IMG/VR virus record: IMGVR_UViG_3300007760_000001 | Span: 62,001-126,000 of that record | Source: a virus | Direction: 5' to 3' (one strand) | DNA: 64,000 nucleotides | In this document: one piece after another, positions 1-64,000 of the stretch | Position numbering within the stretch: the stretch's first letter is position 1 | How the letters are laid out: each line of letters begins with the position of its first letter | The notes under the pieces: model-generated | Database searches by the model: none | Seen by the model: the letters and a program-made list of their open reading frames with translations, nothing else | What the model was told of the DNA's origin: nothing | Program-made: the position numbers and the translations under genes

Positions 1-107
1 CCCCTAAAGACTATCGGGGGGCTGATTTGTTATCGAAACGGTAAACTGGATAGTCCTCGAATTTGAGGATGGATAGCTCTTTGAAAAGGAGAAAAGGAGA
101 AGATGGA

Positions 108-452
108 ATGGAAAATAACCAGCAATTTTGGGAACTTTGGGGCAACTCAGAGGGCCAACGCTACTACAACTGCTCGAAATACAAGCGGATAGAAGGCTAT
201 ACAGGAAACTCTTTGCATCGGTTTATTTTTGAGGATGAGGAAGGCATGAGGCTAAACGCTTGCTTTGAAGCGTATAAAACAAGCACTTCAGATGCTCCCA
301 TTATGGGGCTACGAATGCTTTCTCTAATCCGAGAAGATACGGGTGAGGCCGTAAAGGTTGCCCCCACTTTGCAACAGTCCTTGTTTGGATTGGCTTTGGC
401 CGCTGTTGCAGAACAGGACAAAGAGATTTTGGAAAACCTACCTGCTTGGTGA
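108..452 (+). CDS. hypothetical protein, 114 aa
   Basis: I do not recognise this protein. The frame is open from ATGs at 63 and 69, but the ATG at 108 is preferred because an AAAGGAG Shine-Dalgarno sequence lies at 93-99, eight bases upstream, while the earlier ATGs have no comparable site. The product starts MENNQQFWELW, is mixed alpha/beta in appearance, ends in an alanine-rich helix-like segment, and has no signal peptide or membrane segment. It lies 14 bases upstream of the deoxynucleoside kinase gene on the same strand, so the two are probably co-transcribed. No function can be assigned from the sequence. Confidence 0.7.
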   Translation: MENNQQFWELWGNSEGQRYYNCSKYKRIEGYTGNSLHRFIFEDEEGMRLNACFEAYKTSTSDAPIMGLRMLSLIREDTGEAVKVAPTLQQSLFGLALAAVAEQDKEILENLPAW

Positions 453-466
453 CGGTATGATTCCCT

Positions 467-1123
467 ATGCGGGGACGACTTATCACAGTCTGTGGTTTGA
501 TTGGGTCTGGCAAATCCACTTTCACAAGGGATTTGGCGGATATACTCAAAGCTGTCCCATTAAGCGAACCTGCTGGTGATGAGCGCAACCCCTACCTTCC
601 GCTGTTCTATGCGGATCGAAGGCGTTGGGCCTTCACCATGCAGACGCACCTTCTCCAGCAACGGAGTGAAGTCCACTGTCGGGCGTTCGAGGAAATCGAA
701 CGAGGGCGAGATGTGGTGATGGACTCCTCAGTGTGGCAAGACATGGCCTACGCTGACATGCTGCACCGCATGGGGCATCTGAATAAGTATGAGTACGACA
801 CCTACCGAGCTTTGGCACGGATGGTAGGTCGAGAAGCTATGCCGCCCGATGTTTGTGTTTTTCTCGAAGTGTCTGTCGAAGAGTGTTTCCAGCGAATCCA
901 AACCCGAATGGGTGAGCAGGTTGAACGAACCTGTGAGGGCGGTATCGACCTCAATTACCTTAGGCACCTAAAAGATGCCATTGGCCACAACATCAGCAAA
1001 TTAGAGAACCGAGTTATGTTCCCTTGGGGTGACTATCTACCCTGCAAAGAGGAGCGAATGAGCCGTATCTCAAATCTTATGGTTCTCATTGAGGATGTCT
1101 GTCCTACCGTTTGCTTGCATTGA
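467..1123 (+). CDS. deoxynucleoside kinase (dNK/dGK-type)
   Basis: Likely phosphorylates deoxynucleosides to dNMPs with ATP, salvaging precursors for phage DNA synthesis in the cytoplasm. The 218-aa product has a P-loop at residues 10-18 (GLIGSGKST). The following ERNPYLPLFYADRRRWAFTMQ stretch matches the substrate-binding helix of bacterial deoxyguanosine/deoxyadenosine kinases, and R-rich LID-like residues follow FLEVSVEECFQRIQTR near 135-150. Length fits the family (200-230 aa). The family's DRS motif after the third strand reads DSS here (residues 86-88, VVMDSSVWQD), so the usual Arg is replaced; whether this changes activity is unknown. It forms a short operon with the preceding small gene and ends before a 310-base non-coding stretch. 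Base specificity cannot be read from sequence alone. Confidence 0.85.
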   Translation: MRGRLITVCGLIGSGKSTFTRDLADILKAVPLSEPAGDERNPYLPLFYADRRRWAFTMQTHLLQQRSEVHCRAFEEIERGRDVVMDSSVWQDMAYADMLHRMGHLNKYEYDTYRALARMVGREAMPPDVCVFLEVSVEECFQRIQTRMGEQVERTCEGGIDLNYLRHLKDAIGHNISKLENRVMFPWGDYLPCKEERMSRISNLMVLIEDVCPTVCLH

Positions 1124-1332
1124 GGGGCAGTTTTTAACGGGGGTTTTATTCGGGTTTGATTTTGATCGAACCACAAAAACTCAGAATAACTTTTAGACTT
1201 AAAGTTCCAAAGCTGGGATCAAATAACGGGCCGCACCCCCCGAAGTAGCGGTTAGAGCAAGGCTTTAGCTCGATCCCGCTTGGGATCAATTCCCCTCATT
1301 TTTGCACCTTCGCAGATTTTGCCCCTAAACCC

Positions 1333-1366
1333 TTTATGGGGGGTTGCGGCAGAAACCCCCCATAAA
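1333..1366. repeat. perfect 13-bp inverted repeat, 8-base loop
   Basis: TTTATGGGGGGTT at 1333-1345 is exactly complementary to AACCCCCCATAAA at 1354-1366. The stem contains six G:C pairs in a row. No T-tract follows on either strand, so it is not a textbook terminator. It may be an RNA stability element, a protein site or part of a compound terminator with the hairpin at 1373-1414. Confidence 0.7.
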
Positions 1367-1372
1367 CAAAAC

Positions 1373-1414
1373 AAAAGACCCCCGGCCCACTTATAGTAGG
1401 AAGGAGGTCTTTTT
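1373..1414. terminator. bidirectional terminator between convergent operons
   Basis: AAAAGACC at 1373-1380 pairs with GGTCTTTT at 1406-1413, giving a stem bordered by A-runs on one side and T-runs on the other. It can therefore act as an intrinsic terminator for plus-strand transcripts from the kinase operon and for minus-strand transcripts leaving the gene at 1434-2396. The loop is long (25 bases), which lowers confidence. Confidence 0.55.
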
Positions 1415-1433
1415 AGTTGTTGTGTTTAGGAAC

Positions 1434-2396
1434 TTACTTGTCGTCTTTTTCTTCGGGCGGGTCGTTGGAGAGAAGCACTTTGACTTCATCCTTCAACGCA
1501 CTGTCCCAACCACCAGGACGACTGTTCATCTGACCCACATACAAGAGCTTCCCCTTGGTGGGGTTGATTGAAGTTGGTCGAGAACGCTGGTCACTTGAAA
1601 GCTGAAAGTAGAGTTCGCCTTTTTGACTGTAAGCGAAACGAGTCAAGCGACCTGTGTAATAGATGGCCTCTCGGTCCTCGCCCTTGGAGATACCTCGTTT
1701 GATGTACTGAGCAAAAGATTGCTGATCAGACATGCTCGGTGGATTAGACCCACCTCGGAGATAGACACACTCAAGCACAAGACCGCTACGCTCCGAGCCA
1801 GAGGCCCCGATGCGAGCCATAGGAGTATGGCGATACATACCAGTAGACTTACCTGTCTTCGTACCCTCAATCCGAACGGGAGAGCCAATCTTTGACCCGC
1901 TGGACTTATGGATTTGAACAAGGCAGCCGTCGCTTTCGACCTTGGTGACTACGCCGTACTCTTCATGGTCGGCATAGTTGAACCTGTCGCAGATGTCTTG
2001 GTTAGCTTCTTCAGCACACTTGTACTTGTCGAACTTGACCATTTCACCAGCCCTGATCGGGCCTCGCTTACCCCCACCACTACCCTTGGGCTTAGGCTGG
2101 AGTGGAGCTTTACCGGAAAGCCGCTCAATAATCTGTTCGGTCTTACGCTCATCATACTTCTTGTTACGATCAACGACCCAAGCAACAAAGCGAGCCGTCT
2201 TTTCGTTGAAAGCGACCTTATCACCCTGCTCCCCACCAAACATGGCGGTCAGGATCTTCTCGGCTTGAATATCGTCGATATCCACATCAGCCAGATTGTT
2301 ACTGGTAACAAGCGGGATAATGGTGTCCCGAATATCAGGGTTCTCATAGGCAAGACGAACAAGGTCTGCCCGCAATTCTTTTTCCGATTGGCTCAT
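1434..2396 (-). CDS. conserved phage hypothetical protein, 320 aa
   Basis: Function unknown. The N-terminus carries the motif RLAYENPDIRDTIIPLV (about residues 13-29), a pattern I associate with recurrent uncharacterised phage proteins. A middle segment with a GS-rich, basic linker is followed by a beta-rich stretch (about 118-190) of the type GEMVKFDKY...YGVVTKVESDGCLVQI, resembling a small SH3/KOW-like barrel. A second beta-rich region fills the C-terminus, which ends in an acidic tail (PPEEKDDK). The start is supported by AAGGAG a few bases upstream of the ATG. It is the last gene of the left minus-strand block and is followed by the hairpin at 1373-1414. Possibly a nucleic-acid-binding or virion-associated protein; this is inference. 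Confidence 0.7.
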   Translation of the reverse strand: MSQSEKELRADLVRLAYENPDIRDTIIPLVTSNNLADVDIDDIQAEKILTAMFGGEQGDKVAFNEKTARFVAWVVDRNKKYDERKTEQIIERLSGKAPLQPKPKGSGGGKRGPIRAGEMVKFDKYKCAEEANQDICDRFNYADHEEYGVVTKVESDGCLVQIHKSSGSKIGSPVRIEGTKTGKSTGMYRHTPMARIGASGSERSGLVLECVYLRGGSNPPSMSDQQSFAQYIKRGISKGEDREAIYYTGRLTRFAYSQKGELYFQLSSDQRSRPTSINPTKGKLLYVGQMNSRPGGWDSALKDEVKVLLSNDPPEEKDDK

Positions 2397-2459
2397 TGGT
2401 TCACTCCTTGTGCGCTCGGCTCTGAACGTGTCGTTCGTATGGTGGAAGATATAAAGCCC

Positions 2460-2696
2460 CTATCGAACGGGGTGGATGTCCCATGGGTAGAACCAACATA
2501 GTTCGTCTTCCAAATCCACCACGATCCGATTGTCTGAGCGATATACATTTCCAACAGTGTCCTTTACGGTTCCTACTTTACCCGCATACTCCCCATTGAT
2601 GACCCTAATGGTGTCCCCAATGAAGATTGTGTGAGATCGAGTGCCATGGAAACGAGCAAGACCAAACTTGGTATGTATAACCTCATCATCGGCCAT
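2460..2696 (-). CDS. small KOW-motif protein
   Basis: A 78-aa protein with a KOW-type signature, GDTIRVINGEYAGKVGTVKD at about residues 27-46, followed by beta strands (RIVVDLEDELCWFYPWDIHPV). The KOW fold occurs in NusG, Spt5 and ribosomal protein L24, where it contacts RNA or protein; a phage copy may influence transcription or translation, but this is inference. The closest Shine-Dalgarno-like bases are weak (GGGCGAG before the ATG), so start choice is less certain. It lies between two hypothetical genes on the same strand and is probably co-transcribed with them. Confidence 0.65.
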   Translation of the reverse strand: MADDEVIHTKFGLARFHGTRSHTIFIGDTIRVINGEYAGKVGTVKDTVGNVYRSDNRIVVDLEDELCWFYPWDIHPVR

Positions 2697-2720
2697 TTAC
2701 TCGCCCCTAAAACACTCCTT

Positions 2721-3425
2721 TTAGCTGCTGACTCCCTTAGAGCCGCCGCCGACAGTATTTCCGCTTGCAAGAGGAGGATGACCACTGTTGTTAGACCCCC
2801 GCCGAGTACCATCGCTGACATCCGAACCAAGAGCCGAAGCCGCATTGTTAGTCTGAAGCGGGGCTGAACGAACCGCCTGCTTGCCTGCCAGCCGTGATGC
2901 TGGAGGGGCGGGGTGGTGTTCTGTACCGTCTCGGAAAGCGGGAGTTGTGGGAAGGGTGCCTGTACTGGAAATCAGTTGATTCAAGGCACCGCCCATATCG
3001 GCGGTAGTTGAGCCGTAGTACCACAGCTTACGAGCCGTAAGCTCATCCACAACCAAAGTCGTGTAGATGGACGACACATACCCTCCAACCTCACCTTCAC
3101 CAGCGGTGATGGCAGCGGTGAACTGTGTGACAGCGGAGTCGCCCGCTTCAATGTCTTCCAGAAGCACATCGTCGATGTAGAAGTAGAGGCCCGTGGCAGT
3201 CATTGTGCCCATTGTGCCTTCACCGTCAGTATCGGTGTGCTCACCATCCACAGCGTCATCACTGATAAGCAGTGCTTCAGTTACGGAATCGCCAGAATGG
3301 TCAAAAGTGTAAGTGTATCCAGCCTTCAGATTGAAATCTGGGGCGGCAACCGCATCCAGATCACCGTCCTGTAGGGTGAATTCGGGGGTGCCGTCGATTT
3401 CTACGACATAAGTTTTCGTACCCAT
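2721..3425 (-). CDS. hypothetical protein, 234 aa, with low-complexity C-terminus
   Basis: Not recognised. The first ~150 residues are acidic and beta-rich, with repeated D/G/T-rich strands and a WYYGSTTADMGGALNQLI segment. The last ~75 residues are Ser/Gly/Ala/Pro-rich and disordered-looking (GSNNSGHPPLASGNTVGGGS). No signal peptide, transmembrane segment or catalytic motif is seen. AAGGAG nine bases before the ATG supports the start. Composition resembles the small virion-type proteins encoded at 27502-28662, so a structural or decoration role is possible but unproven. Confidence 0.65.
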   Translation of the reverse strand: MGTKTYVVEIDGTPEFTLQDGDLDAVAAPDFNLKAGYTYTFDHSGDSVTEALLISDDAVDGEHTDTDGEGTMGTMTATGLYFYIDDVLLEDIEAGDSAVTQFTAAITAGEGEVGGYVSSIYTTLVVDELTARKLWYYGSTTADMGGALNQLISSTGTLPTTPAFRDGTEHHPAPPASRLAGKQAVRSAPLQTNNAASALGSDVSDGTRRGSNNSGHPPLASGNTVGGGSKGVSS

Positions 3426-3507
3426 GGGAAAAGTCTCCTTGTTGGTTCAGTTACAGCCAAGGGTGGCTGCTAATAGTGAGAGGCAATAAAGAATCCACCG
3501 AGATATG

Positions 3508-3705
3508 TCAGGTCAGGGCGAAACATTGGCGATGGCTACGGTCGAATTGGAACTCCGTTGCCCCTAAGAACGGGGTTTTTGTATGGATACGGAAAGTTTC
3601 GCCGTGGTCGATAAAACAGTAAACTTCAACCCCTAATGGGAGAGGGCCAATCGCAATAATGGTTCGCAAGACCTTCCCAGTCAGGTTTGTAAGCGTTAAT
3701 GCCAT
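3508..3705 (-). CDS. hypothetical protein, 65 aa
   Basis: A short beta-rich protein beginning MALTLTNLTGKVLR. The frame is open upstream to 3771, but the ATG at 3705 is preferred because it overlaps the stop of the preceding gene (3696-4637) by ten bases and has GAGGGCGAAG just before it. The upstream extension would run deep into that gene. The sequence IRVHTK-like strands (ETFRIHTKTPFLGATEFQF) suggest a small single-domain fold. No function can be proposed. Confidence 0.55.
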   Translation of the reverse strand: MALTLTNLTGKVLRTIIAIGPLPLGVEVYCFIDHGETFRIHTKTPFLGATEFQFDRSHRQCFALT

Positions 3706-4637
3706 CTTCGCCCTCGATATCGAGAGGCGACTTTGCGGGCGGTGTGTTTGAGGACTACGTTGGAAGCCCACATTCCGTAATCATCACGGGGGCCGTACTT
3801 GGCCTCATAGGGAATGTCATAGTCGGGGTCTTCATCTGGCGGCTCATATCCTGGCTGATTCATTTCCCAAACATTCTCAAGATTCCGCCCTAAAAGAGCG
3901 AATGACCCATCCGAGTGTTCTTGGTGTATTTCCTCCAACTCGTCCATCTGCTTGTCCGTGTAGTCACGTCGTCGCACTTCGAGCCGATCCGCCATAGCGT
4001 TGTAGTCGGGCTTGGAGGGTTGTTTTTGAGGCCGCTCAGAGATGTTGTACTTGCGGAACATCTTCTCTGCGAAAGCGATTTGCTTATCTGATGGCTGGCG
4101 AGTCTTAGCCCGTTTACCCACATCTTCGGCAAACCTCTGCACATAACTATCGTTTGCGGCCTTCGCTGCGAGCCATAATTGACGGAGCCTTTCAAGAAAC
4201 GTCTCATCTGAGGAATAACTTGAACCCGAACCGCCCGATTCCTGTTGTTTCGGCTCGGCTTCCTCACCACGCCCGATTCGGTCATAGAAATCAGGGTACT
4301 TTTGGTACACGCCTTCCCAATGCCGAACGCCAGCGAGCCAAGTCTTTTTCCAACCCTTTGTTCGCATAAAGGATTTGCGATCCTTTGCCTTCGCATTGAG
4401 AACCCGTCCCGTGATGCGACTGACAAGCGTGAGCTTCATGGAGGCTTTACCAAGCCCTCGAACTTGGGAAGTCGCTCCAATAGAGGAGGAGAGCTTGATG
4501 GCCACGGAGTCACTGAGATGAATCAGATAGATCCCCGCAAACTTTTGATCCCGTGACCAGTTCCTACCGAAGTTGCGGCGAAGCCACTCTTCTAACTCTT
4601 CACGAGAAATCTGAACATATCGATCACCAGCAGCCAT
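3696..4637 (-). CDS. conserved phage hypothetical protein, 313 aa
   Basis: Function unknown. The N-terminal ~115 residues form a compact domain (ISREELEEWL...GIYLIHLSDSVAIKLSSSIG...SMKLTLVSRITGRVLNAKA) ending in a basic patch RKSFMRTKGWKKTW. A disordered GGSGSSYSS linker follows, then a helical segment with KQIAFAEKMFRKYNI (about 190-205), a small helical motif seen in some helicase-associated regions. The C-terminus is acidic, then ends KHTARKVASRYRGRRWH, a basic motif that recurs in the protein at 37421-37849. The ATG overlaps the stop of the UvrD-like helicase gene by one base (TAATG), implying translational coupling and perhaps a shared role in DNA transactions. Confidence 0.7.
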   Translation of the reverse strand: MAAGDRYVQISREELEEWLRRNFGRNWSRDQKFAGIYLIHLSDSVAIKLSSSIGATSQVRGLGKASMKLTLVSRITGRVLNAKAKDRKSFMRTKGWKKTWLAGVRHWEGVYQKYPDFYDRIGRGEEAEPKQQESGGSGSSYSSDETFLERLRQLWLAAKAANDSYVQRFAEDVGKRAKTRQPSDKQIAFAEKMFRKYNISERPQKQPSKPDYNAMADRLEVRRRDYTDKQMDELEEIHQEHSDGSFALLGRNLENVWEMNQPGYEPPDEDPDYDIPYEAKYGPRDDYGMWASNVVLKHTARKVASRYRGRRWH

Positions 4638-7600
4638 TATCTCACTCCAAGCTGTGGAATGAACTCACCGTAAGATTGGCTCAACTCGTATTCCCGCCAC
4701 TCTTTTTCAGTAAGATTCTCGTTCTCATTCGAGGTGCGGATCAACTTCCACAACTCTCGCTCTCGTGTAGAGGCGGTACGGGCTTGGTCTGCATCCTCTT
4801 GCCAATCCTCTCGGCTTTCGTTGGGGATACAGCCCTCACTTACGAACTGTGATGGGCCAGCGGGCTTTCCAATATGGTTGACGGCTGGACAAAGTACCGT
4901 AACCGAGTCTCGACCACGGGTTAGAGCGACATAGGCCAAGCGACGTTCGCTTGCCATAGCGTCTTCATCCCCCATGGAGCGATTATGGGGGAACACCCCC
5001 GCAGCCATGGGAACCCACATATGTCGGGCTTCCAGCCCTTTCCATCCGTGGCAAGTATCAATCGTTACGGCGGGCTTATCAGCCTCATCGTCGTCGGGAT
5101 CGTCTTTGAAGGTCTTGCCCTTACTGGCATCTTGAAGCTCTTGGATATAGCCCAAAGCTGGTCCCATATCCTCGTATTCTTCGAGGAGGCCCATAAGCGG
5201 GGCAATCGGGGCCAAGGCAAGATTCTTAATGTCTTGTTCTGATACACCTGCTTCACCAGATTCTTCGTGAAGCATGTCCATCGCTTCGCCCGAACCCTTG
5301 GTTTTAGAAATCAAGGACTCCACAATGCTTTCGGCGGGCTTCCCTCGGAAACCTACGCCCTTGATGGACAAGATTTGCTCCAAAACCTCTTTTGGAGATC
5401 CCTCAAAGGATTGCACCTGAACCAAAGTGTCTACATAGGTTTTGACGTTCTTGTTGCGCCACTCGGAACGACCTTCGTAGATTTGGTTCCAACCGCCGTT
5501 TTTCAACCATTCAAGGTAGTTCATCCCACGAGCCTTCTTTTGAACCTCGCTATTGAACTTCTTATCCAAGTAGAACTTGGGGGTTTGGTAGGCTTTGAGC
5601 ACAACGTCGTTGATTACTTTCTTGTCTGAAAGGTCGGCCCCAGCGAGCGTTAGCCACCCTGTTAGGGCTTTCGTGGTGGGGTCGGCAAAGAAGTTCATCT
5701 TGGAACGGAAAGGAATCCGTCGCTTGATCAACTCAAGCCCAAACGCTAACGCCTCGGCGTTCGTTCGTACCGCCACCCCGAAACTTGGAGTATTTGGTTC
5801 GGACCAACCCTCGTTATCGATATGGGCTTGGATATCATCAGCACATCGGGAAGCGGCCTCTCCGTGATCCCCCACATTCACATATTCGATTACGCCCTCA
5901 CCCCGTTTGGGGTCGGTGGAGCAAACCATCGGAATCTGTTTTTCGTTGTGGGAGATGAGCTTATTCGCCGCATCTACAATCGCTTTTCCTGAACGGAAGT
6001 TGGATGAGATCAGCTTGGTATCAAACGAGCCGCCCCGCATATCTGATTTCTCGGAATACTCATCTGGGGTTGCACCACGGAACTCATAGATCGCCTGCTT
6101 GTCGTCCCCAATAAAGGTAAACGTGTTGGCCGTCATAGAGCCGTCAGCTTTGTACTCTTGGGTAGCGGGATCAATCGCCCCCGCAATCAAACCAAATAGA
6201 AGATGTTGCAGCTTGTTGAGATCCTGAGCCTCATCCACCAAGACCCACTTGTACTGAGCTTGAACCGTTGCCAAAGCCTTCGGATTTTCGATGAGTGCCT
6301 TGATGCACTCCAACTGCATGTCTGTGAAGTCTACTTTCCCTACGGCATCGGGTTCATTGTCCTTGAGCCACATATATGCGCCGTAACAAGCAGCCATAAC
6401 ACTCTTGTCTTTTGCCCACGCCTCGGAAGGGGTCATTAAGTCTGAGCGATAGTTACCAACCGCTAAGGCAACACGGCGAGCACCAATGGCTCGACCTTCC
6501 TCGTCTAAAAACTTACCGCCAATATTGAACCATTCGTTTGCTGGCTCTTTCCAATAATTGCCACCTTTGCGCTTGTTGTAGGCGGCAACCTTATAGTTAG
6601 GGTCTAATCGCCCACGGGTCAGGCTTCGCTTGTAGCGATCCTTGGAGACCATCTTATTGATTAGGGCTTTTTCGGCGGGGCTAAGGCCCTCAACCGTAAG
6701 GGAGTCCAACCGACTTACTAATGGCGACAGGGCTTTCTCTTCGGAGTGCGCCCAACCATAGCCTTTATTGGCACCCCAAGCGGCTAACCCATAGAGTTGA
6801 TCTACAACCTTACGGAGCACGGCATCTTCTTCGGAAGATGCGCCAGCGTCAGCCCCTTCGTCAGCATCCGAGATACTTACATTTCGATTCTGTGTTCCCA
6901 GCAGCCCTTCAAACATTCCTACGGGATCGGGTGGGGCCGGAGCGTTGTAGCTCGACATCTCCACCTGCTTCATAGCCATTTTGATGAGGTAGCTGCCTTC
7001 TAAGACCTGTGCTCGCTTGAACTTGGGTTTGATCTTCTTCAGGAGAGAGAACCCGATGCTGTGTGTGGTTCCGAAACCATCGTCACCACCATCTAAAATG
7101 GCGGCCCCACCGTACTTCAAAACCCTCTCTTTGAGTTCAGCAGCACTCTTTTTCGAGAACGAGGTAGCGATAACCTGTGAGGACTTACCGCCCTCTCGGT
7201 TGATAATGTCGATGACCTTGCCAGCAAGAACACGGGTCTTTCCCGATCCCGCTCCCGCAGCGATAAGGGACTTGCCCGTAACCATCATCGCATCTTCTTG
7301 TTCCTCGGTCATCATAAGCTGCTTGCCAATGTCCGTGGCGTGGCTCTGGTTCTCATAAATAATGGAACTGGCGGCACCTAAAGCGGCTTGCTCGTCATCA
7401 GACGATTGAGCCACTTTGACCAAAGTATCCATTTTGGTCGAGCGTTCGGCCTGAAGATTTCTGGATTCGTCTGACCCGCCGGGGAGAACTTTCAGTTTGC
7501 GATCAAGATCCTTGATCTCATTGGCGATGTTTTGAACTTCGCCAATGTCAGCAACCCGTTCTTCAGACGTGCCTCCAACACCCATGATATCGGCGGCCTT

Positions 7601-8110
7601 CTTGATCCACGCACGAGTAACCCGAAGCCCACCAATCGGGGGTAGGCCAGCGAGTTCTAAAATGGCTTCAGTCGGAGCACTTCCTTGAAGGTTGCCGATC
7701 CTTCGAGCGAGGGTGTTGGGCTTACCTGAACCAAAAAGCTCAACACGCAAATCCTGTCGGATCGACGCAAACTTGAACGCCATTTTGATAAATCTCGCTT
7801 GGCGCACAGCTTTCGATTCGGGGCTTCCCCCTTGGCGAGCACGAGTCAGCGGGGCTTTTAGGCGGCTCCCCCCTGGCTTGGTTTCGCAAATCGCTAAATG
7901 ATCCACGGCCAAAAGAATCTCTTTTTTGAACCGCCGAATCAGTCGAATAGCCTCTTGCCTAACTGGTCCAACCCCTTTGGGAGCCTCATCTTCATGAGAG
8001 GCTAACCACTCCAAAAAAGCGGATACGGCGACCATGTAGGCACACAAGTTGACTACTCGGCCCACATCCAAGGCTTTTGACTCTTTCTCGGCTTTGTCTT
8101 TCTTTGGCAT
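4637..8110 (-). CDS. UvrD/Rep-like superfamily 1 DNA helicase with N-terminal extension
   Basis: An ATP-driven 3'-5' type SF1A helicase, probably acting in phage replication, repair or recombination. All main motifs are visible: Walker A AGAGSGKT (about residue 289), Walker B VDEAQD (about 625), motif III GDDKQAIYEFRGA, motif IV-like NFRSGKAIVDAAN, motif V-like TCHGWKGLE (about 1022) and motif VI YVALTRGRDSVTVL (about 1062). At about 1157 aa it is far longer than UvrD or Rep (670-720 aa). Roughly 280 residues precede the Walker A, with an uncharacterised KFASIRQDLR-type helical domain and coiled regions, and there are insertions between motifs. An in-frame ATG at 8116 exists, but GGGAG is spaced correctly only for the ATG at 8110. 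A TATAGT-type promoter candidate lies at 8150-8155. Confidence 0.9.
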   Translation of the reverse strand: MPKKDKAEKESKALDVGRVVNLCAYMVAVSAFLEWLASHEDEAPKGVGPVRQEAIRLIRRFKKEILLAVDHLAICETKPGGSRLKAPLTRARQGGSPESKAVRQARFIKMAFKFASIRQDLRVELFGSGKPNTLARRIGNLQGSAPTEAILELAGLPPIGGLRVTRAWIKKAADIMGVGGTSEERVADIGEVQNIANEIKDLDRKLKVLPGGSDESRNLQAERSTKMDTLVKVAQSSDDEQAALGAASSIIYENQSHATDIGKQLMMTEEQEDAMMVTGKSLIAAGAGSGKTRVLAGKVIDIINREGGKSSQVIATSFSKKSAAELKERVLKYGGAAILDGGDDGFGTTHSIGFSLLKKIKPKFKRAQVLEGSYLIKMAMKQVEMSSYNAPAPPDPVGMFEGLLGTQNRNVSISDADEGADAGASSEEDAVLRKVVDQLYGLAAWGANKGYGWAHSEEKALSPLVSRLDSLTVEGLSPAEKALINKMVSKDRYKRSLTRGRLDPNYKVAAYNKRKGGNYWKEPANEWFNIGGKFLDEEGRAIGARRVALAVGNYRSDLMTPSEAWAKDKSVMAACYGAYMWLKDNEPDAVGKVDFTDMQLECIKALIENPKALATVQAQYKWVLVDEAQDLNKLQHLLFGLIAGAIDPATQEYKADGSMTANTFTFIGDDKQAIYEFRGATPDEYSEKSDMRGGSFDTKLISSNFRSGKAIVDAANKLISHNEKQIPMVCSTDPKRGEGVIEYVNVGDHGEAASRCADDIQAHIDNEGWSEPNTPSFGVAVRTNAEALAFGLELIKRRIPFRSKMNFFADPTTKALTGWLTLAGADLSDKKVINDVVLKAYQTPKFYLDKKFNSEVQKKARGMNYLEWLKNGGWNQIYEGRSEWRNKNVKTYVDTLVQVQSFEGSPKEVLEQILSIKGVGFRGKPAESIVESLISKTKGSGEAMDMLHEESGEAGVSEQDIKNLALAPIAPLMGLLEEYEDMGPALGYIQELQDASKGKTFKDDPDDDEADKPAVTIDTCHGWKGLEARHMWVPMAAGVFPHNRSMGDEDAMASERRLAYVALTRGRDSVTVLCPAVNHIGKPAGPSQFVSEGCIPNESREDWQEDADQARTASTRERELWKLIRTSNENENLTEKEWREYELSQSYGEFIPQLGVR

Positions 8111-8149
8111 ACCCATTACTCCCGCCTAAAGGGGTTTCGATAGATCACG

Positions 8150-8155
8150 ACTATA
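8150..8155 (-). promoter_or_regulatory. candidate -10 box (TATAGT) for helicase gene
   Basis: On the minus strand CCCCCCTATAGTCG lies about 40 bases upstream of the helicase start. A similar C-rich TATAG/TATAC sequence precedes several other minus-strand transcription units (11270-11276, 28737-28742, 36594-36599, 50920-50925). No good -35 box is evident. Confidence 0.3.
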
Positions 8156-8179
8156 GGGGGGAAAATGAGCCGTGGGGGA

Positions 8180-8806
8180 CTACGTCATCTTGGACTCGTC
8201 TATGATTACGCCGTCCTCTTTCGCTTTATCCACCGCTTTTTGAACTTGCTTTGCGGTGTCCTCTCGATTGGCCGCTTCCGCCTTACGGAGTTCTGTAAGA
8301 GCCAGCCGATCTTCAGAACCCATGCGAGTATTCCCAAGAAGGGTTAGCTCATGGGTGTCTTTGTCTACAAAGCGACTGGTCAAACCGATAGCCGAAGGCA
8401 TGATCGCCTTGACGATTTTTGGGTCCATCGCCATCACTGCGATATCCCAAACCATGTCTAAATAGACCCCCGCAGCTACTTGTATCGGCTTGCCCCCATA
8501 CATAGTGGTCTGTTTTTCCTTGAACAAAAGGATGCCTGAGCGTGTCCACAACTCAAGATCAAACCAATGAACGGGAGTGGGGGCAGCGGGCTTGACGAAA
8601 TCCATTCGCCACATCAGGGAAATCCGCAGATCCCCATAGATCACTCGTGGGTTGTCTACTCGACCCCACCCCTTGATATTAACAACCAACTCTTGTGCGT
8701 GTACCAAACGAGAAAAGGCTTCCTGTTCAGTTTCGGACATAGGGGTGTAGTTGCTATGCCGATTACCCCCGCCCCACCTATTCGTGCCTTTGTCTTTTTT
8801 ACCCAT
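8180..8806 (-). CDS. conserved hypothetical protein, 208 aa
   Basis: Not recognised. The frame is open to 8872, but the start at 8806 (MGKKDKG) is preferred because GAGG lies about seven bases upstream and it overlaps the preceding gene by only eight bases. A basic, glycine-rich N-terminus is followed by a beta-rich domain (VVNIKGWGRVDNPRVIYGDLRI, WFDLELWTRSGILLFKE). A central hydrophobic helix (VYLDMVWDIAVMAMDPKIV) and a charged C-terminal helix (LRKAEAANREDTAKQVQKAVDKAK), which could form a coiled coil, complete it. It is co-directional with the cold-shock-like gene and upstream of the helicase gene. Confidence 0.65.
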   Translation of the reverse strand: MGKKDKGTNRWGGGNRHSNYTPMSETEQEAFSRLVHAQELVVNIKGWGRVDNPRVIYGDLRISLMWRMDFVKPAAPTPVHWFDLELWTRSGILLFKEKQTTMYGGKPIQVAAGVYLDMVWDIAVMAMDPKIVKAIMPSAIGLTSRFVDKDTHELTLLGNTRMGSEDRLALTELRKAEAANREDTAKQVQKAVDKAKEDGVIIDESKMT

Positions 8807-9230
8807 CTCGAACCTCACTTGATACCGTGACATAGCAGGCACGGAGGGGTTTTTGGGCTTGTGATGCCACATAAAAAGAGACCAGCCTATCCTTTAGGGG
8901 GAGCCGACCGTCTAATACTTCTGAACGATGGAGGTAATAACGCTCTCCCTCGTTGTCTTCAGCAAAGCCAAAACCCTTTTGTTCCGAAAACCACGAAACA
9001 AACCCGTGGATCGGCAAAGGGGAAGTAATACGTTCGCATTGACTCACCTTTTCGTCGATACACGTGACCTCCACCTCCTCCCCTACAATGGGGGGGACTG
9101 GGCTTTCTCCGACATAAGAGCCGGGGTCAAACGCAGATAGGTGGAAGAAGAGGCGTTCTTTGGAGCCATCGAGAGGGGAGAGAAACCCATACAGTTCTTT
9201 TGGGATGTACTTCTCCACAACCATCCGCAT
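8799..9230 (-). CDS. tandem cold-shock-domain-like protein
   Basis: A 143-aa protein that appears to contain two cold-shock (OB-fold) domains in series. The first (about residues 8-60) has YGFLSPLDGSKERLFFHLSA and VGEEVEVTC. The second (about 74-138) has GFVSWFSEQKGFGFAEDNEG and YYLHRSEV, matching the RNP1/RNP2-like GFGFI...FFH pattern of CspA proteins. Cold-shock domains bind single-stranded RNA or DNA, so the protein may act as an RNA chaperone or ssDNA-binding helper during infection. A two-domain arrangement in one short protein is uncommon in bacteria, where single-domain Csp proteins of about 70 aa prevail. The stop overlaps the next gene's start by eight bases. Confidence 0.7.
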   Translation of the reverse strand: MRMVVEKYIPKELYGFLSPLDGSKERLFFHLSAFDPGSYVGESPVPPIVGEEVEVTCIDEKVSQCERITSPLPIHGFVSWFSEQKGFGFAEDNEGERYYLHRSEVLDGRLPLKDRLVSFYVASQAQKPLRACYVTVSSEVRDG

Positions 9231-9231
9231 A

Positions 9232-9729
9232 CTAACCCTGAATTGAATCTAAAATCTTCTGCTTCCCCCACCAACCCTTTACTTCCACCCCAAGAGAAAC
9301 CGCAGCGGCGGTGAGTTCTTTCTTGGTGTTATCCAAAGAGAGGGTAGACAAAGTTTCTTCGGTCGCAGAGGTATTGATCCCAAGATTTTCCGTAGGGGCG
9401 GCAGTTTCCGAGGTTTCTGTGGAAACGGTTTCGACGCTCAGATCACCATTATTGTTAGAAGTCTCGGTTGAATGGTTATCCGTGTCAGAAACACTTTCCG
9501 TTGAAGTCGCCTCTGTGAAATCTTTGATCTCAAAGGCAACATTCTCAACGATTTCTGCATCCACCGTAGACAATTCAACGGCAGTCACGCCCGCTGTGGC
9601 TGTCTTTACAGGCTTGGCTCGCACCACCCCTTTGAAAACCTTGCGCTTAACAGCATGATTAGTGTCGTGCCGAATTGACGAATCGACAATCGGCTTTGGG
9701 CCAGACATTTCTCGACGGGTCTTTTTCAT
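9232..9729 (-). CDS. acidic low-complexity protein with C-terminal HeH/SAP-like motif
   Basis: A 165-aa protein in three parts: a basic N-terminus (about residues 1-45), a Ser/Thr/Glu-rich disordered middle with repeated SVETVSTETSET-like strings, and a C-terminal helix-extended loop-helix segment (TKKELTAAAVSLGVEVKGWW plus a following KQKILDSIQ helix). The last part resembles HeH/LEM/SAP-type motifs found at the ends of phage and bacterial DNA- or protein-binding proteins. AGGAG upstream supports the ATG at 9729. It could be a nucleic-acid-associated or capsid/tail accessory protein; function is not established. Confidence 0.6.
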   Translation of the reverse strand: MKKTRREMSGPKPIVDSSIRHDTNHAVKRKVFKGVVRAKPVKTATAGVTAVELSTVDAEIVENVAFEIKDFTEATSTESVSDTDNHSTETSNNNGDLSVETVSTETSETAAPTENLGINTSATEETLSTLSLDNTKKELTAAAVSLGVEVKGWWGKQKILDSIQG

Positions 9730-9739
9730 GGTTATTCTC

Positions 9740-10138
9740 CTACTTCAAACCTTGTGTAATCATACCCTTAGCGACAGAGACCAAAACCCCGCCAAACATA
9801 TCTCCAACGATAGCCATAAAGTCTTTGAACTTAGACTTCTTCTCCGCCTCTACTTGATGGCAGTGTTCCATAACATCCGCTTGGAGACGTAAAGACAGCT
9901 TGGCGAACTCTGTGTTGTCGATAGGCTTACCTTCGATCAAGCCCCAAACCAGTTCTTCGGCCTTTTTAATGCCAGCAACACCATAGTTATCAATGGTTTC
10001 GCCCAATACACCCAAGATAGTCGCTTGCCAATCTTCTTTGACTTCAACCTTCGACATGGCTTTCGTGATCTCGTCCACAGCCTTTTGAGCACCGACAGAA
10101 ACGATTTCACCTATATCTTCTTTTTTTGAGTCAGACAT
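9740..10138 (-). CDS. alpha-helical hypothetical protein, 132 aa
   Basis: Not recognised. The protein looks almost entirely helical, with charged amphipathic helices through residues 1-100 and a more hydrophobic C-terminal helix (FMAIVGDMFGGVLVSVAKGM), which might associate with membrane or form an oligomer interface. Its ATG overlaps the stop of the lipoprotein gene by one base (TAATG), so the two are translationally coupled. With the lipoprotein and the two-TM protein nearby it may belong to an envelope-acting or lysis group, which is inference from context only. Confidence 0.6.
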   Translation of the reverse strand: MSDSKKEDIGEIVSVGAQKAVDEITKAMSKVEVKEDWQATILGVLGETIDNYGVAGIKKAEELVWGLIEGKPIDNTEFAKLSLRLQADVMEHCHQVEAEKKSKFKDFMAIVGDMFGGVLVSVAKGMITQGLK

Positions 10139-10500
10139 TAGTCGCTCCCTTCAGCAAATCGGTCACACATCTCTTCCAAAGATGGGATCTTGGGTGCCTC
10201 GCCCTCAGGTTTCGGCTCACCTTTATTCAGATGCCGCCGCCATTGCATGTGTCGCTCCCAACGAGCGGAGTGGACAGCCAGAACTTCAGCGGCTGAAGCG
10301 CAAAGCTCTGTGGTCCATTGTCGGTTTTCATCGCAAGCACAGTGGTTTTCTACCATGAGAGTAGTAACTCTCTGGTATTCCATCACAAAGGTATTCACGA
10401 AAATGTCTTCTTTATCGACTGTATCGGTCAATCGAACGCTTCGGGTAGCACAACTCGAAGCCATTACTGCGAGCAGAACTACGGCAAATAGTTTCTTCAT
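10138..10500 (-). CDS. small lipoprotein
   Basis: A 120-aa protein starting MKKLFAVVLLAVMASSC: a basic n-region, a hydrophobic core and a lipobox (ASSC) fitting signal peptidase II cleavage before the Cys, so it is probably anchored to the envelope of the host. The frame allows an earlier start at 10515, but the ATG at 10500 gives a canonical signal. The mature part is helical and contains several Cys/His residues (ENHCACDE, CASAAEV) and ends acidic. A role as an outer spanin or superinfection factor is possible, but it lacks the proline-rich stretch typical of Rz1-like spanins. Confidence 0.7.
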   Translation of the reverse strand: MKKLFAVVLLAVMASSCATRSVRLTDTVDKEDIFVNTFVMEYQRVTTLMVENHCACDENRQWTTELCASAAEVLAVHSARWERHMQWRRHLNKGEPKPEGEAPKIPSLEEMCDRFAEGSD

Positions 10501-10568
10501 CGAAAATTCTCCCAAGGGCGATTGTTAAGGCACGTTACCCTTTAGGTCACAATACCCCGTTAGTGATT

Positions 10569-10925
10569 TCACTTAATTGATTTGGACTCAATTTTCGCCA
10601 GTCTTACCGTTCTATCCACCCAAGACTGAGTGATCAGATAGACGCATTGAACTACGGTGCTGGCAAGAACCGTAACTAACATAAGGTCTTGTCCCACATA
10701 GCCATGGGACCAAGTGAAGATCATAAAGGCGAGCAAGCCTTTCCAAAGAAGATCCGACAAAAAATAGCTCAGGAACTTCTTTGACCGAAAAATAGACCTC
10801 TCATATTCCAGATAAGTAGGGGTAGGGGCTGGAACAGCGAGAGTTCGGGATTCTTTTGTAGGGGGTGAGGCGGTAGCAGCTTCGCTTTTGAACTGCCCTT
10901 TTTCTTTTTGTGTACCCTCTTTCAT
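10569..10925 (-). CDS. two-TM holin-like membrane protein
   Basis: A 118-aa protein with a charged, Pro/Thr-rich N-terminal ~45 residues, two predicted transmembrane helices (LLWKGLLAFMIFTW and LMLVTVLASTVVQCVYLI) separated by a short loop, and a basic C-terminal tail (RTVRLAKIESKSIK). This topology, size and charge pattern fit a phage holin or pinholin, but nothing sequence-specific confirms it. The ATG overlaps the stop of the upstream gene by four bases. The adjacent lipoprotein gene would make a plausible envelope-targeting cluster, although no endolysin is seen next to it. Confidence 0.6.
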   Translation of the reverse strand: MKEGTQKEKGQFKSEAATASPPTKESRTLAVPAPTPTYLEYERSIFRSKKFLSYFLSDLLWKGLLAFMIFTWSHGYVGQDLMLVTVLASTVVQCVYLITQSWVDRTVRLAKIESKSIK

Positions 10926-11245
10926 GATTCCTCCCTTTGCTTTTTCAGCTTCCTCAATCTGGGGGTCATCGGAACACGGATACCTGAAGTGTTGACTTTA
11001 CGTTGAGTGTAGTCCGTGACCTCTTGGGGATCGATGAACTGTTTCGCCTTCACCATGGGGTTCTTGGCGATCAGATCATCCAGATATGTTTGTCGATCCT
11101 CGGATAGGAGATGGAAAATCTCGTCGTACCCCGTTCTGGCATCCTTGTTCATAAGGATGAATTCCAGCACGTAAATGTCAGGCAGTGTCTCTAACAGACA
11201 ATCCTTGCCGTCCATCCAGAAATTGTCAGGGGGGAAATCACTCAT
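10922..11245 (-). CDS. hypothetical protein, 107 aa
   Basis: Not recognised. Begins MSDFPPDNFWMDGKDCLLETLPDI, is mostly helical, and ends in a strongly basic segment (PRLRKLKKQRE) that could bind nucleic acid or acidic partners. It is the first gene of the minus-strand block that runs leftward. GGAGG sits seven bases before the ATG. A palindromic CTATAG sequence 25 bases upstream may serve as promoter for both this gene and the divergent SNF2-type gene. Confidence 0.6.
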   Translation of the reverse strand: MSDFPPDNFWMDGKDCLLETLPDIYVLEFILMNKDARTGYDEIFHLLSEDRQTYLDDLIAKNPMVKAKQFIDPQEVTDYTQRKVNTSGIRVPMTPRLRKLKKQREES

Positions 11246-11269
11246 CCTTGGGCCTCCACCATCGGGAAC

Positions 11270-11276
11270 TCTATAG
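11270..11276. promoter_or_regulatory. divergent promoter region, palindromic CTATAG
   Basis: AACTCTATAGGAGTT at 11268-11282 is a near-perfect dyad centred on CTATAG. It lies in the only divergent intergenic gap (11246-11354) and could supply -10-like boxes in both directions, or be an operator. No clear -35 element was found. Confidence 0.3.
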
Positions 11277-11354
11277 GAGTTGAACCGTGACCAAAAACCA
11301 GTGGTCTCAGTAAAGAGGTAGAGTGCTCATGGACACAGCGAGGATGGTTTTCAC

Positions 11355-12953
11355 ATGGAATTGGAAGAGAGGGTTGAGAAGCTACGACAAATCCGTTTAC
11401 GGAAGGATTTGAAGCTACGGAAGTCCAAGTACCTGAACGAGACTTTTCTGGACTACGGCGGCGATCCACACCCTCTGTCGCTACGGTACTACCAAGTTCA
11501 AGGGGTGCTGCACCTGTTGACCGTAAGTCGCTTCATCCTTGGGGATGGTACGGGATTAGGTAAAACCCTCCAAGCCATCGCAGCCCTCTGCTACATTTGG
11601 GACAAGAACCCTGATGTAAAGGTTTTAGTTCTCACGAATAAGAGTGCGGTTCCTCAATGGATTGGGGAGTTCGAGAAGTTCTCAACGGGTGTCCGTACTA
11701 TCATGTGCAAAGGCACCCCCGCCCAACGCCAGAAAGCCTACAACGCTTTCGACGCAAGTACGGGTCCGACCGTCTTGGTGATGGGGTATCGGTCAGCCGT
11801 TCGGGATTTCCAACACCTCCAAAACGTCGAATGGGGCTGTGTCATCTATGATGAGGCCAGTGCCTTTAAGAACCCTAAAACCCAAATCCATCAGGTATGT
11901 CGGCACCTTGCGGGCAATTCAGAGCGAACTTGGGGCCTAACCGCCACCTTGATCAAGAACCGCCTTGAAGAAGGGTGGGGGATCTATCAAGTCATCTGTC
12001 CGGGCCTGTTCCATTCGTCCAGAAACCGATTTCTCAACGAGTTTTGTGTCACCCGTATGCAACGAATTGGGGGTCGGAGACAGATCCCTATTGTGGTGGG
12101 CCACCGAAAGGATCAGATTGAGCGGTTCAAAGAGCTTATTGAGCCTTACTTCATTGGACGACCGAAGCATGAGGTTGCTTCAGAACTGCCGCCCCTAACC
12201 TCCCGCATCGTCAAATTCGGCATGACCACAGCACAGGCTGTCCTCTACCAAGAAGCCTTGGCTGGTTTGTTAGAGGTGCGAGATAAGGAAACGGGGGAGA
12301 TGGAGGAAAAAGAGGTTTCCCAACTCACAGCGATTGTCTACTGCCAACAGATTGTGAACCACCCTGAGTTGATCGGACATGAGGGAGACTCCTCCAAGCT
12401 CGATCAGCTACTTGATTTGGTTGTGGATGGGGATTTGGGAGAGGAAAATGTCATTGTTTTCAGCCGCTTTCGGTCGATGATCGATATCATCATGGCGGAA
12501 CTAAAGAAAAAGGGTGTTGGGGCGGTTCGTATCACTGGTTCGGAGGATGAGGACCAAAGGCGGGAAGCGCAACTTGCGTTCCAGAACCCGAAGTCCGACA
12601 CTCGGATTGTCTGTATTACTACGGCAGCGACTGAAGCTATCAACCTTCAGGCGGCCAGAGCGGTCGTGTTTTACGACACTCCTTGGAGTGCGGGAGACTA
12701 CTTGCAAGCCTTGGGGCGTATGATTCGGATCGGCTCAGAGCACGATTCCGTGTACGCCTTCCATCTTGTATGTGAGGATTCTGTCGATGAGAGGATTCAA
12801 GAAGTGCGGCGAAATAAGATGAAATTGATTGAGTCCGTGATTGGAAAGCGGCTTAAGGGAGCCTCCGATGATTTCGAGGTATCCGCCAGTAACGAGATAG
12901 GGGATCTTTTTGCCGCCCTACAGCAAGACGCAAGGAACTTCCATGTCGGGTAG
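11355..12953 (+). CDS. SNF2-family helicase/ATPase
   Basis: A 532-aa superfamily 2 ATPase of SNF2 type, the commonest form in phage replication regions, thought to remodel or translocate along DNA. Motifs: RYYQVQGV (Q-like/motif Ia region, about residues 44-51), Walker A GDGTGLGKT (about 63-71), Walker B variant DEAS (about 165-168, where DEAH is usual), motif III WGLTATLIKN (about 194), and C-terminal motifs IV-VI with VIVFSRFRSMID, TEAINLQAARAVVFYD and QALGRMIRIGS. Length is typical of compact phage SNF2 proteins. It opens the rightward replication block; the downstream gene starts 11 bases before its stop, so translation is coupled. Confidence 0.9.
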   Translation: MELEERVEKLRQIRLRKDLKLRKSKYLNETFLDYGGDPHPLSLRYYQVQGVLHLLTVSRFILGDGTGLGKTLQAIAALCYIWDKNPDVKVLVLTNKSAVPQWIGEFEKFSTGVRTIMCKGTPAQRQKAYNAFDASTGPTVLVMGYRSAVRDFQHLQNVEWGCVIYDEASAFKNPKTQIHQVCRHLAGNSERTWGLTATLIKNRLEEGWGIYQVICPGLFHSSRNRFLNEFCVTRMQRIGGRRQIPIVVGHRKDQIERFKELIEPYFIGRPKHEVASELPPLTSRIVKFGMTTAQAVLYQEALAGLLEVRDKETGEMEEKEVSQLTAIVYCQQIVNHPELIGHEGDSSKLDQLLDLVVDGDLGEENVIVFSRFRSMIDIIMAELKKKGVGAVRITGSEDEDQRREAQLAFQNPKSDTRIVCITTAATEAINLQAARAVVFYDTPWSAGDYLQALGRMIRIGSEHDSVYAFHLVCEDSVDERIQEVRRNKMKLIESVIGKRLKGASDDFEVSASNEIGDLFAALQQDARNFHVG

Positions 12954-13740
12954 TGGGACCATCTACATGAGCGGGCAATCGGATTGCTCAAGGTGCCATG
13001 GTAGGGGTGTGGTGGCTATCGACACTTTCAGTGTGGTTCCTTGTGAATGTACGGTGCTCCGCAGCCTTGTTCGGAATGTGGATCGAGGCTGGAAGGGGCT
13101 GATGGCCGCACCTAACCTCGAAGGTGGGTCTGTTTTATTGGAGCAAGCACAAGACCAAGAGAACTGCTGGATTACTTCAGATCGCCCGACTTTACGGGTA
13201 CATGCAAAGCACACCGCTTTGCGGATGGGTCCGAAATGGAAGTTCAATGTTGTTACCGACGCTGAATTGATTACCGCATGGCTGGCAACCGCAGGTTTGG
13301 CTGGTATGAAGATGCTTGATCCTGATATCATGCTGGAAGCGGCTCCCGTATCCCTCCGTAAACTGACTCTGATTGATATGGTTGAGCCTCCCGACACCCT
13401 CATTGTGATTTTGGGGGTAAAAGCGGCACGAAACGTAGCGATGCCTGAAGTGTTGATGGAAACCATCTCCCTGCGGAAAGCGGCGGGTAAGCCGTTATGG
13501 TTGATTGACCAGCCTCAAAAACCCTTCCGTGAAGGCCATCGTGCTTGGTCACAAGAAGTCCGAGATGCCTTATCAGGGTTTCGAGTGGTACGGCTCGACT
13601 CTTTGGCTCAAGGGCAAATGGCTTCTTTAGACTCGTTATTGGAACAGCCTAAAACTAAAACAACAAGTAGTCGTCGTACCAGAAGTCTATCGGGGGGATC
13701 AGGTGGTACTCGAACCCTCAAGAATGGGGGCGATGAATGA
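12943..13740 (+). CDS. zinc-finger, helicase-loader-like protein
   Basis: A 265-aa protein with an N-terminal DnaJ-type zinc motif (CSRCHGRG, then CEC about 16 residues on) followed by a domain with a Walker-B-like hydrophobic strand (TLIVILGV), a conserved-looking EVLMETISLRKAAGKPLWLI segment and a basic Ser/Thr-rich tail. The ATG at 12943 is chosen for its AAGGAA site; an ORF start at 12910 lies deep in the upstream gene. There is no clear Walker A, so ATP use is doubtful. Placed between the SNF2 gene and the DnaB-like gene, and overlapping the latter by ATGA, it may help load the replicative helicase, in the position of DnaC/DnaI-type loaders. This is inference. Confidence 0.55.
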   Translation: MSGSGTIYMSGQSDCSRCHGRGVVAIDTFSVVPCECTVLRSLVRNVDRGWKGLMAAPNLEGGSVLLEQAQDQENCWITSDRPTLRVHAKHTALRMGPKWKFNVVTDAELITAWLATAGLAGMKMLDPDIMLEAAPVSLRKLTLIDMVEPPDTLIVILGVKAARNVAMPEVLMETISLRKAAGKPLWLIDQPQKPFREGHRAWSQEVRDALSGFRVVRLDSLAQGQMASLDSLLEQPKTKTTSSRRTRSLSGGSGGTRTLKNGGDE

Positions 13741-15320
13741 AATACTTGATCCGATCATCAATCGTAGTCGATCCGGCGCAAGACAGACCAGCGGAAGCCT
13801 TTAAGAACTGTCTTAAACTTGAAGAGTCTGGGGTTGCTTGCGATATCCCCGAAGAACAAAAGATTTGGGATTTTGTTCGAGACTTCTCTCGTAACCACGG
13901 CCATGCCCCCAAAGTCCAAACTGTCCGAGAACACTTCTTAGGGCAGCGGGACGAGGATACGATCAACCGTTTAGAGCATTTGGTAACGGTCACTCCAATC
14001 TATCGGGGAGACTTTGAGCGGCATACCGTACAAATCGCAGAACAACGATCTGTTCTTGGGCTGACTAACCTGTGTAAGCAGGTCGCCCGCATCGCTAACG
14101 ATGGTATGGAGATCAAGGACGGGAAAAAGCAATTCCGACTCCAAGGCTCCAAAGATGCCATCCGATTTCTTGTGGACAAGTCGCATGACTATGTGACTCC
14201 CGTCTTTGGCTCCCGTCTTTCAGGGGAAGTGACACGAGACGGGGAAGCTGTTCTCGCTGAATACTCACGAGTAGAAAGCGATCCTTATGCGGGGATTGGT
14301 GCCATGACAGGCATCCAGCAAATGGATCAAGCTGTTCAAGGTGCTCAAAAAGGAGAGTTGTGGACACATGCCGCATACACGGGGGGTCTAAAATCCACCC
14401 TTATGCTCAACTGGGCTTACAACCAAGCAGTGATCTACGGGGGTAGCTCCTTGATCTTCTCCTTGGAGATGCCCTACGCCCAATGCCGTCGCATCCTGTA
14501 CGCCATGCACAGCCTAAACCCTGCTTTACGAGACAAGCGTATCGAATTGGGGATTGAAGCCAGCGATGGTCCTAACAGAGGTTTGAATTACGCCGACATC
14601 AAGCACGGCAAGCTGTCCCCAAACGGCAAGAAGTATTACTTCGATCATGTCACCCCACACTTCGCTGATGGCCCAACGGTCGCCCTACCAACCGGAGAAC
14701 CTATTGGTCACGGAAAGATCAATATCGAAGTGGCCGATCCCGACAAATCGGATTTTACGGTAGCTGACCTACGCTCGAAAGCTGAACTGATCTACGCAGA
14801 GAACCCCTTTAGCGTGATCTTTGTAGACCACGCTGGCCTTATGGCCCCTCGGTATCGGAACAGTTCGCAAACTGAACGGACCAATGAGGTCATGCGGGAT
14901 CTCAAACGACTTGCGATGAGTTTCAACCGTGGACAAGGGATCGCTGTTGTCGCCTTGTTTCAGATCAACCGCCAAGGTTTCAAGGAAGCCTGTAAGCGCA
15001 AAGAGAAGGGGTTGCCTCCTCTCTACACTCTTGCGGATCTTGCTTATGCTAACGAAGCTGAAAAGTCCTCGGATGTTGTCACCGCTTCATTCATTGACGC
15101 AGAGCTTCGGAATCAAGGGCAAGTGCTCTTCCAATGTCTCAAAACAAGAGACATGGAACCTTTCGACCCATTTTATTCGAGGGTAGAGTGGCCTTGTCGG
15201 AGAATCTTACATTGTGACGATATCCCCGACTTTGGTGTGGATGGTCGAGAAAGGATTGCCCAACAAGCAGAAGCCCTTTCCGATCAACAAGCCCTCATCG
15301 ATCAAATGTTAGACCTTTAA
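13737..15320 (+). CDS. DnaB-like replicative helicase
   Basis: A 527-aa RecA-fold helicase of the DnaB/gp4 type, which would unwind the phage replication fork. An N-terminal helical domain (to about residue 180) precedes the ATPase core: a Walker A-like AAYTGGLKST (about 213), the DnaB hallmark SLEM (FSLEMPYAQCRRILYAMHS, about 243), Walker B VIFVDHAGL (about 360-368) and the glutamine motif ALFQINR (about 405-411). The Walker A has Leu where the usual Gly precedes Lys, a variant noted under findings. The start overlaps the loader-like gene (ATGA). Family and context (primase finger and polymerase follow) make the role clear. Confidence 0.85.
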   Translation: MKYLIRSSIVVDPAQDRPAEAFKNCLKLEESGVACDIPEEQKIWDFVRDFSRNHGHAPKVQTVREHFLGQRDEDTINRLEHLVTVTPIYRGDFERHTVQIAEQRSVLGLTNLCKQVARIANDGMEIKDGKKQFRLQGSKDAIRFLVDKSHDYVTPVFGSRLSGEVTRDGEAVLAEYSRVESDPYAGIGAMTGIQQMDQAVQGAQKGELWTHAAYTGGLKSTLMLNWAYNQAVIYGGSSLIFSLEMPYAQCRRILYAMHSLNPALRDKRIELGIEASDGPNRGLNYADIKHGKLSPNGKKYYFDHVTPHFADGPTVALPTGEPIGHGKINIEVADPDKSDFTVADLRSKAELIYAENPFSVIFVDHAGLMAPRYRNSSQTERTNEVMRDLKRLAMSFNRGQGIAVVALFQINRQGFKEACKRKEKGLPPLYTLADLAYANEAEKSSDVVTASFIDAELRNQGQVLFQCLKTRDMEPFDPFYSRVEWPCRRILHCDDIPDFGVDGRERIAQQAEALSDQQALIDQMLDL

Positions 15321-15331
15321 GGCGGTGACAC

Positions 15332-15634
15332 ATGGATAGCGTAGAAATTGGAACGGCAAATAAGAACCCTACAGTAAACATTGAACAACTTACCGAAGAG
15401 TTCGACACCCTAACATTCCTTGAACCCCGTGCCGATTTCGACCCCTGCATTATCGGAGTGGTTCAACGAAACAACCAAGAACCTTCTTTGTGTTACGCCT
15501 ATGAAAAGGTCATCCACGCTTTGAAAAGCATGGGCGGGATATCTGATGAAGAAGCTGAAGAGCACTTCTCCTTCAACATCATCGGAGCCTATGTGGGTAA
15601 GACCACCCCCTGCTTTCTATTTTCGGGGCAATAA
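15332..15634 (+). CDS. conserved phage hypothetical protein, 100 aa
   Basis: An acidic small protein containing FLEPRADFDPCIIGVVQR and FNIIGAYVGKTTPCFLF, a pattern I recall from other phage replication regions where it is uncharacterised. No catalytic motif is evident. It starts 11 bases after the DnaB-like gene, preceded by AAGGCGG, and ends immediately before the next ATG (TAAATG), so it is part of the replication operon. A role as a replication accessory factor is only a guess from position. Confidence 0.65.
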   Translation: MDSVEIGTANKNPTVNIEQLTEEFDTLTFLEPRADFDPCIIGVVQRNNQEPSLCYAYEKVIHALKSMGGISDEEAEEHFSFNIIGAYVGKTTPCFLFSGQ

Positions 15635-15889
15635 ATGAGTAAGGCGGCTGAAACCTTTATCGACCAATTCACCCGCAAATTACTTGTCGATTGGGCGCAC
15701 CATCAAATCACTGGTGGGGAAATAGGCAGTCCGCCCCCGTTAGAGGTGTGTGGCCCTCGCCAGTGCGCCTATGGCTACAAACCATACATCGAACACGCCA
15801 TATCCAAAGGCTGGTTGTCGAAGGATGGGCAACGAGTTTTAGCAAGGGGTTTCTCTGTGGCTACTTCCGCTATCAAGCGAGGTAACTGA
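15635..15889 (+). CDS. hypothetical protein, 84 aa
   Basis: A small, mostly helical protein with KPYIEHAISKGWLSKDGQRV, which reads like a winged-helix-type recognition region, although too little is seen to claim DNA binding. It starts directly at the stop of the preceding gene and overlaps the primase-finger gene by one base (TGATG). Tight packing between DnaB-like and primase-like genes suggests it works with them. Confidence 0.6.
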   Translation: MSKAAETFIDQFTRKLLVDWAHHQITGGEIGSPPPLEVCGPRQCAYGYKPYIEHAISKGWLSKDGQRVLARGFSVATSAIKRGN

Positions 15890-16470
15890 TGGGGAGAGCA
15901 AAAAAGAGGGCTGACCGAATTCGTGAAGAAGTGCCTCTGGATGCCGTTCTTGCTCGGTACGGCTACGATGTCATCGAGAAAAGCGACCGAGAGCAACAGT
16001 TCTCATGTGACCTTCATGGCGATGGATCAGACAATAAACCTTCGGCCCGATACTATCCCGACAGTTCGTCTTGGTATTGCTTCGCTTGCTCAAAGAGTCG
16101 GGATGCGATCTCGACAGTCATGTCTAAAGAAGGGAAGTCTTTCTCGGAAGCCTGTACCTCTTTAGAGAAAGACTACGGCCTCCCCGCCTTGCCTTGGGAA
16201 GAGGAAGATCGGCCACAACGGATCGACAGTGAGATCACTGTCTCCATGCCCCGCACCGCACAAGAGATCAGCGGGCACGTACTCAAAACCCTCAAAGCAT
16301 TTTCAATCGGCAAAGATATTCCTCTCAATTCTCTCCTTCAATTGTGGGAAGCCCACGACAAGTTGGTTTTCCTTCATCAAGAAGGGCATTTGACGGAGGA
16401 TCAAATCAAAGAAGGGATGGCTCGGATCGCTAAAACCGCCATGCGGGTAGCACGAGAGCAGACCCTATAA
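15889..16470 (+). CDS. CHC2 zinc-finger primase-like protein lacking Toprim
   Basis: A 193-aa protein with a DnaG-type CHC2 zinc-binding domain: FSCDLHGDGSDNKPSARYYP followed by SSWYCFACSKSRDAISTVM (about residues 37-85), giving Cys/His plus CxxC ligands and the usual primase beta-sheet pattern. The polymerase (Toprim) half of DnaG is absent; the remaining ~100 residues are helical. In phages the zinc domain recognises the priming site, so this could be the template-recognition subunit of a split primase, with catalysis supplied elsewhere. AAGGAG downstream of its stop serves the 14-codon ORF at 16480. Confidence 0.8.
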   Translation: MGRAKKRADRIREEVPLDAVLARYGYDVIEKSDREQQFSCDLHGDGSDNKPSARYYPDSSSWYCFACSKSRDAISTVMSKEGKSFSEACTSLEKDYGLPALPWEEEDRPQRIDSEITVSMPRTAQEISGHVLKTLKAFSIGKDIPLNSLLQLWEAHDKLVFLHQEGHLTEDQIKEGMARIAKTAMRVAREQTL

Positions 16471-16479
16471 GGAGCAACA

Positions 16480-16524
16480 ATGAAGACAGTTACCCCACTT
16501 TCAGACAATAAATGCGGCAACTAA
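16480..16524 (+). CDS. 14-codon leader-like ORF
   Basis: ATG at 16480 is preceded by AAGGAG at correct spacing and encodes MKTVTPLSDNKCGN, with its TAA directly abutting the ATG of the first array gene (TAAATG). The opening MKTVT resembles the MKV(I/V) opening of the array genes, so it may be a decayed extra copy or a translational leader that feeds ribosomes into the array. It is short and could be chance, but the ribosome site is the best in the vicinity and the first array gene has none of its own. Confidence 0.4.
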   Translation: MKTVTPLSDNKCGN

Positions 16525-17112
16525 ATGAAGGTTGTCCATCTGGCCCGAAAACCCTTCAAAGGGACCGTAGCCCTCAATGTCCTTACCCATGGGGCGGGAG
16601 GGTTGAATATCAACGCTTCTCGTATCCGAGACGGGTCTGAAACTAATGAGGCCCCCCCTGAGTACATCCCCAACTATGAAAACGAAGTGTTCGGTAGTGG
16701 GATGGGTGGTGGAGCTTGGGCAAATACAAGCGGGCGGTGGCCAGCCAACCTGATCTTTCAGCATCTTGAAGGCTGTGTTTGCAAAGGAACTAAAAAGGTA
16801 AAAGGGATCGCTGGTGGCTCTCATTCAGGGGTTGAGCACACTCATGCGGTTGGGGCAAAGCTCAAACGGCACGGGATTACTCGCCATAACGATTCTGACG
16901 GAAACGAAACCGTAGCCAATTGGGTCTGTGTAGAGGGTTGTCCAATACCTGTCTTAGACAACCAAAGTGGGATCGTGCCTACGGGATCGTGGAACCGACA
17001 AAAAGACGGGGCGCACCCTTTCGGAAATGCCGCTGGAAGCGAATACAATAACTGGAAGGTTGTAGATGAGCCTGAAGGTGGGGCCTCTCGCTTCTTTAAG
17101 GCGGTGAAATGA
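16525..17112 (+). CDS. methyltransferase TRD-like protein, array copy 1
   Basis: A 195-aa copy of the array family. Conserved blocks are present in order: MKVVHLARKPFKGTVALNVL at the start, GAGGLNINASRI, GRWPANLIFQH (about residues 72-82), GCVCKGTKKV, NWVCVEGCPIPVLDNQSG and GGASRFFKAVK at the end. In full-length beta-type N4/N6-adenine or cytosine DNA methyltransferases these blocks lie in the central insert between the DPPY-bearing N-terminal half and the FxGxG-bearing C-terminal half. No DPPY and no FxGxG are found here. Its middle (VGAKLKRH...GNETVANWVCVE) closely matches copy 2. Overlaps copy 2 by ATGA. Confidence 0.75.
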   Translation: MKVVHLARKPFKGTVALNVLTHGAGGLNINASRIRDGSETNEAPPEYIPNYENEVFGSGMGGGAWANTSGRWPANLIFQHLEGCVCKGTKKVKGIAGGSHSGVEHTHAVGAKLKRHGITRHNDSDGNETVANWVCVEGCPIPVLDNQSGIVPTGSWNRQKDGAHPFGNAAGSEYNNWKVVDEPEGGASRFFKAVK

Positions 17113-17783
17113 AAGTTATCACTCTTGCTCGCAAGCCTTTTAGTGGAACGGTTGCTCACAATATGCTTACGCATGGGTGTGGTGGACTCAACATAAACAA
17201 GTGTCGAGTAGGGGCTTCGGAGAGCGACGATTACGGACGCAGCGTAACGAATAGTGATGGCACCATAAACGCCCATGGGGGTTTCAGTGGGAAAGCCTTC
17301 AAAATCAATGAAAGAGATGAGGAATACGCCAGCAACTACGCCCATACTTCAGGTCGATGGCCCTCTAATCTGATCTTTCAACACTGTGAAGATTGTCGGT
17401 GTGAAGGAATCAAGAAAGTAAAAGGGATTGCCGGAGGCTCAGAGCGAGTCTCATCTCCCCGATGGCGGCCATGTCCCAACTTCCGGTCCCATTCAGGGGT
17501 GGCGCAAACACATGAGGTTGGCGCAAAGCTCAAACGCCACCGTATCGCTCGCCACAATGATCCCGAAGGCAACGAAACGGTTGCTGATTGGGTCTGTGTT
17601 GAGGATTGCCCCATCAAGACTTTAGACGAACAGAGCATCGCTGGCGGTATGCACAGTGCGGGGTCTTCTCGAAAGGCTTCACGTTCTGCTGGAAAGACAG
17701 GCATGTTTCCGATGGACGGGGACGGTCACCGTTTCGGAGATACTGGGGGTGCCTCAAGGTTCTTCAAACAGGTGAAGCCGTGA
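17109..17783 (+). CDS. methyltransferase TRD-like protein, array copy 2
   Basis: The longest copy, 224 aa. It opens MKVITLARKPFSGTVAHNML, continues GCGGLNINKCRVG, then GRWPSNLIFQH, DCRCEGIKKVKG, DWVCVEDCPIKTLDEQS and ends FGDTGGASRFFKQVKP. An extra Pro/Arg-rich insert (SPRWRPCPNFRSHSG) is found between the CRCEG block and the VGAKLKRH block shared with copy 1. The G of the usual LDxQSG block is missing (EQSIAGG). Translation is coupled on both sides (ATGA with copy 1, GTGA with copy 3). No catalytic methyltransferase motif is present. Confidence 0.75.
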   Translation: MKVITLARKPFSGTVAHNMLTHGCGGLNINKCRVGASESDDYGRSVTNSDGTINAHGGFSGKAFKINERDEEYASNYAHTSGRWPSNLIFQHCEDCRCEGIKKVKGIAGGSERVSSPRWRPCPNFRSHSGVAQTHEVGAKLKRHRIARHNDPEGNETVADWVCVEDCPIKTLDEQSIAGGMHSAGSSRKASRSAGKTGMFPMDGDGHRFGDTGGASRFFKQVKP

Positions 17784-18430
17784 AAGTTATTACTCTGGCT
17801 CGAAAGCCCCTTCAGGAAAGCACCATCACTTCCAATGTCCTGACACACGGAGCGGGGGGCCTAAACATCGGTGCATGTCGGCTTTCTACTTCAGATAGCC
17901 TCAACGGTGGGGCTTACGCTGTGAACCCAACCCATCGGGCGGGTCAGGATATGTGGACCCGTGATCGTAAAGGTGACACCAACTGTTTCAAACGGGGTGG
18001 GGCGGGCCATTACGAGCAACCTACGGGCCGCTGGCCAGCTAATCTGATCTTTCAACACTTCGCTGAATGTAGATGCGAGGGGGTCAAGAAGGTAAAAAGC
18101 CACCCGCACTTAGGGCAAAAGAATCCAGAACTCACCAAGCAGTACAAAGGCGGTGTTTTCGGGGGCGGCGGGATAACCCCCGCTGGAGGTTATGCAGATG
18201 TTGATGGCAATGAAACTATAGCAAATTGGGTTTGTGCGGCTGGTTGTCCAATACCTGCTTTAGACAACCAAAGCGGTGTCTCGATTTCTTCGGGAGGTCG
18301 AATCGGCAACGCTCAAGGGATTTATACTAATCAAGGTCGAACAGGGTGGGGTACGGGCCATGAGGCTGGCGATCCCGGTTTCGGAGATGAGGGCGGGGCA
18401 TCACGTTACTTCAAGGCAGTAAAGCCATGA
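17780..18430 (+). CDS. methyltransferase TRD-like protein, array copy 3 (GTG start)
   Basis: A 216-aa copy. The frame is open from 17606, but the GTG at 17780 is chosen: it aligns the protein (VKVITLARKPLQESTITSNVL) with the other copies and gives the same 4-nt overlap, here GTGA, with the stop of copy 2. Blocks: GAGGLNIGACRL, GRWPANLIFQH, ECRCEGVKKVK, NWVCAAGCPIPALDNQSGV, GFGDEGGASRYFKAVKP. The terminal RFF is RYF. The variable middle (TKQYKGGVFGGGGITPAGGY) is Gly-rich and differs from other copies. Confidence 0.75.
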   Translation: MKVITLARKPLQESTITSNVLTHGAGGLNIGACRLSTSDSLNGGAYAVNPTHRAGQDMWTRDRKGDTNCFKRGGAGHYEQPTGRWPANLIFQHFAECRCEGVKKVKSHPHLGQKNPELTKQYKGGVFGGGGITPAGGYADVDGNETIANWVCAAGCPIPALDNQSGVSISSGGRIGNAQGIYTNQGRTGWGTGHEAGDPGFGDEGGASRYFKAVKP

Positions 18431-19071
18431 AGACGATTACTCTTGCTCGAAAACCGTTTGATGGGACCGTAGCCCACAACATGCTTACGCATGGGTGTGG
18501 GGGTTTGAATATCAATACTTGTCGGATCACCTTAGAACCCAACAGTCGGTTGACCAAAGGCGGCTCATACTCAGGAAACCGTACAGGGAGTAACGCTTCC
18601 TCTATGTTCAACGGAGGAAACGGGAAGGTGGAATACACCCCACCCCCCGGAAGATGGCCCGCTAACTTAATCCTCCAACACCTTGAAGGGTGTAGGCGGG
18701 ATGGGGTTAAGAAAGTCAAACCTTCCAATGGGTCAGGAAGAGCGGGTGCGGGGGCATCTGGATTCCAAACTTCCTACGTGGGGGGAGATTCTAAGGCAAC
18801 AGGATTTACGGGCGGTTCTGTGGAAGAGGATGGCAAAGAAACCGTAGCCAATTGGATCTGTGAAGACGGCTGTCCCGTAAAAGCCTTGGATGAGCAAAGC
18901 GGGGTTTCTAAGTCTTCGGGAGGGCGTACCGCTAATATCTCCACCACCTCTACTATTTATGGAGGGGGCAAAGGATTAGGGCAAGACTTGACCGCTGATT
19001 CAGTGCGTGGAGATCCGGGTTTCGGAGACACGGGTGGGGCTTCCCGCTTCTACAAGCAGGTGGTCCGATGA
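18427..19071 (+). CDS. methyltransferase TRD-like protein, array copy 4
   Basis: A 214-aa copy beginning MKTITLARKPFDGTVAHNML and GCGGLNINTCRITL. It has GRWPANLILQH, GCRRDGVKKVK, NWICEDGCPVKALDEQSGV and ends GDTGGASRFYKQVVR. The second Cys of the CxC block seen in copies 1-3 and 5 is Arg (GCRRDG), so if a zinc site exists it is incomplete here. The end reads RFY rather than RFF. Variable regions are Ser/Gly-rich. ATGA overlaps on both sides. Confidence 0.75.
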   Translation: MKTITLARKPFDGTVAHNMLTHGCGGLNINTCRITLEPNSRLTKGGSYSGNRTGSNASSMFNGGNGKVEYTPPPGRWPANLILQHLEGCRRDGVKKVKPSNGSGRAGAGASGFQTSYVGGDSKATGFTGGSVEEDGKETVANWICEDGCPVKALDEQSGVSKSSGGRTANISTTSTIYGGGKGLGQDLTADSVRGDPGFGDTGGASRFYKQVVR

Positions 19072-19682
19072 AAGTAATCACACTGGCTCGGAAACCATTT
19101 GAAGGCACGGTCGCCAATAATGTTCTTACACGGGGTTGTGGTGGGATCAATATCGATGGTGCTCGCATCGCCGCCCCAAATGAAACGATTACGACCCACA
19201 CGAAATCTAACGAAGCCGCCAAAGGTAAAGGCATCTTTGGAGCTTATGGTGGGTTCAAGACTCACCAGACTCCGGGTCAAAAGCTCGGACGGTTCCCCTC
19301 GAACACCATCTTTCAGCATCGCCCTGAATGTGTCTGTTTAGGCGCACAGAGGGTCGCTGGCCGAAGCTCTTGTAAAACCTCAAGTCTTGGGCAGGGGCGT
19401 AATGTCCCCGTCACCAGTGGTATCTACGGAGCCAAAAACAGCTTTATTGGTGTGGCCCATGTGGATGCCGATGGCACAGAAATCATCAATGCGTGGGAAT
19501 GTGTAGATGGTTGTCCTGTGAAAGCGTTGGACGATCAAAGTGGTGTTCTCACCAGTGGGAAGATGGCCCAAGAGGTGAAGGGCAACCAGTTCAATGTCTA
19601 CGGTAAAATGTACGACCGCTATGTCGAAACCCATGGGGATTCAGGTGGAGCCTCCCGCTTCTTTAAGCAGGTGAAACCATGA
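19068..19682 (+). CDS. methyltransferase TRD-like protein, array copy 5
   Basis: A 204-aa copy. It starts MKVITLARKPFEGTVANNVL, then GCGGINIDGARIA, GRFPSNTIFQH (Phe for Trp in the GRWP block), ECVCLGAQRVAG, AWECVDGCPVKALDDQSGV and HGDSGGASRFFKQVKP. It is the most divergent copy in the middle blocks (for example GAQRVAG instead of GTKKVKG) yet keeps framework residues, suggesting long separate descent under selection. ATGA overlaps at both ends. Confidence 0.75.
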   Translation: MKVITLARKPFEGTVANNVLTRGCGGINIDGARIAAPNETITTHTKSNEAAKGKGIFGAYGGFKTHQTPGQKLGRFPSNTIFQHRPECVCLGAQRVAGRSSCKTSSLGQGRNVPVTSGIYGAKNSFIGVAHVDADGTEIINAWECVDGCPVKALDDQSGVLTSGKMAQEVKGNQFNVYGKMYDRYVETHGDSGGASRFFKQVKP

Positions 19683-20314
19683 AGGTGCTCACGTTGGCTC
19701 GCAAACCCTTCAAGGGGACCGTAGCCCACAATATGCTTACGCATGGTTGTGGTGGGATCAACATAAAGGCATCAAGAGTGGGTTCTGAACAGGTTTCGAC
19801 CCACAGCCGTGGATCAAATCAAGCATTCCCCAAACGGCCAACTGAAACCACTGTGGAGGAGTCGGGGCGTAAAGCCCGTCAAGACATATTGGATCACGCT
19901 CCCCGAACGGGAAGATGGCCCACCAACCTCATACTAAGTCATCTCGACGGGTGTAGAATCGAAGGCACTCGCAAGGTCAAATGCAGCAATCCCACAAGGG
20001 CTGACGGGACCATCCGAACAGGTGACAATGAGATATACGGGAAAAGAGACGACGTTCCCTTGTCGAACACCAACTACGCAGACGAGAGCGGTATGGAAGA
20101 GACTCCTAACTGGGTTTGTGTTGAAGGTTGCCCTGTAAAAGCCTTGGACGAACAGAGTGGGGTTTCGCAAAGCCCGTCTACATACACCCGTTCCGTCGCC
20201 TCTGGCAATTTAATGGTGTGGGGGGAAGGAGTGGGAGATAAGGCTGGAGTGGAGTCTCTTAACTATGGTGACAGCGGAGGGGCTTCCCGTTTTTTCAAAC
20301 AGGTGAAGCCGTGA
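19679..20314 (+). CDS. methyltransferase TRD-like protein, array copy 6
   Basis: A 211-aa copy starting MKVLTLARKPFKGTVAHNML and GCGGINIKASRVG, with GRWPTNLILSH, GCRIEGTRKVK, NWVCVEGCPVKALDEQSGV and YGDSGGASRFFKQVKP. Like copy 4 it lacks the second Cys of the CxC block (GCRIEG). Its stop overlaps the GTG start of the following, unrelated gene by four bases (GTGA), so the coupling continues beyond the array. Confidence 0.75.
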   Translation: MKVLTLARKPFKGTVAHNMLTHGCGGINIKASRVGSEQVSTHSRGSNQAFPKRPTETTVEESGRKARQDILDHAPRTGRWPTNLILSHLDGCRIEGTRKVKCSNPTRADGTIRTGDNEIYGKRDDVPLSNTNYADESGMEETPNWVCVEGCPVKALDEQSGVSQSPSTYTRSVASGNLMVWGEGVGDKAGVESLNYGDSGGASRFFKQVKP

Positions 20315-20748
20315 GGGGGTTGGTTAGGTATCAACTCAAAGACCCGACATGGGGGGAGTTCACAGTTTTTAGACCGATCCCAAAAGACGGGGATCTTTGG
20401 GGCTGTCTCACCTCCCTAAAAGGCACCGAATGGGAGAAAATGATCCCCGTTGTTTCGGGGGAAAACCTATCCCATGCCCTACACGGGTATATCGCCCCCC
20501 TGCTGAAAGAAATCGGGCCAGAGCCACGGTTGTTGGCGAAGCAGGTAGGCCAGAAACAAGGCCGCTGTGCGCTCTATAAAACCTGTGTGGCCGCCGAACC
20601 CAGTTGCCTTCCCGCTGGACCCCCACCTGATTGTTATGAAGCCCCTATGGAAGATTATGGAGCTTCTTTTGCCGCCACAACCGTTGTTTTGTGCTGGAAA
20701 ACAGGGGGTTGGGTGGTTGTCGTGGGGGAGGGTGAATTTTCGATTTGA
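20311..20748 (+). CDS. conserved phage hypothetical protein, 145 aa (GTG start)
   Basis: Begins at GTG in a 4-nt overlap with array copy 6. The protein has LSHALHGYIAPLLKEIGPEP, a Cys-containing middle (GRCALYKTCVAAEPSCLPAG, then DCYEAP) that could bind metal, and a beta-hairpin C-terminus (TTVVLCWKTGGWVVVVGEGEFSI). The overall pattern resembles uncharacterised phage proteins that sit near methyltransferase or polymerase genes. Its coupling to the array suggests a shared role, but the fold and function are unknown. Confidence 0.65.
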   Translation: MRGLVRYQLKDPTWGEFTVFRPIPKDGDLWGCLTSLKGTEWEKMIPVVSGENLSHALHGYIAPLLKEIGPEPRLLAKQVGQKQGRCALYKTCVAAEPSCLPAGPPPDCYEAPMEDYGASFAATTVVLCWKTGGWVVVVGEGEFSI

Positions 20749-20809
20749 GGGGGCCGTTTGCCTTCCATTTCAGTACAATTTGTAGAGAAAGCGAGGAGTA
20801 GAAGTAAAA

Positions 20810-23509
20810 ATGTCCTTTTTCGAGCAGTTATATGACTCTGTAAGGCCAGAAATTGAGCAACATCCGTGGATGACACAATGCACAATGACTCTGGTAACCA
20901 CTGAAGCACAGCTAAAGGCGTGTGTGGATCAGTGTATTGCGGCGGGGTTGTACGCCTTGGATTTGGAGACCACGGGGCTGGATAGCCGAGTTTTTGACGG
21001 GGAAACCCGTGCGAAGATCGTAGGTTTTTGTCTCTCTCCTGATGAAAATACGGGGTTTTATATCCCTGTACGACACCACAAGGGGGTCAATATCCCTTGG
21101 ACGGTAGCCCACCGTGAGATGTCCCGATTGGGGGCTTCTGATGCCGTCGCCATTTTCCACAACGCTAAGTTTGACCAAGAGTTTTTGGAGTTCACTGGAC
21201 TCGGATCGATTGGTGATTGGGATGACCCAAAGCGGTGGCACGATACGTTAATCATGGCGTATATCCGAAACCAGAAGGCCCGCCAAAAGGGGCTGAAGTT
21301 TCTGAGTAAGTCAGAGCTTGATTGTGAAATGATTGAGTTGCCTGACCTATTTGGACCTGCCCATAAAGGCGACTTGGACTTTTCCTTGCTCGATTCGGCA
21401 TGGGAACCCTGTCTTTGGTATGCCGCAGCCGACGCTATTTGCACCTTTAGGCTATTCAAGCACCTTGCTAAAGAGCTTGAAAGGCCGATTGAGGGCGTTG
21501 CCCCCCTTTCGGGCATCTACACCATCGAAAAACTGGCTTTGACTGCGACACGGTGGATGGAGCGGTGCCGCATCCAAATCGACCAAAGCAAAGCAAAGGA
21601 ACTGATTCGTATCGGCCAAAAAGAGTGGTGGGAGTCTGTTTCCGATGTGTACAACTCAGCCCAAGACACTTTGGGGCGGGATGTGCGTCCTGCATGGGTC
21701 AAGTTGTTAGCTGGCGACCTTAAAAGTGGCCTGTCTTTTGACCCCGACGAAGTAAGCCCTTCTTATATGGATCGGGTAAAGGAAGCTCGAAGCCATGCGA
21801 GGCGTATGAAGATGGATGCCGATGGCGTTGTCACAAAAGAAGTGACCTCATTGACATCAGATAAGAGCGAATCGGTGAACTTCCCTTTAGTGTACGACAT
21901 TCTATCGGGGGATCAGCTTGGTAAGCTCTTTCGTGAACTGAAGGTTCCAGGGCTTCGGGCTACCGAAAAGTCAGGCCAAGTGAAGACCAGCAAAGATGAA
22001 TTGGATCGAGTTGTTGAAGAGGCTGGCGAACGGTTCCCCTATATGGCGAAGATCAAGCGGTTCCGAGAGGTATCGAAGGCTCTATCGACCTATTTGATTT
22101 CCATGGTCGAGGACGCTGCTCCAGATGGATCGCTGAAAGCTAATTTCAATGGTTTGCGTACAGACACGGGTCGCTTTTCGGCCCCTGTATCCAAACGCCC
22201 TAAAGTAGATGGTGGTTGTCGTGTGCCTTGGCAGGGGATGCCTTCGGGCTACGACCCCAACCGCCCCGAATGTTTGAAACGCTTGCGTGAATGTATTGTT
22301 GGGCGAGGCAATCGAGTTTTGATTGCCATCGACTACGCAGGGGTTGAGCTTCGTATCGCAACGAATCTTTCACTCGAACCCAAGTGGGCGAACGAGTATT
22401 TCCGTTGCGCCGATTGTGAGAAGAAGTTCGATAAAGGGGATGGAAAAGTCACCCCCTCTGCACCACCCCCGTTCTGTCCGAAATGTGGTTCAGATAAGAT
22501 TGGGGATCTCCATAGCTTGACCACCATTATGTTGTATGGCGATGCCATCAGGAAAGACAAGAAGGCATTCAAAGCCAAGCGACAGATTGGGAAGCAAACC
22601 AACTTCCTACTCTGTTACGGCGGTGGGCCTAATGCCCTTGTGCAACAGATTGGTTTGGATCGGAGTGAGGCCGAACGGGTCAAGAGCACCTTCGACAAGC
22701 AATACCCCGCCTTGCGGAATTGGTGGGACCGCCAACACCGTTTTGGTCGCAAGTATGCGTTTGTATGCACGGCGTTCGGTCGTCGCTGTCCTGTACCTGA
22801 CATCAACATGCCGAGATACGACAAGAAAACGGGTCGGCGTAACGGTTCTTTCATTTCCAAAGCTGAACGAAATGCGGTGAACGCTCCAGTACAAGGGACG
22901 TCTGCCGATATAACTAAGATGGCTATGGGCCTAATCTACCGCCACGCCAAAAAGAACGGCTGGTTGGATCGTATGGGAATGGTAATCACGATGCACGACG
23001 AACTTGTTTTCGATGTAGAGCCTTCGTTGGTGAAGGAATTCCTCGATGTCGTGCCTCGGATCATGTCCTCTAATAAGATGGTTCGTAGCCGAAAGTGGCC
23101 TATCCCCCTTACCGTAGACATTGAGATGGGTAAGGATTGGACGGTCCCTTACAATATTACCGAAATCCAAGAAACGAAAAAGGTTCCCGATGGGTTGAGG
23201 GATCTTCTTGGTGATTATGTGGATGACCTTATTGCGGACACCCCCACAGTTGAGGCACCTACCGATGCCCCACCTAAAACGAACGGGAAGTTCCAATATG
23301 AAATTAGTGGTCCACTTACAGTTCAGTTAGCGATCCGATTGGCGAAAGCCATTGAAGCTGCCCGTTCCCCTACGGGGAAGATTCTGAGTTTAGGAGGACC
23401 ACACGGGGCAGTAGTAGCTAAACGTGCCTTTCAAGGCCGTCCCCCCCGTATTAATACGGAGGTTTTTATGAGTCTCGTTGGAGATTCAAAAGGAGAATAT
23501 GATGAGTAG
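20810..23509 (+). CDS. family A DNA polymerase with 3'-5' exonuclease
   Basis: The phage replicative polymerase, 899 aa, no 5' nuclease domain. Exonuclease motifs: ALDLETTGLD (ExoI, about residue 46), FHNAKFDQEF (ExoII, about 112), YAAADAICTF (ExoIII, about 203). Polymerase motifs: A AIDYAGVELRIA (about 505), B/O-helix RQIGKQTNFLLCYGGG (about 587-602, with Phe at the nucleotide-discrimination position) and C VITMHDELVFD (about 725-735). A CxxC...CxxC zinc-ribbon insert (CADCEKKF, later CPKCGSDKIG) lies between motif A and the O-helix (about 532-560). About 110 residues follow the core, with a disordered Pro/Thr linker and a helical tail. A GGAG-type site precedes the ATG. Confidence 0.93.
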   Translation: MSFFEQLYDSVRPEIEQHPWMTQCTMTLVTTEAQLKACVDQCIAAGLYALDLETTGLDSRVFDGETRAKIVGFCLSPDENTGFYIPVRHHKGVNIPWTVAHREMSRLGASDAVAIFHNAKFDQEFLEFTGLGSIGDWDDPKRWHDTLIMAYIRNQKARQKGLKFLSKSELDCEMIELPDLFGPAHKGDLDFSLLDSAWEPCLWYAAADAICTFRLFKHLAKELERPIEGVAPLSGIYTIEKLALTATRWMERCRIQIDQSKAKELIRIGQKEWWESVSDVYNSAQDTLGRDVRPAWVKLLAGDLKSGLSFDPDEVSPSYMDRVKEARSHARRMKMDADGVVTKEVTSLTSDKSESVNFPLVYDILSGDQLGKLFRELKVPGLRATEKSGQVKTSKDELDRVVEEAGERFPYMAKIKRFREVSKALSTYLISMVEDAAPDGSLKANFNGLRTDTGRFSAPVSKRPKVDGGCRVPWQGMPSGYDPNRPECLKRLRECIVGRGNRVLIAIDYAGVELRIATNLSLEPKWANEYFRCADCEKKFDKGDGKVTPSAPPPFCPKCGSDKIGDLHSLTTIMLYGDAIRKDKKAFKAKRQIGKQTNFLLCYGGGPNALVQQIGLDRSEAERVKSTFDKQYPALRNWWDRQHRFGRKYAFVCTAFGRRCPVPDINMPRYDKKTGRRNGSFISKAERNAVNAPVQGTSADITKMAMGLIYRHAKKNGWLDRMGMVITMHDELVFDVEPSLVKEFLDVVPRIMSSNKMVRSRKWPIPLTVDIEMGKDWTVPYNITEIQETKKVPDGLRDLLGDYVDDLIADTPTVEAPTDAPPKTNGKFQYEISGPLTVQLAIRLAKAIEAARSPTGKILSLGGPHGAVVAKRAFQGRPPRINTEVFMSLVGDSKGEYDE

Positions 23510-23834
23510 TACAGAAAACAATCCAGAAAACATTGAGGAAATCCTCAAACTATGGGCACCGACCGTGATCAACATGGTTGAGCGGCAAGCTCGTACAGAC
23601 TTTCTGCTAACTCTGCTCGAAGAACACGGGTTCTTTCCAAAAGGCTTCAATGAACTGGGAGATATTATCTTGGATAAGCTCCGCACACATGGCGATATTG
23701 AAGCAGTCCGAGAGGAAGCCCTGAAAACAAAGGTAATCCCTTGGGATTATGCTCAAAAAGTCGGAAGGCTTAAAACTAAGATGCACAAGACCGATGCGGG
23801 TATCGCCAGCATCGCCCGACGACTCCTTCTATAA
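23502..23834 (+). CDS. hypothetical protein, 110 aa
   Basis: A helical protein, MSSTENNPENIEEILKLWAP, ending GIASIARRLLL. ATGs at 23499 and 23502 are adjacent; AGGAG at 23491-23495 is better spaced for 23502. The start overlaps the polymerase stop by eight bases, so it is translated with the polymerase. Helical composition with no membrane segment; possibly a polymerase-associated factor, but no motif supports this. Confidence 0.6.
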   Translation: MSSTENNPENIEEILKLWAPTVINMVERQARTDFLLTLLEEHGFFPKGFNELGDIILDKLRTHGDIEAVREEALKTKVIPWDYAQKVGRLKTKMHKTDAGIASIARRLLL

Positions 23835-23837
23835 AAC

Positions 23838-23873
23838 CTCCTTGGTAGGCATGGGTATTATGAACCCAAGGAG
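23838..23873 (+). promoter_or_regulatory. hairpin that would sequester the next gene's ribosome site
   Basis: CTCCTTGG at 23838-23845 is exactly complementary to CCAAGGAG at 23866-23873, and the latter is the Shine-Dalgarno sequence of the gene starting at 23879. Folding of the mRNA would hide the site. Confidence 0.45.
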
Positions 23874-23878
23874 TTTCG

Positions 23879-24634
23879 ATGAAGAAGGACTTGTTCAATG
23901 AGTGCTTTGATGAACGCTTGCCCCCGGCTGCGTTCAAACAAGTCTTTTGCGGCCATTGTCGGAACCCAACCTGCTCTTTAGCAGGTTGGGCCGCTGACCA
24001 ATTTGGTGCTCGAAACGCTATCCAAGAAGAGCGTCTCTACAACCCAAATGTCGCCCACCCTGACGACCCTCGATATGGTCGCCTAAAAGAACAGGACTTC
24101 CCTTCTCTCTTCCATAAAGCAGTCCGTTTAGAAATAGCGGATCGTAGAGGGGATTGGAGCCTTCCTGAGTCTAATGTGGTTCTGGCTCCAATTGATCCCG
24201 AACCAGCCTCTTCAGAATCACAAGACTTAGTGAAGGAAGCTGTTCTTTCCCTAAAGAGGGAAAACAACCCTGAAACGATTTCTGATGAGGTTATAGATCG
24301 GGGTTCCTCGGATACGCCTGAGAGCGAACTCCGGGATCAAGAGGATCAAGATCAGGTCACCCCCCCTGAAATTCCCCCCGAACAGCCAGAGCAAAATCTG
24401 GCATCGAAAACAGAAAAAACCGAAAAAAGTTTGGAGGCTTCTGCGAAAGCCTCCGTTGAACGCCACCAACACCCGAATCAAAAAAATACGGATTTTGAAG
24501 AAGGTTTGATGTTGGAGGGGGCTTCGGAATTTCCTTCTGACGAAAAAACTAAGCAGCAACGAGTTCAGGACTCTTGGAAGCCCTCCAAAGTGATCGAACC
24601 TGGCTCCACCGTGAATATGGGAAAAAAGAAATGA
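23879..24634 (+). CDS. conserved hypothetical protein with N-terminal Cys motif and acidic disordered tail
   Basis: A 251-aa protein. The first ~100 residues are a compact domain with CFDERLPPAAFKQVFCGHCR and NPTCSLAGWAADQFGARNA, where CxxC...C residues could bind zinc, followed by VRLEIADRRGDWSLPES. The remainder is disordered and rich in Glu, Gln, Ser and Pro. The ribosome site AAGGAG lies in a hairpin (23838-23873), so translation may be regulated. The stop overlaps the next start (ATGA). Function unknown; similar N-terminal domains occur in uncharacterised phage proteins in my recollection. Confidence 0.65.
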   Translation: MKKDLFNECFDERLPPAAFKQVFCGHCRNPTCSLAGWAADQFGARNAIQEERLYNPNVAHPDDPRYGRLKEQDFPSLFHKAVRLEIADRRGDWSLPESNVVLAPIDPEPASSESQDLVKEAVLSLKRENNPETISDEVIDRGSSDTPESELRDQEDQDQVTPPEIPPEQPEQNLASKTEKTEKSLEASAKASVERHQHPNQKNTDFEEGLMLEGASEFPSDEKTKQQRVQDSWKPSKVIEPGSTVNMGKKK

Positions 24635-25638
24635 GCAAAGCCGAAGAAGATAAATTAGAAGAACGCTTGGGCGAGATCGCCCGCAAACTTTACGAAGACT
24701 CTCCCGAACTCCAAGAAATCATCGATAAGGTGAACAGTGGGGAGTTGGACGAGTCCGAGGCTATGGCTCAAATGATGCGGTCTGTGTCTGAAAACGCCGA
24801 ATTGGAAACCAGCCTCACTACGTTTGCGAAAGAGGAAATGGCAAACATTGAAAGCGACCTAAAGGCCCAAAACCCCGCTCTCTTTCAGGCGGCCTCTGGA
24901 CTTCCAAAGCTCGACCCTATGTTTGAAGCCCGCCTTTATGAGCGTATTCAATTCGATGAGGACGCTCCTGAGTTACGGGTCGGCCCCCTCCCCCCAGGAG
25001 TGAAGCCCGCCGTTCCCGTTCTAAATGCTTCTCCGAACCCTGTGGCCCTTGGCGCAGCCTTGAAGAACGCTTCAACCGAAATGGATGCAGAAATCGCTGC
25101 CCTCCTCGAAACCGGGGGGCAACGAGAAACCGCCCTCACCAAAACAGGACACTCCAACCTTCCCCAACCCACGGGGTATCAGCCAGGGGCTTTGCCTACT
25201 TTGGTGAATGTTGCCGTACCCTCTGGAGCCGCTTTAGCCTTATTCACCGTGCCAGAAAACCAAGAGTTGGCTTGGTCCGCCGCTGTGACCACTCAAGGGC
25301 GGCGTAGTGCTTCAATGACTATCCAACGCCTAATCACGGAGCATTTAGGTCGAGTTGGCTTTGATGTGAAAAGCCGTAACATGGTGAAATCAACCGAAGG
25401 TATCCTCGCAAAAGCTACATGGACCTTCTCTATTGCGGGGTCGGGTGCTGAATCCACCCAAAGCAACTTCAGCCCCGTGTCTAATGCCGCCGCAGCGATT
25501 GCTAACGAAATCGCCAATAACTTCACGGGTTCAGACGGTATGGTGGATATATCTACCCCATTATGGTTCGAGATAACCACTGTCGATCTTATTGATGAGC
25601 GACAGGTTGGATGGGCCGCACTTGTACGGAGTCGATGA
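24631..25638 (+). CDS. conserved phage hypothetical protein, 335 aa
   Basis: The start at 24631 (MSKAEEDKLEERLGEIARKL) is preferred over 24574 because it gives an ATGA overlap with the previous gene. An acidic helical N-terminal domain (to about 90) is followed by a Pro/Ala-rich linker, then a beta-rich C-terminal domain (about 180-335) with VPSGAALALFTVPENQELAW and STPLWFEITTVDLIDERQVGW. The two-part layout resembles small virion or scaffolding proteins, but no specific relation is recognised. ATGA overlap with the following gene. Confidence 0.65.
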   Translation: MSKAEEDKLEERLGEIARKLYEDSPELQEIIDKVNSGELDESEAMAQMMRSVSENAELETSLTTFAKEEMANIESDLKAQNPALFQAASGLPKLDPMFEARLYERIQFDEDAPELRVGPLPPGVKPAVPVLNASPNPVALGAALKNASTEMDAEIAALLETGGQRETALTKTGHSNLPQPTGYQPGALPTLVNVAVPSGAALALFTVPENQELAWSAAVTTQGRRSASMTIQRLITEHLGRVGFDVKSRNMVKSTEGILAKATWTFSIAGSGAESTQSNFSPVSNAAAAIANEIANNFTGSDGMVDISTPLWFEITTVDLIDERQVGWAALVRSR

Positions 25639-25958
25639 TGGCTAAAGGAACCCCAAGCGAAATCGCCGCAGCTTGTTGCGAGCTTCAAGATGCCAGAATG
25701 CGATCTGCCCAAGACGGCTATTGGAGGGTTGTTTTGACCCCCAACAATACAATTGGAAAGATTCTAAAGAAGACTCTTTCTGCTTGTGGAGGTGGCTCAG
25801 GCCGAACGGAAACTTTCACCAATCGAGGAAAAGTATCCGTCACCTCAGACCCAATACCTTTTGGCGACCCTGACGCAATCCTTATCCGTGTAGGTTGGTG
25901 GGGAAACCCCCCTTATGAAGCAGCCGAAACATGGCAAACTCACTGTAAAGGCACCTGA
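25635..25958 (+). CDS. hypothetical protein, 107 aa
   Basis: Begins at ATG 25635 in a 4-nt overlap with the preceding gene; a second ATG follows immediately at 25638. The product (MMAKGTPSEIAAACCELQDA...) has mixed helix and strand, a GGGSGRTETFTNRGKVSVTSD loop and WWGNPPYEAAETW near the end. No motif of known function. Probably works with its overlapping neighbours. Confidence 0.6.
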   Translation: MMAKGTPSEIAAACCELQDARMRSAQDGYWRVVLTPNNTIGKILKKTLSACGGGSGRTETFTNRGKVSVTSDPIPFGDPDAILIRVGWWGNPPYEAAETWQTHCKGT

Positions 25959-25960
25959 AA

Positions 25961-26386
25961 ATGGCTGATAGGTTGTGGACCGTTTTGATTAAAGGCGGAG
26001 CGGAGGTATCATTTAAGGGGCAAGGGTCAATCCAACACCATGACGGAACTCGCAGTATCTGGAAAATTCGAGGTACGAGAGCCGCCGTTGATGAAGTTTT
26101 GGCTACGGCTCAAAGTATCGGGTGTTTTGTGGAAGTGTTTGAAGGCAGTCAAACTGAAGAACAACAAGCTATTCGGAACAATCTGTTAGGGGTTCAACGA
26201 GAAGGCTTTGTGTTCCAGACCGAGAAATGCCCCGAATGTTATTGGTTCGATCCCCTTACCAAAAACAACTGTGGGCATACCGATTGGCCACTCGAAACCA
26301 TAGCCGCTTCACGCCAATTCCATGAGAAGGCCCGGTTGGACCAAAGCTCGTGTCCTCTCAATGGTTCGCCTATTGAGCAGGTATAG
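25961..26386 (+). CDS. conserved hypothetical protein with C-terminal zinc-type motif
   Basis: A 141-aa protein. The N-terminal ~75 residues look like a small alpha/beta domain (WTVLIKGGAEVSFKGQG...VDEVLATAQSIGCFVEVFE). The C-terminal part has KCPECYWFDPLTKNNCGHTD and a final SSCPLN, giving four Cys and a His that could bind zinc. It starts two bases after the previous stop. Function unknown. Confidence 0.65.
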   Translation: MADRLWTVLIKGGAEVSFKGQGSIQHHDGTRSIWKIRGTRAAVDEVLATAQSIGCFVEVFEGSQTEEQQAIRNNLLGVQREGFVFQTEKCPECYWFDPLTKNNCGHTDWPLETIAASRQFHEKARLDQSSCPLNGSPIEQV

Positions 26387-26409
26387 CGACAGCCTGAGGG
26401 AGAATTCCT

Positions 26410-26748
26410 ATGAATAAGACCTTACTTTTGATGGCCCTTTTAGGGTTCGGCACCCCCGCATTAGCGGAAGATGCTGTGCCTAAGAATGAGGCCCTGCACC
26501 CCACTACGGAAGGGACAGCGGTCGTGTACCCTGTGTTCTACGCTGTGGAATTTTCCGTTGATGGGTACTCGGTTGTGCATCCCAAAAAAGTTGACGGATC
26601 GTACACAACTCCCGTGAAGCCTAAAGCTGCACCCCTTCCCCACTCAAAAGAAGTGCTAAATGTGCTTCCTATCCAAATCTCGCCCAAAATCTTTCTGAGC
26701 AGACTTACAAAAGTCATTGATGATCAGCTTGATACACCTAAGCCCTGA
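26410..26748 (+). CDS. small secreted (Sec signal) protein
   Basis: A 112-aa protein with a clear signal peptide: MNKTLLLMALLGFGTPALA, predicted cleavage after ALA before EDA. No lipobox Cys is present, so the mature ~93 residues would be periplasmic or exported. The mature part is beta-rich (VVYPVFYAVEFSVDGYSVVH) then Pro/Lys-rich. No enzyme motif is visible. Such proteins in phages can act in superinfection exclusion or envelope modification; that is inference. Confidence 0.65.
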   Translation: MNKTLLLMALLGFGTPALAEDAVPKNEALHPTTEGTAVVYPVFYAVEFSVDGYSVVHPKKVDGSYTTPVKPKAAPLPHSKEVLNVLPIQISPKIFLSRLTKVIDDQLDTPKP

Positions 26749-26757
26749 CCTTTCCCC

Positions 26758-26771
26758 TACGATCTTTCGTA
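26758..26771. repeat. hairpin upstream of the 26791 gene
   Basis: TACGA-tctt-TCGTA forms a perfect stem-loop, bordered by CCCC (26754-26757) and a G-run after 26776 that could extend the pairing with a bulge. It lies in the 42-base gap between two plus-strand genes, directly before the GGGGGAGG ribosome site. Confidence 0.45.
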
Positions 26772-26790
26772 TAAGAGGGGGAGGGCAGAA

Positions 26791-27453
26791 ATGGCCAGAA
26801 AGAGAAAAGACCAACGCTTCGTTGTAGATGACGCTGTAGAGCAACAGGTCTTCTCTCTCTTGGGCGATCAAAGTAAGCAAGCCCAAACCCTTATCGAGCT
26901 TCGGGAAGCCCTTACAACGCAAGTGGAGCGGGTTTCTGAGGCTTTAGAAGCTATCTCTACCGACCTCTTGGCCCAAACCGTTGCCCTTGGCACAGGGAGG
27001 CGGGGGGAAGCTCGCTTTGAAGTCGATCCAGATGGGAAATTGGTTCTGGTTGTATCCTATGGTGGGGAAGCTCTCGATCCACTAAATCGAGGGGACTTGA
27101 AGCCAGCTTGGATCAAACGAAATGATCGAAAGCCTCGCCAAAGCGTAGAACCCCCCAAAGCCGTAGAACCCCCCAAAAAGAAGAAGGGGTTCATCAAGAC
27201 CGCACCCGCCATCTCCAAACCCACTCCTGTCACTCCTGTCACTTCAAATATGGATGACTTAGATGATCTCTTGGTGGGTTTTGGAGAGGACGAACTCACC
27301 GAAACGGTAAGTGCGGAAGTACCTGAAGCCTACACGCCCCCTGCCCGATCTCGCCTACGGCGGATACCAGGGCAAAAGGTAACGAAGTCAAAAGGTAACG
27401 GAAAAGGGTCTCTTTCGAGTTTATTGTCTTTAGACAAAGAAAACGAGGACTGA
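26791..27453 (+). CDS. hypothetical protein, 220 aa, with proline/lysine repeats
   Basis: Three parts: a helical N-terminus (about residues 1-70, possible coiled coil around ELREALTTQVERVSEALEAI), a small beta segment (RFEVDPDGKLVLVVSYGG), and a disordered C-terminus with short direct repeats (VEPPKAVEPPK, TPVTPVTS), an acidic cluster (MDDLDDLLVGFGEDEL) and a basic end. The repeats are also direct at DNA level near 27148-27180. It is the last gene of the rightward block and is followed at once by a strong terminator hairpin. Confidence 0.6.
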   Translation: MARKRKDQRFVVDDAVEQQVFSLLGDQSKQAQTLIELREALTTQVERVSEALEAISTDLLAQTVALGTGRRGEARFEVDPDGKLVLVVSYGGEALDPLNRGDLKPAWIKRNDRKPRQSVEPPKAVEPPKKKKGFIKTAPAISKPTPVTPVTSNMDDLDDLLVGFGEDELTETVSAEVPEAYTPPARSRLRRIPGQKVTKSKGNGKGSLSSLLSLDKENED

Positions 27454-27476
27454 CCCTTACGGGGCAATCCTCGTTT
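27441..27476. terminator. bidirectional terminator between convergent operons
   Basis: AAACGAGGA at 27441-27449 is perfectly complementary to TCCTCGTTT at 27468-27476. A-rich flank on the left and T-rich flank on the right fit an intrinsic terminator for both the rightward replication operon and the leftward gene ending at 27502. The left arm overlaps the last codons of the 26791-27453 gene. Confidence 0.7.
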
Positions 27477-27501
27477 CATAAGCTCTTTTGAGAAGCGTCT
27501 G

Positions 27502-28059
27502 TTAGCCAGCGAAAGTAAGCTGAAGCGTACAACCCTGACCACCACCGTTGTCCGACCATGTGCAAGTAAGCACATCATCAGCAGACAGGTCGGCGGCTTC
27601 GTCTTCGAGAGTCAGTTCGCCCAAGCCAGTGACAGCAGCACCGTCAGCAGCCGTGACCATATCGTCTCCATCGGAGTTCTGAATGGTCATCGTAGCACCA
27701 GCATCGGAAGCACCAGAGGTGACAATGCTTGCACCAACGAGCTTGCCCAACGCTCCAATCGCAACGACATCCGCATCAGCCAAGACCACTGAAAGGGTCT
27801 GACCAACGGAATCGCCACGCTCGAAGGTAGCGGAAGCGAAACCAGCAGAAATCGCAGAGCGAATCACGCCAGACTCGAAGCTACGAGCAACGTCAGCGGT
27901 GTAAACAAGGTCGCTGGTTCCACTTTCGGGAACATACACGGCACCAGCCTTGCTGTTCTCGTGAATGGGGCCATCGGTGGCATCATTTACATCAGAAATA
28001 AGAAGGGAACCGTCGCTTGCGCCAAGGTGGGTTACCCGAATGAACAATCCTTCAGCCAT
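27502..28059 (-). CDS. small virion-type protein, paralogue A
   Basis: A 185-aa acidic, Ala/Gly/Asp/Ser-rich, beta-rich protein without Lys-rich or catalytic motifs. It shares the start MAEGLFIRV, the block YVP...DVARSFESG and RGDS-G with its neighbour at 28084-28662, so the two arose by duplication. Composition and the absence of a signal peptide suggest a capsid decoration, head-tail or tail protein, but no specific family is recognised. It is the last gene of its minus-strand unit before the terminator at 27441-27476. Confidence 0.65.
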   Translation of the reverse strand: MAEGLFIRVTHLGASDGSLLISDVNDATDGPIHENSKAGAVYVPESGTSDLVYTADVARSFESGVIRSAISAGFASATFERGDSVGQTLSVVLADADVVAIGALGKLVGASIVTSGASDAGATMTIQNSDGDDMVTAADGAAVTGLGELTLEDEAADLSADDVLTCTWSDNGGGQGCTLQLTFAG

Positions 28060-28083
28060 GATATTTCTCCTTAGATAGACTGT

Positions 28084-28662
28084 TTAGGCATCCGCACCAG
28101 CGAATGTGAGTTGAACCGTCGCCCGTTGAATGGCGGCGGCGGAAACAAGAGTGATAGTAAGAACTTCGTCGGCGGCTACATCAGCGGCTTCGTCGGCCAG
28201 CGTCAAGTCTGACAGGCCGTCGAGGGCTGCGACATCGGCGGCCACATTTCCATCCAACACTCCACCAGCCGAGGCACCTTCGACGTTGATGGTTGCGGGA
28301 TCGTTAAGTGCGCCAGAAGAGATGATTTTCACGCTTACGATTTTGCCGAGAGCGGCGGCTACTTGAGCCGTTCCGTGGGCTACGACAACTGCGATAGTCT
28401 CGCCAGCCGAATCGCCTCGCAAGAACTCTGCCGTAAGCGTACCTGCGTCAATCATTCCTCGAAGGCATCCGCTTTCAAAGCTGCGAGCAACATCGCCTGA
28501 ATAAGCAACATCCACTGAACCGCCACCCGGAACATAAAGAGCACCGGATCGAGTCAACCCGTGTTGGGGACCGTCCGTTGCATCGTAACAATCGTCAAGC
28601 AAAACGGAGGGAGTGGTACTCGCCGCTGCGTTGCTGACTCTGATAAATAATCCTTCAGCCAT
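28084..28662 (-). CDS. small virion-type protein, paralogue B
   Basis: A 192-aa Ala/Gly-rich, beta-rich protein with the same opening (MAEGLFIRV), YVPGGGSVDVAYSGDVARSFESG and RGDSAGET blocks as the protein at 27502-28059, then a diverged C-terminal half that keeps LSDLTLADEAADVAADEVL against LGELTLEDEAADLSADDVL. AGGAG lies before the ATG. Tandem paralogues of this sort often form hetero-oligomeric parts of virions; the exact role is unknown. Confidence 0.65.
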   Translation of the reverse strand: MAEGLFIRVSNAAASTTPSVLLDDCYDATDGPQHGLTRSGALYVPGGGSVDVAYSGDVARSFESGCLRGMIDAGTLTAEFLRGDSAGETIAVVVAHGTAQVAAALGKIVSVKIISSGALNDPATINVEGASAGGVLDGNVAADVAALDGLSDLTLADEAADVAADEVLTITLVSAAAIQRATVQLTFAGADA

Positions 28663-28736
28663 TTTTCCTATCTCCTAATCGAGAGGTTCAGTTTCAATTT
28701 ACCCCCGACAGGAGGTGCCTCATTCTACTTGTGGGG

Positions 28737-28742
28737 ACTATA
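28737..28742 (-). promoter_or_regulatory. candidate -10 box (TATAGT)
   Basis: On the minus strand GCCTTTATAGTCCCC lies 75 bases upstream of the 28662 start in a 152-base gap. The same TATAG core precedes the helicase gene at 8150. No convincing -35 box is seen. Confidence 0.3.
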
Positions 28743-28814
28743 AAGGCTCTAACGGGAGCAAAGGACATAAATCCCCTCCAATCTTCCACCCTTCTACAAA
28801 TATAGAGGGGGTAT

Positions 28815-29840
28815 CTAAACGAAAACGCCATTGAATTGCTGAGTGCATCGCACGAAAGTCGTGCATTTGCTCAACTGTTTGAGCGTGGGGGCACCTACAT
28901 AGGTACAGGTAGAACGGACTCCGCCGAGAATGTTTTTTATAGTGTCATCTACGGACCCTCGAAAAGGAACCTCAACGAGCCGCCCCTCTGAGGATCGGTA
29001 GTCAGCTATCCCTCCATGGTGTTTGTCCATGGCGGCATCTGAACTCATACCGTAGAACTGAACATTGGATTCACCGTTCTTCTCAACCACGGTGCCGCCC
29101 CCTTCTGTGTGGCCAGCAAACATGCCACCGAGCATGACGAAATCAGCCCCCGCAGCGAAGGCTTTGGCTACATCTCCTGGGCAGGTACACCCGCCATCGG
29201 CAATAACGTGGCCCCCAAGCCCGTGAGCGGCATCCGCACACTCGATCACGGCACTAAGCTGTGGATACCCCACCCCCGTCTGAATACGGGTTGTACAGAC
29301 CGATCCTGGGCCAATACCGACCTTTACGATGTCGGCCCCGCTCATAATCAGTTCTTGGGTCATGTCGGCTGTTACGACATTTCCAGCAATAATAGTGACA
29401 TGGGGACATTTCTCTCGAACCTGTCGCACGAAATCAACGAAATGTTCGGAATACCCGTTCGCAATATCGATACAGACAAACCGAAGGCATTGTCGGGTAA
29501 GGAGCTTTTCAGTCTTTTCCCAGTCAGCCCTTCCTGTTCCTGTACTGATGGCGATCCTGTCGGGATCAACCATCTCCGCATAAAGATCCCAATCCCGATG
29601 ACCGTAATGCTTCGCTATACAGGTGAACAGGCCCCGTTCCGCTAAGGCGTGGTGCATGTTGAATGTACCCACCCCATCCATATTGGCGGCCATGATCGGG
29701 ATACCGCTCCATGATTTCTGGCTGTGCTTAAATGTGTAGGTCCGAAATAGATCCACCTCTTTTCGAGAGCGAAGAGTGCTCCGCTTAGGGCGGATCAGGA
29801 CATCTTTGTAGTCGAGCTTGAGGTCGCTTTCGATTCGCAT
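28815..29840 (-). CDS. guaC: GMP reductase
   Basis: Reduces GMP to IMP with NADPH and releases ammonia, returning guanine nucleotides to the IMP branch point. The 341-aa product aligns by eye with bacterial GuaC from [20 protein letters not shown] onward, so the ATG at 29840 is used although the frame is open to 29867. Key blocks: [12 protein letters not shown], the catalytic loop [13 protein letters not shown] with nucleophile Cys at about residue 182, [14 protein letters not shown] and [14 protein letters not shown] phosphate-binding region, and [10 protein letters not shown]. Length equals the family norm (about 345 aa). A metabolic gene inside a phage structural region is unusual; it has its own gap after the terminator at 29880-29909. 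Confidence 0.92.
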
Positions 29841-29879
29841 AGGCCATCTCTTGGCAAGGCTAATCAAACTCTACCCACA

Positions 29880-29909
29880 AAAAAGCCACCCTCGGAAGGA
29901 TGGCTTTTT
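29880..29909 (-). terminator. intrinsic terminator
   Basis: AAAAAGCCA at 29880-29888 pairs with TGGCTTTTT at 29901-29909; on the minus strand the stem is followed by a run of T. It lies just after the stop of the membrane protein gene at 29933-30559 and before guaC. Confidence 0.7.
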
Positions 29910-29932
29910 CAGGGTCGGGTATTTAGAGCAGA

Positions 29933-30559
29933 TTAAGCAGCCGCTTCGTCTGCTGTGGTGTCTTTCTTCTTCAAGACATGCTTGAACATCGATTCCCACA
30001 ATGCGATTGCACTCGCACCTGACAGGAAGGCGGTGTACAGGGCTTCGCCCCAATGCACTGAGCCAAAAGCGAGGGAAGTTCCAAGAGAACTCACACAAGC
30101 CAAGCCCATCGTAACCCAAGGCACGGCGTTCTTAGGTAGAAACCCAAGAAGAGAGAAGGTCTTCGATCCAAAAGAGATGTTGAAGCGGCCAACCCATACG
30201 AAAAGCATGATGATCAAGCCAGCCAGAACGCCTTTGCCTTCTGCCGAACCCTTATGCTTCCCGTCTTGGACATGGTTGAAAATCTGTTGAACCAGATTGA
30301 ACCCTTCAGCGATCTCAAATTCACCCTCCTTAGGGGCATCTGCTGTTGGAGCCGTAGTTCCCTCAACGACCGCCTTGACGACTTCTTCGGTGGCTTCCTT
30401 CGCCTCCTTTGCGTCTGCCTCTTCACCAGAGGCTTTATCGGCATCATTGGCCACATCCGTAAGGGAGGGGCGTTCGCCGGGTACTGGCTCTTGTGCCATT
30501 GTGGGATTTGCGAAACATGCGAGAGCTACCACCAAGGCAGCGTGTTTTAGGAATTTCAT
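29933..30559 (-). CDS. membrane protein with signal peptide and three TM helices
   Basis: A 208-aa protein. It starts with a Sec-type signal (MKFLKHAALVVALACFANPTMA|QE), followed by an acidic Ala/Glu-rich disordered region of about 70 residues. Three hydrophobic helices follow (VLAGLIIMLFVWVGRF, WVTMGLACVSSLGTSLAFG, LYTAFLSGASAIALWESMF), and the protein ends with a charged cytoplasm-type tail (KHVLKKKDTTADEA). It could be a holin or another inner-membrane lysis or exclusion protein. A terminator follows its stop, so it ends the transcript that begins upstream with the structural genes. Confidence 0.65.
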   Translation of the reverse strand: MKFLKHAALVVALACFANPTMAQEPVPGERPSLTDVANDADKASGEEADAKEAKEATEEVVKAVVEGTTAPTADAPKEGEFEIAEGFNLVQQIFNHVQDGKHKGSAEGKGVLAGLIIMLFVWVGRFNISFGSKTFSLLGFLPKNAVPWVTMGLACVSSLGTSLAFGSVHWGEALYTAFLSGASAIALWESMFKHVLKKKDTTADEAAA

Positions 30560-30561
30560 CG

Positions 30562-30819
30562 TTAGTCTCCTTTTCGAGTCTTATTCGTTCCAATTGCCCA
30601 AGGTGTAGCATCCTCAGGGATTGCACCCGGTAATACTACCCTTCCCTCAAGGGCATAATCCTTTCCGCCCGCAATTTCATCTAACCGCTTTTTTACGGCG
30701 GCTCGTTGCTGTTCGGAAAGAGCAGGGTTCAATAAGGCTCGCCTCAATGACTTGCGCCATCTTTCTACGTGGGGAGACTTCTTTTTTGGGGAGATTTCTT
30801 TTGAGCTAATTCGGTGCAT
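30562..30819 (-). CDS. small basic hypothetical protein, 85 aa
   Basis: A highly basic N-terminal half (KEISPKKKSPHVERWRKSLRR) with a helical SEQQRAAVKKRLDEIAGG segment, then a short hydrophobic stretch (VVLPGAIPEDATPWAI). Its ATG overlaps the stop of the 1902-aa structural gene by one base (TAATG), so it is coupled to it. Could bind nucleic acid or a structural partner; function unknown. Confidence 0.6.
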   Translation of the reverse strand: MHRISSKEISPKKKSPHVERWRKSLRRALLNPALSEQQRAAVKKRLDEIAGGKDYALEGRVVLPGAIPEDATPWAIGTNKTRKGD

Positions 30820-33800
30820 TATTCGTCCTCTCCCGGATAAGCGAGTGGGGGCATATGCGGGTCAGGTAGATCCCGTCTACGAGCTTTGTGCATCGGACGA
30901 CCGTCAATACGGTATCGATCTGCTGCCGCATACCCTTCACCGAACCCTGTGGGGGAAATCTCCCCGCTCAAAGTAATTCCCTCTTGTAAGGTCTTGCCGT
31001 TACTGAGGACTCCATAAGTAACAATGAGGAGTTGGATCTCATCTCCGTCAGAACGCTTTTTCCCCACATGAGCGTTGGAAAAGGCATGTTCGTAGAAGTT
31101 CCTGACCAATATGGCCTTACATGCGAGGGCACCGCCCTTCATCATGGGATCAAGAGATTTTGGCATCGAATCAGCTACCCAATCGATTGGGCCTCCTGGC
31201 TGATCCCCCGATAAGTTGAATACCGCCCCGCCGCCTCGATGGAGACGGAACTTCTTAACACCCGTATCCTCTGTGAAACCTTGGTAAGGGGCGTATTTGT
31301 TGATTGCCCCATCACTCATTGCGATTAACTCACCCGGCGCACCGAAAAATCGTGTGTACTCTTGTCCGTTTGCTGCCAAAGGCAAAACATTCTGAACAGG
31401 GCGGATCGCTGATGTGCTGGTACGGAAAGCCGTAGCATTGTCTCCCAGCGGGTTTTCGCAAATGAAATCGGAGTCTTGAAGTAGGATTCCCAACGGCAAT
31501 CGCTCGGTCATACCCGTCAGTCGAAGTTGGCTTTCTCCCAACCCTGCATTGACAGGAATATCCATACCGCCAGCGAAGTTCGCCGCCGTAATGTGCTTAG
31601 GGTACTGCGTATTGTCGGTCGGAACTCGAATCGAAATGATTTGGTGCGCCATCGGAGAGTCTACATCGTGTACCCAATCAGGCCCAAACCCAACCTCAAC
31701 ACGCATTTGATTACCGATAGCTCCCGACTGTAGGGCTTCCAAAGTAAGGACATGCGAACCGTCCCAAGAACGGTTCCTTCCTCGACCACTGGTATCTAAT
31801 GCCGATTGAAGTTCGGGATGGTGGCTAATCAGCATCCAAATGCTTTCCAAGGTGTTGTTCCAATTCTGGAACTCCGTACCCGTAGAATGCACTTTGAATT
31901 CGTTTGGACCCCATGGGCCAGCTTCCCAGTCAGCCTTTCCTGTAAAGGTAACTCGGCCCCCGTCCAAACGAGTAATCGTAATTTGGAAATCATGGAGAGC
32001 GGCCAACTGTTCAGGACTAATCCCAAAACGAAGCTCCGCTTGCGCCCGTGAAGGGTTCGTAATCTGCCCTTCCGTGTAGGCCCGTGATTGTACGTGCCAC
32101 CGCCGAAAATGAACCGTCGCTTGATCTTCCGTGGGAACACGGATTGAAGAACCCGATGTTGGCTCAACTACGCCCACATCAAGTGCGGTGCCAGGGTATA
32201 ACTTCCCTGCGATCTTGCCCGTTCCCATTGTCGTATAGAAATCCAAGCTGGCAAGGACTTCAAACCCACGAGGGTTCGGACGCTGAACCAGCAGGTTTCC
32301 ATCTTCATCGAACTGTTTGATCGATTTAGATAGTTGATGGGTCTTTAGGAGACTTAGGCTTCCATACCGCTGTTGGTAATCATGCCTGTCAATAGAGTCT
32401 CCCGAATGGGTCATAAAAGGATCACCTTGATAGGGTGTCCGTGAGTATGCGTTGTAGCCCGCATCGTTCTTGTTGGGGGCCGCTGGAACAACCATTTCCA
32501 CATCAGCAAACTCGGCCTCTCCGAGAGACGCAAGGTCTTGGGGAACGCCTGAGTGTTTACGAGCAAGCACATAGTTATTCTTGTTGATAAACCCACGAGC
32601 AAAGCCGAACACCACACATTCAACAACATAGTCGAAATCATCAAAAGAATGGCCGTCCCAATTCTCTGACAAGGTATGGTCAATGGCCTCACTTGGAATA
32701 ATGTAGGTGTGGTCGTCTTCGTTGCCTGTGATACTCCCACCGTAAGTACAAGTTGTCTCATCGTACTCGTACCCACCACCCTGTCGGATAAAGAGAGTCT
32801 GCTTGTCGGCATCTGTCTTTAGCAGGTTGGTTGGGGGGTTCTTAATCGGATTGATCCGAGCCAAATCCCCCGTAGCGTCAAACCCACCAGGAACATCGTC
32901 CTGTTGGTGCGCCTCGAATTCTTGTCGTTCGTAAACACCATACAAGCGAGCGATCCCGTAGTTCGGAGGAAGTTCAATACCTCGCATCCCGTAGCCGAGA
33001 TCCGAAGAAATCACTTCGGGGAGGTAAACTTTCCTCGCCCCAATCGTCGGAGAAGCCGTCTGAGCGATCTGATTGCGAACACCATAAATGGTGTCTGTCT
33101 GAAACAATATCGGGGTTACTTGCTCATCTGTTGTAGAACCCTCGTTGTCCTCTCCGCCGATAATTGCGAATACATCTTCCGTCTCATTGGTGGAGTCCAC
33201 GAAGAGATGGTTGATCCCAGACATGAAGGGGTCGTTGTCACCCACTCGCACATGGTACGGAATGTCCTGCCGCCCAAACTTCGGCATAACCTCTGGCGGA
33301 AGGGCAAAGCCCAACACCATGTTGGAGGTCCAAATATGTGCGGGATCTCGCAAGCTGTCTTTTGACAGCCCATGTGAATAAGTCTTTTCACCAATCAAAG
33401 AAGGGTCGGCTTCAGTTTCGTGTGTCCGAAGCGTCATTGTACGCCGTTGGAAAGGCCGCCAAATAACTGTCTTTGACCCGTGATCTACGAAAAGCTCGCA
33501 CTCACGGTCCTGCTCAGACCGAAGAACAACTCGGCCACCATAATGAGGGGCCTCTGGAGCATTCCAACCCAAAGCAGGCAAATGGTTCCAAAGCTGAACG
33601 TGTGTCGGGCGATAATGCCGTTCTGTTTCAGGGAAAGAGGTGGCTCCGTTCCACTCAACATCAATTTCATTGATGTCGTTCCGAAGATAACTGGTCCCAC
33701 CGTCCACAACCGCTACCCGCTCAATCTGATCGGGAACCCGTGTTGAACCGCCCCTGGAAGGGCTGTACATAACGGAGCTTGTTAGGATTATGTTGGACTG

Positions 33801-36527
33801 AACAGGCTGTACTGGGGCGTTGGAGGAGCCAACATTGTCTACATGCCACGGTAAGTCTTGCCCAATCCTGCCCTCAATATCATTCAACACAACACAAGCG
33901 GCTGAAACATTGTCGGAGCCTGAACCATCTTCTACGTGTGTGAACTGAGTTCGGATTTCAGCGGAAACCTTAAATTCGGCATTGTCCTCAATCCAATGGA
34001 ACCCCGGCCCGTCGATGCTCCAGTCCCAGTCAGCACTCAAAGGAACCACCGCAACGGAAGTGCTGTTTGCACAATCGTAATCTGTATAGCCAGTGTCTTT
34101 CCCCGCACCAATAATCTTGAAGGCCCCGTTATTCTGAGAGCCGCCATTACTAACGTCTCCCCAAAGGACCAAATAAAGCTCACTGCTTTGTCCCGTGGAG
34201 TCTTGTCCATCGGCGGTCAAGAGACCGTAAAGGGTGTGTTCTCCCCGTAGTAGTGGCTGACCCACCTTATGAGGGTCATTCTCAATGGCCCCTTCATCGT
34301 CTAATGAGTGAAACAAGCCCGCATCATCAAAATCGATCCCAAGGTCCACTTGGTAGAATTGACGCTCTGAACCGTCGTCTGCGGGATTCCTGAAAACAAG
34401 GGATGAGACAAGGCCCTCGGCAGAAGCCCCCGGCCAAGCAACGCCACCAAGAACAATAAAGGGGGTTTCAAACTTATGGTTACGCCATGGGAAAAACGGT
34501 CCTGGATGAGAATCCAGAATGGTTTGGCCCGTTTCGGTCTCAACCGTGGTCAATTCTCCGGGAGCGGCGGGTAGATGGATAGATTCGTCTTGGAAACGGA
34601 TTGTCCATGGATATTGGTTTCCGTTCATAGGGTCTACTTGTGGATACCCCGCCTTCCAAAACTCCCGTGGCGATACAAACCTAACGCCTCGAACTTTTCC
34701 ATTTCGGAAAGTTTGTCGGACTCCGCTACTGCCGTCCTGTCCTCCAAGGTGGAGGAAAATGACGCTTCCGTTGTTCCATCCAAGCGTCCCTTCACCATGC
34801 GCTTGCTTATTCATAAAGCCGGTGGGTCGAAGTTTTGCCTCAATCTCCCAGTTCAAACCTTCATCAAAAGTTGTGGAGGTGAACTGGTCTCCGTTTGTGC
34901 CGCCAAGAGTCGGCTCGAAGTCCAAGATAGCTGTCAGATTAGATTGGATGACAGCGGCATCTGACCAAGTGGTTCTGACCCCATCGGGACCGTCAATGAT
35001 TTCTACGTGGTCAGGGAAGTTCTCGCCCACGGGTGGGTCAAGGGCCGTCATATAATCCACATGATGGATCGTAGGGCCTTGGCACTCGTTTTCGGCGGCT
35101 CCCGCTTTCCAAGTTGTCCGTAGATCCCCACGGGCGAGGGCTGCGACATTGTGGATAAGTAGCCGTTCGTAGTCCCAATCCCCGAAATTGATCCCACGGC
35201 GGAGATCTAAAACATCTCGTTCGGTGACTTGATCCGCATACAAACCATCGGGCCGTACCCCATGTAGTTTGATCTTGGTCCCAGCGGGCCATCTGCGGGC
35301 CATGGTTCCACCACGCCCTCGGCTCGTAATCGTGAGCTTACTATTGCTGGTATCTGCGTTCGTGTATTGGACGAATTCTCTGTCGTTCCCTTCTCCAAAC
35401 ACCAAGAAGCGAGATTGTGGGTCATCCGATCCCGCTATAAAGAATAGGTAAGGGTCATCTAAACCACTACCAAGCAAATCCTCCACATCGATTTCGGCAG
35501 GGATCTCGGTCCCATCTTCATCAACCGCCCCAATATCAGGCGTGATTTCTGCGTGTAGGGTGCATTGAGTTAGAGGTACAGACCCATCTGGCGGGTTGGG
35601 TAAATAAGCCGCACCAGGAGTTCGTTCGGGCGCACCATTTTGGTTCGGCTCCGACTCGTCGGGCATGATCGCTTTGTAGGGGTTTCCGTTTCGCCTGAAC
35701 ACGGCGCAAATCGGAATAGCGTAAACATACCCATCAATGGCCCCCAAACCGTTATCGGGGTCGCCATCGCCCGCCCGCCATAAAGAGGGGTCGCCCATTT
35801 CCATTCGCATGTTCGAGAAATGGTGAGCCGCAGGGCTGTCTACTGGAGCATCGGCGGCACCTTGCGCCAAAATGTTCGGATCTTCAAACCCATCTGGATA
35901 AGCATCTAAAGCCGTGCCAGAGCCGTGTCCGTGTCCGTGTCCGTGAACTCTAATGCGATATTGAAGCTGAACTCGTTCGGTGGTCTCAATGCCGATTGAG
36001 GGGTCTTGTAGGTCATCCTCAATGTTCACGCCTTGATGTTGGGTGTTACCCCACTTATAGATTTCAGCCGCATTTGGCTTATTTTCTTCGGAAGGGTTCG
36101 GGGCTACGAGGCACCGCCACACCTCCAAAAAGACAAAATCAATGCGGGAATCGGTATTTGGGGGCGGCCAAAGTCGAATAATATTCTCTAAGGACTCGGA
36201 ATCTACTCCAGCAACAGGGATAACCATCCCATCTACAACCGCATACATATGCGGTGCGCTCTCATCCGCTACTGTCTGACCGAAATGAAAGTGGTTTGCC
36301 CACAGGGGGTTAAACTTGTAGTCATCTGCGGATCTGGTTGGGTCAAGAAAGAATCCCGAATGAGCTTGGGATCGCACGGTCTGGCGTAGGGCCTCGAACT
36401 CCACTTGGCTCATGAGGTTTAACTCACTGTCCAGCGGAGGCTTACCCGACTGCCAGACAACGGCGGAAAACTGTCGGGCCAGTGCCGACAGGGTGCGTGT
36501 TACGCCATTTCCGAAGTCTTCAGCCAT
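30819..36527 (-). CDS. large virion structural protein, paralogue of the 54346-57777 product
   Basis: A 1902-aa, mostly beta-rich, Asp/Gly/Asn/Pro-rich protein, likely a baseplate, tail-tip or fibre component. The N-terminal ~450 residues match the 1143-aa protein encoded at 54346-57777 in order: VVWQSGKPPLDSELNL, DFVFLEVW, GNTQ, RVQLQYRIR, LWRAGDGD, VYAIPICAVFRRN and VLDLRRG. A run of alternating His-Gly (HGHGHGHG) lies in this region, encoded by a CCGTGT tandem repeat at 35923-35946. The rest of the protein has no known motif that I can name. No catalytic or membrane segment is obvious. Preceded by an intergenic dyad and -10-like box. Confidence 0.75.
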   Translation of the reverse strand: MAEDFGNGVTRTLSALARQFSAVVWQSGKPPLDSELNLMSQVEFEALRQTVRSQAHSGFFLDPTRSADDYKFNPLWANHFHFGQTVADESAPHMYAVVDGMVIPVAGVDSESLENIIRLWPPPNTDSRIDFVFLEVWRCLVAPNPSEENKPNAAEIYKWGNTQHQGVNIEDDLQDPSIGIETTERVQLQYRIRVHGHGHGHGSGTALDAYPDGFEDPNILAQGAADAPVDSPAAHHFSNMRMEMGDPSLWRAGDGDPDNGLGAIDGYVYAIPICAVFRRNGNPYKAIMPDESEPNQNGAPERTPGAAYLPNPPDGSVPLTQCTLHAEITPDIGAVDEDGTEIPAEIDVEDLLGSGLDDPYLFFIAGSDDPQSRFLVFGEGNDREFVQYTNADTSNSKLTITSRGRGGTMARRWPAGTKIKLHGVRPDGLYADQVTERDVLDLRRGINFGDWDYERLLIHNVAALARGDLRTTWKAGAAENECQGPTIHHVDYMTALDPPVGENFPDHVEIIDGPDGVRTTWSDAAVIQSNLTAILDFEPTLGGTNGDQFTSTTFDEGLNWEIEAKLRPTGFMNKQAHGEGTLGWNNGSVIFLHLGGQDGSSGVRQTFRNGKVRGVRFVSPREFWKAGYPQVDPMNGNQYPWTIRFQDESIHLPAAPGELTTVETETGQTILDSHPGPFFPWRNHKFETPFIVLGGVAWPGASAEGLVSSLVFRNPADDGSERQFYQVDLGIDFDDAGLFHSLDDEGAIENDPHKVGQPLLRGEHTLYGLLTADGQDSTGQSSELYLVLWGDVSNGGSQNNGAFKIIGAGKDTGYTDYDCANSTSVAVVPLSADWDWSIDGPGFHWIEDNAEFKVSAEIRTQFTHVEDGSGSDNVSAACVVLNDIEGRIGQDLPWHVDNVGSSNAPVQPVQSNIILTSSVMYSPSRGGSTRVPDQIERVAVVDGGTSYLRNDINEIDVEWNGATSFPETERHYRPTHVQLWNHLPALGWNAPEAPHYGGRVVLRSEQDRECELFVDHGSKTVIWRPFQRRTMTLRTHETEADPSLIGEKTYSHGLSKDSLRDPAHIWTSNMVLGFALPPEVMPKFGRQDIPYHVRVGDNDPFMSGINHLFVDSTNETEDVFAIIGGEDNEGSTTDEQVTPILFQTDTIYGVRNQIAQTASPTIGARKVYLPEVISSDLGYGMRGIELPPNYGIARLYGVYERQEFEAHQQDDVPGGFDATGDLARINPIKNPPTNLLKTDADKQTLFIRQGGGYEYDETTCTYGGSITGNEDDHTYIIPSEAIDHTLSENWDGHSFDDFDYVVECVVFGFARGFINKNNYVLARKHSGVPQDLASLGEAEFADVEMVVPAAPNKNDAGYNAYSRTPYQGDPFMTHSGDSIDRHDYQQRYGSLSLLKTHQLSKSIKQFDEDGNLLVQRPNPRGFEVLASLDFYTTMGTGKIAGKLYPGTALDVGVVEPTSGSSIRVPTEDQATVHFRRWHVQSRAYTEGQITNPSRAQAELRFGISPEQLAALHDFQITITRLDGGRVTFTGKADWEAGPWGPNEFKVHSTGTEFQNWNNTLESIWMLISHHPELQSALDTSGRGRNRSWDGSHVLTLEALQSGAIGNQMRVEVGFGPDWVHDVDSPMAHQIISIRVPTDNTQYPKHITAANFAGGMDIPVNAGLGESQLRLTGMTERLPLGILLQDSDFICENPLGDNATAFRTSTSAIRPVQNVLPLAANGQEYTRFFGAPGELIAMSDGAINKYAPYQGFTEDTGVKKFRLHRGGGAVFNLSGDQPGGPIDWVADSMPKSLDPMMKGGALACKAILVRNFYEHAFSNAHVGKKRSDGDEIQLLIVTYGVLSNGKTLQEGITLSGEISPTGFGEGYAAADRYRIDGRPMHKARRRDLPDPHMPPLAYPGEDE
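35923..35946 (-). repeat. hexanucleotide repeat coding His-Gly run
   Basis: CCGTGT occurs three times in a row at 35923-35940, followed by CCGTGA, within the 1902-aa gene. On the coding strand it gives (His-Gly)4. Slipped-strand changes in copy number would stay in frame, since the unit is six bases. Confidence 0.7.
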
Positions 36528-36560
36528 GTTTTATATCCCCGTCATTCTCTGTTCATACTC

Positions 36561-36579
36561 TACACACATGACGTGTGTA
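36561..36579. promoter_or_regulatory. dyad symmetric operator-like site
   Basis: TACACAC-atgac-GTGTGTA is a perfect 7-bp dyad with a five-base centre. It lies 34 bases upstream of the 36527 start and just downstream of the TATACT box at 36594-36599 on the minus strand, where an operator or a 5'-UTR hairpin would be expected. Confidence 0.4.
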
Positions 36580-36593
36580 CCTACACGGGCGGG

Positions 36594-36599
36594 AGTATA
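36594..36599 (-). promoter_or_regulatory. candidate -10 box (TATACT)
   Basis: The minus strand reads GTCCCCTTATACTCCC about 67 bases upstream of the 1902-aa gene. The hexamer is close to TATAAT. A TTGAAT lies further upstream with a 21-base spacer, too long for a standard sigma-70 promoter. Confidence 0.35.
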
Positions 36600-36635
36600 A
36601 GGGGACAACCGATTACGGCCATTCAACGGACACCG

Positions 36636-37424
36636 TTAGAACATGATTGCCCAACCGAGAATTCTATACTTCTGATCCGTGCGGTTGAGAAAGGCAAGAC
36701 GTAGTTTAGAGGCGGGTTCACAAAAAGCGATGGGTTCAAGCCGATGTACTTTGAAATAAGCGGCCCCATCATTCACCGATAGAAGGACATCCAAGCCGTC
36801 AGGTTCTTGCTCAATAAAATTGAATACTCGCAAAGCTGGCTCATTCGTGCCTGCTTGGAAACCAAAATCCGTCATAATATCTTCTGTGGTGTCGATAGTA
36901 GTGATCAACCACCACACCATGAACTCATCGGCCCCACAATCATCGACAAAAGGAGCAATATCCAAGGTGTCTGTGATGAGGAGGCCCGGACGAGGAGGGT
37001 CTACGGTGTTGTTTTGTGGGAGTACGAGCGTTGATCCCGCCGCATTACCCTCTTGTGGGCCAGGAACACGGCCAAGCTGCGCTCTGGACTTGTGGGCCAG
37101 CATAGGAGGGCCAACCTCGGTCAAGCCCGCCCCTAAGTCATAGTCTTCCACATCTTCGGGAAGGATATTGGGGCTGTAAACAATGTTCCCGTACATAGGG
37201 TATTGAGCCAACAAGCCTTCAAAGGCTTGAAACACAAGAGATTCGGGAGCATACGGGTTGGCTAAATCATCTGAGATGACCTTCGCCCCCGGCTCAATGT
37301 CGAGATCAGATCCTTCTGGCACGGGCAGAAGGTATCGCCCATTCACAAGCATCTGCTCACCAAGTTCGGGGGATTTCCCAACTTCGATTAGCTTATTGTC
37401 TGTGTAATTGACGATAACTTTCAT
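36636..37424 (-). CDS. virion structural-type hypothetical protein, 262 aa
   Basis: A soluble mixed alpha/beta protein starting MKVIVNYTDNKLIEVGKSPELG, with no signal or membrane helix. The C-terminal half (IAPFVDDCGADEFMVWWLI, EPDGLDVLLSVNDGAAYFKV, LRLAFLNRTDQKYRILGW) looks like a beta-sandwich with YR-containing edge strands, as in tail or fibre proteins. It overlaps the preceding gene by four bases and sits in the structural block, so a virion role is likely but not shown. Confidence 0.6.
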   Translation of the reverse strand: MKVIVNYTDNKLIEVGKSPELGEQMLVNGRYLLPVPEGSDLDIEPGAKVISDDLANPYAPESLVFQAFEGLLAQYPMYGNIVYSPNILPEDVEDYDLGAGLTEVGPPMLAHKSRAQLGRVPGPQEGNAAGSTLVLPQNNTVDPPRPGLLITDTLDIAPFVDDCGADEFMVWWLITTIDTTEDIMTDFGFQAGTNEPALRVFNFIEQEPDGLDVLLSVNDGAAYFKVHRLEPIAFCEPASKLRLAFLNRTDQKYRILGWAIMF

Positions 37425-37849
37425 TTTGACCCCCCCGTAGCGTATCGATAGGCCACCTCTCTGGCGAAATTATCGACATTTTCTCGATACAGGGAAATGG
37501 CCCCATCTCGTTCTTGGGCAACGAGCTTTTCAATCGCCCTTGGGTCATTACTAAAGGCTCGACCTCTTCCAGAGGTGGCGACTTTTGTATCTGCGGTCCA
37601 TTTGATCTCGCCTTCGGGGTCTACAAAGCCGAGAACGGTGTAAGAAATCGCCCCTTCTTCGTAAGGCTCCTGAAAGCTCACTGAACAAAATCCAGACCCA
37701 ACTCGGATGTGGGGCTTGCTGCGGTATTTACGCCCAAAATGCTTACCCCAATACTCACACTCAATCTTGAGAGCATTAACCGGGGCGGCCAACTTCCAAC
37801 GAGAGGCTACTTTCCGAGCTTGATGTCTTTTCAATATTTTCGGGATCAT
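37421..37849 (-). CDS. hypothetical protein, 142 aa, with ARKVASRW motif
   Basis: Starts at the ATG at 37849 (MIPKILKRHQARKVASRWKL), one base after the stop of the giant gene, with AAGG five bases upstream; two earlier in-frame ATGs at 37864 and 37876 lie inside the giant gene. A basic N-terminus is followed by a beta-rich domain (HIRVGSGFCSVSFQEPYEEG, TVLGFVDPEGEIKWTAD) and a helical end containing AREVAYRYATGG. The ARKVASR motif is shared with the C-terminus of the 313-aa protein at 3696-4637. Function unknown. Confidence 0.6.
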   Translation of the reverse strand: MIPKILKRHQARKVASRWKLAAPVNALKIECEYWGKHFGRKYRSKPHIRVGSGFCSVSFQEPYEEGAISYTVLGFVDPEGEIKWTADTKVATSGRGRAFSNDPRAIEKLVAQERDGAISLYRENVDNFAREVAYRYATGGSK

Positions 37850-37850
37850 T

Positions 37851-40800
37851 TTAGCCTTCCTCATCTCCAAGGACATTCACATCAGTTGTCCATGCTGTGC
37901 CATCAGCGGTTTCCACATCAAAACTCAACTTGATATTACCGACCCAAGCTCCCGCACCAAGGGTGCCTTGCAGATTTCCACCTAAAGAGTTGTTGTTCGA
38001 CGCATTGCCGGGACCTACGGCTACTTCAAGGTAAACCCTTGCTCCCGGAGGTAGCATTGATCCCGATGCGGCGGGGATACCGTAGCGTTCAAGGATTAAC
38101 TCAAGCCAGTTACCCACCCGCATTTGTCGAAGCATCTCTGAACTCTCGATAGGAACCGCTTCAAGGGTTTCGAGTTGACGACCATACCTACCAACTCGGA
38201 GGCGAGGATCGTTGTAATCAAGTTTTGGATTACCGGGTTGCTCAGTTGCCTTTCTGGGATGAATAGGCAACCTTGCCAAGAGACCTGACCCAACCTCTCC
38301 CATTGGCTCATGGTAAAAATCACCAACGGGAGTAAGCGCAATCGTGAACCCGTGTGGGCATGAGTAGCCCGCTTCCAGGTTAGACTCGGCATAACTACCT
38401 GCTTCCGCTGTCGGAGGCGGGGGCATCGTTCCTGAGTGGGCCACAGTAAGACCCGTAAGGGTCGCCGCTGACAAAGACTGTGGATAGAAACCGGAGAACG
38501 CTTTCCCGTGAGGAATCAAACCACTTGTAAAGGCAGACCGTAGTCCCCCACCCGTCCTTGACTGTCGTGGGAAAACAGATGCTTGTACCCGACTGTACTT
38601 CGCATGACTAAAGACACCATCCAATTCTGTGGCATCATCTTTCCAACGAGCGAAGTCCATCCCGCCCCAAAGTACGGGGTTATAGGAGTTCACAAACAGG
38701 CCCTTATTAGCGTCCTGCATGTGAGCGGGAATGGCGAGCCAAAGGTCGGGAATATCCCACGAATGTAAGTGACCACTCAATCCCATCGAACCTGACCCCG
38801 CAAGGGTATTAGGGTCAAAGTAACTGAGGTCGTCTGGTCTTTCTGAAGCTGTGCCGAACCCGTACTCATAGAAACCACCAGACCAATCGGGCGTAGGGTT
38901 CCTGACGGGAGCGTTAAACTCATAGCTCTTCCTTGCGACTATGCTTGGTTTCGGACCAACCGTCACAAAGCGTTCCATGGTGTTTGGCATCATGTCACCA
39001 GCTTCACGGTTGCAATACAAAGGTACTACAATCGTTCCGCCGGGGAATCTTTGTTGATGTGGGTCGTGCCTTGTCAGGCTGTTTGAATTGTGGGTGGTCG
39101 AAGCTGTGGGAGCACGGCCACCAAACGGGAACCCGCTGTTTCCTGAGGATTTCGCAAAGTCGCTGCCATCATTGGCATCCCAAACTCGTGCTTGCGATCC
39201 TGGGATCTCCAAAATCAAGTTGAAGGCCATATACTGAGGGTCTAAAACATCGGCCCCCATCGCAGTGTTGGTTTCTAACGATGGTAGATAGCCGGGGGTT
39301 TCCCAAGGACGACGATCTCCACCAAGACCCGATGTTGCCGCTGGGTCATTACCCCATACTCCGAAGTTCACCCAAAGACGGTTGAGTCGAACGCCTCGTG
39401 GTGCTCGCCCCGGATGTGGGCTGTTCAACCCTGATCCTGGAGCAATCGCTTGCGTAAAGGCTTCCGTCAAATCCACCTTCAAGGTTGGGGGTGGGTGATC
39501 CGCACCCGGCCCATTGGAAGCCCAAGCGGGCTGGTATAACTGCCACCACTCACCTGCGGGCGACCACATATAAGTAGAGTCAATCGGAGTTAGCCATTCG
39601 GGGTTCGGAGCGGACCAACCTCCAAGTCCAAGCAGCCCCTCCATAAACACCTCTAAAACCAGCTTCAGAATATCCATCAGCTTTTCAATGAAAGCGACGA
39701 CCAACCAAACCAGTTCGTAGATGATGTTTTCCAATACCAAGAGCTTCGCATACGCAATTTCAATTGCTTGGTCGGCGGAGATTGTTGTGCTCTCGAAGGC
39801 GTTAAGCAAGAACTCAAGAGTGTTACCCCCGTGGATCACAGCAGCGGCTTCGGCGGCCACCTGAGCCGCTTTATTTGCAAGGTCATTACTGATATCCGTA
39901 GCCCATCTGCTCGCCACATCGAGCATTGACGAATAGCAATAATCATCCAAAGCTGGGGACTCGAATTGTCCCAACATCGCTGGAAATACAAAATCCCAAT
40001 CGCCCAAGGCGTACATATCGTTACTATGGTCAGACCAATCTGTATGCTTGAACTTATTCTTTAAGCGATTGAAGTCATTCTCGGCCAAGGCTTGTGCGGT
40101 GGTTGCGTCTGCCAGTTGGTCATTAAGAAGAGTAATCTGATCGTTGAGGAGCGTAAGATGCTCCATGAGTTCGAGCTTTTCTTGCTCCTTCTCCATTTTG
40201 TCTGCAAGCATCATGTTACGCACATGGACATGCTTTTGCAGATCCTGTTGGTGAGCCTTTCGATCCTGTAACAGAGTCCACACAGTCATGTCGTTAGCGT
40301 AGTGGTCAGCTTCGTGGTCGCTGTTCCAATCGTAGTTCGTCTGAAGGTCATCCTCGATTGCTTGAATCATGGTTTCGAGATTATCGATAATGGTGTCTTC
40401 TGCGGCGATCAGAGTAGCGAGGTTAGCAAGAATCGTGTCGATAGCAGAGATCTGAGCCGTTACTGTACTTGCGTCGGCAGTTGTCGCCGTAAGCTCTGCG
40501 GTAATCTGGAAAACGAGCTTCGTCGCCGCAACCAAATCCTCATCCGCTTTCTTTAGATAAAGCTCAAGAGCATCTTTCTTGGTCTTAAGATAGTCGATCC
40601 AAGATAGGACTTCTTGTTTGTCGCCTTTTAGATCCTCTAATTCGGCCACTAAAATGTGGTAGTTGGCACTGACGGGATCTGCCAGACAAGCCTTTAGTAG
40701 TTGATCTGCGACAATAAGGTTGAAGAATTCAGTCAGTAGTTGGAGAAGAGCGGCGGCCAAATCCATTAAGGCCGTCAGCATCGGGCCAACAATCATGGCT

Positions 40801-43800
40801 ACAATGTCGCCTACGAGCTGAATCATTTCAGCGGCGAGGATGGCTCCCTCCGCAGCCACTTCAGCGAGAACATTGGCAATCGGCTTCATGTCGAAGTTGG
40901 CATTATTGATCTCAACTCGACTGTCGTAATACCCCCCTGTTGGAGATATGTAGCCCTTACTTTGAGTAATGATCTTTTCCAGCACGTTCATGCTGTCGAA
41001 TCGGGTCATGTCCGTCCGACTGACAAGCTGCCAAGGCTCCATGGCAAACGAGGTTTCGGGGGCAGTGAGCGTTCCAGGCATCCCGATAGCGAGACCGGGG
41101 CCTACACCTTGCGGCCCTTGTACTGAACCAGTACTGAGTTCGGAGCGGCCACGACTCATGACAGTCGAGGATTTTGCGCTCGAAGGAGAGACCGTAATGA
41201 TCTTTTCACGGGCGATTGGCTGGAGGGCGTAGCGAACTGGGAAATGCACCCCGCCTGTTTCACCCAATACCGAAGGTTCGTCCGTATCAGGCCAGCTTCC
41301 ATGCACTCCCAAGGGGGCATACATGATAGGCCGACTAAATCCCGTGTCGTCACCCTTTACGGTTGCGGCGAGATACCTGTTGTTACTGAATTCTGGGAAG
41401 AAGGTTTCGCAATCCCCACCAAGAAGCAATTTGGTCGTGGTAGGACAACGATTGATTCGGAAGATATCTGTTCGGAGATCAAGTCGCCCTTTATTCTTTT
41501 GGACATCCAACGCTCGCTGATGGCCCGAAGTCCATGTCGAGTCGATCTGCATCTCGGTGGTTTGCCCTGCGATCCGTTGAGAATCAAGGATACTGCCGAA
41601 ACGGTGAATGTGGGGCCGAGTGAGATGTACATAGGAACCCGCATTTTCTTCTGAAAGCGGGTGTGAAAATACCCAACGCAACCCTCGTGCGGCACTCTGT
41701 ACGGGCATTAGCGGGAAAACAAGATCGGTGTCTTCAGTGGTGTTCGGGTTGTAGATACCCGCCGGGTCTTGGCTCAAGTACCCAATATACGGCATGGGGA
41801 GAGCATTGTTTCGATCTCCAACTGACCGATCCACACCACAAGAATGACCAATATCTTTCGAGAACCCGACAACATGCGGCCCGTCATAAACATCATAAGA
41901 GATAGACTCTGGGGACGTGTACGGCAGATAAGGGGCTAAGGCTCCCGTGGGTACGCCCACTTGAGCCACATCCCTTCGTGTGCGCCAATGGACTTGGAAG
42001 CAAGCAGACCCGCCTACAACTCGGTCATAAACAGGGTAGGACTCGCTCAGTCCAATCGATTCCAGTGCCGCTAAGTCGTAGTGGGCCGATAGAACATCTC
42101 CCTTTACGTTCCACACTACGAACCCATTTCCAGCGTTGATGCCGGGGAATACCGTTTCTAAAAAGAGCACCCCATTAGATTCGGACCTACCATTCAGGAA
42201 ATTAGCCGCAAGCTCACTGGTGAGAGCTACGGGTGCCGCCGTTGGCCAATCGGTGTTGTCACCACAGACACCAGCCAAGACCATATCTGCCTTGCTGATT
42301 GAAGTTGAAAACAGAAGGGGGTTCTGACCAAATCCGTCAAAAGCACCGCCATAGGGGGCTGGCTGGTTTACCTCTCCCGCTAAGTGGAAGTTTAGGTACA
42401 GGTTGTCATAAGACGGCAACAACCATTCTTGATCCCCGTGGACTACCGGGGTACTGCGCCGACACAAGCCAAAGTGACCCATTTGATCGCCACAGTTAGT
42501 GTGGCGATCTGAAATACTCGATACATACGGAGCACGAGGACGCAGCGGGAACCAACCCGTATGGTCATCAGAACGAGTTCCTTTAGGCTTCATAGACAAC
42601 GGCACTCGTTGGGAGTCGTCGCAGTTGTACTTTCTGAGAAGGGCTACGGATTTTACCTTTGCGGTATGTTCGGGGTGGACATAAAGACCACGACCATCTC
42701 GCAAATCTGCTCGGTCAACTACCTGCCAATCCTCAACCACATCGATGATTGTGTACCAACCAGTGTGTGCATAGGTGTGGGTGCCGCAAACATACAACAT
42801 GCGACCCACATCGCCTTCCCCTGTTTCGGGGGAGGGGGCAACAAACCTGTGGTTCAAGTCGTAAAAGACAGCATCCCCTTGAAGTGCCGTTTTTACCCAA
42901 TAATCTCCAGTTCGACCTGTCTCAAATCGCCAATAAGCAGGCTCGGACAACCCTCCTGAAACACCTCTTGGCCCCAACACTGGAACAAACTCAACATTAG
43001 GGGTGATCCTCATGTTGTGGCCAGAAAGAGGTCGTCGGACGAATCGCCTGTCTACTCGATCCCCAAAACCGTTCGCAAGACCCTTCTCGGAGAAAGGCTC
43101 TCGATCCACATCGGGATCGAAGTTCTCAGAAATATCGTAGACCACTTCAGGTGCGGCATACCGTATAAAGGGCGTTAGGGGATCAATCGGATTGAAGTAT
43201 GGGACTTTCCGAACACTCTGAGCAACCAAAGAGCCGTTCGTCGGTGAACGAACACCGTCTCCCAAGATACCTAAACTGGTACTTGCGTTTTTCAAGTTCT
43301 GGAAGCGGCCTGTCGCACCCACAGTGTAGAAGGTGCCGTTTGTGGTGTCTTCTACCACCATCCCATCCAGCAACCGCATCTGCACTAATGCGGTATCCTT
43401 ATTGAAAAAACCGGGATCTTCACGACTAATCGCATGTCGGTAGGCTTGTGAGATCGCTCCAGGTTGACCGAAGTGTGTGTAGTGACCTCGGTCGAAAATA
43501 CTAAGACACGGGGCGTTGGTGTTCGCCGGGTTGGAAAACTGACCCGCCCCGAATACGGAATCCGCTTGGAAAACCGCCGAAGCATTGAACCCGAAGGGGG
43601 AGATATCCAAGCGAGCGTTCGGGAGAGTGGCGGATGGTGGTAGACCGCCTACACCGTCTTCAACATAGATCGAACTGATTGTTGCGTTGACAAACTCATA
43701 AAGAGGAATGTCAGTCGGGGTGATACCGCCGCCAGATGCGTGTTTCGTGGGGTCTCCCATAAGGTTCTGGTTGGCTCGGAATTCACCTCTACCTGTTGGG

Positions 43801-46800
43801 CCTTGTGGGAGAAGTAAAACTTCTCCTTGGACAGGAATCCCCATCCCGGCGATGCCAGAACGATTGTGACTCCCTACACGAGATTTGCGATACGGGTTCA
43901 TCCCCGTTGCATCGAGAGATCGGAAGGCCCTTTCGTAAACTGCCGTACCTGGGGTACGGAAGACCAGACCAGAGCTAATATGGGGGAACAGCGTATCGCT
44001 GATCCCTAAGCCCAAGCTCTTTTGGATCGCACGAGACTTAAATTCTCGTGAACCACTGTAATTTCCGTGGATAACACTTATCCCTGCCGTACTGCCCGAC
44101 GCTGCTGTGTAAACAGTCAGCATATCAAGGGCCATGTTGCCGCTTACTGCGGGGCCAGAGTACACTTGTGAAGCGGCTTCGGCGGCCAGCATGTTTGCAG
44201 CCAAACCTTGAGCCGCCCAAGGGCTTTCAAAAACAATGCGACCTTGAGGATTAGCCACAGACAGTTCCCCATGGAACTCTGCGGTATTGAAGGTAGAGGG
44301 TAGCTCCACTCCAACATCAGCGGGTTTCAAGCCATTATAGAAAGGCCATGCCCCTCGTCCCCAAACCGTCATTTGGCCGATGCTTTCGACCTGTCGGGAT
44401 CGGGGCGTTGCTCGGAAAGCGGTTGCTTGAACTAAGCCCAAACCACCATCCATAATAACGCCGGGACCAAGCCGTCTTGGGTATCCAAGATGGTTGACCC
44501 GCCCTGTTTCGGGGTCTACTACAAACTCGCCTTTAGCGTTGTCGCTTGCAGCCCCATCCAGCAGTCCAGCGGAATCCGCCAGCACCACCATCCTTGCAGA
44601 AAAGGGAACTGTTTGAACATTGTATTCTTCATCTTCGCCCATAAACGCTGCATCGTTTACCGCAAAGAAAGCTCGACTGAAGTGCTGTCCGAAACGCCCA
44701 ACTTGGTCGTGAACCCCTAAAAGCTCACAGCCAGTTTGCTCGAACAACGGTGCATTACCGGAGTCCGCCGCATAACCTTCAGTATTATGGGAAGCGGGGT
44801 GTTGATAGCTCGCAAGGAGTGGGATCAATTCAGCCGATAGGGAGGACTTTCCAGCCACAAGCTGCGGATCAAGCGTCAGGCCCCGCAAAGACATCGGAGC
44901 ACCTGTTGGAGACCCACCGGGGTCTACGACATCCGCTGTCATAATCGCATGAGCACCTAAACGGTCTCGGAAAACGCCCCAAAATAGTCCGTCGCCCGCC
45001 AGTTGCCAATCATCTCCGATTGGTGACGGTGTTACCGGAGCGAAGGAACTGAGTTTAGCGGGCTTGAAATCATCAAGATTCTTTCTCTTAAAGCCCTCAA
45101 TCCGAATCAAAAGGGTTGCCACCACTTGTGATTCACGCTGACGACCGGGGCTTAAAGCGTCATCCCGTCCAGAAGGCCGACCTAAAGGCTGGTGCATGTT
45201 GGGGGCATCTGAAAGCGGTCGAGTATTCGTAAGCACCGGAGCGGATACAATACGGAATAAGCCTGTGGACCATTTCTCAGAATTAGTTCCAAAACTGGGC
45301 GGGGAAATCTTCGTGTTTGAAGTAATCGGCTCATCCGACAACCGTAGATAAGAACCAACCAAAGAAGGCATCAAAATCGGCGGCTGAGAGGCCAATCCCA
45401 TTTGGCCTACATGATAACCAAGCTGACCCGTACTTAAAGCGGCGTGGCCTGCGGCGGAAATGCCCGTAACAGGGTCGCCCAACCAATCCGCAACCCAATC
45501 ACCGCCCGCTGCCCCTCGTAAGGCCAATAGGTCTGCGCCTGTCAAAGCGATTTGAATCGTAGTTTCCTGAATCACCACCCCATCAGGAGCTAATGTCGTT
45601 AGCTTACTTGGAAGGTGACCTGCGGAAACATCGAATCGCCCCGAAATTTCTCCGCCGCTTCGAGGAAATGCTGTCGCATACCGAGAGCGAAGGGGGCGAA
45701 CATTTCGCAACCAGAGGTGAGCATCACCACTGATTCGGATACCACCAACACCACCAACACGAGGAGCCTCATTAGAAATTCCGTGGGTGCTGGCTACCGC
45801 TGTGTTCTTTCGTTTACGGTCGGTCCAATAACCTTGAGTGTCTAAGCCGCCATCACTGGAAAGTACGGAGGCTGTCGTTTTGAAAGAGGCTTTCGCCATC
45901 CCACCCAAAGTGGTTGTGAAGGCACCAGCTTCTAAGTACACCGAGGACTGACTAAAATCTTGTGGTGCAAGAGAGTCCGGGCGGTAGCCGTGAATAACAT
46001 TGTGAAGGGCAAGGCCCGTAGGTTCTAATGCCCCCATTGAAGAGAACAAGGAAACCCTGCCCGCCCCAACCAATACGGAAGAAGGAGTGGTGGATGTCCC
46101 ACCAGATAGCCCCTGATCTTTGACAGAAACATCCATGTTCCTGTTGTGGACCAGATGGGCTACGGCGGCATGTGTGCCGCCCAAGGGAGAAGGAACAATA
46201 GAAACACTTGTTGTCAGCGTCCCCCACAAAGACCCGAAGGAAGATAAGGGGAGAACTTGATCAGGACTCGTAATCGCTGTGGGGTCGAACCCCGCCGTGA
46301 CACCAGCACCCCTTACAAGAGAAGTGCTGTTACGAGGACCAGCTAAAACATACAGGTGTGGTGAGGTTTTGTGTTTTGCCAGAACCCGACCTTCAATAGA
46401 ACATTCAATGGCTTGGTTACCTTTGGTGACTGAGCCGAAAGAAACAATGTCTCCGAACGCAATATCGCTCCAAACGGTTTCCGGTAACTGCCACTCGCTT
46501 CTATCAACGGGTTTCGTTTCCAACAGAAAGGAAGTGTGGCTTATGGGGTATGGGTCGAACAAAGCCCGACCGAAAGAGTTCTCGTTGAACTCCTCTACAC
46601 CAAAGGTCATATAGATATTGGTGATCCCAGCATCTTTACCGTGCCGACCTTCGGGGAGAATTTCTGGCCTATCCCAAGGCCAAGACCAACGTCCGGCCCA
46701 ACCTGAAGCGGGGTGGTCATACGCAATACCACCCGTCCTACCGAGAAAGTTTGCTTCGCCAACAGTTGTGGCGTTCGGGTCTGTGAAGGGCCTTTGGGTT

Positions 46801-49800
46801 TTACTTACCCCTCCAACAACATGAACATCAAGCCCAAGCCCTACGGCCCCCATCAAGGATTGATCGTTAAACCAATCGGACATGCCTCCAGTTGGGAACT
46901 TGACATCAAATAAGTAGCCCTTGCCACTTCTTCTAAAGCTGGTGATGGGGAAAGAGCCTGCATATCGCCCTAAGGGGCGGGTGCCGCTTCGTTCAAAACC
47001 AAGTTCTTGAACATTCCCTCGCAAGGTAAGAGAGTGGTGATCCCACGACCCCGTGTTCACAGACGTGGGGTACTCTTCAGGTCCACTCACATAGGAGTTA
47101 TCTCCATAGAACAATCCACAGCGGGACTTCCCTGACTGGTGCTCAAATGTCCCACCGAGGAAATGAACTAAACTCTCTCTCTCTTTCCCGTCACTACTGG
47201 CTGGCCGCACTTCCAACAATACGTTGTGAAAGGGAGCGGCTTTCCGATGAAGCTCACTTGCGTTACTGGCATTCATGCCACCCAACTCGCTCTCAATATT
47301 GAGAGCGACCCCTCGGCCACCGCACAAGAGAGCAACTTGGTCTCCCGCTTCTGCGGGGTGTCGATGATCGTTTCGAGCCGTGAAGATCAACTGGTGTTCG
47401 TACTTAACCGCATCTAAGGTAAGAGGTCCGGCGGTAGTCGTAACCGTCGTAGTGTTCTGCAACTCAGGGTTTTCAGATGGGGTCAGGATATCCTGAAGGA
47501 AGTTAGCTTTACCCAACGCAACTAATGTAGAGGGGTTCTGAGAAGTCGCTACGTCGGAGTACAGTCCCGTCTTATTGAGGTAATCGGCTAACTCAATTGG
47601 ATTGGTGCAAGTAACTGGGTGGACGGGTTTTGGGATCACCATCTCATAGTGAATCCAAGCCGTAGGTGTTCTTGGGTCTGCTGATCGTAGGTCGATCAGA
47701 AATCTCAATGCTGTCTTGATCTCAACTGGAAATTCAAGTTTAGATACCAAGTAAGGAGTTTCGGGGAGGGCTTGAATTTGCCGCCCCGTGGCCGTCAGTA
47801 CCTTTTGCTTGTGAACAGGATCTGAGTCAAAATCTACAACATTCCGATTGGCACCCGTTAGAGTCCGTAAACCATAGCGTCCAGCAGGGGTTCCTGTGTT
47901 CAGGTGGTCAGAAATATCTTTCCAAGTAAGCACCCCATCAGAAGTGGCGGTAGCCCACCAAAGCGGATTTGATGCCGCTTCCGCCCTACGCTTATCGGTG
48001 GACCCGATGGTAACCATGTCTCGTTTGAGGGCATACCCAAAACGCTGACCCTTTGCCGGGATGTTTTGGGTAATGACAACAGAGCTAACTGTGGCACCCT
48101 CAACAACCGCCGATAAAAGATTCGCTATACCGTCTTGTTCGTGGGACTCGAAAAGCTCAAGAGCGTTCCAATCTCCGGTATTGGTATTCCGAAGGGCGAT
48201 TGAAAAACCATTAGGAACAGGAGAGCCTACTTTTGGTTGGACTCCAATATCCTCGATCAGACCAGCGACCCGTCGCCATTGAACACCAGATGCGGGAGAG
48301 GACTCCCAATTGGTGTACATACGACCACGAGAGACTTCGATTCCGATCTCATGTGTTTGATCGGGGGCTGGCAGGTGGCCAGAAGGCATCCATGGAGGAT
48401 CGTCAGTTGACCATCGTTGCGTTTTAGCGTCGAAATGGAACCGAGAGATTTCTGATGTTTTCCCGTCTCCGAGGTCTCCAAGAGGGAAGAAGGCTCGCAA
48501 CTCTTCGGCGGGACCAGCCACCGCTGTCGGCATGACCGTCATCGAGCCGTCGAAATTGTAGGTCACATTTCCGTAAGCTAATCGGACAACATCCGTGCGA
48601 GCACTGCTACCGTAAGTCGTATCAAAACGATGATCTAAATCCCCACGGTGCCTGAAAAAAACACCCGTATCTTGATTAAGAGTGATCGTGTTTGGCCCTA
48701 TCGTTGAGAAAGGCCCTACTCCAACTTGGAAGTAGATTTGTCTGAAGGAGATTTCCTCTGGACCCCATTTGATCCCGTCGTAATAGATATGGAGATCCGA
48801 CAAAGGATGGTGATCTTGCGTATCCAAATAGGGAAGACCAGAAGGCTGCATCGCAAGGGTGAGGTGACCCGTTTCTGGGAAACTCCCTACTTCAAAGGAG
48901 CCTCGAAGTACCGTTAAGGTATCCCCCCAACTGTAATCCTTTACCTTGGGAAGATGCCGCAACATCTTTTTGCTTGAGAAGACATCTCGTTGAGTGGGGT
49001 TTGGGTAACCCAAATTTGCCGAATGTAGATCCCCGCCCGTCATTCGGACAGAGGAACCTCGTTGGCCGCCTTCCATAGAGTAAGGCACAAAAGCAGCCCA
49101 TAAGAGAGGCCGCCCCGCCTTATCCAAAGCAATGTCTCCGCCCGGTTTAGGGGTGTGGGAGAACTTCACGACACCCGAAGCGTAATCAATGTCTACATAT
49201 TGGGTTTCGTCTAAATCGGGATCGAGAATCAACTCACGGGAAGCTAATGGCCTCTCATAGTCTGGTCGTTCAGCTTTGCTTTTATCCGAAGGGAAAAGAA
49301 CCATTCGGAAACCGAGGTCCAAAAGACTCCCAGGATCAGTGTACTTTTGTGTGTTCGGGATCGCTCGATCTGCTCGTGCAGAAGAGCCTCCGCCGGGAAC
49401 ATCGTTTGTCCCATGCACCTTTAAGGAACGGCCAACTTCTTTCGGGTCGATCAAACCCGTCAAACGAGCCGAATCTAACGCATCGGCATCAAAGTTAACC
49501 CCTGGCCCGTGAAGAGAATCAATCCCATCGTGGGCGGTACAATGGAGTTCGCCAACACCCGGCCCCTGAGTACGTAACTCGTGGTTAGGGTTCGCCAAAA
49601 AGAAGGGAACCCCTGTTTCAGGGTCTACGGTGTTGTGGTGTCGCAGTTCTACAAAGTATCCCTTTGACTTCGTTCGACCAATCTTGACTGCTTCAAAATA
49701 GCCGAGAGCACGTTTCGCCGTTGGGCAAACGGCAGGTAGACCTTCTTTGTCGAGATTGACTTCCGAAATGTGGATAATCGTAGTTTTCGGGTCTCCACCA

Positions 49801-50888
49801 CCCAACCGCTTATCAAGCCACTCATAAACACCTTTCTTGACTCCGATGCGGAACCGTCCAGGTGGTGAAATCCCTAAGAAGTTCACATGAAGCGGAGCTT
49901 CGTGACTCAAGATCGCTTTGAATGTGCCGTGATCTGAATCGTATTCGGGGTCGAGGCTGATTGCTACAGGTCGAGGAATCGGCAAAGCCACTCGGCCCAT
50001 GTAGTCGGCGGTGTCCCCTTTCCAAGCCACACGGGGCATCCAAAGATCGTCCGAAGCGGCGGAAGTTGGGGGAGTGACGACAAAGGACCGATTGTTGGAA
50101 CCTCTAACGGGAACCAGCCGTGCGGTCTTCGCTTTTAATATGGTGATAGCTTTGAAAAAGCGTTTGTTGGAAGTGCTGGTCGTCTCGAAATACTCGTCGA
50201 GAGTCTTCGGGCCTTCCAAATCAATAATAGTGTTGTCTCGGATACTTTTGATACGAAACAACTCGTATCGAGCCGTACCGAGATGCTTTTCGGTCTCTAC
50301 ATGCCCTCTCTCTGGAAGGGTGGGGGGCTTGGAGACTTTCTTTGTAGTGGGGTCGTAAAGAGGACCGCCAGGATCGGTAACTACAATCCAATAAGGGTGG
50401 TTTTCCACATCGTCTGACTTAAGGCCATAAATGTTGCTAATTGCCGTGCTAAATTCCAAACGGCGGGGGCCAGTAACTGCCCACTGGTGTTGCGCCAACT
50501 CTGCGTTTTTAAGAGTTGGTCCATGCACCTCAAAGCTAACGGGGTGGCCTACAAGGGATAGCCCTAAATCCCCTTGGGCATTTGTGTTCCAAGCATACGG
50601 AACAAAGTTGATCTCTGGATAACCTCGCCGCCCCAAACGATTGTCAAAGCCGCTAATCGGTGCGGGAATATCAGCTTGGGTCGGTAATTTACCGTGTCCT
50701 AAGGTGTAGGATGCCGCCCAACTACCAGCGAAATCCTTTACTGCTTCTGCTGCTCGAATTGCTCTTGGAGGCACAGAGTCTTGACGACCAAACAATTCTT
50801 GCCAAGGCTGGCGTAATTGATCCGTGTCAGCGGCCTCTGCGAGCAACTTTCGCAAGCGATTTAATAGATCGTTCGTGCCCGTGGCCAT
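37851..50888 (-). CDS. giant virion structural protein, 4345 aa
   Basis: One uninterrupted 13-kb gene. The start is the ATG at 50888 with GGAG eight bases upstream; a TTG three bases earlier is less likely. Most of the protein is Gly/Pro/Ser/Asp-rich and beta-like, as in tail fibres or baseplate proteins, with no recognised enzymatic motif. Between about residues 3340 and 3760 the character changes: a long hydrophobic helical segment (about 3340-3400, including IVAMIVGPMLTALMDLAAAL), a charged coiled coil (about 3410-3613, with LLNDQITLLNDQL heptads), and a second hydrophobic helical segment (about 3713-3755, YELVWLVVAFIEKLMDIL). The last ~580 residues are beta-like again. It could be a very long fibre, tape-measure-like or membrane-contacting protein. 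Confidence 0.75.
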   Translation of the reverse strand: MATGTNDLLNRLRKLLAEAADTDQLRQPWQELFGRQDSVPPRAIRAAEAVKDFAGSWAASYTLGHGKLPTQADIPAPISGFDNRLGRRGYPEINFVPYAWNTNAQGDLGLSLVGHPVSFEVHGPTLKNAELAQHQWAVTGPRRLEFSTAISNIYGLKSDDVENHPYWIVVTDPGGPLYDPTTKKVSKPPTLPERGHVETEKHLGTARYELFRIKSIRDNTIIDLEGPKTLDEYFETTSTSNKRFFKAITILKAKTARLVPVRGSNNRSFVVTPPTSAASDDLWMPRVAWKGDTADYMGRVALPIPRPVAISLDPEYDSDHGTFKAILSHEAPLHVNFLGISPPGRFRIGVKKGVYEWLDKRLGGGDPKTTIIHISEVNLDKEGLPAVCPTAKRALGYFEAVKIGRTKSKGYFVELRHHNTVDPETGVPFFLANPNHELRTQGPGVGELHCTAHDGIDSLHGPGVNFDADALDSARLTGLIDPKEVGRSLKVHGTNDVPGGGSSARADRAIPNTQKYTDPGSLLDLGFRMVLFPSDKSKAERPDYERPLASRELILDPDLDETQYVDIDYASGVVKFSHTPKPGGDIALDKAGRPLLWAAFVPYSMEGGQRGSSVRMTGGDLHSANLGYPNPTQRDVFSSKKMLRHLPKVKDYSWGDTLTVLRGSFEVGSFPETGHLTLAMQPSGLPYLDTQDHHPLSDLHIYYDGIKWGPEEISFRQIYFQVGVGPFSTIGPNTITLNQDTGVFFRHRGDLDHRFDTTYGSSARTDVVRLAYGNVTYNFDGSMTVMPTAVAGPAEELRAFFPLGDLGDGKTSEISRFHFDAKTQRWSTDDPPWMPSGHLPAPDQTHEIGIEVSRGRMYTNWESSPASGVQWRRVAGLIEDIGVQPKVGSPVPNGFSIALRNTNTGDWNALELFESHEQDGIANLLSAVVEGATVSSVVITQNIPAKGQRFGYALKRDMVTIGSTDKRRAEAASNPLWWATATSDGVLTWKDISDHLNTGTPAGRYGLRTLTGANRNVVDFDSDPVHKQKVLTATGRQIQALPETPYLVSKLEFPVEIKTALRFLIDLRSADPRTPTAWIHYEMVIPKPVHPVTCTNPIELADYLNKTGLYSDVATSQNPSTLVALGKANFLQDILTPSENPELQNTTTVTTTAGPLTLDAVKYEHQLIFTARNDHRHPAEAGDQVALLCGGRGVALNIESELGGMNASNASELHRKAAPFHNVLLEVRPASSDGKERESLVHFLGGTFEHQSGKSRCGLFYGDNSYVSGPEEYPTSVNTGSWDHHSLTLRGNVQELGFERSGTRPLGRYAGSFPITSFRRSGKGYLFDVKFPTGGMSDWFNDQSLMGAVGLGLDVHVVGGVSKTQRPFTDPNATTVGEANFLGRTGGIAYDHPASGWAGRWSWPWDRPEILPEGRHGKDAGITNIYMTFGVEEFNENSFGRALFDPYPISHTSFLLETKPVDRSEWQLPETVWSDIAFGDIVSFGSVTKGNQAIECSIEGRVLAKHKTSPHLYVLAGPRNSTSLVRGAGVTAGFDPTAITSPDQVLPLSSFGSLWGTLTTSVSIVPSPLGGTHAAVAHLVHNRNMDVSVKDQGLSGGTSTTPSSVLVGAGRVSLFSSMGALEPTGLALHNVIHGYRPDSLAPQDFSQSSVYLEAGAFTTTLGGMAKASFKTTASVLSSDGGLDTQGYWTDRKRKNTAVASTHGISNEAPRVGGVGGIRISGDAHLWLRNVRPLRSRYATAFPRSGGEISGRFDVSAGHLPSKLTTLAPDGVVIQETTIQIALTGADLLALRGAAGGDWVADWLGDPVTGISAAGHAALSTGQLGYHVGQMGLASQPPILMPSLVGSYLRLSDEPITSNTKISPPSFGTNSEKWSTGLFRIVSAPVLTNTRPLSDAPNMHQPLGRPSGRDDALSPGRQRESQVVATLLIRIEGFKRKNLDDFKPAKLSSFAPVTPSPIGDDWQLAGDGLFWGVFRDRLGAHAIMTADVVDPGGSPTGAPMSLRGLTLDPQLVAGKSSLSAELIPLLASYQHPASHNTEGYAADSGNAPLFEQTGCELLGVHDQVGRFGQHFSRAFFAVNDAAFMGEDEEYNVQTVPFSARMVVLADSAGLLDGAASDNAKGEFVVDPETGRVNHLGYPRRLGPGVIMDGGLGLVQATAFRATPRSRQVESIGQMTVWGRGAWPFYNGLKPADVGVELPSTFNTAEFHGELSVANPQGRIVFESPWAAQGLAANMLAAEAASQVYSGPAVSGNMALDMLTVYTAASGSTAGISVIHGNYSGSREFKSRAIQKSLGLGISDTLFPHISSGLVFRTPGTAVYERAFRSLDATGMNPYRKSRVGSHNRSGIAGMGIPVQGEVLLLPQGPTGRGEFRANQNLMGDPTKHASGGGITPTDIPLYEFVNATISSIYVEDGVGGLPPSATLPNARLDISPFGFNASAVFQADSVFGAGQFSNPANTNAPCLSIFDRGHYTHFGQPGAISQAYRHAISREDPGFFNKDTALVQMRLLDGMVVEDTTNGTFYTVGATGRFQNLKNASTSLGILGDGVRSPTNGSLVAQSVRKVPYFNPIDPLTPFIRYAAPEVVYDISENFDPDVDREPFSEKGLANGFGDRVDRRFVRRPLSGHNMRITPNVEFVPVLGPRGVSGGLSEPAYWRFETGRTGDYWVKTALQGDAVFYDLNHRFVAPSPETGEGDVGRMLYVCGTHTYAHTGWYTIIDVVEDWQVVDRADLRDGRGLYVHPEHTAKVKSVALLRKYNCDDSQRVPLSMKPKGTRSDDHTGWFPLRPRAPYVSSISDRHTNCGDQMGHFGLCRRSTPVVHGDQEWLLPSYDNLYLNFHLAGEVNQPAPYGGAFDGFGQNPLLFSTSISKADMVLAGVCGDNTDWPTAAPVALTSELAANFLNGRSESNGVLFLETVFPGINAGNGFVVWNVKGDVLSAHYDLAALESIGLSESYPVYDRVVGGSACFQVHWRTRRDVAQVGVPTGALAPYLPYTSPESISYDVYDGPHVVGFSKDIGHSCGVDRSVGDRNNALPMPYIGYLSQDPAGIYNPNTTEDTDLVFPLMPVQSAARGLRWVFSHPLSEENAGSYVHLTRPHIHRFGSILDSQRIAGQTTEMQIDSTWTSGHQRALDVQKNKGRLDLRTDIFRINRCPTTTKLLLGGDCETFFPEFSNNRYLAATVKGDDTGFSRPIMYAPLGVHGSWPDTDEPSVLGETGGVHFPVRYALQPIAREKIITVSPSSAKSSTVMSRGRSELSTGSVQGPQGVGPGLAIGMPGTLTAPETSFAMEPWQLVSRTDMTRFDSMNVLEKIITQSKGYISPTGGYYDSRVEINNANFDMKPIANVLAEVAAEGAILAAEMIQLVGDIVAMIVGPMLTALMDLAAALLQLLTEFFNLIVADQLLKACLADPVSANYHILVAELEDLKGDKQEVLSWIDYLKTKKDALELYLKKADEDLVAATKLVFQITAELTATTADASTVTAQISAIDTILANLATLIAAEDTIIDNLETMIQAIEDDLQTNYDWNSDHEADHYANDMTVWTLLQDRKAHQQDLQKHVHVRNMMLADKMEKEQEKLELMEHLTLLNDQITLLNDQLADATTAQALAENDFNRLKNKFKHTDWSDHSNDMYALGDWDFVFPAMLGQFESPALDDYCYSSMLDVASRWATDISNDLANKAAQVAAEAAAVIHGGNTLEFLLNAFESTTISADQAIEIAYAKLLVLENIIYELVWLVVAFIEKLMDILKLVLEVFMEGLLGLGGWSAPNPEWLTPIDSTYMWSPAGEWWQLYQPAWASNGPGADHPPPTLKVDLTEAFTQAIAPGSGLNSPHPGRAPRGVRLNRLWVNFGVWGNDPAATSGLGGDRRPWETPGYLPSLETNTAMGADVLDPQYMAFNLILEIPGSQARVWDANDGSDFAKSSGNSGFPFGGRAPTASTTHNSNSLTRHDPHQQRFPGGTIVVPLYCNREAGDMMPNTMERFVTVGPKPSIVARKSYEFNAPVRNPTPDWSGGFYEYGFGTASERPDDLSYFDPNTLAGSGSMGLSGHLHSWDIPDLWLAIPAHMQDANKGLFVNSYNPVLWGGMDFARWKDDATELDGVFSHAKYSRVQASVFPRQSRTGGGLRSAFTSGLIPHGKAFSGFYPQSLSAATLTGLTVAHSGTMPPPPTAEAGSYAESNLEAGYSCPHGFTIALTPVGDFYHEPMGEVGSGLLARLPIHPRKATEQPGNPKLDYNDPRLRVGRYGRQLETLEAVPIESSEMLRQMRVGNWLELILERYGIPAASGSMLPPGARVYLEVAVGPGNASNNNSLGGNLQGTLGAGAWVGNIKLSFDVETADGTAWTTDVNVLGDEEG

Positions 50889-50919
50889 CAATCAATCTCC
50901 ATGCTTCTGTGAAAGGCGG

Positions 50920-50925
50920 GGTATA
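50920..50925 (-). promoter_or_regulatory. candidate -10 box (TATACC)
   Basis: The minus strand reads TTGCCTATACCCCGCC about 32 bases upstream of the giant gene start, in the 51-base gap after the 1134-aa gene. It belongs to the same C-rich TATA series as those at 8150, 28737 and 36594. Confidence 0.25.
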
Positions 50926-50939
50926 GGCAACGCATTGGA

Positions 50940-53900
50940 TTACTTCACTCCCGCTACACGTATGCCGCACAAGCCTTGAAGATGTTGTGGGGGAGCGGTT
51001 GGCCCACCCATTTCAAAGTTCAGATATTTACCGCCACCTTGATACATGATCACCTTCACCAAAATTACCGCCCCATTTAGACCCTCAAACAACTGCGCTG
51101 GGGGTCCGAGGTTGCACCTTACCGTGCATCTATTGATCCCCATCTTCGGCATCGGGGTCAGATCCTTTGTCTCTGGCCCGACAACCATACAACCAGCACC
51201 ATCAGCAAAGGGGTCTTGCTTTGATGGGCCTTCACCATCTCTTCGCCCAATATCCATCCAAGAGGTCAAACCCGGAACCTTGATAAGAATCGCCAGTTCG
51301 GGGCTGCCCGGTTCTGGTGCCTCCCATTTGAACTGCTCAAGGTTCAGACCACGAATTTCCAAATCTACTAAAGAAGCCCCGACCGCATCATGACCAAGAC
51401 CGAAGGCCCGTACCCAACTCCGACCTATACTTATATGGTCAGCCATATCCGCCGCCTCAATGCCGCTGTAATCACAAGCGGAATTTTGAGTCGGTAAGTA
51501 GTTCTTGGTGTAGTCGTGTTGGGGGTAGATCAAAATCCCGCTGGTTGGCGTAGGATCTGTCACACCAAACTTAATGAATGGGTTTCGATCTGGCCAACCT
51601 GCAACTTGAAGCTCAAGCCGTTGGGCCGCTTCAGTTAGGGGCACCGTATGGGATTTGGATGTCAGCCAATGAATTGCGTCCCAAGCTGTACCGTGAACAT
51701 CTTCAAGTCGAATAGGAACATGGAGGTTGGTAATTACGCCATGAGGGAGTCCTGGCCCACACAAAGTTTCAGTATCTTTTAGTCCTAACGGCAAGCTGCC
51801 ATCAGGAGCTTTGAAATCGCTACGGTAGCGGTATGTTTCATCGAGAAAGAGTTCCTTAGGGTCTTTAGCCCCATGCCAAAGATCCTCATGGGTGGTGGGA
51901 TCGGCAGGGGTGGAAAACCAGATGTCCGTTAGGTTGCTGTATCTTACGGGGTTGGGGCGATCCTTACTGTGATCTGACCCGTGCCAGAGCAAAGTGGCAT
52001 CTTTAAGACCCTCACCGTAATTATAGATACGGATACCTAAATCAAAGAAATGGTCGTGATGGTTCATATGCCGACCATGATTAAGAGGGCGGCGAAAGAA
52101 CGCTCGTAAAGAAGCATCTTGTGAAAACTTCGGGAGCGTGTCCCCATCAAAATACAGAGCGGGGTCGTCAATCTGTTCGAGCAACATTTGGGCTACCGTA
52201 TCCTCAACGGGAACGGGAAAGGATGCGTTATCGGATAAGAGGTGTCCTGTACCGAAATGGATGCGACCTCTTCGGAAATTGATTTCTTGCTGAAACGCTT
52301 CGGCTGGCTCTCCTCCCCCTACCGTAGCAACAGTGGTATCCGCAGCGGGAGTGAACGCCGAAGTTCCCAAAAACGCAGGGAACATATTGCCCATGTATAA
52401 GGCATCCCCTGTGATAGCCGATTCGCCATACCCATCCTTACCGTCATGCGTCAGGAAAGAAGTCTCAAATAGGCCATATACGGGAGGTGTGGCATCGTGG
52501 TCTGGGGCCTTTAGAGTAACAACCAGCCCTTCAGCCCGTAAACCCGTCGTATAGTTTTGCTCATAGCCAGCAGACAGAGCGTACTCAATCCCGCTTACGG
52601 CCATCACCTCTCCGACCTCCCAAGAGACCTGCGCTATATCATGTTGTCCTTCCCCATCTACAATCGGAGGTACGGGGTGTTTACAGAACTCGCTGTCCTT
52701 ATCTCCAAGGACATCCTCGTAAACATTGGATCGAAGCACATGGTAACAAGAGGAATGGACAGGATCGGTTGAAGCCCGAACCTTGTTCCACACAGATCCG
52801 AGATGGCTCCAATCAACCAGATTGGCACTATACATCTTGTCCTGCGTAGGCATTTCAAGATCCCGCACCATCTCCTCGAAGTAAGCCTCTTTCTTGAAGT
52901 GGATTAGGACATAGTGACCGCAATCTCGTGGGTCATATTCAAGGAGAGTGTCGTCAGGGAGAAGGAACTGGTGGCGGTAGCGAGCTACCTGATAGGTCCA
53001 GTAGTCTTTGGCAAAGGATCTAAAGTCCCCTGCGTGTTCAAGATCAGTACCGGGATCGAGCGCAGCGATTGAGGGCTTCTCGTAAAACCGATAAAGCTCT
53101 TCGGGCGGAGTCCAAGGCAAGCCGTGGGGTTTGGTGTAATCAACTAAGTAAGGCAACCGATAACGGAAAAAGTTGCCCTTATGCCCACCACCACGAGCAA
53201 TTTTAGAACCGCCAAGAATCGGGATGCCGTCAGGGATCAATTCGATGCCCGCATTAGGGTCTGTGCCAAGACGAACTTGACCAGCAGCCGGTGCTCCTTG
53301 GCTTCCGTCTCCATCAAAATCATAGAATTCGTTTGGAAGGTCGTTCCCGTGAAGATCCCTGCCCATATGGATCTCAAACAAGTTGTACTGACCTGTGGCC
53401 CGTCCGGGGAATGTAAAGGGGTCGTAGGAGTGGGGGGCGCAATCGCCTCCGTGCTCACCGAGCCAGAAAATACCACCCGGATACCCATCGCACTTATCAA
53501 GGATGCCTTGGCCAAGATTCAAAGCGGCCAAGACTCGAAGTTTGAAGTCTTCGGGGTGGTGAAGGTGTGCGAATTCCCCATTCGGCTCAAACCGAATCAG
53601 GGCAAGGGTTCCACGGTCGGCGGGGAACACAACTCCAGAAACGACAACTTCCTTACCTCCCTCTGGCCCACTGGAAGGAATGATCTCGTGGGTCATGGAA
53701 AGGCGGTTGTTCTCGGAGTTTTCATCCTTTTCTCTAACAAAGGCTCCAGCGTGAGCCTTGCCAACACCGCCACCAAGATAGGAGCCGTCTTCTACATTGA
53801 AGATCGGGTCGGTGTAAGGGTCGTTGCCCTTGGGCAAGAACTCTGTCGCCCCTCTCGGAGATCGCCAGAAGTAAGGGTAGATTTCAAGGCCCGTATCGGG

Positions 53901-54344
53901 GTCAGGAATTGGATCTCCATCAGGCCCCGGAACTTGGTAGTCCAACCAACACCAATCTCCAGAGAGAATGTGGTGGGATCGAAGGAACCAAGTGGCATCG
54001 TCGAGCTTTAGAATCCCCCAATCAGGGATACTTGTCGTTTGAAAATAATGAAGGCTATGGCCCACAGTTGGGGGCCGGGGGGGTACGAGAGCAGCGAGTT
54101 CATCCAGCACACCCTCAACATTAGAGGCATCATAGATTTTGGGTACATCATCGACTGAAACTGAAGATGCTGGATGAGCATCATGCTCATCGATAATATG
54201 CTGCACCATGCCAGCACCCGCACCACCAGCGGCGGGAGCACCTGGTTCACCAGATCCCGGAATAAAGGCGTTAACCTCAACGCTGTCGGAGGCGGCCAAT
54301 CCGTGTCCGACCTTAATCGTTGCTGGGTCTATCTTTCGTGGCAT
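50940..54344 (-). CDS. virion structural protein with DAH-type module, 1134 aa
   Basis: A large beta-rich protein. The N-terminus has a Gly/Ala/Pro linker (GSGEPGAPAAGGAGAG), then HIIDEHDAHPASSVSVDD and NVEGVLDELAALVP. This DAH...ASSV...NVxxxLDEL pattern is one I associate with phage fibre and appendage proteins. The following ~1000 residues contain many His/Asp/Trp-rich stretches (HHILSGDWCWLDYQV, HHDHFFDLGIRIYNYGEG) with no enzymatic signature I can name. The start follows the upstream stop by one base (TAAGATG), so it is coupled to the 1143-aa gene. Confidence 0.7.
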   Translation of the reverse strand: MPRKIDPATIKVGHGLAASDSVEVNAFIPGSGEPGAPAAGGAGAGMVQHIIDEHDAHPASSVSVDDVPKIYDASNVEGVLDELAALVPPRPPTVGHSLHYFQTTSIPDWGILKLDDATWFLRSHHILSGDWCWLDYQVPGPDGDPIPDPDTGLEIYPYFWRSPRGATEFLPKGNDPYTDPIFNVEDGSYLGGGVGKAHAGAFVREKDENSENNRLSMTHEIIPSSGPEGGKEVVVSGVVFPADRGTLALIRFEPNGEFAHLHHPEDFKLRVLAALNLGQGILDKCDGYPGGIFWLGEHGGDCAPHSYDPFTFPGRATGQYNLFEIHMGRDLHGNDLPNEFYDFDGDGSQGAPAAGQVRLGTDPNAGIELIPDGIPILGGSKIARGGGHKGNFFRYRLPYLVDYTKPHGLPWTPPEELYRFYEKPSIAALDPGTDLEHAGDFRSFAKDYWTYQVARYRHQFLLPDDTLLEYDPRDCGHYVLIHFKKEAYFEEMVRDLEMPTQDKMYSANLVDWSHLGSVWNKVRASTDPVHSSCYHVLRSNVYEDVLGDKDSEFCKHPVPPIVDGEGQHDIAQVSWEVGEVMAVSGIEYALSAGYEQNYTTGLRAEGLVVTLKAPDHDATPPVYGLFETSFLTHDGKDGYGESAITGDALYMGNMFPAFLGTSAFTPAADTTVATVGGGEPAEAFQQEINFRRGRIHFGTGHLLSDNASFPVPVEDTVAQMLLEQIDDPALYFDGDTLPKFSQDASLRAFFRRPLNHGRHMNHHDHFFDLGIRIYNYGEGLKDATLLWHGSDHSKDRPNPVRYSNLTDIWFSTPADPTTHEDLWHGAKDPKELFLDETYRYRSDFKAPDGSLPLGLKDTETLCGPGLPHGVITNLHVPIRLEDVHGTAWDAIHWLTSKSHTVPLTEAAQRLELQVAGWPDRNPFIKFGVTDPTPTSGILIYPQHDYTKNYLPTQNSACDYSGIEAADMADHISIGRSWVRAFGLGHDAVGASLVDLEIRGLNLEQFKWEAPEPGSPELAILIKVPGLTSWMDIGRRDGEGPSKQDPFADGAGCMVVGPETKDLTPMPKMGINRCTVRCNLGPPAQLFEGLNGAVILVKVIMYQGGGKYLNFEMGGPTAPPQHLQGLCGIRVAGVK

Positions 54345-54345
54345 C

Positions 54346-57300
54346 TTAATCCCCCACCGTCATGAGCATGTCTTTGGTTCGGTAAACTGCCGCACAAGTT
54401 TGGGTGTCCGACTCACTAAAGCGAACAGTGTTGTCGTCGTCGCACTCACCAAAGCGGCAAAAAACGATCATCAACAACTCTCCTTTTCGGAACAAACGGC
54501 AGTCTTGTAGCGACCTTGCCAAGACGGGGTAAAAAACTTTGTGCCTCACAACCCCTGAATGGCTCTGTGAGAGCACGGTGGGGCGATAAGAAGCATCATC
54601 TGCAAAGGGATAGACGGCTCGGAACTCTTGATCCGCAAAGGGCGGATGTTCCAAGCTACCCAAGCTCAAGGGGGTAGTCTTATCCATTGGTACAAAAGGG
54701 TGTAGGGCTAATAGGCCCGTTGTGGCATCGAAATCATCAACCGAGGAGACCGTTGAGGCACAGAAATGCCACTCGTGGGGGTGAGAATCACCCAATTCAT
54801 CGCTGGTCACGGTTGGGATCTGATCTAAAGGAGCCACATAAGGGAACCCAAGTTCCAGTGACCCCATACCAATCTGACCCGTCCAAACCTCATTAGAAAT
54901 CGCCATAACCTCTACTTCGAGGTTGGTCGGTAAGGGGCCAGCACCCCCCGCTTCAAGGTGGAAATCGCCCTCTTTTACACCACAAGTTTGAGGCGCATTG
55001 GTTCGATAGTAGATGCTGACTTGATAACCATTGTCCCCATCCCCCCAGTTTGAAATGGGGTCTTGGGAGTAATAAGTCACTTCACAAAGGGTCTGCTCGC
55101 CTACCAGCGCATCTCCCGACTTTAGTCGAACGATGCGGGAAGATGACCCAAACTCGGTTCCAGGGTCGCCCACACCGCCCACATGGGCCTCATAAACATC
55201 GTTGGTAATGGTGTCTTCAATCTCAACCACATAGTTCTTGTCTCCCCATAATCTTCGGGGGGTCCGAACCATCTGACGAGTGTTAGATACAAGCGTGTCT
55301 TTAATGGGATCAAACGGCTCCGCTCCGGGGGCGCAATCCTCACCACAGTTTACAACCATCTCAACGGCAACCTCTCGGAAGCCTTCTCGGAACCTTGGAG
55401 CTAATGGCTTTTCCATCTCCAAAGGTTGTGTGGCTGGATTTGGGTTGTTCTCAATCAACTCTCCATACGGGTAAACCGTTTCGGATGTTGGGTTCACAAG
55501 ACGGTCGGGAGTCTCGGTTAGGCCCACACCAAGCGGGTAACTGATCTCAACCTCTAAAAAGATTCGCCGTGGAGAACCGTTGTCCCCCACTACCCCATCC
55601 CCAACAATCGGGTATTCGGCAACATCAAGGCCCCCCGTTGCTTGAGAATGGTTAGCGTCTAAAGACACTGTTACATGGTGGCTCCCAACGCCCGTGACCG
55701 TAGCGACTTGGGTAGATTGATCGATGGCTGTCTTGTAGTTTCCATCATCATGCCAAATGCCTAAAACATCGGTGATTTCTGTGCCGGGGGGCATAGCGTC
55801 TGCCACAGTTTTGACATAGCCGTGCATCGTGGGGTCGGGTGACCAGTTTTCCAAAGTGGTCGCATCCAACTCTGTTAGGTCAAGATGAAGCTCATCGCCT
55901 TCATACCACTTTGTAGTTCCAACCATTTTGGTGACATATTTACCCGCATTTACGGCTACATCATCGTCAGTAAAGAACTCTACAACCATCCGTTCAACGA
56001 CAGGTTGTGTCCCAAACCTCCGTGCAACATGGTCAAATTCTCGGATGAACTCACCAAACTCGGTGTCGCCAGAGTATAGGTTTGCCCCGGCACTATCCCA
56101 ATCCCGACCGATCTCGTTGCATACAAGGTATTGGGTCGAAACATCGCCTGACTCCCCACCTAAAGTGTTTCGGGAGGTGGCATCGATAGCCCAAGTGAAG
56201 AACTGGCCGTCAAGTAAGTGTTGGATCTGTCTGCGAAGTTCGGCGGATAAGTCTGCTCCCGTAGGGAGACTGTGCTTGCGAAGATCAAGGATGTCCCAAT
56301 CTTCAATCACATCACAGAAGGCACCGTCTGGACGATCTGAATGTCCAGCGGGGATGCTGCCCATAATCGCATTTCCACCACCGCCACCACCGCCATAAAC
56401 TAAACCAGCGTGGTTCCAAGGCAGTGCGCCGTTTGTGTTGTTCAAGGGGTCAAACCCTGTGCCAGAACCCTCTCCTCCCGACTCACCTATGTAAGCGTTG
56501 CTGCGACGAAATACGAAACAGATTGGAATTGCATATACGAAACCGTCTACGGCTCCGAGGTCAAGAGCGGATTGTTCAGAGCCATCGCCCGCAATCCATA
56601 GCCCACTATCTTTACGTTGGTATGCAAGAGCACTGGAAGGAGTAGGCCCAACAGGGTCTACACTCTCACCGTCTGCTCGAAGGAAGCGGTAGTTGCTTAC
56701 AGGGGCCGCCATAGCCCCCTGTGCCAGTACATCGGGTCCACTGAACCCGTCACACTCAGTCTTATGGTTGACCGCCTCTGTGGAGCCTGTGGCTCGAATG
56801 CGGTATTGAACTTGAACTCGTTGGGTGGACTCTGCTGCAACCGCAAGGTCTCGAATATCATCGTCCAAGTGGACGGCTTCGGGAGACTGTGTGTTTCCGT
56901 GGCGGTAGAGCGTGTCCTGTGAAGGTTTGTTTGGAGTATCCATACCGCCCGAAAGCTGACATTTTCCAGCTACGGGAGGGGTGTGTGGTGTGATGGCGGC
57001 TGCGTTGACGGTGGTGAACTCGTAATAACAATCGTTACCCAAATCACCTGTGACAGTGGAACGGAGATAAACGATGTCGGCTGTACCTGAGGCGTTGAAC
57101 CCTACGATGGGATCAATGGCATCTCGAAGGCTCGCCGCAACTTGATTGACGTTCCAGGCTCCGCCCATTCCGTCATCTAACTGAAAATCAACCCCCGCTT
57201 CGAGGGTGGTAGAAGCTCCAACACTATCGGTGAGAGTGATTGTGTCACCGTTCACAAGATTGTGGTTGCCGTCCACATCTATCGCATTGATCTGAATCCA

Positions 57301-57777
57301 ACCTTGAGCACTTGGGCTGGAAGTCACTTGTGCTAACCAAACCTCCAAGAAAACGAAGTCTGTTCGTTTTACATCAGGGGGGGTGCCGCCAGGAACCGAA
57401 GCAGCTTCAAGTTGGATGCGGTTAAGGCTCTTTTCGATATCCGTGTACTCAACCACAACAGGACGGCCAGCAACATTGGCGACCATCTTTTTCAAGGCAA
57501 AACAATCTTCCTTAAAGTCCTCATCTCCGGGCTTTAGAAAAAGGTAGTCCTCAAAAGAGTCATATGCGGTTTGTAAGCGTACAAAGCCTGAAGGGTGATG
57601 GACACTACGAAAGAGTCGTTCAGCGTAGGCTAAAACATCTGGGGAGAGGTTTAGCTCGCTATCCAGTACAGGTTTACCCGACTGGTACACAAGCGAATCG
57701 AAAGAGCGTTCACCCGGCGGCAAATCTCTTGATACGCTGGTTCCTGTCTGAGTAAATCTTTTATTGTGAATCGCCAT
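54346..57777 (-). CDS. large virion structural protein, paralogue of the 30819-36527 product
   Basis: An 1143-aa protein. Its N-terminal ~520 residues share blocks in the same order with the 1902-aa protein: LVYQSGKPVLDSELNL, DFVFLEVWLAQV, RHGNTQ, RVQVQYRIRATG, LWIAGDGS, VYAIPICFVFRRS and WDILDLRKH. The middle has a Gly-rich loop (GGGGGGNAIMG). The C-terminal part is beta-rich with a few Cys (CRLFRKGELLMIVFCRFGEC). Likely a baseplate or tail-spike scaffold component. It lies directly upstream of the 1134-aa structural gene and downstream of the 215-aa gene. Confidence 0.75.
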   Translation of the reverse strand: MAIHNKRFTQTGTSVSRDLPPGERSFDSLVYQSGKPVLDSELNLSPDVLAYAERLFRSVHHPSGFVRLQTAYDSFEDYLFLKPGDEDFKEDCFALKKMVANVAGRPVVVEYTDIEKSLNRIQLEAASVPGGTPPDVKRTDFVFLEVWLAQVTSSPSAQGWIQINAIDVDGNHNLVNGDTITLTDSVGASTTLEAGVDFQLDDGMGGAWNVNQVAASLRDAIDPIVGFNASGTADIVYLRSTVTGDLGNDCYYEFTTVNAAAITPHTPPVAGKCQLSGGMDTPNKPSQDTLYRHGNTQSPEAVHLDDDIRDLAVAAESTQRVQVQYRIRATGSTEAVNHKTECDGFSGPDVLAQGAMAAPVSNYRFLRADGESVDPVGPTPSSALAYQRKDSGLWIAGDGSEQSALDLGAVDGFVYAIPICFVFRRSNAYIGESGGEGSGTGFDPLNNTNGALPWNHAGLVYGGGGGGGNAIMGSIPAGHSDRPDGAFCDVIEDWDILDLRKHSLPTGADLSAELRRQIQHLLDGQFFTWAIDATSRNTLGGESGDVSTQYLVCNEIGRDWDSAGANLYSGDTEFGEFIREFDHVARRFGTQPVVERMVVEFFTDDDVAVNAGKYVTKMVGTTKWYEGDELHLDLTELDATTLENWSPDPTMHGYVKTVADAMPPGTEITDVLGIWHDDGNYKTAIDQSTQVATVTGVGSHHVTVSLDANHSQATGGLDVAEYPIVGDGVVGDNGSPRRIFLEVEISYPLGVGLTETPDRLVNPTSETVYPYGELIENNPNPATQPLEMEKPLAPRFREGFREVAVEMVVNCGEDCAPGAEPFDPIKDTLVSNTRQMVRTPRRLWGDKNYVVEIEDTITNDVYEAHVGGVGDPGTEFGSSSRIVRLKSGDALVGEQTLCEVTYYSQDPISNWGDGDNGYQVSIYYRTNAPQTCGVKEGDFHLEAGGAGPLPTNLEVEVMAISNEVWTGQIGMGSLELGFPYVAPLDQIPTVTSDELGDSHPHEWHFCASTVSSVDDFDATTGLLALHPFVPMDKTTPLSLGSLEHPPFADQEFRAVYPFADDASYRPTVLSQSHSGVVRHKVFYPVLARSLQDCRLFRKGELLMIVFCRFGECDDDNTVRFSESDTQTCAAVYRTKDMLMTVGD

Positions 57778-57791
57778 TCTCTGCCCCTACC

Positions 57792-58439
57792 TCAGAAGGT
57801 CAATCGCCACGTTATGGTCAAGATGGCCGTTGAAGGCTTCGAGATCACAGGGAAGGTCAGATAGTTGACTAAAATATCCTTTTCCGTGAGGTCCACCGTT
57901 GGGTCATAATGAGGCCAATCAGCGTTTACGGGGTTTTTGATGGATGGGTCACTGGAAAACGGGGATATTAGCCCCATCTCGTTCAGTGGCCCTACCGCCT
58001 CCGCCTCTCCATAAGAAGTCGTAAAATCGACTACATTGGTTGGTACGGCACTCACACCGCCTTCCGTGTCCCTGTAAATCACGGAAGCAAACTGCTTTCG
58101 CCCGAAATCTAACTCTGAATTTAACTTACGCTGGTTGATGTGTGGGGCATCGGGGTTCAACAAAGACCCTCTCGCACCTGATCCCACAGTCAACATATGA
58201 AGGCCACGAGCAACGCCGCCGAAGTTTTGAAACAACATGGCGGCAAGTACGCCACCATCCTTTGTGATTACATTGTCACGTTCCCAAGAAACAAGGATCT
58301 CGCCCGTGAGAGCGTCCTTCATCTCCAAGATGAAGGTTCCCTTCCCGATTGGAAAGTGGTCGGCGTGTTTTACGCTGGCTCCCAGTTTCATAGCTTGCCT
58401 CATCCGTTTCACATTTTCCCGATGTAGGGCCGAACTCAT
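57792..58439 (-). CDS. virion-associated hypothetical protein, 215 aa
   Basis: A helical N-terminus (LHRENVKRMRQAMKLGAS) is followed by a beta-rich body: GKGTFILEMKDALTGEIL, DNVITKDGG, LHMLTVGSGARG, LNSELDFGRKQFASVIY and YLTFPVISKPSTAILTITWRL. The pattern of a D-x-TG turn, N-V-I-T and G-S-G resembles small phage tail proteins, although I cannot name a family. Its ATG overlaps the stop of the 35-aa ORF at 58436-58543 by four bases, so it is probably translated by coupling. Confidence 0.6.
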   Translation of the reverse strand: MSSALHRENVKRMRQAMKLGASVKHADHFPIGKGTFILEMKDALTGEILVSWERDNVITKDGGVLAAMLFQNFGGVARGLHMLTVGSGARGSLLNPDAPHINQRKLNSELDFGRKQFASVIYRDTEGGVSAVPTNVVDFTTSYGEAEAVGPLNEMGLISPFSSDPSIKNPVNADWPHYDPTVDLTEKDILVNYLTFPVISKPSTAILTITWRLTF

Positions 58440-58543
58440 TTGTCTAACTCCTTCGGGGTCTCTCTCTCCGTGTATTCAATAGGTCGATTACCGATAGAAC
58501 GGCCTGTTGTTGAATCAATCTTCCCAAACGCCACTCCCTTCAT
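58436..58543 (-). CDS. 35-aa small protein
   Basis: Encodes MKGVAFGKIDSTTGRSIGNR and ends in TPKELDK. It has the ideal ribosome site AAGGAGGT six bases before the ATG, overlaps the last 29 bases of the 1673-aa gene in another frame and ends in a 4-nt ATGA overlap with the next gene. The combination of a near-perfect Shine-Dalgarno sequence and exact coupling argues for real translation. It is either a small peptide of unknown role or a translational lead-in for the 215-aa gene. Confidence 0.6.
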   Translation of the reverse strand: MKGVAFGKIDSTTGRSIGNRPIEYTERETPKELDK

Positions 58544-61500
58544 TGAAAGACCTCCTTATATGAGAGGGTTCGGGCAAGGATGCCCCACCGAATAGGACCA
58601 TTCCAGACGGAAGAGAACCCCCATTCAACATTGATATAGGGGCTAAAGCCTCAATACCGCCCCACGGACCTAATCTCGAAAACCCTGCGCCAACCAGCAT
58701 TTCATACTCAAGGCTGGAAATAATTGGTTGAGGGAAACTTTCTTCCGAAAAAGGTGGTGGAGATCCCGTCCCCGCATCCGTTCTTAGATCCCAAAAAGTA
58801 CGAACACTTACTAAACTGGGTTTGCCTGTAGGTCGAGAGGGTGCTGACGGCCATGTTACGGCTCCTTGCACCTCTCCCCCACCTAAAGTTCCTGACAGTG
58901 CGTCACCGCCCCCACCTAAAGTGAGGAAAGCTCCGGGAGCACCACCCCCTTGCTCAAAGGGGTATGCGGGAGGTGGAGCCGCAACCTCCACGAACATACG
59001 ACCCTGAAGGTCGATTTCAGCCAAACCTTTAGCGGGGGCAATCCCGTCATCCAATGTCGAGATCAGCCCTGTTTCGTTCCCGTCCTCAACCTGAAAGAAA
59101 TCTACGGAGGAGTATGCTGACTCATGGGAAAATTCTACGAGAGTAGTTGGGTCTTGTGATGCAAAATCAGGATCTTCGGAGATCAAGTCGATGATCTCAT
59201 CTTCTCTTGGGGCCTCCCCCGCAAGCGCCCTCTGGAGCTTCCCAAGCTGCGTTAGCAGATAAGGGGGCGTTCCTTCGTTGAGCTTTGTGATCCCATCCTT
59301 GAGAGGCTGGTTCAACAAATAGGTTTTCGTAATCGGCCTTCCAGGGGAAAACGCCACCTCTGCTGTGGATTGGTTAGGAAATTCAAGGTCTTGGATAGTA
59401 ATAGTTTGAGCCGTCTGATCAAAAGTCCAACTGCTGTTAGCAAGCTGATCCCCGTTCACGGCGACATGAAAAATCCGTTTCGCTCGGATATTGGCATCCC
59501 GAAGACGCAAAGTGTCTTTTCGGACCTTTACTCGAACATTCTCAACTGTGATATCTCCCGTGTACTCACCACTACTAAGGACATTCCAACGGTTAAGGAT
59601 GGCCATTCGAGGAGGAACTCGGTCTTCATTCTCTTGGATGTACACTCGGTAACGAAAGTTGTCCCAAACAGAAGTCGCTAACGAACCAGAATTCTGCATC
59701 CCAAAGTGAATGGTGGAAATAGAGGTTCGTAAAATAGGAAGATGCTCCCACTCCACTGTGGCCCACGCTCCCGTGGGGTCATGTCGGCTTGTTCGCCCAT
59801 CTCCCACATAGCCATCTGGTGGAGGCAGGTCGGGTCGCATCAAGGAGGCCCCCCAACCAGGATCAATCACCACCATCGTAGTGATTTCTTCATCCCACCC
59901 CATCTCAACAACATGGCCGTCTGAATCACGGGGCGTTTCCCAACTGCTCAAAAGTTCAGGGTCGCCACCCTTCCAGATACCAAGTGTGCGTTTCAAGTCG
60001 GGCGGGGGAAGCTCTCGGACATGGAATGAATAAAGATCCAAGTTCCATTCGGGTGCTCCGAACCCAACTAAATACGCTCGAACATTCGTGGAGGAAGGGT
60101 CGAAGTCAGCAAGGTTAGCTTGAGCAACCTCAACCCCATCTACATAGAGAATCGCTTTTGGAACGAATGCCTGTGTGTCCACCACAACTTTGTAGTGGTG
60201 CTCTTGGCCGTCTAACCAATCGAATATGGCAAAAGCCAGATAGTTGACCCCATCCGAAGTTAGGATCAGCTTTCCGTTGGCAAACAGCAGGGCAACGCTT
60301 CGATCCCCCACATCCATACCGAGTACGATGCCCGCATCATCAAGATCATTGAAGGTGGCGTAATTGAACTTCAGCCGTGCTTCCAGCACACGAGCAGAAG
60401 TTACCCCCTCATATGGAAGTTCATTGACGAAAGAGCCTAAAACCCGTTCTGCTTTGGATAGGTTGATGCTGAGTCCTTCAAAAAGATACTCAAACTCCCC
60501 TTGTTCTTGCCATCCCTGATCTTCAAGAGATTGCCCGCCAATCAAAGATGCGGAAGCGGCGATAAACATCTCAGGTTCAGCATCGGGTTCAATACTTGAC
60601 CACAGGACGCTTTCTCCTGGCTCATACTCACCCCGATAAGGAATTGTACAAACCATCACATCATGGTTTGGGCCAGTGATTCGGATGCCTGCGTCACCCC
60701 AAGAAGTCGGGCTTTCTACTTTGAATACAGAGGATACCTCCACGCCCGCCATCTCCGGGATCAAGGCATCCAACTTCTCAAACCCTGTCTTCTGTGGTCC
60801 GCCAATCGCCTGGAGACTCAGCCGATCATCTATCAAAGGCTCGGCCAGCCCATAGGCGGAAGTTGCTCTCCAAAGCGTTTGTTCCGTAGGAAGCTCGTGG
60901 AGCGTTAACGCTTCCAAGTGTCCAATAGAAGTAATGTTGTAGTCGTCTGGTACGGTTAGATAGCGAACGAAATCCCAACGGGAGTTCCCACCCGCAACCA
61001 GATTTCCGAAGAGTATCTCTCCCCGCCCATCCTGATCTGTCAAATCTAAGGGGGTAGTGCCTGCGCTGTACAGCACATGAGCATTGATGGAAGGAATGTC
61101 TACGGTGGCACTAAAAGATACGGCTCCCGTAAAAGCGACCCCAATAGGCTCGTTGTCTGCTCGGCCTACCAAATGAAAGTTGAATCGAGTCTCTTGCCAC
61201 GGGATTTCAAAATAGACTTCAGCGAACCCGCCTCCCCATAACTTTACATCAGCGGGGAAATCTGGGGTAACGGACAACCAGTAGTTGCCAGTGGAGAGTT
61301 TTTCAATTGCCGTGACGGTGTAGTGACCTGTTTGACTTCCATCGGGGACAACAACTCGAAGCCCCACATAGAAGAGTTCGGGGAGATCGGCGGCTTGGAT
61401 CTCCATGCGCCCACCACTTAGGAAGGTCGCTGTTGCCGTACACACAGGTTGCCAAGACTCTGCTTGGTCAATCTGATCCCCAACCAGCATGGCGATATAG

Positions 61501-63536
61501 GACACATCATCAATCTGAACCCCCGCCAAAAGACGGAGATCCTTCGTGTCGTGGAAAGCGATTGCAGGACCAAGCGTAAGTCGGTTGTTGACCGTTGTGG
61601 TCGCCACCGACTCAACTCGGCCAACCAAAGTAAATGCCGCCCCTACGGGGTTTGACTCGACCTTTTTGTACACGCCCGCAGCGAGATCGGAGGTCAGATC
61701 GGCATATCCGTCACTGGCATCTAATTGAAGAGTGGCGTTGCCTCGAACTTCCCACCCTTGTTCGAGAGTGCCCTCGAACTTCCCACTTTGGGAATACTGA
61801 GCGTAGCTTTTCCTCGTTCGGTTGCCGTAAGGGTCGGCATTGAGAACCAACGCTGTCGGGCTGTTCAGGCTCGCCGTGTAGGTGTTATCGAACCCGATAT
61901 GCCGATGAGAAACCCACTTAGGGCGCACTCGTGGTGGCTGTAATAGAGTAAGAGCAATCGGGAACCGCTCTCCTTCTTTAGAGCCGCCACCGAGGTTTTC
62001 TATCGCCAGCGTAGAACTTTGGACTTCGGGGTTCCGTCGATGATCCCACTTGTTCAAAACCAGACCGGGGTGGTTCAACGAACGGAAAGACATTTGTGGT
62101 GTCTCGAACCAGAAGTAATCTGCCTCTACGACAATCTCCCCAACATTCATTTTCGGTACTGGCGTTTCGAGATAAATGAAGCCCAAATATGGGTTCACAT
62201 CTACAACCCCAACCTCAACACCATTAACTCGAACGGCCACGTCATTGATACCTGCGGGAGTAGCATCCCCCCACCCTTTCGTAAGAGGGCCACGGTCAAC
62301 GATAATCTTGTTTTTGACTTGATCCAAAAGACCGAAAAAGGTCGCCTTCGCCTCATGAACAAAGTTCCCGTCTTCCGAATACATTGTGTCGGAAGCCGTT
62401 AGAGACACATCCGATACAGAGATGGAGCCGCTTGTTTCGAGTTGGACTCCTGAAGCCCAAGAAGCGGGGGCTACCATATCCTCTACGGCGGCACTAAAGA
62501 CGGGGTTGCCATCCAACAGGACCGCCACATGCCCTGTGAGAGAGTTTCGTAAGACTGTGACCTGTTCTACCGCTGTCCAATCGTAGGAGAAGACGTGATC
62601 GATTTCTGGCAAACTCTCGACCCGAACTCGCTTGGTCAGCCCATCTGTTTCCAGAGCCACTGAGAGCGTCCTATGGGCATCGCTGACACGGACAGCTAAA
62701 GAAGGTGCGTCCAGATCGGCAAACTTCACATCTGCTCGGAAAGCACTGTTCTCCCCCAACTGACCAACTGCTTCGGGATCAATGTAGAAAGACCACCCAT
62801 AGGAATCGCCTTCGTTTGCTTCCATCAGGAAATGACTTCCCTCAAAGAGGGTGCTCATGCCCGATCCGAACTCGTCGGCAAAGTCAGGGAGGTCGTTTGG
62901 TCGGTATTGAATCGCCCGTGAGGGGCCTACTGTGAGTTCATAGGTGGCTTCGGTAAGCCCTCGGCAAAAGAGCTTGGTTTTCTTGCTCTTGTGTCCGACC
63001 CCTATCACTAAGGGTGTGACGGGGTACTCCGTAGAGATCACATAATGGTCAAGGTTGTCTTTGCCTTCCGCTAAAGGCTGATCAAATAAAACCGCAAGCT
63101 GGTTTCCCGGCTGCGGCTTTATTTTAATATCGAGTTCGTTCCCATGAGCTAAAAACAGACCTGAACTGGAACCCGCTCCGAGAGGGTAAGAGGGGTTGTT
63201 CTCTAAATCGTAAAAGCTCTTGCAAGTTAGGGTGTAGGGGCTGCCAAGCGTGGTTCCGCTATGCTTAATCTGTACGGTTTTCGGGTGATTGCCCTTTGGC
63301 CGAATCCCCTGAATAGTGGGGATTCGTCCGAAGTTGGATGTGATCTCCCAATTATCGGGGTCTAAAAAGGCTTTAGTGACCAGAACTGGCTCACTAAACG
63401 TGACTTCTAAGATCCGACCTGTCAGAGAAACGACAGAGACGACTTCGGGCCTCCCTGTGTCCAGAGACCCGTAGGGGTCGGAGCCATATGGCCCCGTTCC
63501 ATATCCCTTACCATTCTTATGCGGATCACTACTCAT
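58515..63536 (-). CDS. large tail/appendage protein with Ig-like and lectin-like domains, 1673 aa
   Basis: Starts MSSDPHKNGKGYGTGPYGSD, a Gly-Tyr-Pro-rich opening common in phage tail proteins. A SbsA/Ig-like strand pattern follows (VVSVVSLTGRILEVTFSEPV, about residues 32-51). Two regions resemble concanavalin A/LamG-type jelly rolls: about 225-365 (FLMEANEGDSYGWSFYIDPE ... VLLDGNPVF) and about 1060-1165 (VLGMDVGDRSVALLFANGK ... AILYVDGVEVAQ). These folds commonly bind glycans, so a role in host attachment is plausible. The C-terminus is Gly-rich (GGGGDALSGTLGGGEVQG). It is the upstream member of the structural series in this window. Confidence 0.7.
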   Translation of the reverse strand: MSSDPHKNGKGYGTGPYGSDPYGSLDTGRPEVVSVVSLTGRILEVTFSEPVLVTKAFLDPDNWEITSNFGRIPTIQGIRPKGNHPKTVQIKHSGTTLGSPYTLTCKSFYDLENNPSYPLGAGSSSGLFLAHGNELDIKIKPQPGNQLAVLFDQPLAEGKDNLDHYVISTEYPVTPLVIGVGHKSKKTKLFCRGLTEATYELTVGPSRAIQYRPNDLPDFADEFGSGMSTLFEGSHFLMEANEGDSYGWSFYIDPEAVGQLGENSAFRADVKFADLDAPSLAVRVSDAHRTLSVALETDGLTKRVRVESLPEIDHVFSYDWTAVEQVTVLRNSLTGHVAVLLDGNPVFSAAVEDMVAPASWASGVQLETSGSISVSDVSLTASDTMYSEDGNFVHEAKATFFGLLDQVKNKIIVDRGPLTKGWGDATPAGINDVAVRVNGVEVGVVDVNPYLGFIYLETPVPKMNVGEIVVEADYFWFETPQMSFRSLNHPGLVLNKWDHRRNPEVQSSTLAIENLGGGSKEGERFPIALTLLQPPRVRPKWVSHRHIGFDNTYTASLNSPTALVLNADPYGNRTRKSYAQYSQSGKFEGTLEQGWEVRGNATLQLDASDGYADLTSDLAAGVYKKVESNPVGAAFTLVGRVESVATTTVNNRLTLGPAIAFHDTKDLRLLAGVQIDDVSYIAMLVGDQIDQAESWQPVCTATATFLSGGRMEIQAADLPELFYVGLRVVVPDGSQTGHYTVTAIEKLSTGNYWLSVTPDFPADVKLWGGGFAEVYFEIPWQETRFNFHLVGRADNEPIGVAFTGAVSFSATVDIPSINAHVLYSAGTTPLDLTDQDGRGEILFGNLVAGGNSRWDFVRYLTVPDDYNITSIGHLEALTLHELPTEQTLWRATSAYGLAEPLIDDRLSLQAIGGPQKTGFEKLDALIPEMAGVEVSSVFKVESPTSWGDAGIRITGPNHDVMVCTIPYRGEYEPGESVLWSSIEPDAEPEMFIAASASLIGGQSLEDQGWQEQGEFEYLFEGLSINLSKAERVLGSFVNELPYEGVTSARVLEARLKFNYATFNDLDDAGIVLGMDVGDRSVALLFANGKLILTSDGVNYLAFAIFDWLDGQEHHYKVVVDTQAFVPKAILYVDGVEVAQANLADFDPSSTNVRAYLVGFGAPEWNLDLYSFHVRELPPPDLKRTLGIWKGGDPELLSSWETPRDSDGHVVEMGWDEEITTMVVIDPGWGASLMRPDLPPPDGYVGDGRTSRHDPTGAWATVEWEHLPILRTSISTIHFGMQNSGSLATSVWDNFRYRVYIQENEDRVPPRMAILNRWNVLSSGEYTGDITVENVRVKVRKDTLRLRDANIRAKRIFHVAVNGDQLANSSWTFDQTAQTITIQDLEFPNQSTAEVAFSPGRPITKTYLLNQPLKDGITKLNEGTPPYLLTQLGKLQRALAGEAPREDEIIDLISEDPDFASQDPTTLVEFSHESAYSSVDFFQVEDGNETGLISTLDDGIAPAKGLAEIDLQGRMFVEVAAPPPAYPFEQGGGAPGAFLTLGGGGDALSGTLGGGEVQGAVTWPSAPSRPTGKPSLVSVRTFWDLRTDAGTGSPPPFSEESFPQPIISSLEYEMLVGAGFSRLGPWGGIEALAPISMLNGGSLPSGMVLFGGASLPEPSHIRRSFNEGSGVWED

Positions 63537-63585
63537 ACAAAGCCTCTAAAGGCTGAGTAGAATAGCCTCACAACCGACTAACGGA

Positions 63586-64000
63586 TTATAGGATCACCCA
63601 CTTTGAAGAACCGTCACCACCCTCATCAGGATCACTGAATGAGGTACAAAGCAAGTGGACCGTAGCGTTATCTGAAAGCTCTACGGGGTCAGCAGACCCG
63701 TTGATCTCACCGCCAGCAACCGTGACTTCAACCATTCGACCAGTTTCCAAGCCATCATCTACGATGAAACAATGTCGGCCTACGGTGACTTCACCGCCCA
63801 AGGTGAGTTCAACAGCGCAAACTTCCGAACCGTCCCCTGCGAGTGACCAAGCTCCCATCAAGAACACAACCGTACCGTCCGACAAATCGATTGCTTTAGT
63901 AGTGCTGTCACATACTTCCGTTACGATTTCTTCTGGTGAACAAAGTGCGGCTTCGTGACCACCTTCTTCCACAGACGCTTGCATTGCGAAATGTGCGTCG
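63586..64000 (-). CDS. partial gene, hypothetical virion-type protein (5' end beyond window)
   Basis: The frame is open to the right edge (…DAHFAMQASVEEGG), so the true start may lie outside the window; an internal ATG is at 63984. The visible part (138 codons including the stop) is acidic and beta-rich with five Cys and a repeated V-E-V-T pattern (VELTLGGEVTVGRHCFIVDD, MVEVTVAGGEINGS). It resembles the small decoration or fibre-associated type in composition. Its stop is followed by 49 bases with a short AGCCT-ctaa-AGGCT repeat (63541-63554) before the 1673-aa gene. Confidence 0.55.
   Translation of the reverse strand, partial: DAHFAMQASVEEGGHEAALCSPEEIVTEVCDSTTKAIDLSDGTVVFLMGAWSLAGDGSEVCAVELTLGGEVTVGRHCFIVDDGLETGRMVEVTVAGGEINGSADPVELSDNATVHLLCTSFSDPDEGGDGSSKWVIL

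Follow-up and report, generated by a model that had tools for sequence, protein, structure and literature searches.

We found that six adjacent genes of a viral sequence encode free-standing copies of the module that, in related one-chain enzymes, lies between the two catalytic halves of a beta-class DNA methyltransferase. The six proteins probably act in trans, as mosaic specificity subunits of a split phage methyltransferase of this class (N6-adenine or N4-cytosine) that has several specificities. The analysed DNA, hereafter the window, is a stretch of 64,000 nucleotides within a 152.5-kb viral record. We use T for the recognition module, N for the DPPY half and C for the SAM-binding half of a beta-class DNA methyltransferase. 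Each T has three variable parts: V1 follows NID..R, V2 lies between the H-C and C-C pairs, and V3 lies between LDxQSG and GGASR. The six T genes are intact, lie in tandem on the plus strand at 16525-20314 of the window and encode proteins of about 195-224 amino acids. They are given below with the gene that follows them and with the variable segments they have in common with other modules.

16525..17112, plus strand: T1, 195 aa; V2 in common with T2, V3 with L001:9947
17109..17783, plus strand: T2, 224 aa; V2 in common with T1, V3 with L004:11192
17780..18430, plus strand: T3, 216 aa, GTG start; V1 in common with L007 and others, V2 with L186, V3 with L017 and L215
18427..19071, plus strand: T4, 214 aa; V2 in common with L019, V3 with L004:9923, L071, L174 and L019
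19068..19682, plus strand: T5, 204 aa; V1 in common with L030 and L002, V3 with L002 and L018
19679..20314, plus strand: T6, 211 aa; no V segment in common with another module in a comparison of 88 modules
20311..20748, plus strand: ORF20311, 145 aa; 4-nt overlap with T6

Each junction between T genes is a 4-nt overlap, ATGA or GTGA, indicative of a translationally coupled operon. Homologues of ORF20311 lie close to T, N or C genes or to PolA in relatives, and we treat this neighbour of the array as a candidate member of the system only.

The preliminary description of this DNA had reported six adjacent ORFs with shared framework blocks. Their alignment contains 44 invariant columns, a similarity far beyond chance, and the coordinates hold; the description of the genes needed correction at the start of the third, which is GTG. 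At the 44 invariant columns 373 of 660 codon pairs differ, with 23, 0 and 367 differences at codon positions 1, 2 and 3. Since the codons differ almost only at the third position, the T genes are coding and under purifying selection. As had also been noted, the catalytic motifs are missing: neither motif IV (D/N/S-PP-Y/F/W) nor the SAM-binding FxGxG with HPTxKP occurs in any of the six genes, and the space between genes is too small for a catalytic remnant. No C5 catalytic domain or any other domain was found in the six modules of the window. The same description had named a refuting possibility, that the ORFs are pieces of complete methyltransferase genes created by frameshifts or sequencing errors. 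We ruled this out, and give it next to no credence, because the ORFs are intact and overlap, their divergence at conserved columns falls on third positions, no catalytic remnants are present, and the same free modules occur in dozens of other contigs.

Pfam searches gave no accepted family, HsdS included, for any of the six T proteins. A match to the PHROG family phrog_3008, annotated 'DNA methyltransferase', covers 74-122 residues at the N-terminus of every one of them, with E values of 6.5e-8 to 4e-14. A profile built from the six proteins found relatives in 77 viral loci. T is homologous, over its full length, to the insert that separates the DPPY half from the HPTxKP-FxGxG half in one-chain enzymes. 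The whole module lies inside the one-chain enzymes of L068, L013, L052 and L035, the last without a standard FxGxG, and twelve aligned one-chain enzymes are collinear across the insert. The catalytic halves of the one-chain relatives belong to PF01555, and the predicted structure of a fused enzyme resembles the beta-class enzymes CcrM, M.BceJIV and RsrI. These collinear full-length matches bear out the earlier proposal that the modules correspond to the recognition-region insert of beta-class methyltransferases.

All six T proteins carry the pattern H-x3-C ... C-x3-C, whose four residues do not vary among them and reach at least 90% conservation across an alignment of 77 modules; this suggests a putative zinc site. 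Neither this signature nor the three-segment mosaic presented below was among the observations of the preliminary description. A model of stand-alone T had low confidence (pLDDT 64.5) and gave no usable match in a fold search; the T profile had no match among PDB sequences. Going by its hypervariable, shuffled segments, T may be a sequence-specific DNA-recognition module. A K-[QAHE] ending after RFF marks 52 of 61 free T proteins; 6 of 89 fused T have K-[QAHE] there, and fused T usually continue differently at this point, often into motif X. Since free T has a C-terminal form of its own, it looks like an established form rather than a recent truncation.

Relatives carry the module in several architectures. 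N-T-C as one chain is one of them, and tandem T modules also occur within one chain (four in L034; two or more in L058, L067, L073, L075 and L077). An insert-less N-C chain adjoins T genes at L051 7038-8033, L021 10573-13101 and L005 3517-5511. The L051 chain matches PF01555 over 1-220 of 221, has no insert and adjoins a T-bearing gene; next to it, at L051:8024-9172, a matching pseudo-enzyme chain encloses T units. Commoner than insert-less chains beside T are separate N, T and C genes, which form ordered and often overlapping clusters, such as N-N-T-C in L046, N-T-T-N-T-T-C in L008, and one C with six N and six T in L016. T is fused to the front of C in L002, L030 and L041. The separate N gene ends at the point where T starts in the fused form. 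The separate C protein starts with a degenerate copy of the N half that has no DPPY (for example L008:11860-12681 and L046:1996-2691). This copy complicates the reassembly of N with C and counts against the split-enzyme reading.

Only in L071:9977-11593 and L174:7971-10610 does T precede a cytosine-C5 methyltransferase in the same chain, which suggests that T can also work for a catalytic class unrelated to its own. The proposed census of similar arrays found free T modules in dozens of other contigs. In the phage collection, LR745208 (485 kb) is the only record that matches T over at least 80% of its length; among its three long ORFs that contain T (516-557 aa), one proved to be a one-chain N-T-C enzyme, and free T is absent. 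Separately, L254 (CALEMP010000141.1, 35.6 kb, from an uncultured-bacterium MAG) contains an array of at least six T ORFs and two N ORFs. Although binned as bacterial, L254 is probably phage DNA.

Some catalytic genes of the relatives are interrupted. In ten contigs a stop codon and a gap of 8-15 nt break the N gene immediately behind DPPY-G or DPPY-D:

L001:11692, interrupted N
L002:11347, interrupted N
L003:11666, interrupted N
L010:12285, interrupted N
L028:14048, interrupted N
L030:12350, interrupted N
L076:8270, interrupted N
L174:6669, interrupted N
L249:55, interrupted N
L252, minus strand, interrupted N

At its end the gap has a codon that repeats this G or D (GGN to GGN; GAT to GAC in L076), and the conserved LEFMGK-like sequence then resumes in or out of frame. 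The five cases with an 8-nt gap have a hairpin at the take-off codon, with z of -1.6 to -4.9. The arrangement looks like programmed translational bypassing, by analogy with T4 gene 60 (PMC5009743). We also observed intein-like insertions in catalytic parts, at L001:11719-12951, L010:12287-14056, L028:14050-15936, L076:8284-9765, L005:3517-5511, L021:10573-13101 and L174:7971-10610. The insertion site in N is YG|C...N|SGFPKS; in L021 it lies inside FGG|C...N|TRT, and in the C5 domain of L174 at PC|Q.

We compared V1, V2 and V3 among 88 non-identical modules, a first comparison having used a smaller set of 65, and counted a segment as similar when it scored above the best of 20,000 composition-preserving shuffles. 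V1 is in common in 49 module pairs, V2 in 57 and V3 in 65; 156 pairs have exactly one segment in common and 7 have two or more, all of these counts being approximate because the V borders were placed by pattern matching. Sharing of two segments was seen in 3, 2 and 4 pairs vs 0.7-1.0 expected under full independence. Only L071 and L174, both C5 fusions, have all three segments in common, as expected of vertical relatives. The mosaic is plain in single pairs: T4 and L004:9923 are 85% identical in V3 vs 19% in V1 and 12% in V2, and T3 and L215 are 88% identical in V3 while the preceding framework blocks are 29-46% identical. Thus V types recur in distant phages in near-independent combinations, and the segments behave as discrete exchangeable types. 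Short T forms that have no middle (V2) region, and repeats of only the C-terminal half of T, were seen at L016:4651-5133, L018:11163-11609, L046:1505-1996 and L060:9323-11215; these hint at smaller building blocks inside the module.

Exchange of segments between modules on an evolutionary scale is also what one would see if the array were not a set of working proteins but a reserve of specificity cassettes for recombination into a methyltransferase gene located elsewhere. However, six intact, coupled genes with start codons and under purifying selection would be needless in a silent store, and the distinct C-terminus of free T proteins likewise counts against it. We regard a cassette store as very improbable.

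The reading of T1-T6 as specificity subunits draws on the company that T keeps. Among 59 loci with a T-only ORF, an N-only ORF is present in 45 and a C-only ORF in 30; in the 170 loci where T occurs but never as a T-only ORF, the figures are 12 and 3. These counts are not independent, as some records, and some groups of near-identical contigs, contribute more than one locus. T-only loci that have neither N nor C are L024, L007/L179, L048, L037 and the window; L090 was left out of this group as it carries a one-chain enzyme. L007, L037 and L048 have N or C elsewhere in the same record, at 36 kb from the lone T in L007 and at 89 kb in L048. This leaves two T-only records with no N or C, the window's record (G000, 152.5 kb) and that of L024 (G014, 68 kb).

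In the window the T array lies in a replication locus, in the order SNF2 helicase, an ORF, DnaB-like helicase, DnaG-type zinc ribbon, the six T genes, ORF20311 and PolA. The same locus carries N, T and C genes in L006, L016, L041, L028, L029, L061 and L076, and a lone T in L007, L024 and L048. With PolA as bait, no close relative of the window's phage was confirmed. Elsewhere in the window, 467-1123 (plus strand) encodes a deoxynucleoside kinase and 28815-29867 (minus strand) an IMP dehydrogenase.

The catalytic partner is missing from the window's own record. Profile searches of its 152.5 kb found no match to N, C or PF01555, and no DNA methyltransferase was found by motif scans or among the best 25 Pfam/PHROG families (101 ORFs). 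The catalytic-cluster genes are all missing at the position they occupy in relatives, which counts against the split-enzyme reading. An SPPY motif at record positions 59432-60313 (minus strand) was rejected as a methyltransferase, since it sits in a trypsin-like protease. Two class I methyltransferase-like ORFs, at record positions 21444-22127 and 13850-14623 (both minus strand), were rejected as partners, having no DPPY; one of them is probably the source of a DOT1 hit. The preliminary description had proposed looking for an insert-less methyltransferase with DPPY and FxGxG in the rest of the genome, and had suggested that the modules might assemble with a separate catalytic subunit. Such an enzyme exists in the relatives L051, L021 and L005 but was not found in this record, and the architectures of relatives favour assembly whereas the record itself offers no partner. 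Assembly of T in this phage is thus inferred from relatives.

The window's record is linear, is not classed as closed by IMG/VR, and its right end cuts an open ORF; it is therefore probably a fragment. Homologues of the last two complete genes at the right end of the record also occur in L053, where a one-chain N-T-C gene precedes them by about 600 bp. A methyltransferase may lie beyond the contig end, and on the split-enzyme reading the N and C of this phage would be encoded in sequence missing from the record.

Alternatively, the phage may have lost N and C, so that its T proteins use or redirect a core from the host, a prophage or a co-infecting phage. N and C are indeed absent although the homologous locus is present, and the C5 fusions suggest that T modules can work in other contexts. 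However, nearly all other T-only records hold N or C, the record is an apparent fragment, and one scan of bacterial genome contigs with the module profile gave only four matching contigs. We consider such a loss unlikely. A further possibility, raised in the preliminary description, is that T acts with no methyltransferase at all, masking recognition sites or serving as a decoy or inhibitor of restriction or modification enzymes. The absent partner, the six intact genes under purifying selection and the position of the array in a replication operon are compatible with such roles, but nothing positive favours them. T is tightly associated with N and C in relatives, and the same V segments are found both in free T genes and in one-chain enzymes that look active, a pattern that speaks for a role in choosing methylation sites. 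We find masking or decoy roles more unlikely still.

The arrangement can be set against known systems. Within the beta-class methyltransferases (PF01555; CcrM, M.BceJIV, M.RsrI; phrog_67, phrog_6025, phrog_3008), T is the insert of one-chain phage members and the relatives' N and C genes are the two halves, whereas the window has only the insert, six times, as separate genes. In type I systems HsdM works with separate HsdS specificity subunits, and some have duplicated hsdS (PMC3874165, PMC7394358, PMC3983042); HsdS has two target-recognition domains (TRDs) in tandem, and type I TRDs are exchanged by recombination (PMC3983042). By analogy, T would represent several specificity genes for a shared methyltransferase with exchanged recognition parts. 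Unlike HsdS, T is one zinc-site-like module with three variable segments, has no HsdS family match and has no restriction subunit in view.

Bacillus phage C5 methyltransferases, as cited in PMC8936443, have tandem TRDs and are multispecific. The one-chain N-T-T-C relatives look like their beta-class counterpart; going by that citation the C5 enzymes are single-chain, whereas the window's modules are free proteins of beta-class origin. M.AquI and M.EcoHK31I are two-polypeptide C5 methyltransferases that must assemble (PMC3404938). The relatives' methyltransferase is likewise encoded as separate polypeptides, but M.AquI and M.EcoHK31I are cut within or near the variable region and have no detached, multiplied recognition module. 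In type III Mod, TRDs are exchanged at conserved methyltransferase motifs, even between non-orthologous genes (PMC3983042); there whole TRDs are described as moving, whereas in T three sub-segments assort nearly independently within a module. The open-access literature searched holds no description of free-standing TRD arrays or three-slot mosaics, which is weak evidence of novelty as most subscription journals lie outside it.

In the mechanism that we propose, T would dock on the catalytic core through its framework ends, LARKP at the start and GGASRFF at the end, which are its joints to the catalytic halves in one-chain enzymes. The shared core would consist of an N part with DPPY and a C part that binds SAM, and V1, V2 and V3 would most likely be the segments that contact DNA. 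One core with six T proteins would methylate the phage genome at several motifs, which would probably protect it against several host restriction enzymes. Physical assembly of T with N and C, DNA contact, zinc binding and an anti-restriction purpose are all what we infer. The broader idea, that one shared core is aimed by many free subunits of three exchangeable segments each and so forms a combinatorial specificity code, is more tentative, and we hold it with slightly less than even confidence.

If T proteins aim a shared core in trans, evolution would have given large phages an equivalent, of their own, of the specificity subunits of type I systems. Several specificities would then be expressed at once, pre-empting host restriction. 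Given the mosaic of V1, V2 and V3, it may be possible to read specificity as a code: from the methylomes of a few phages whose V types are known, sub-motifs could be ascribed to single segments and further ones predicted. T could also provide separable targeting subunits for DNA methylation.
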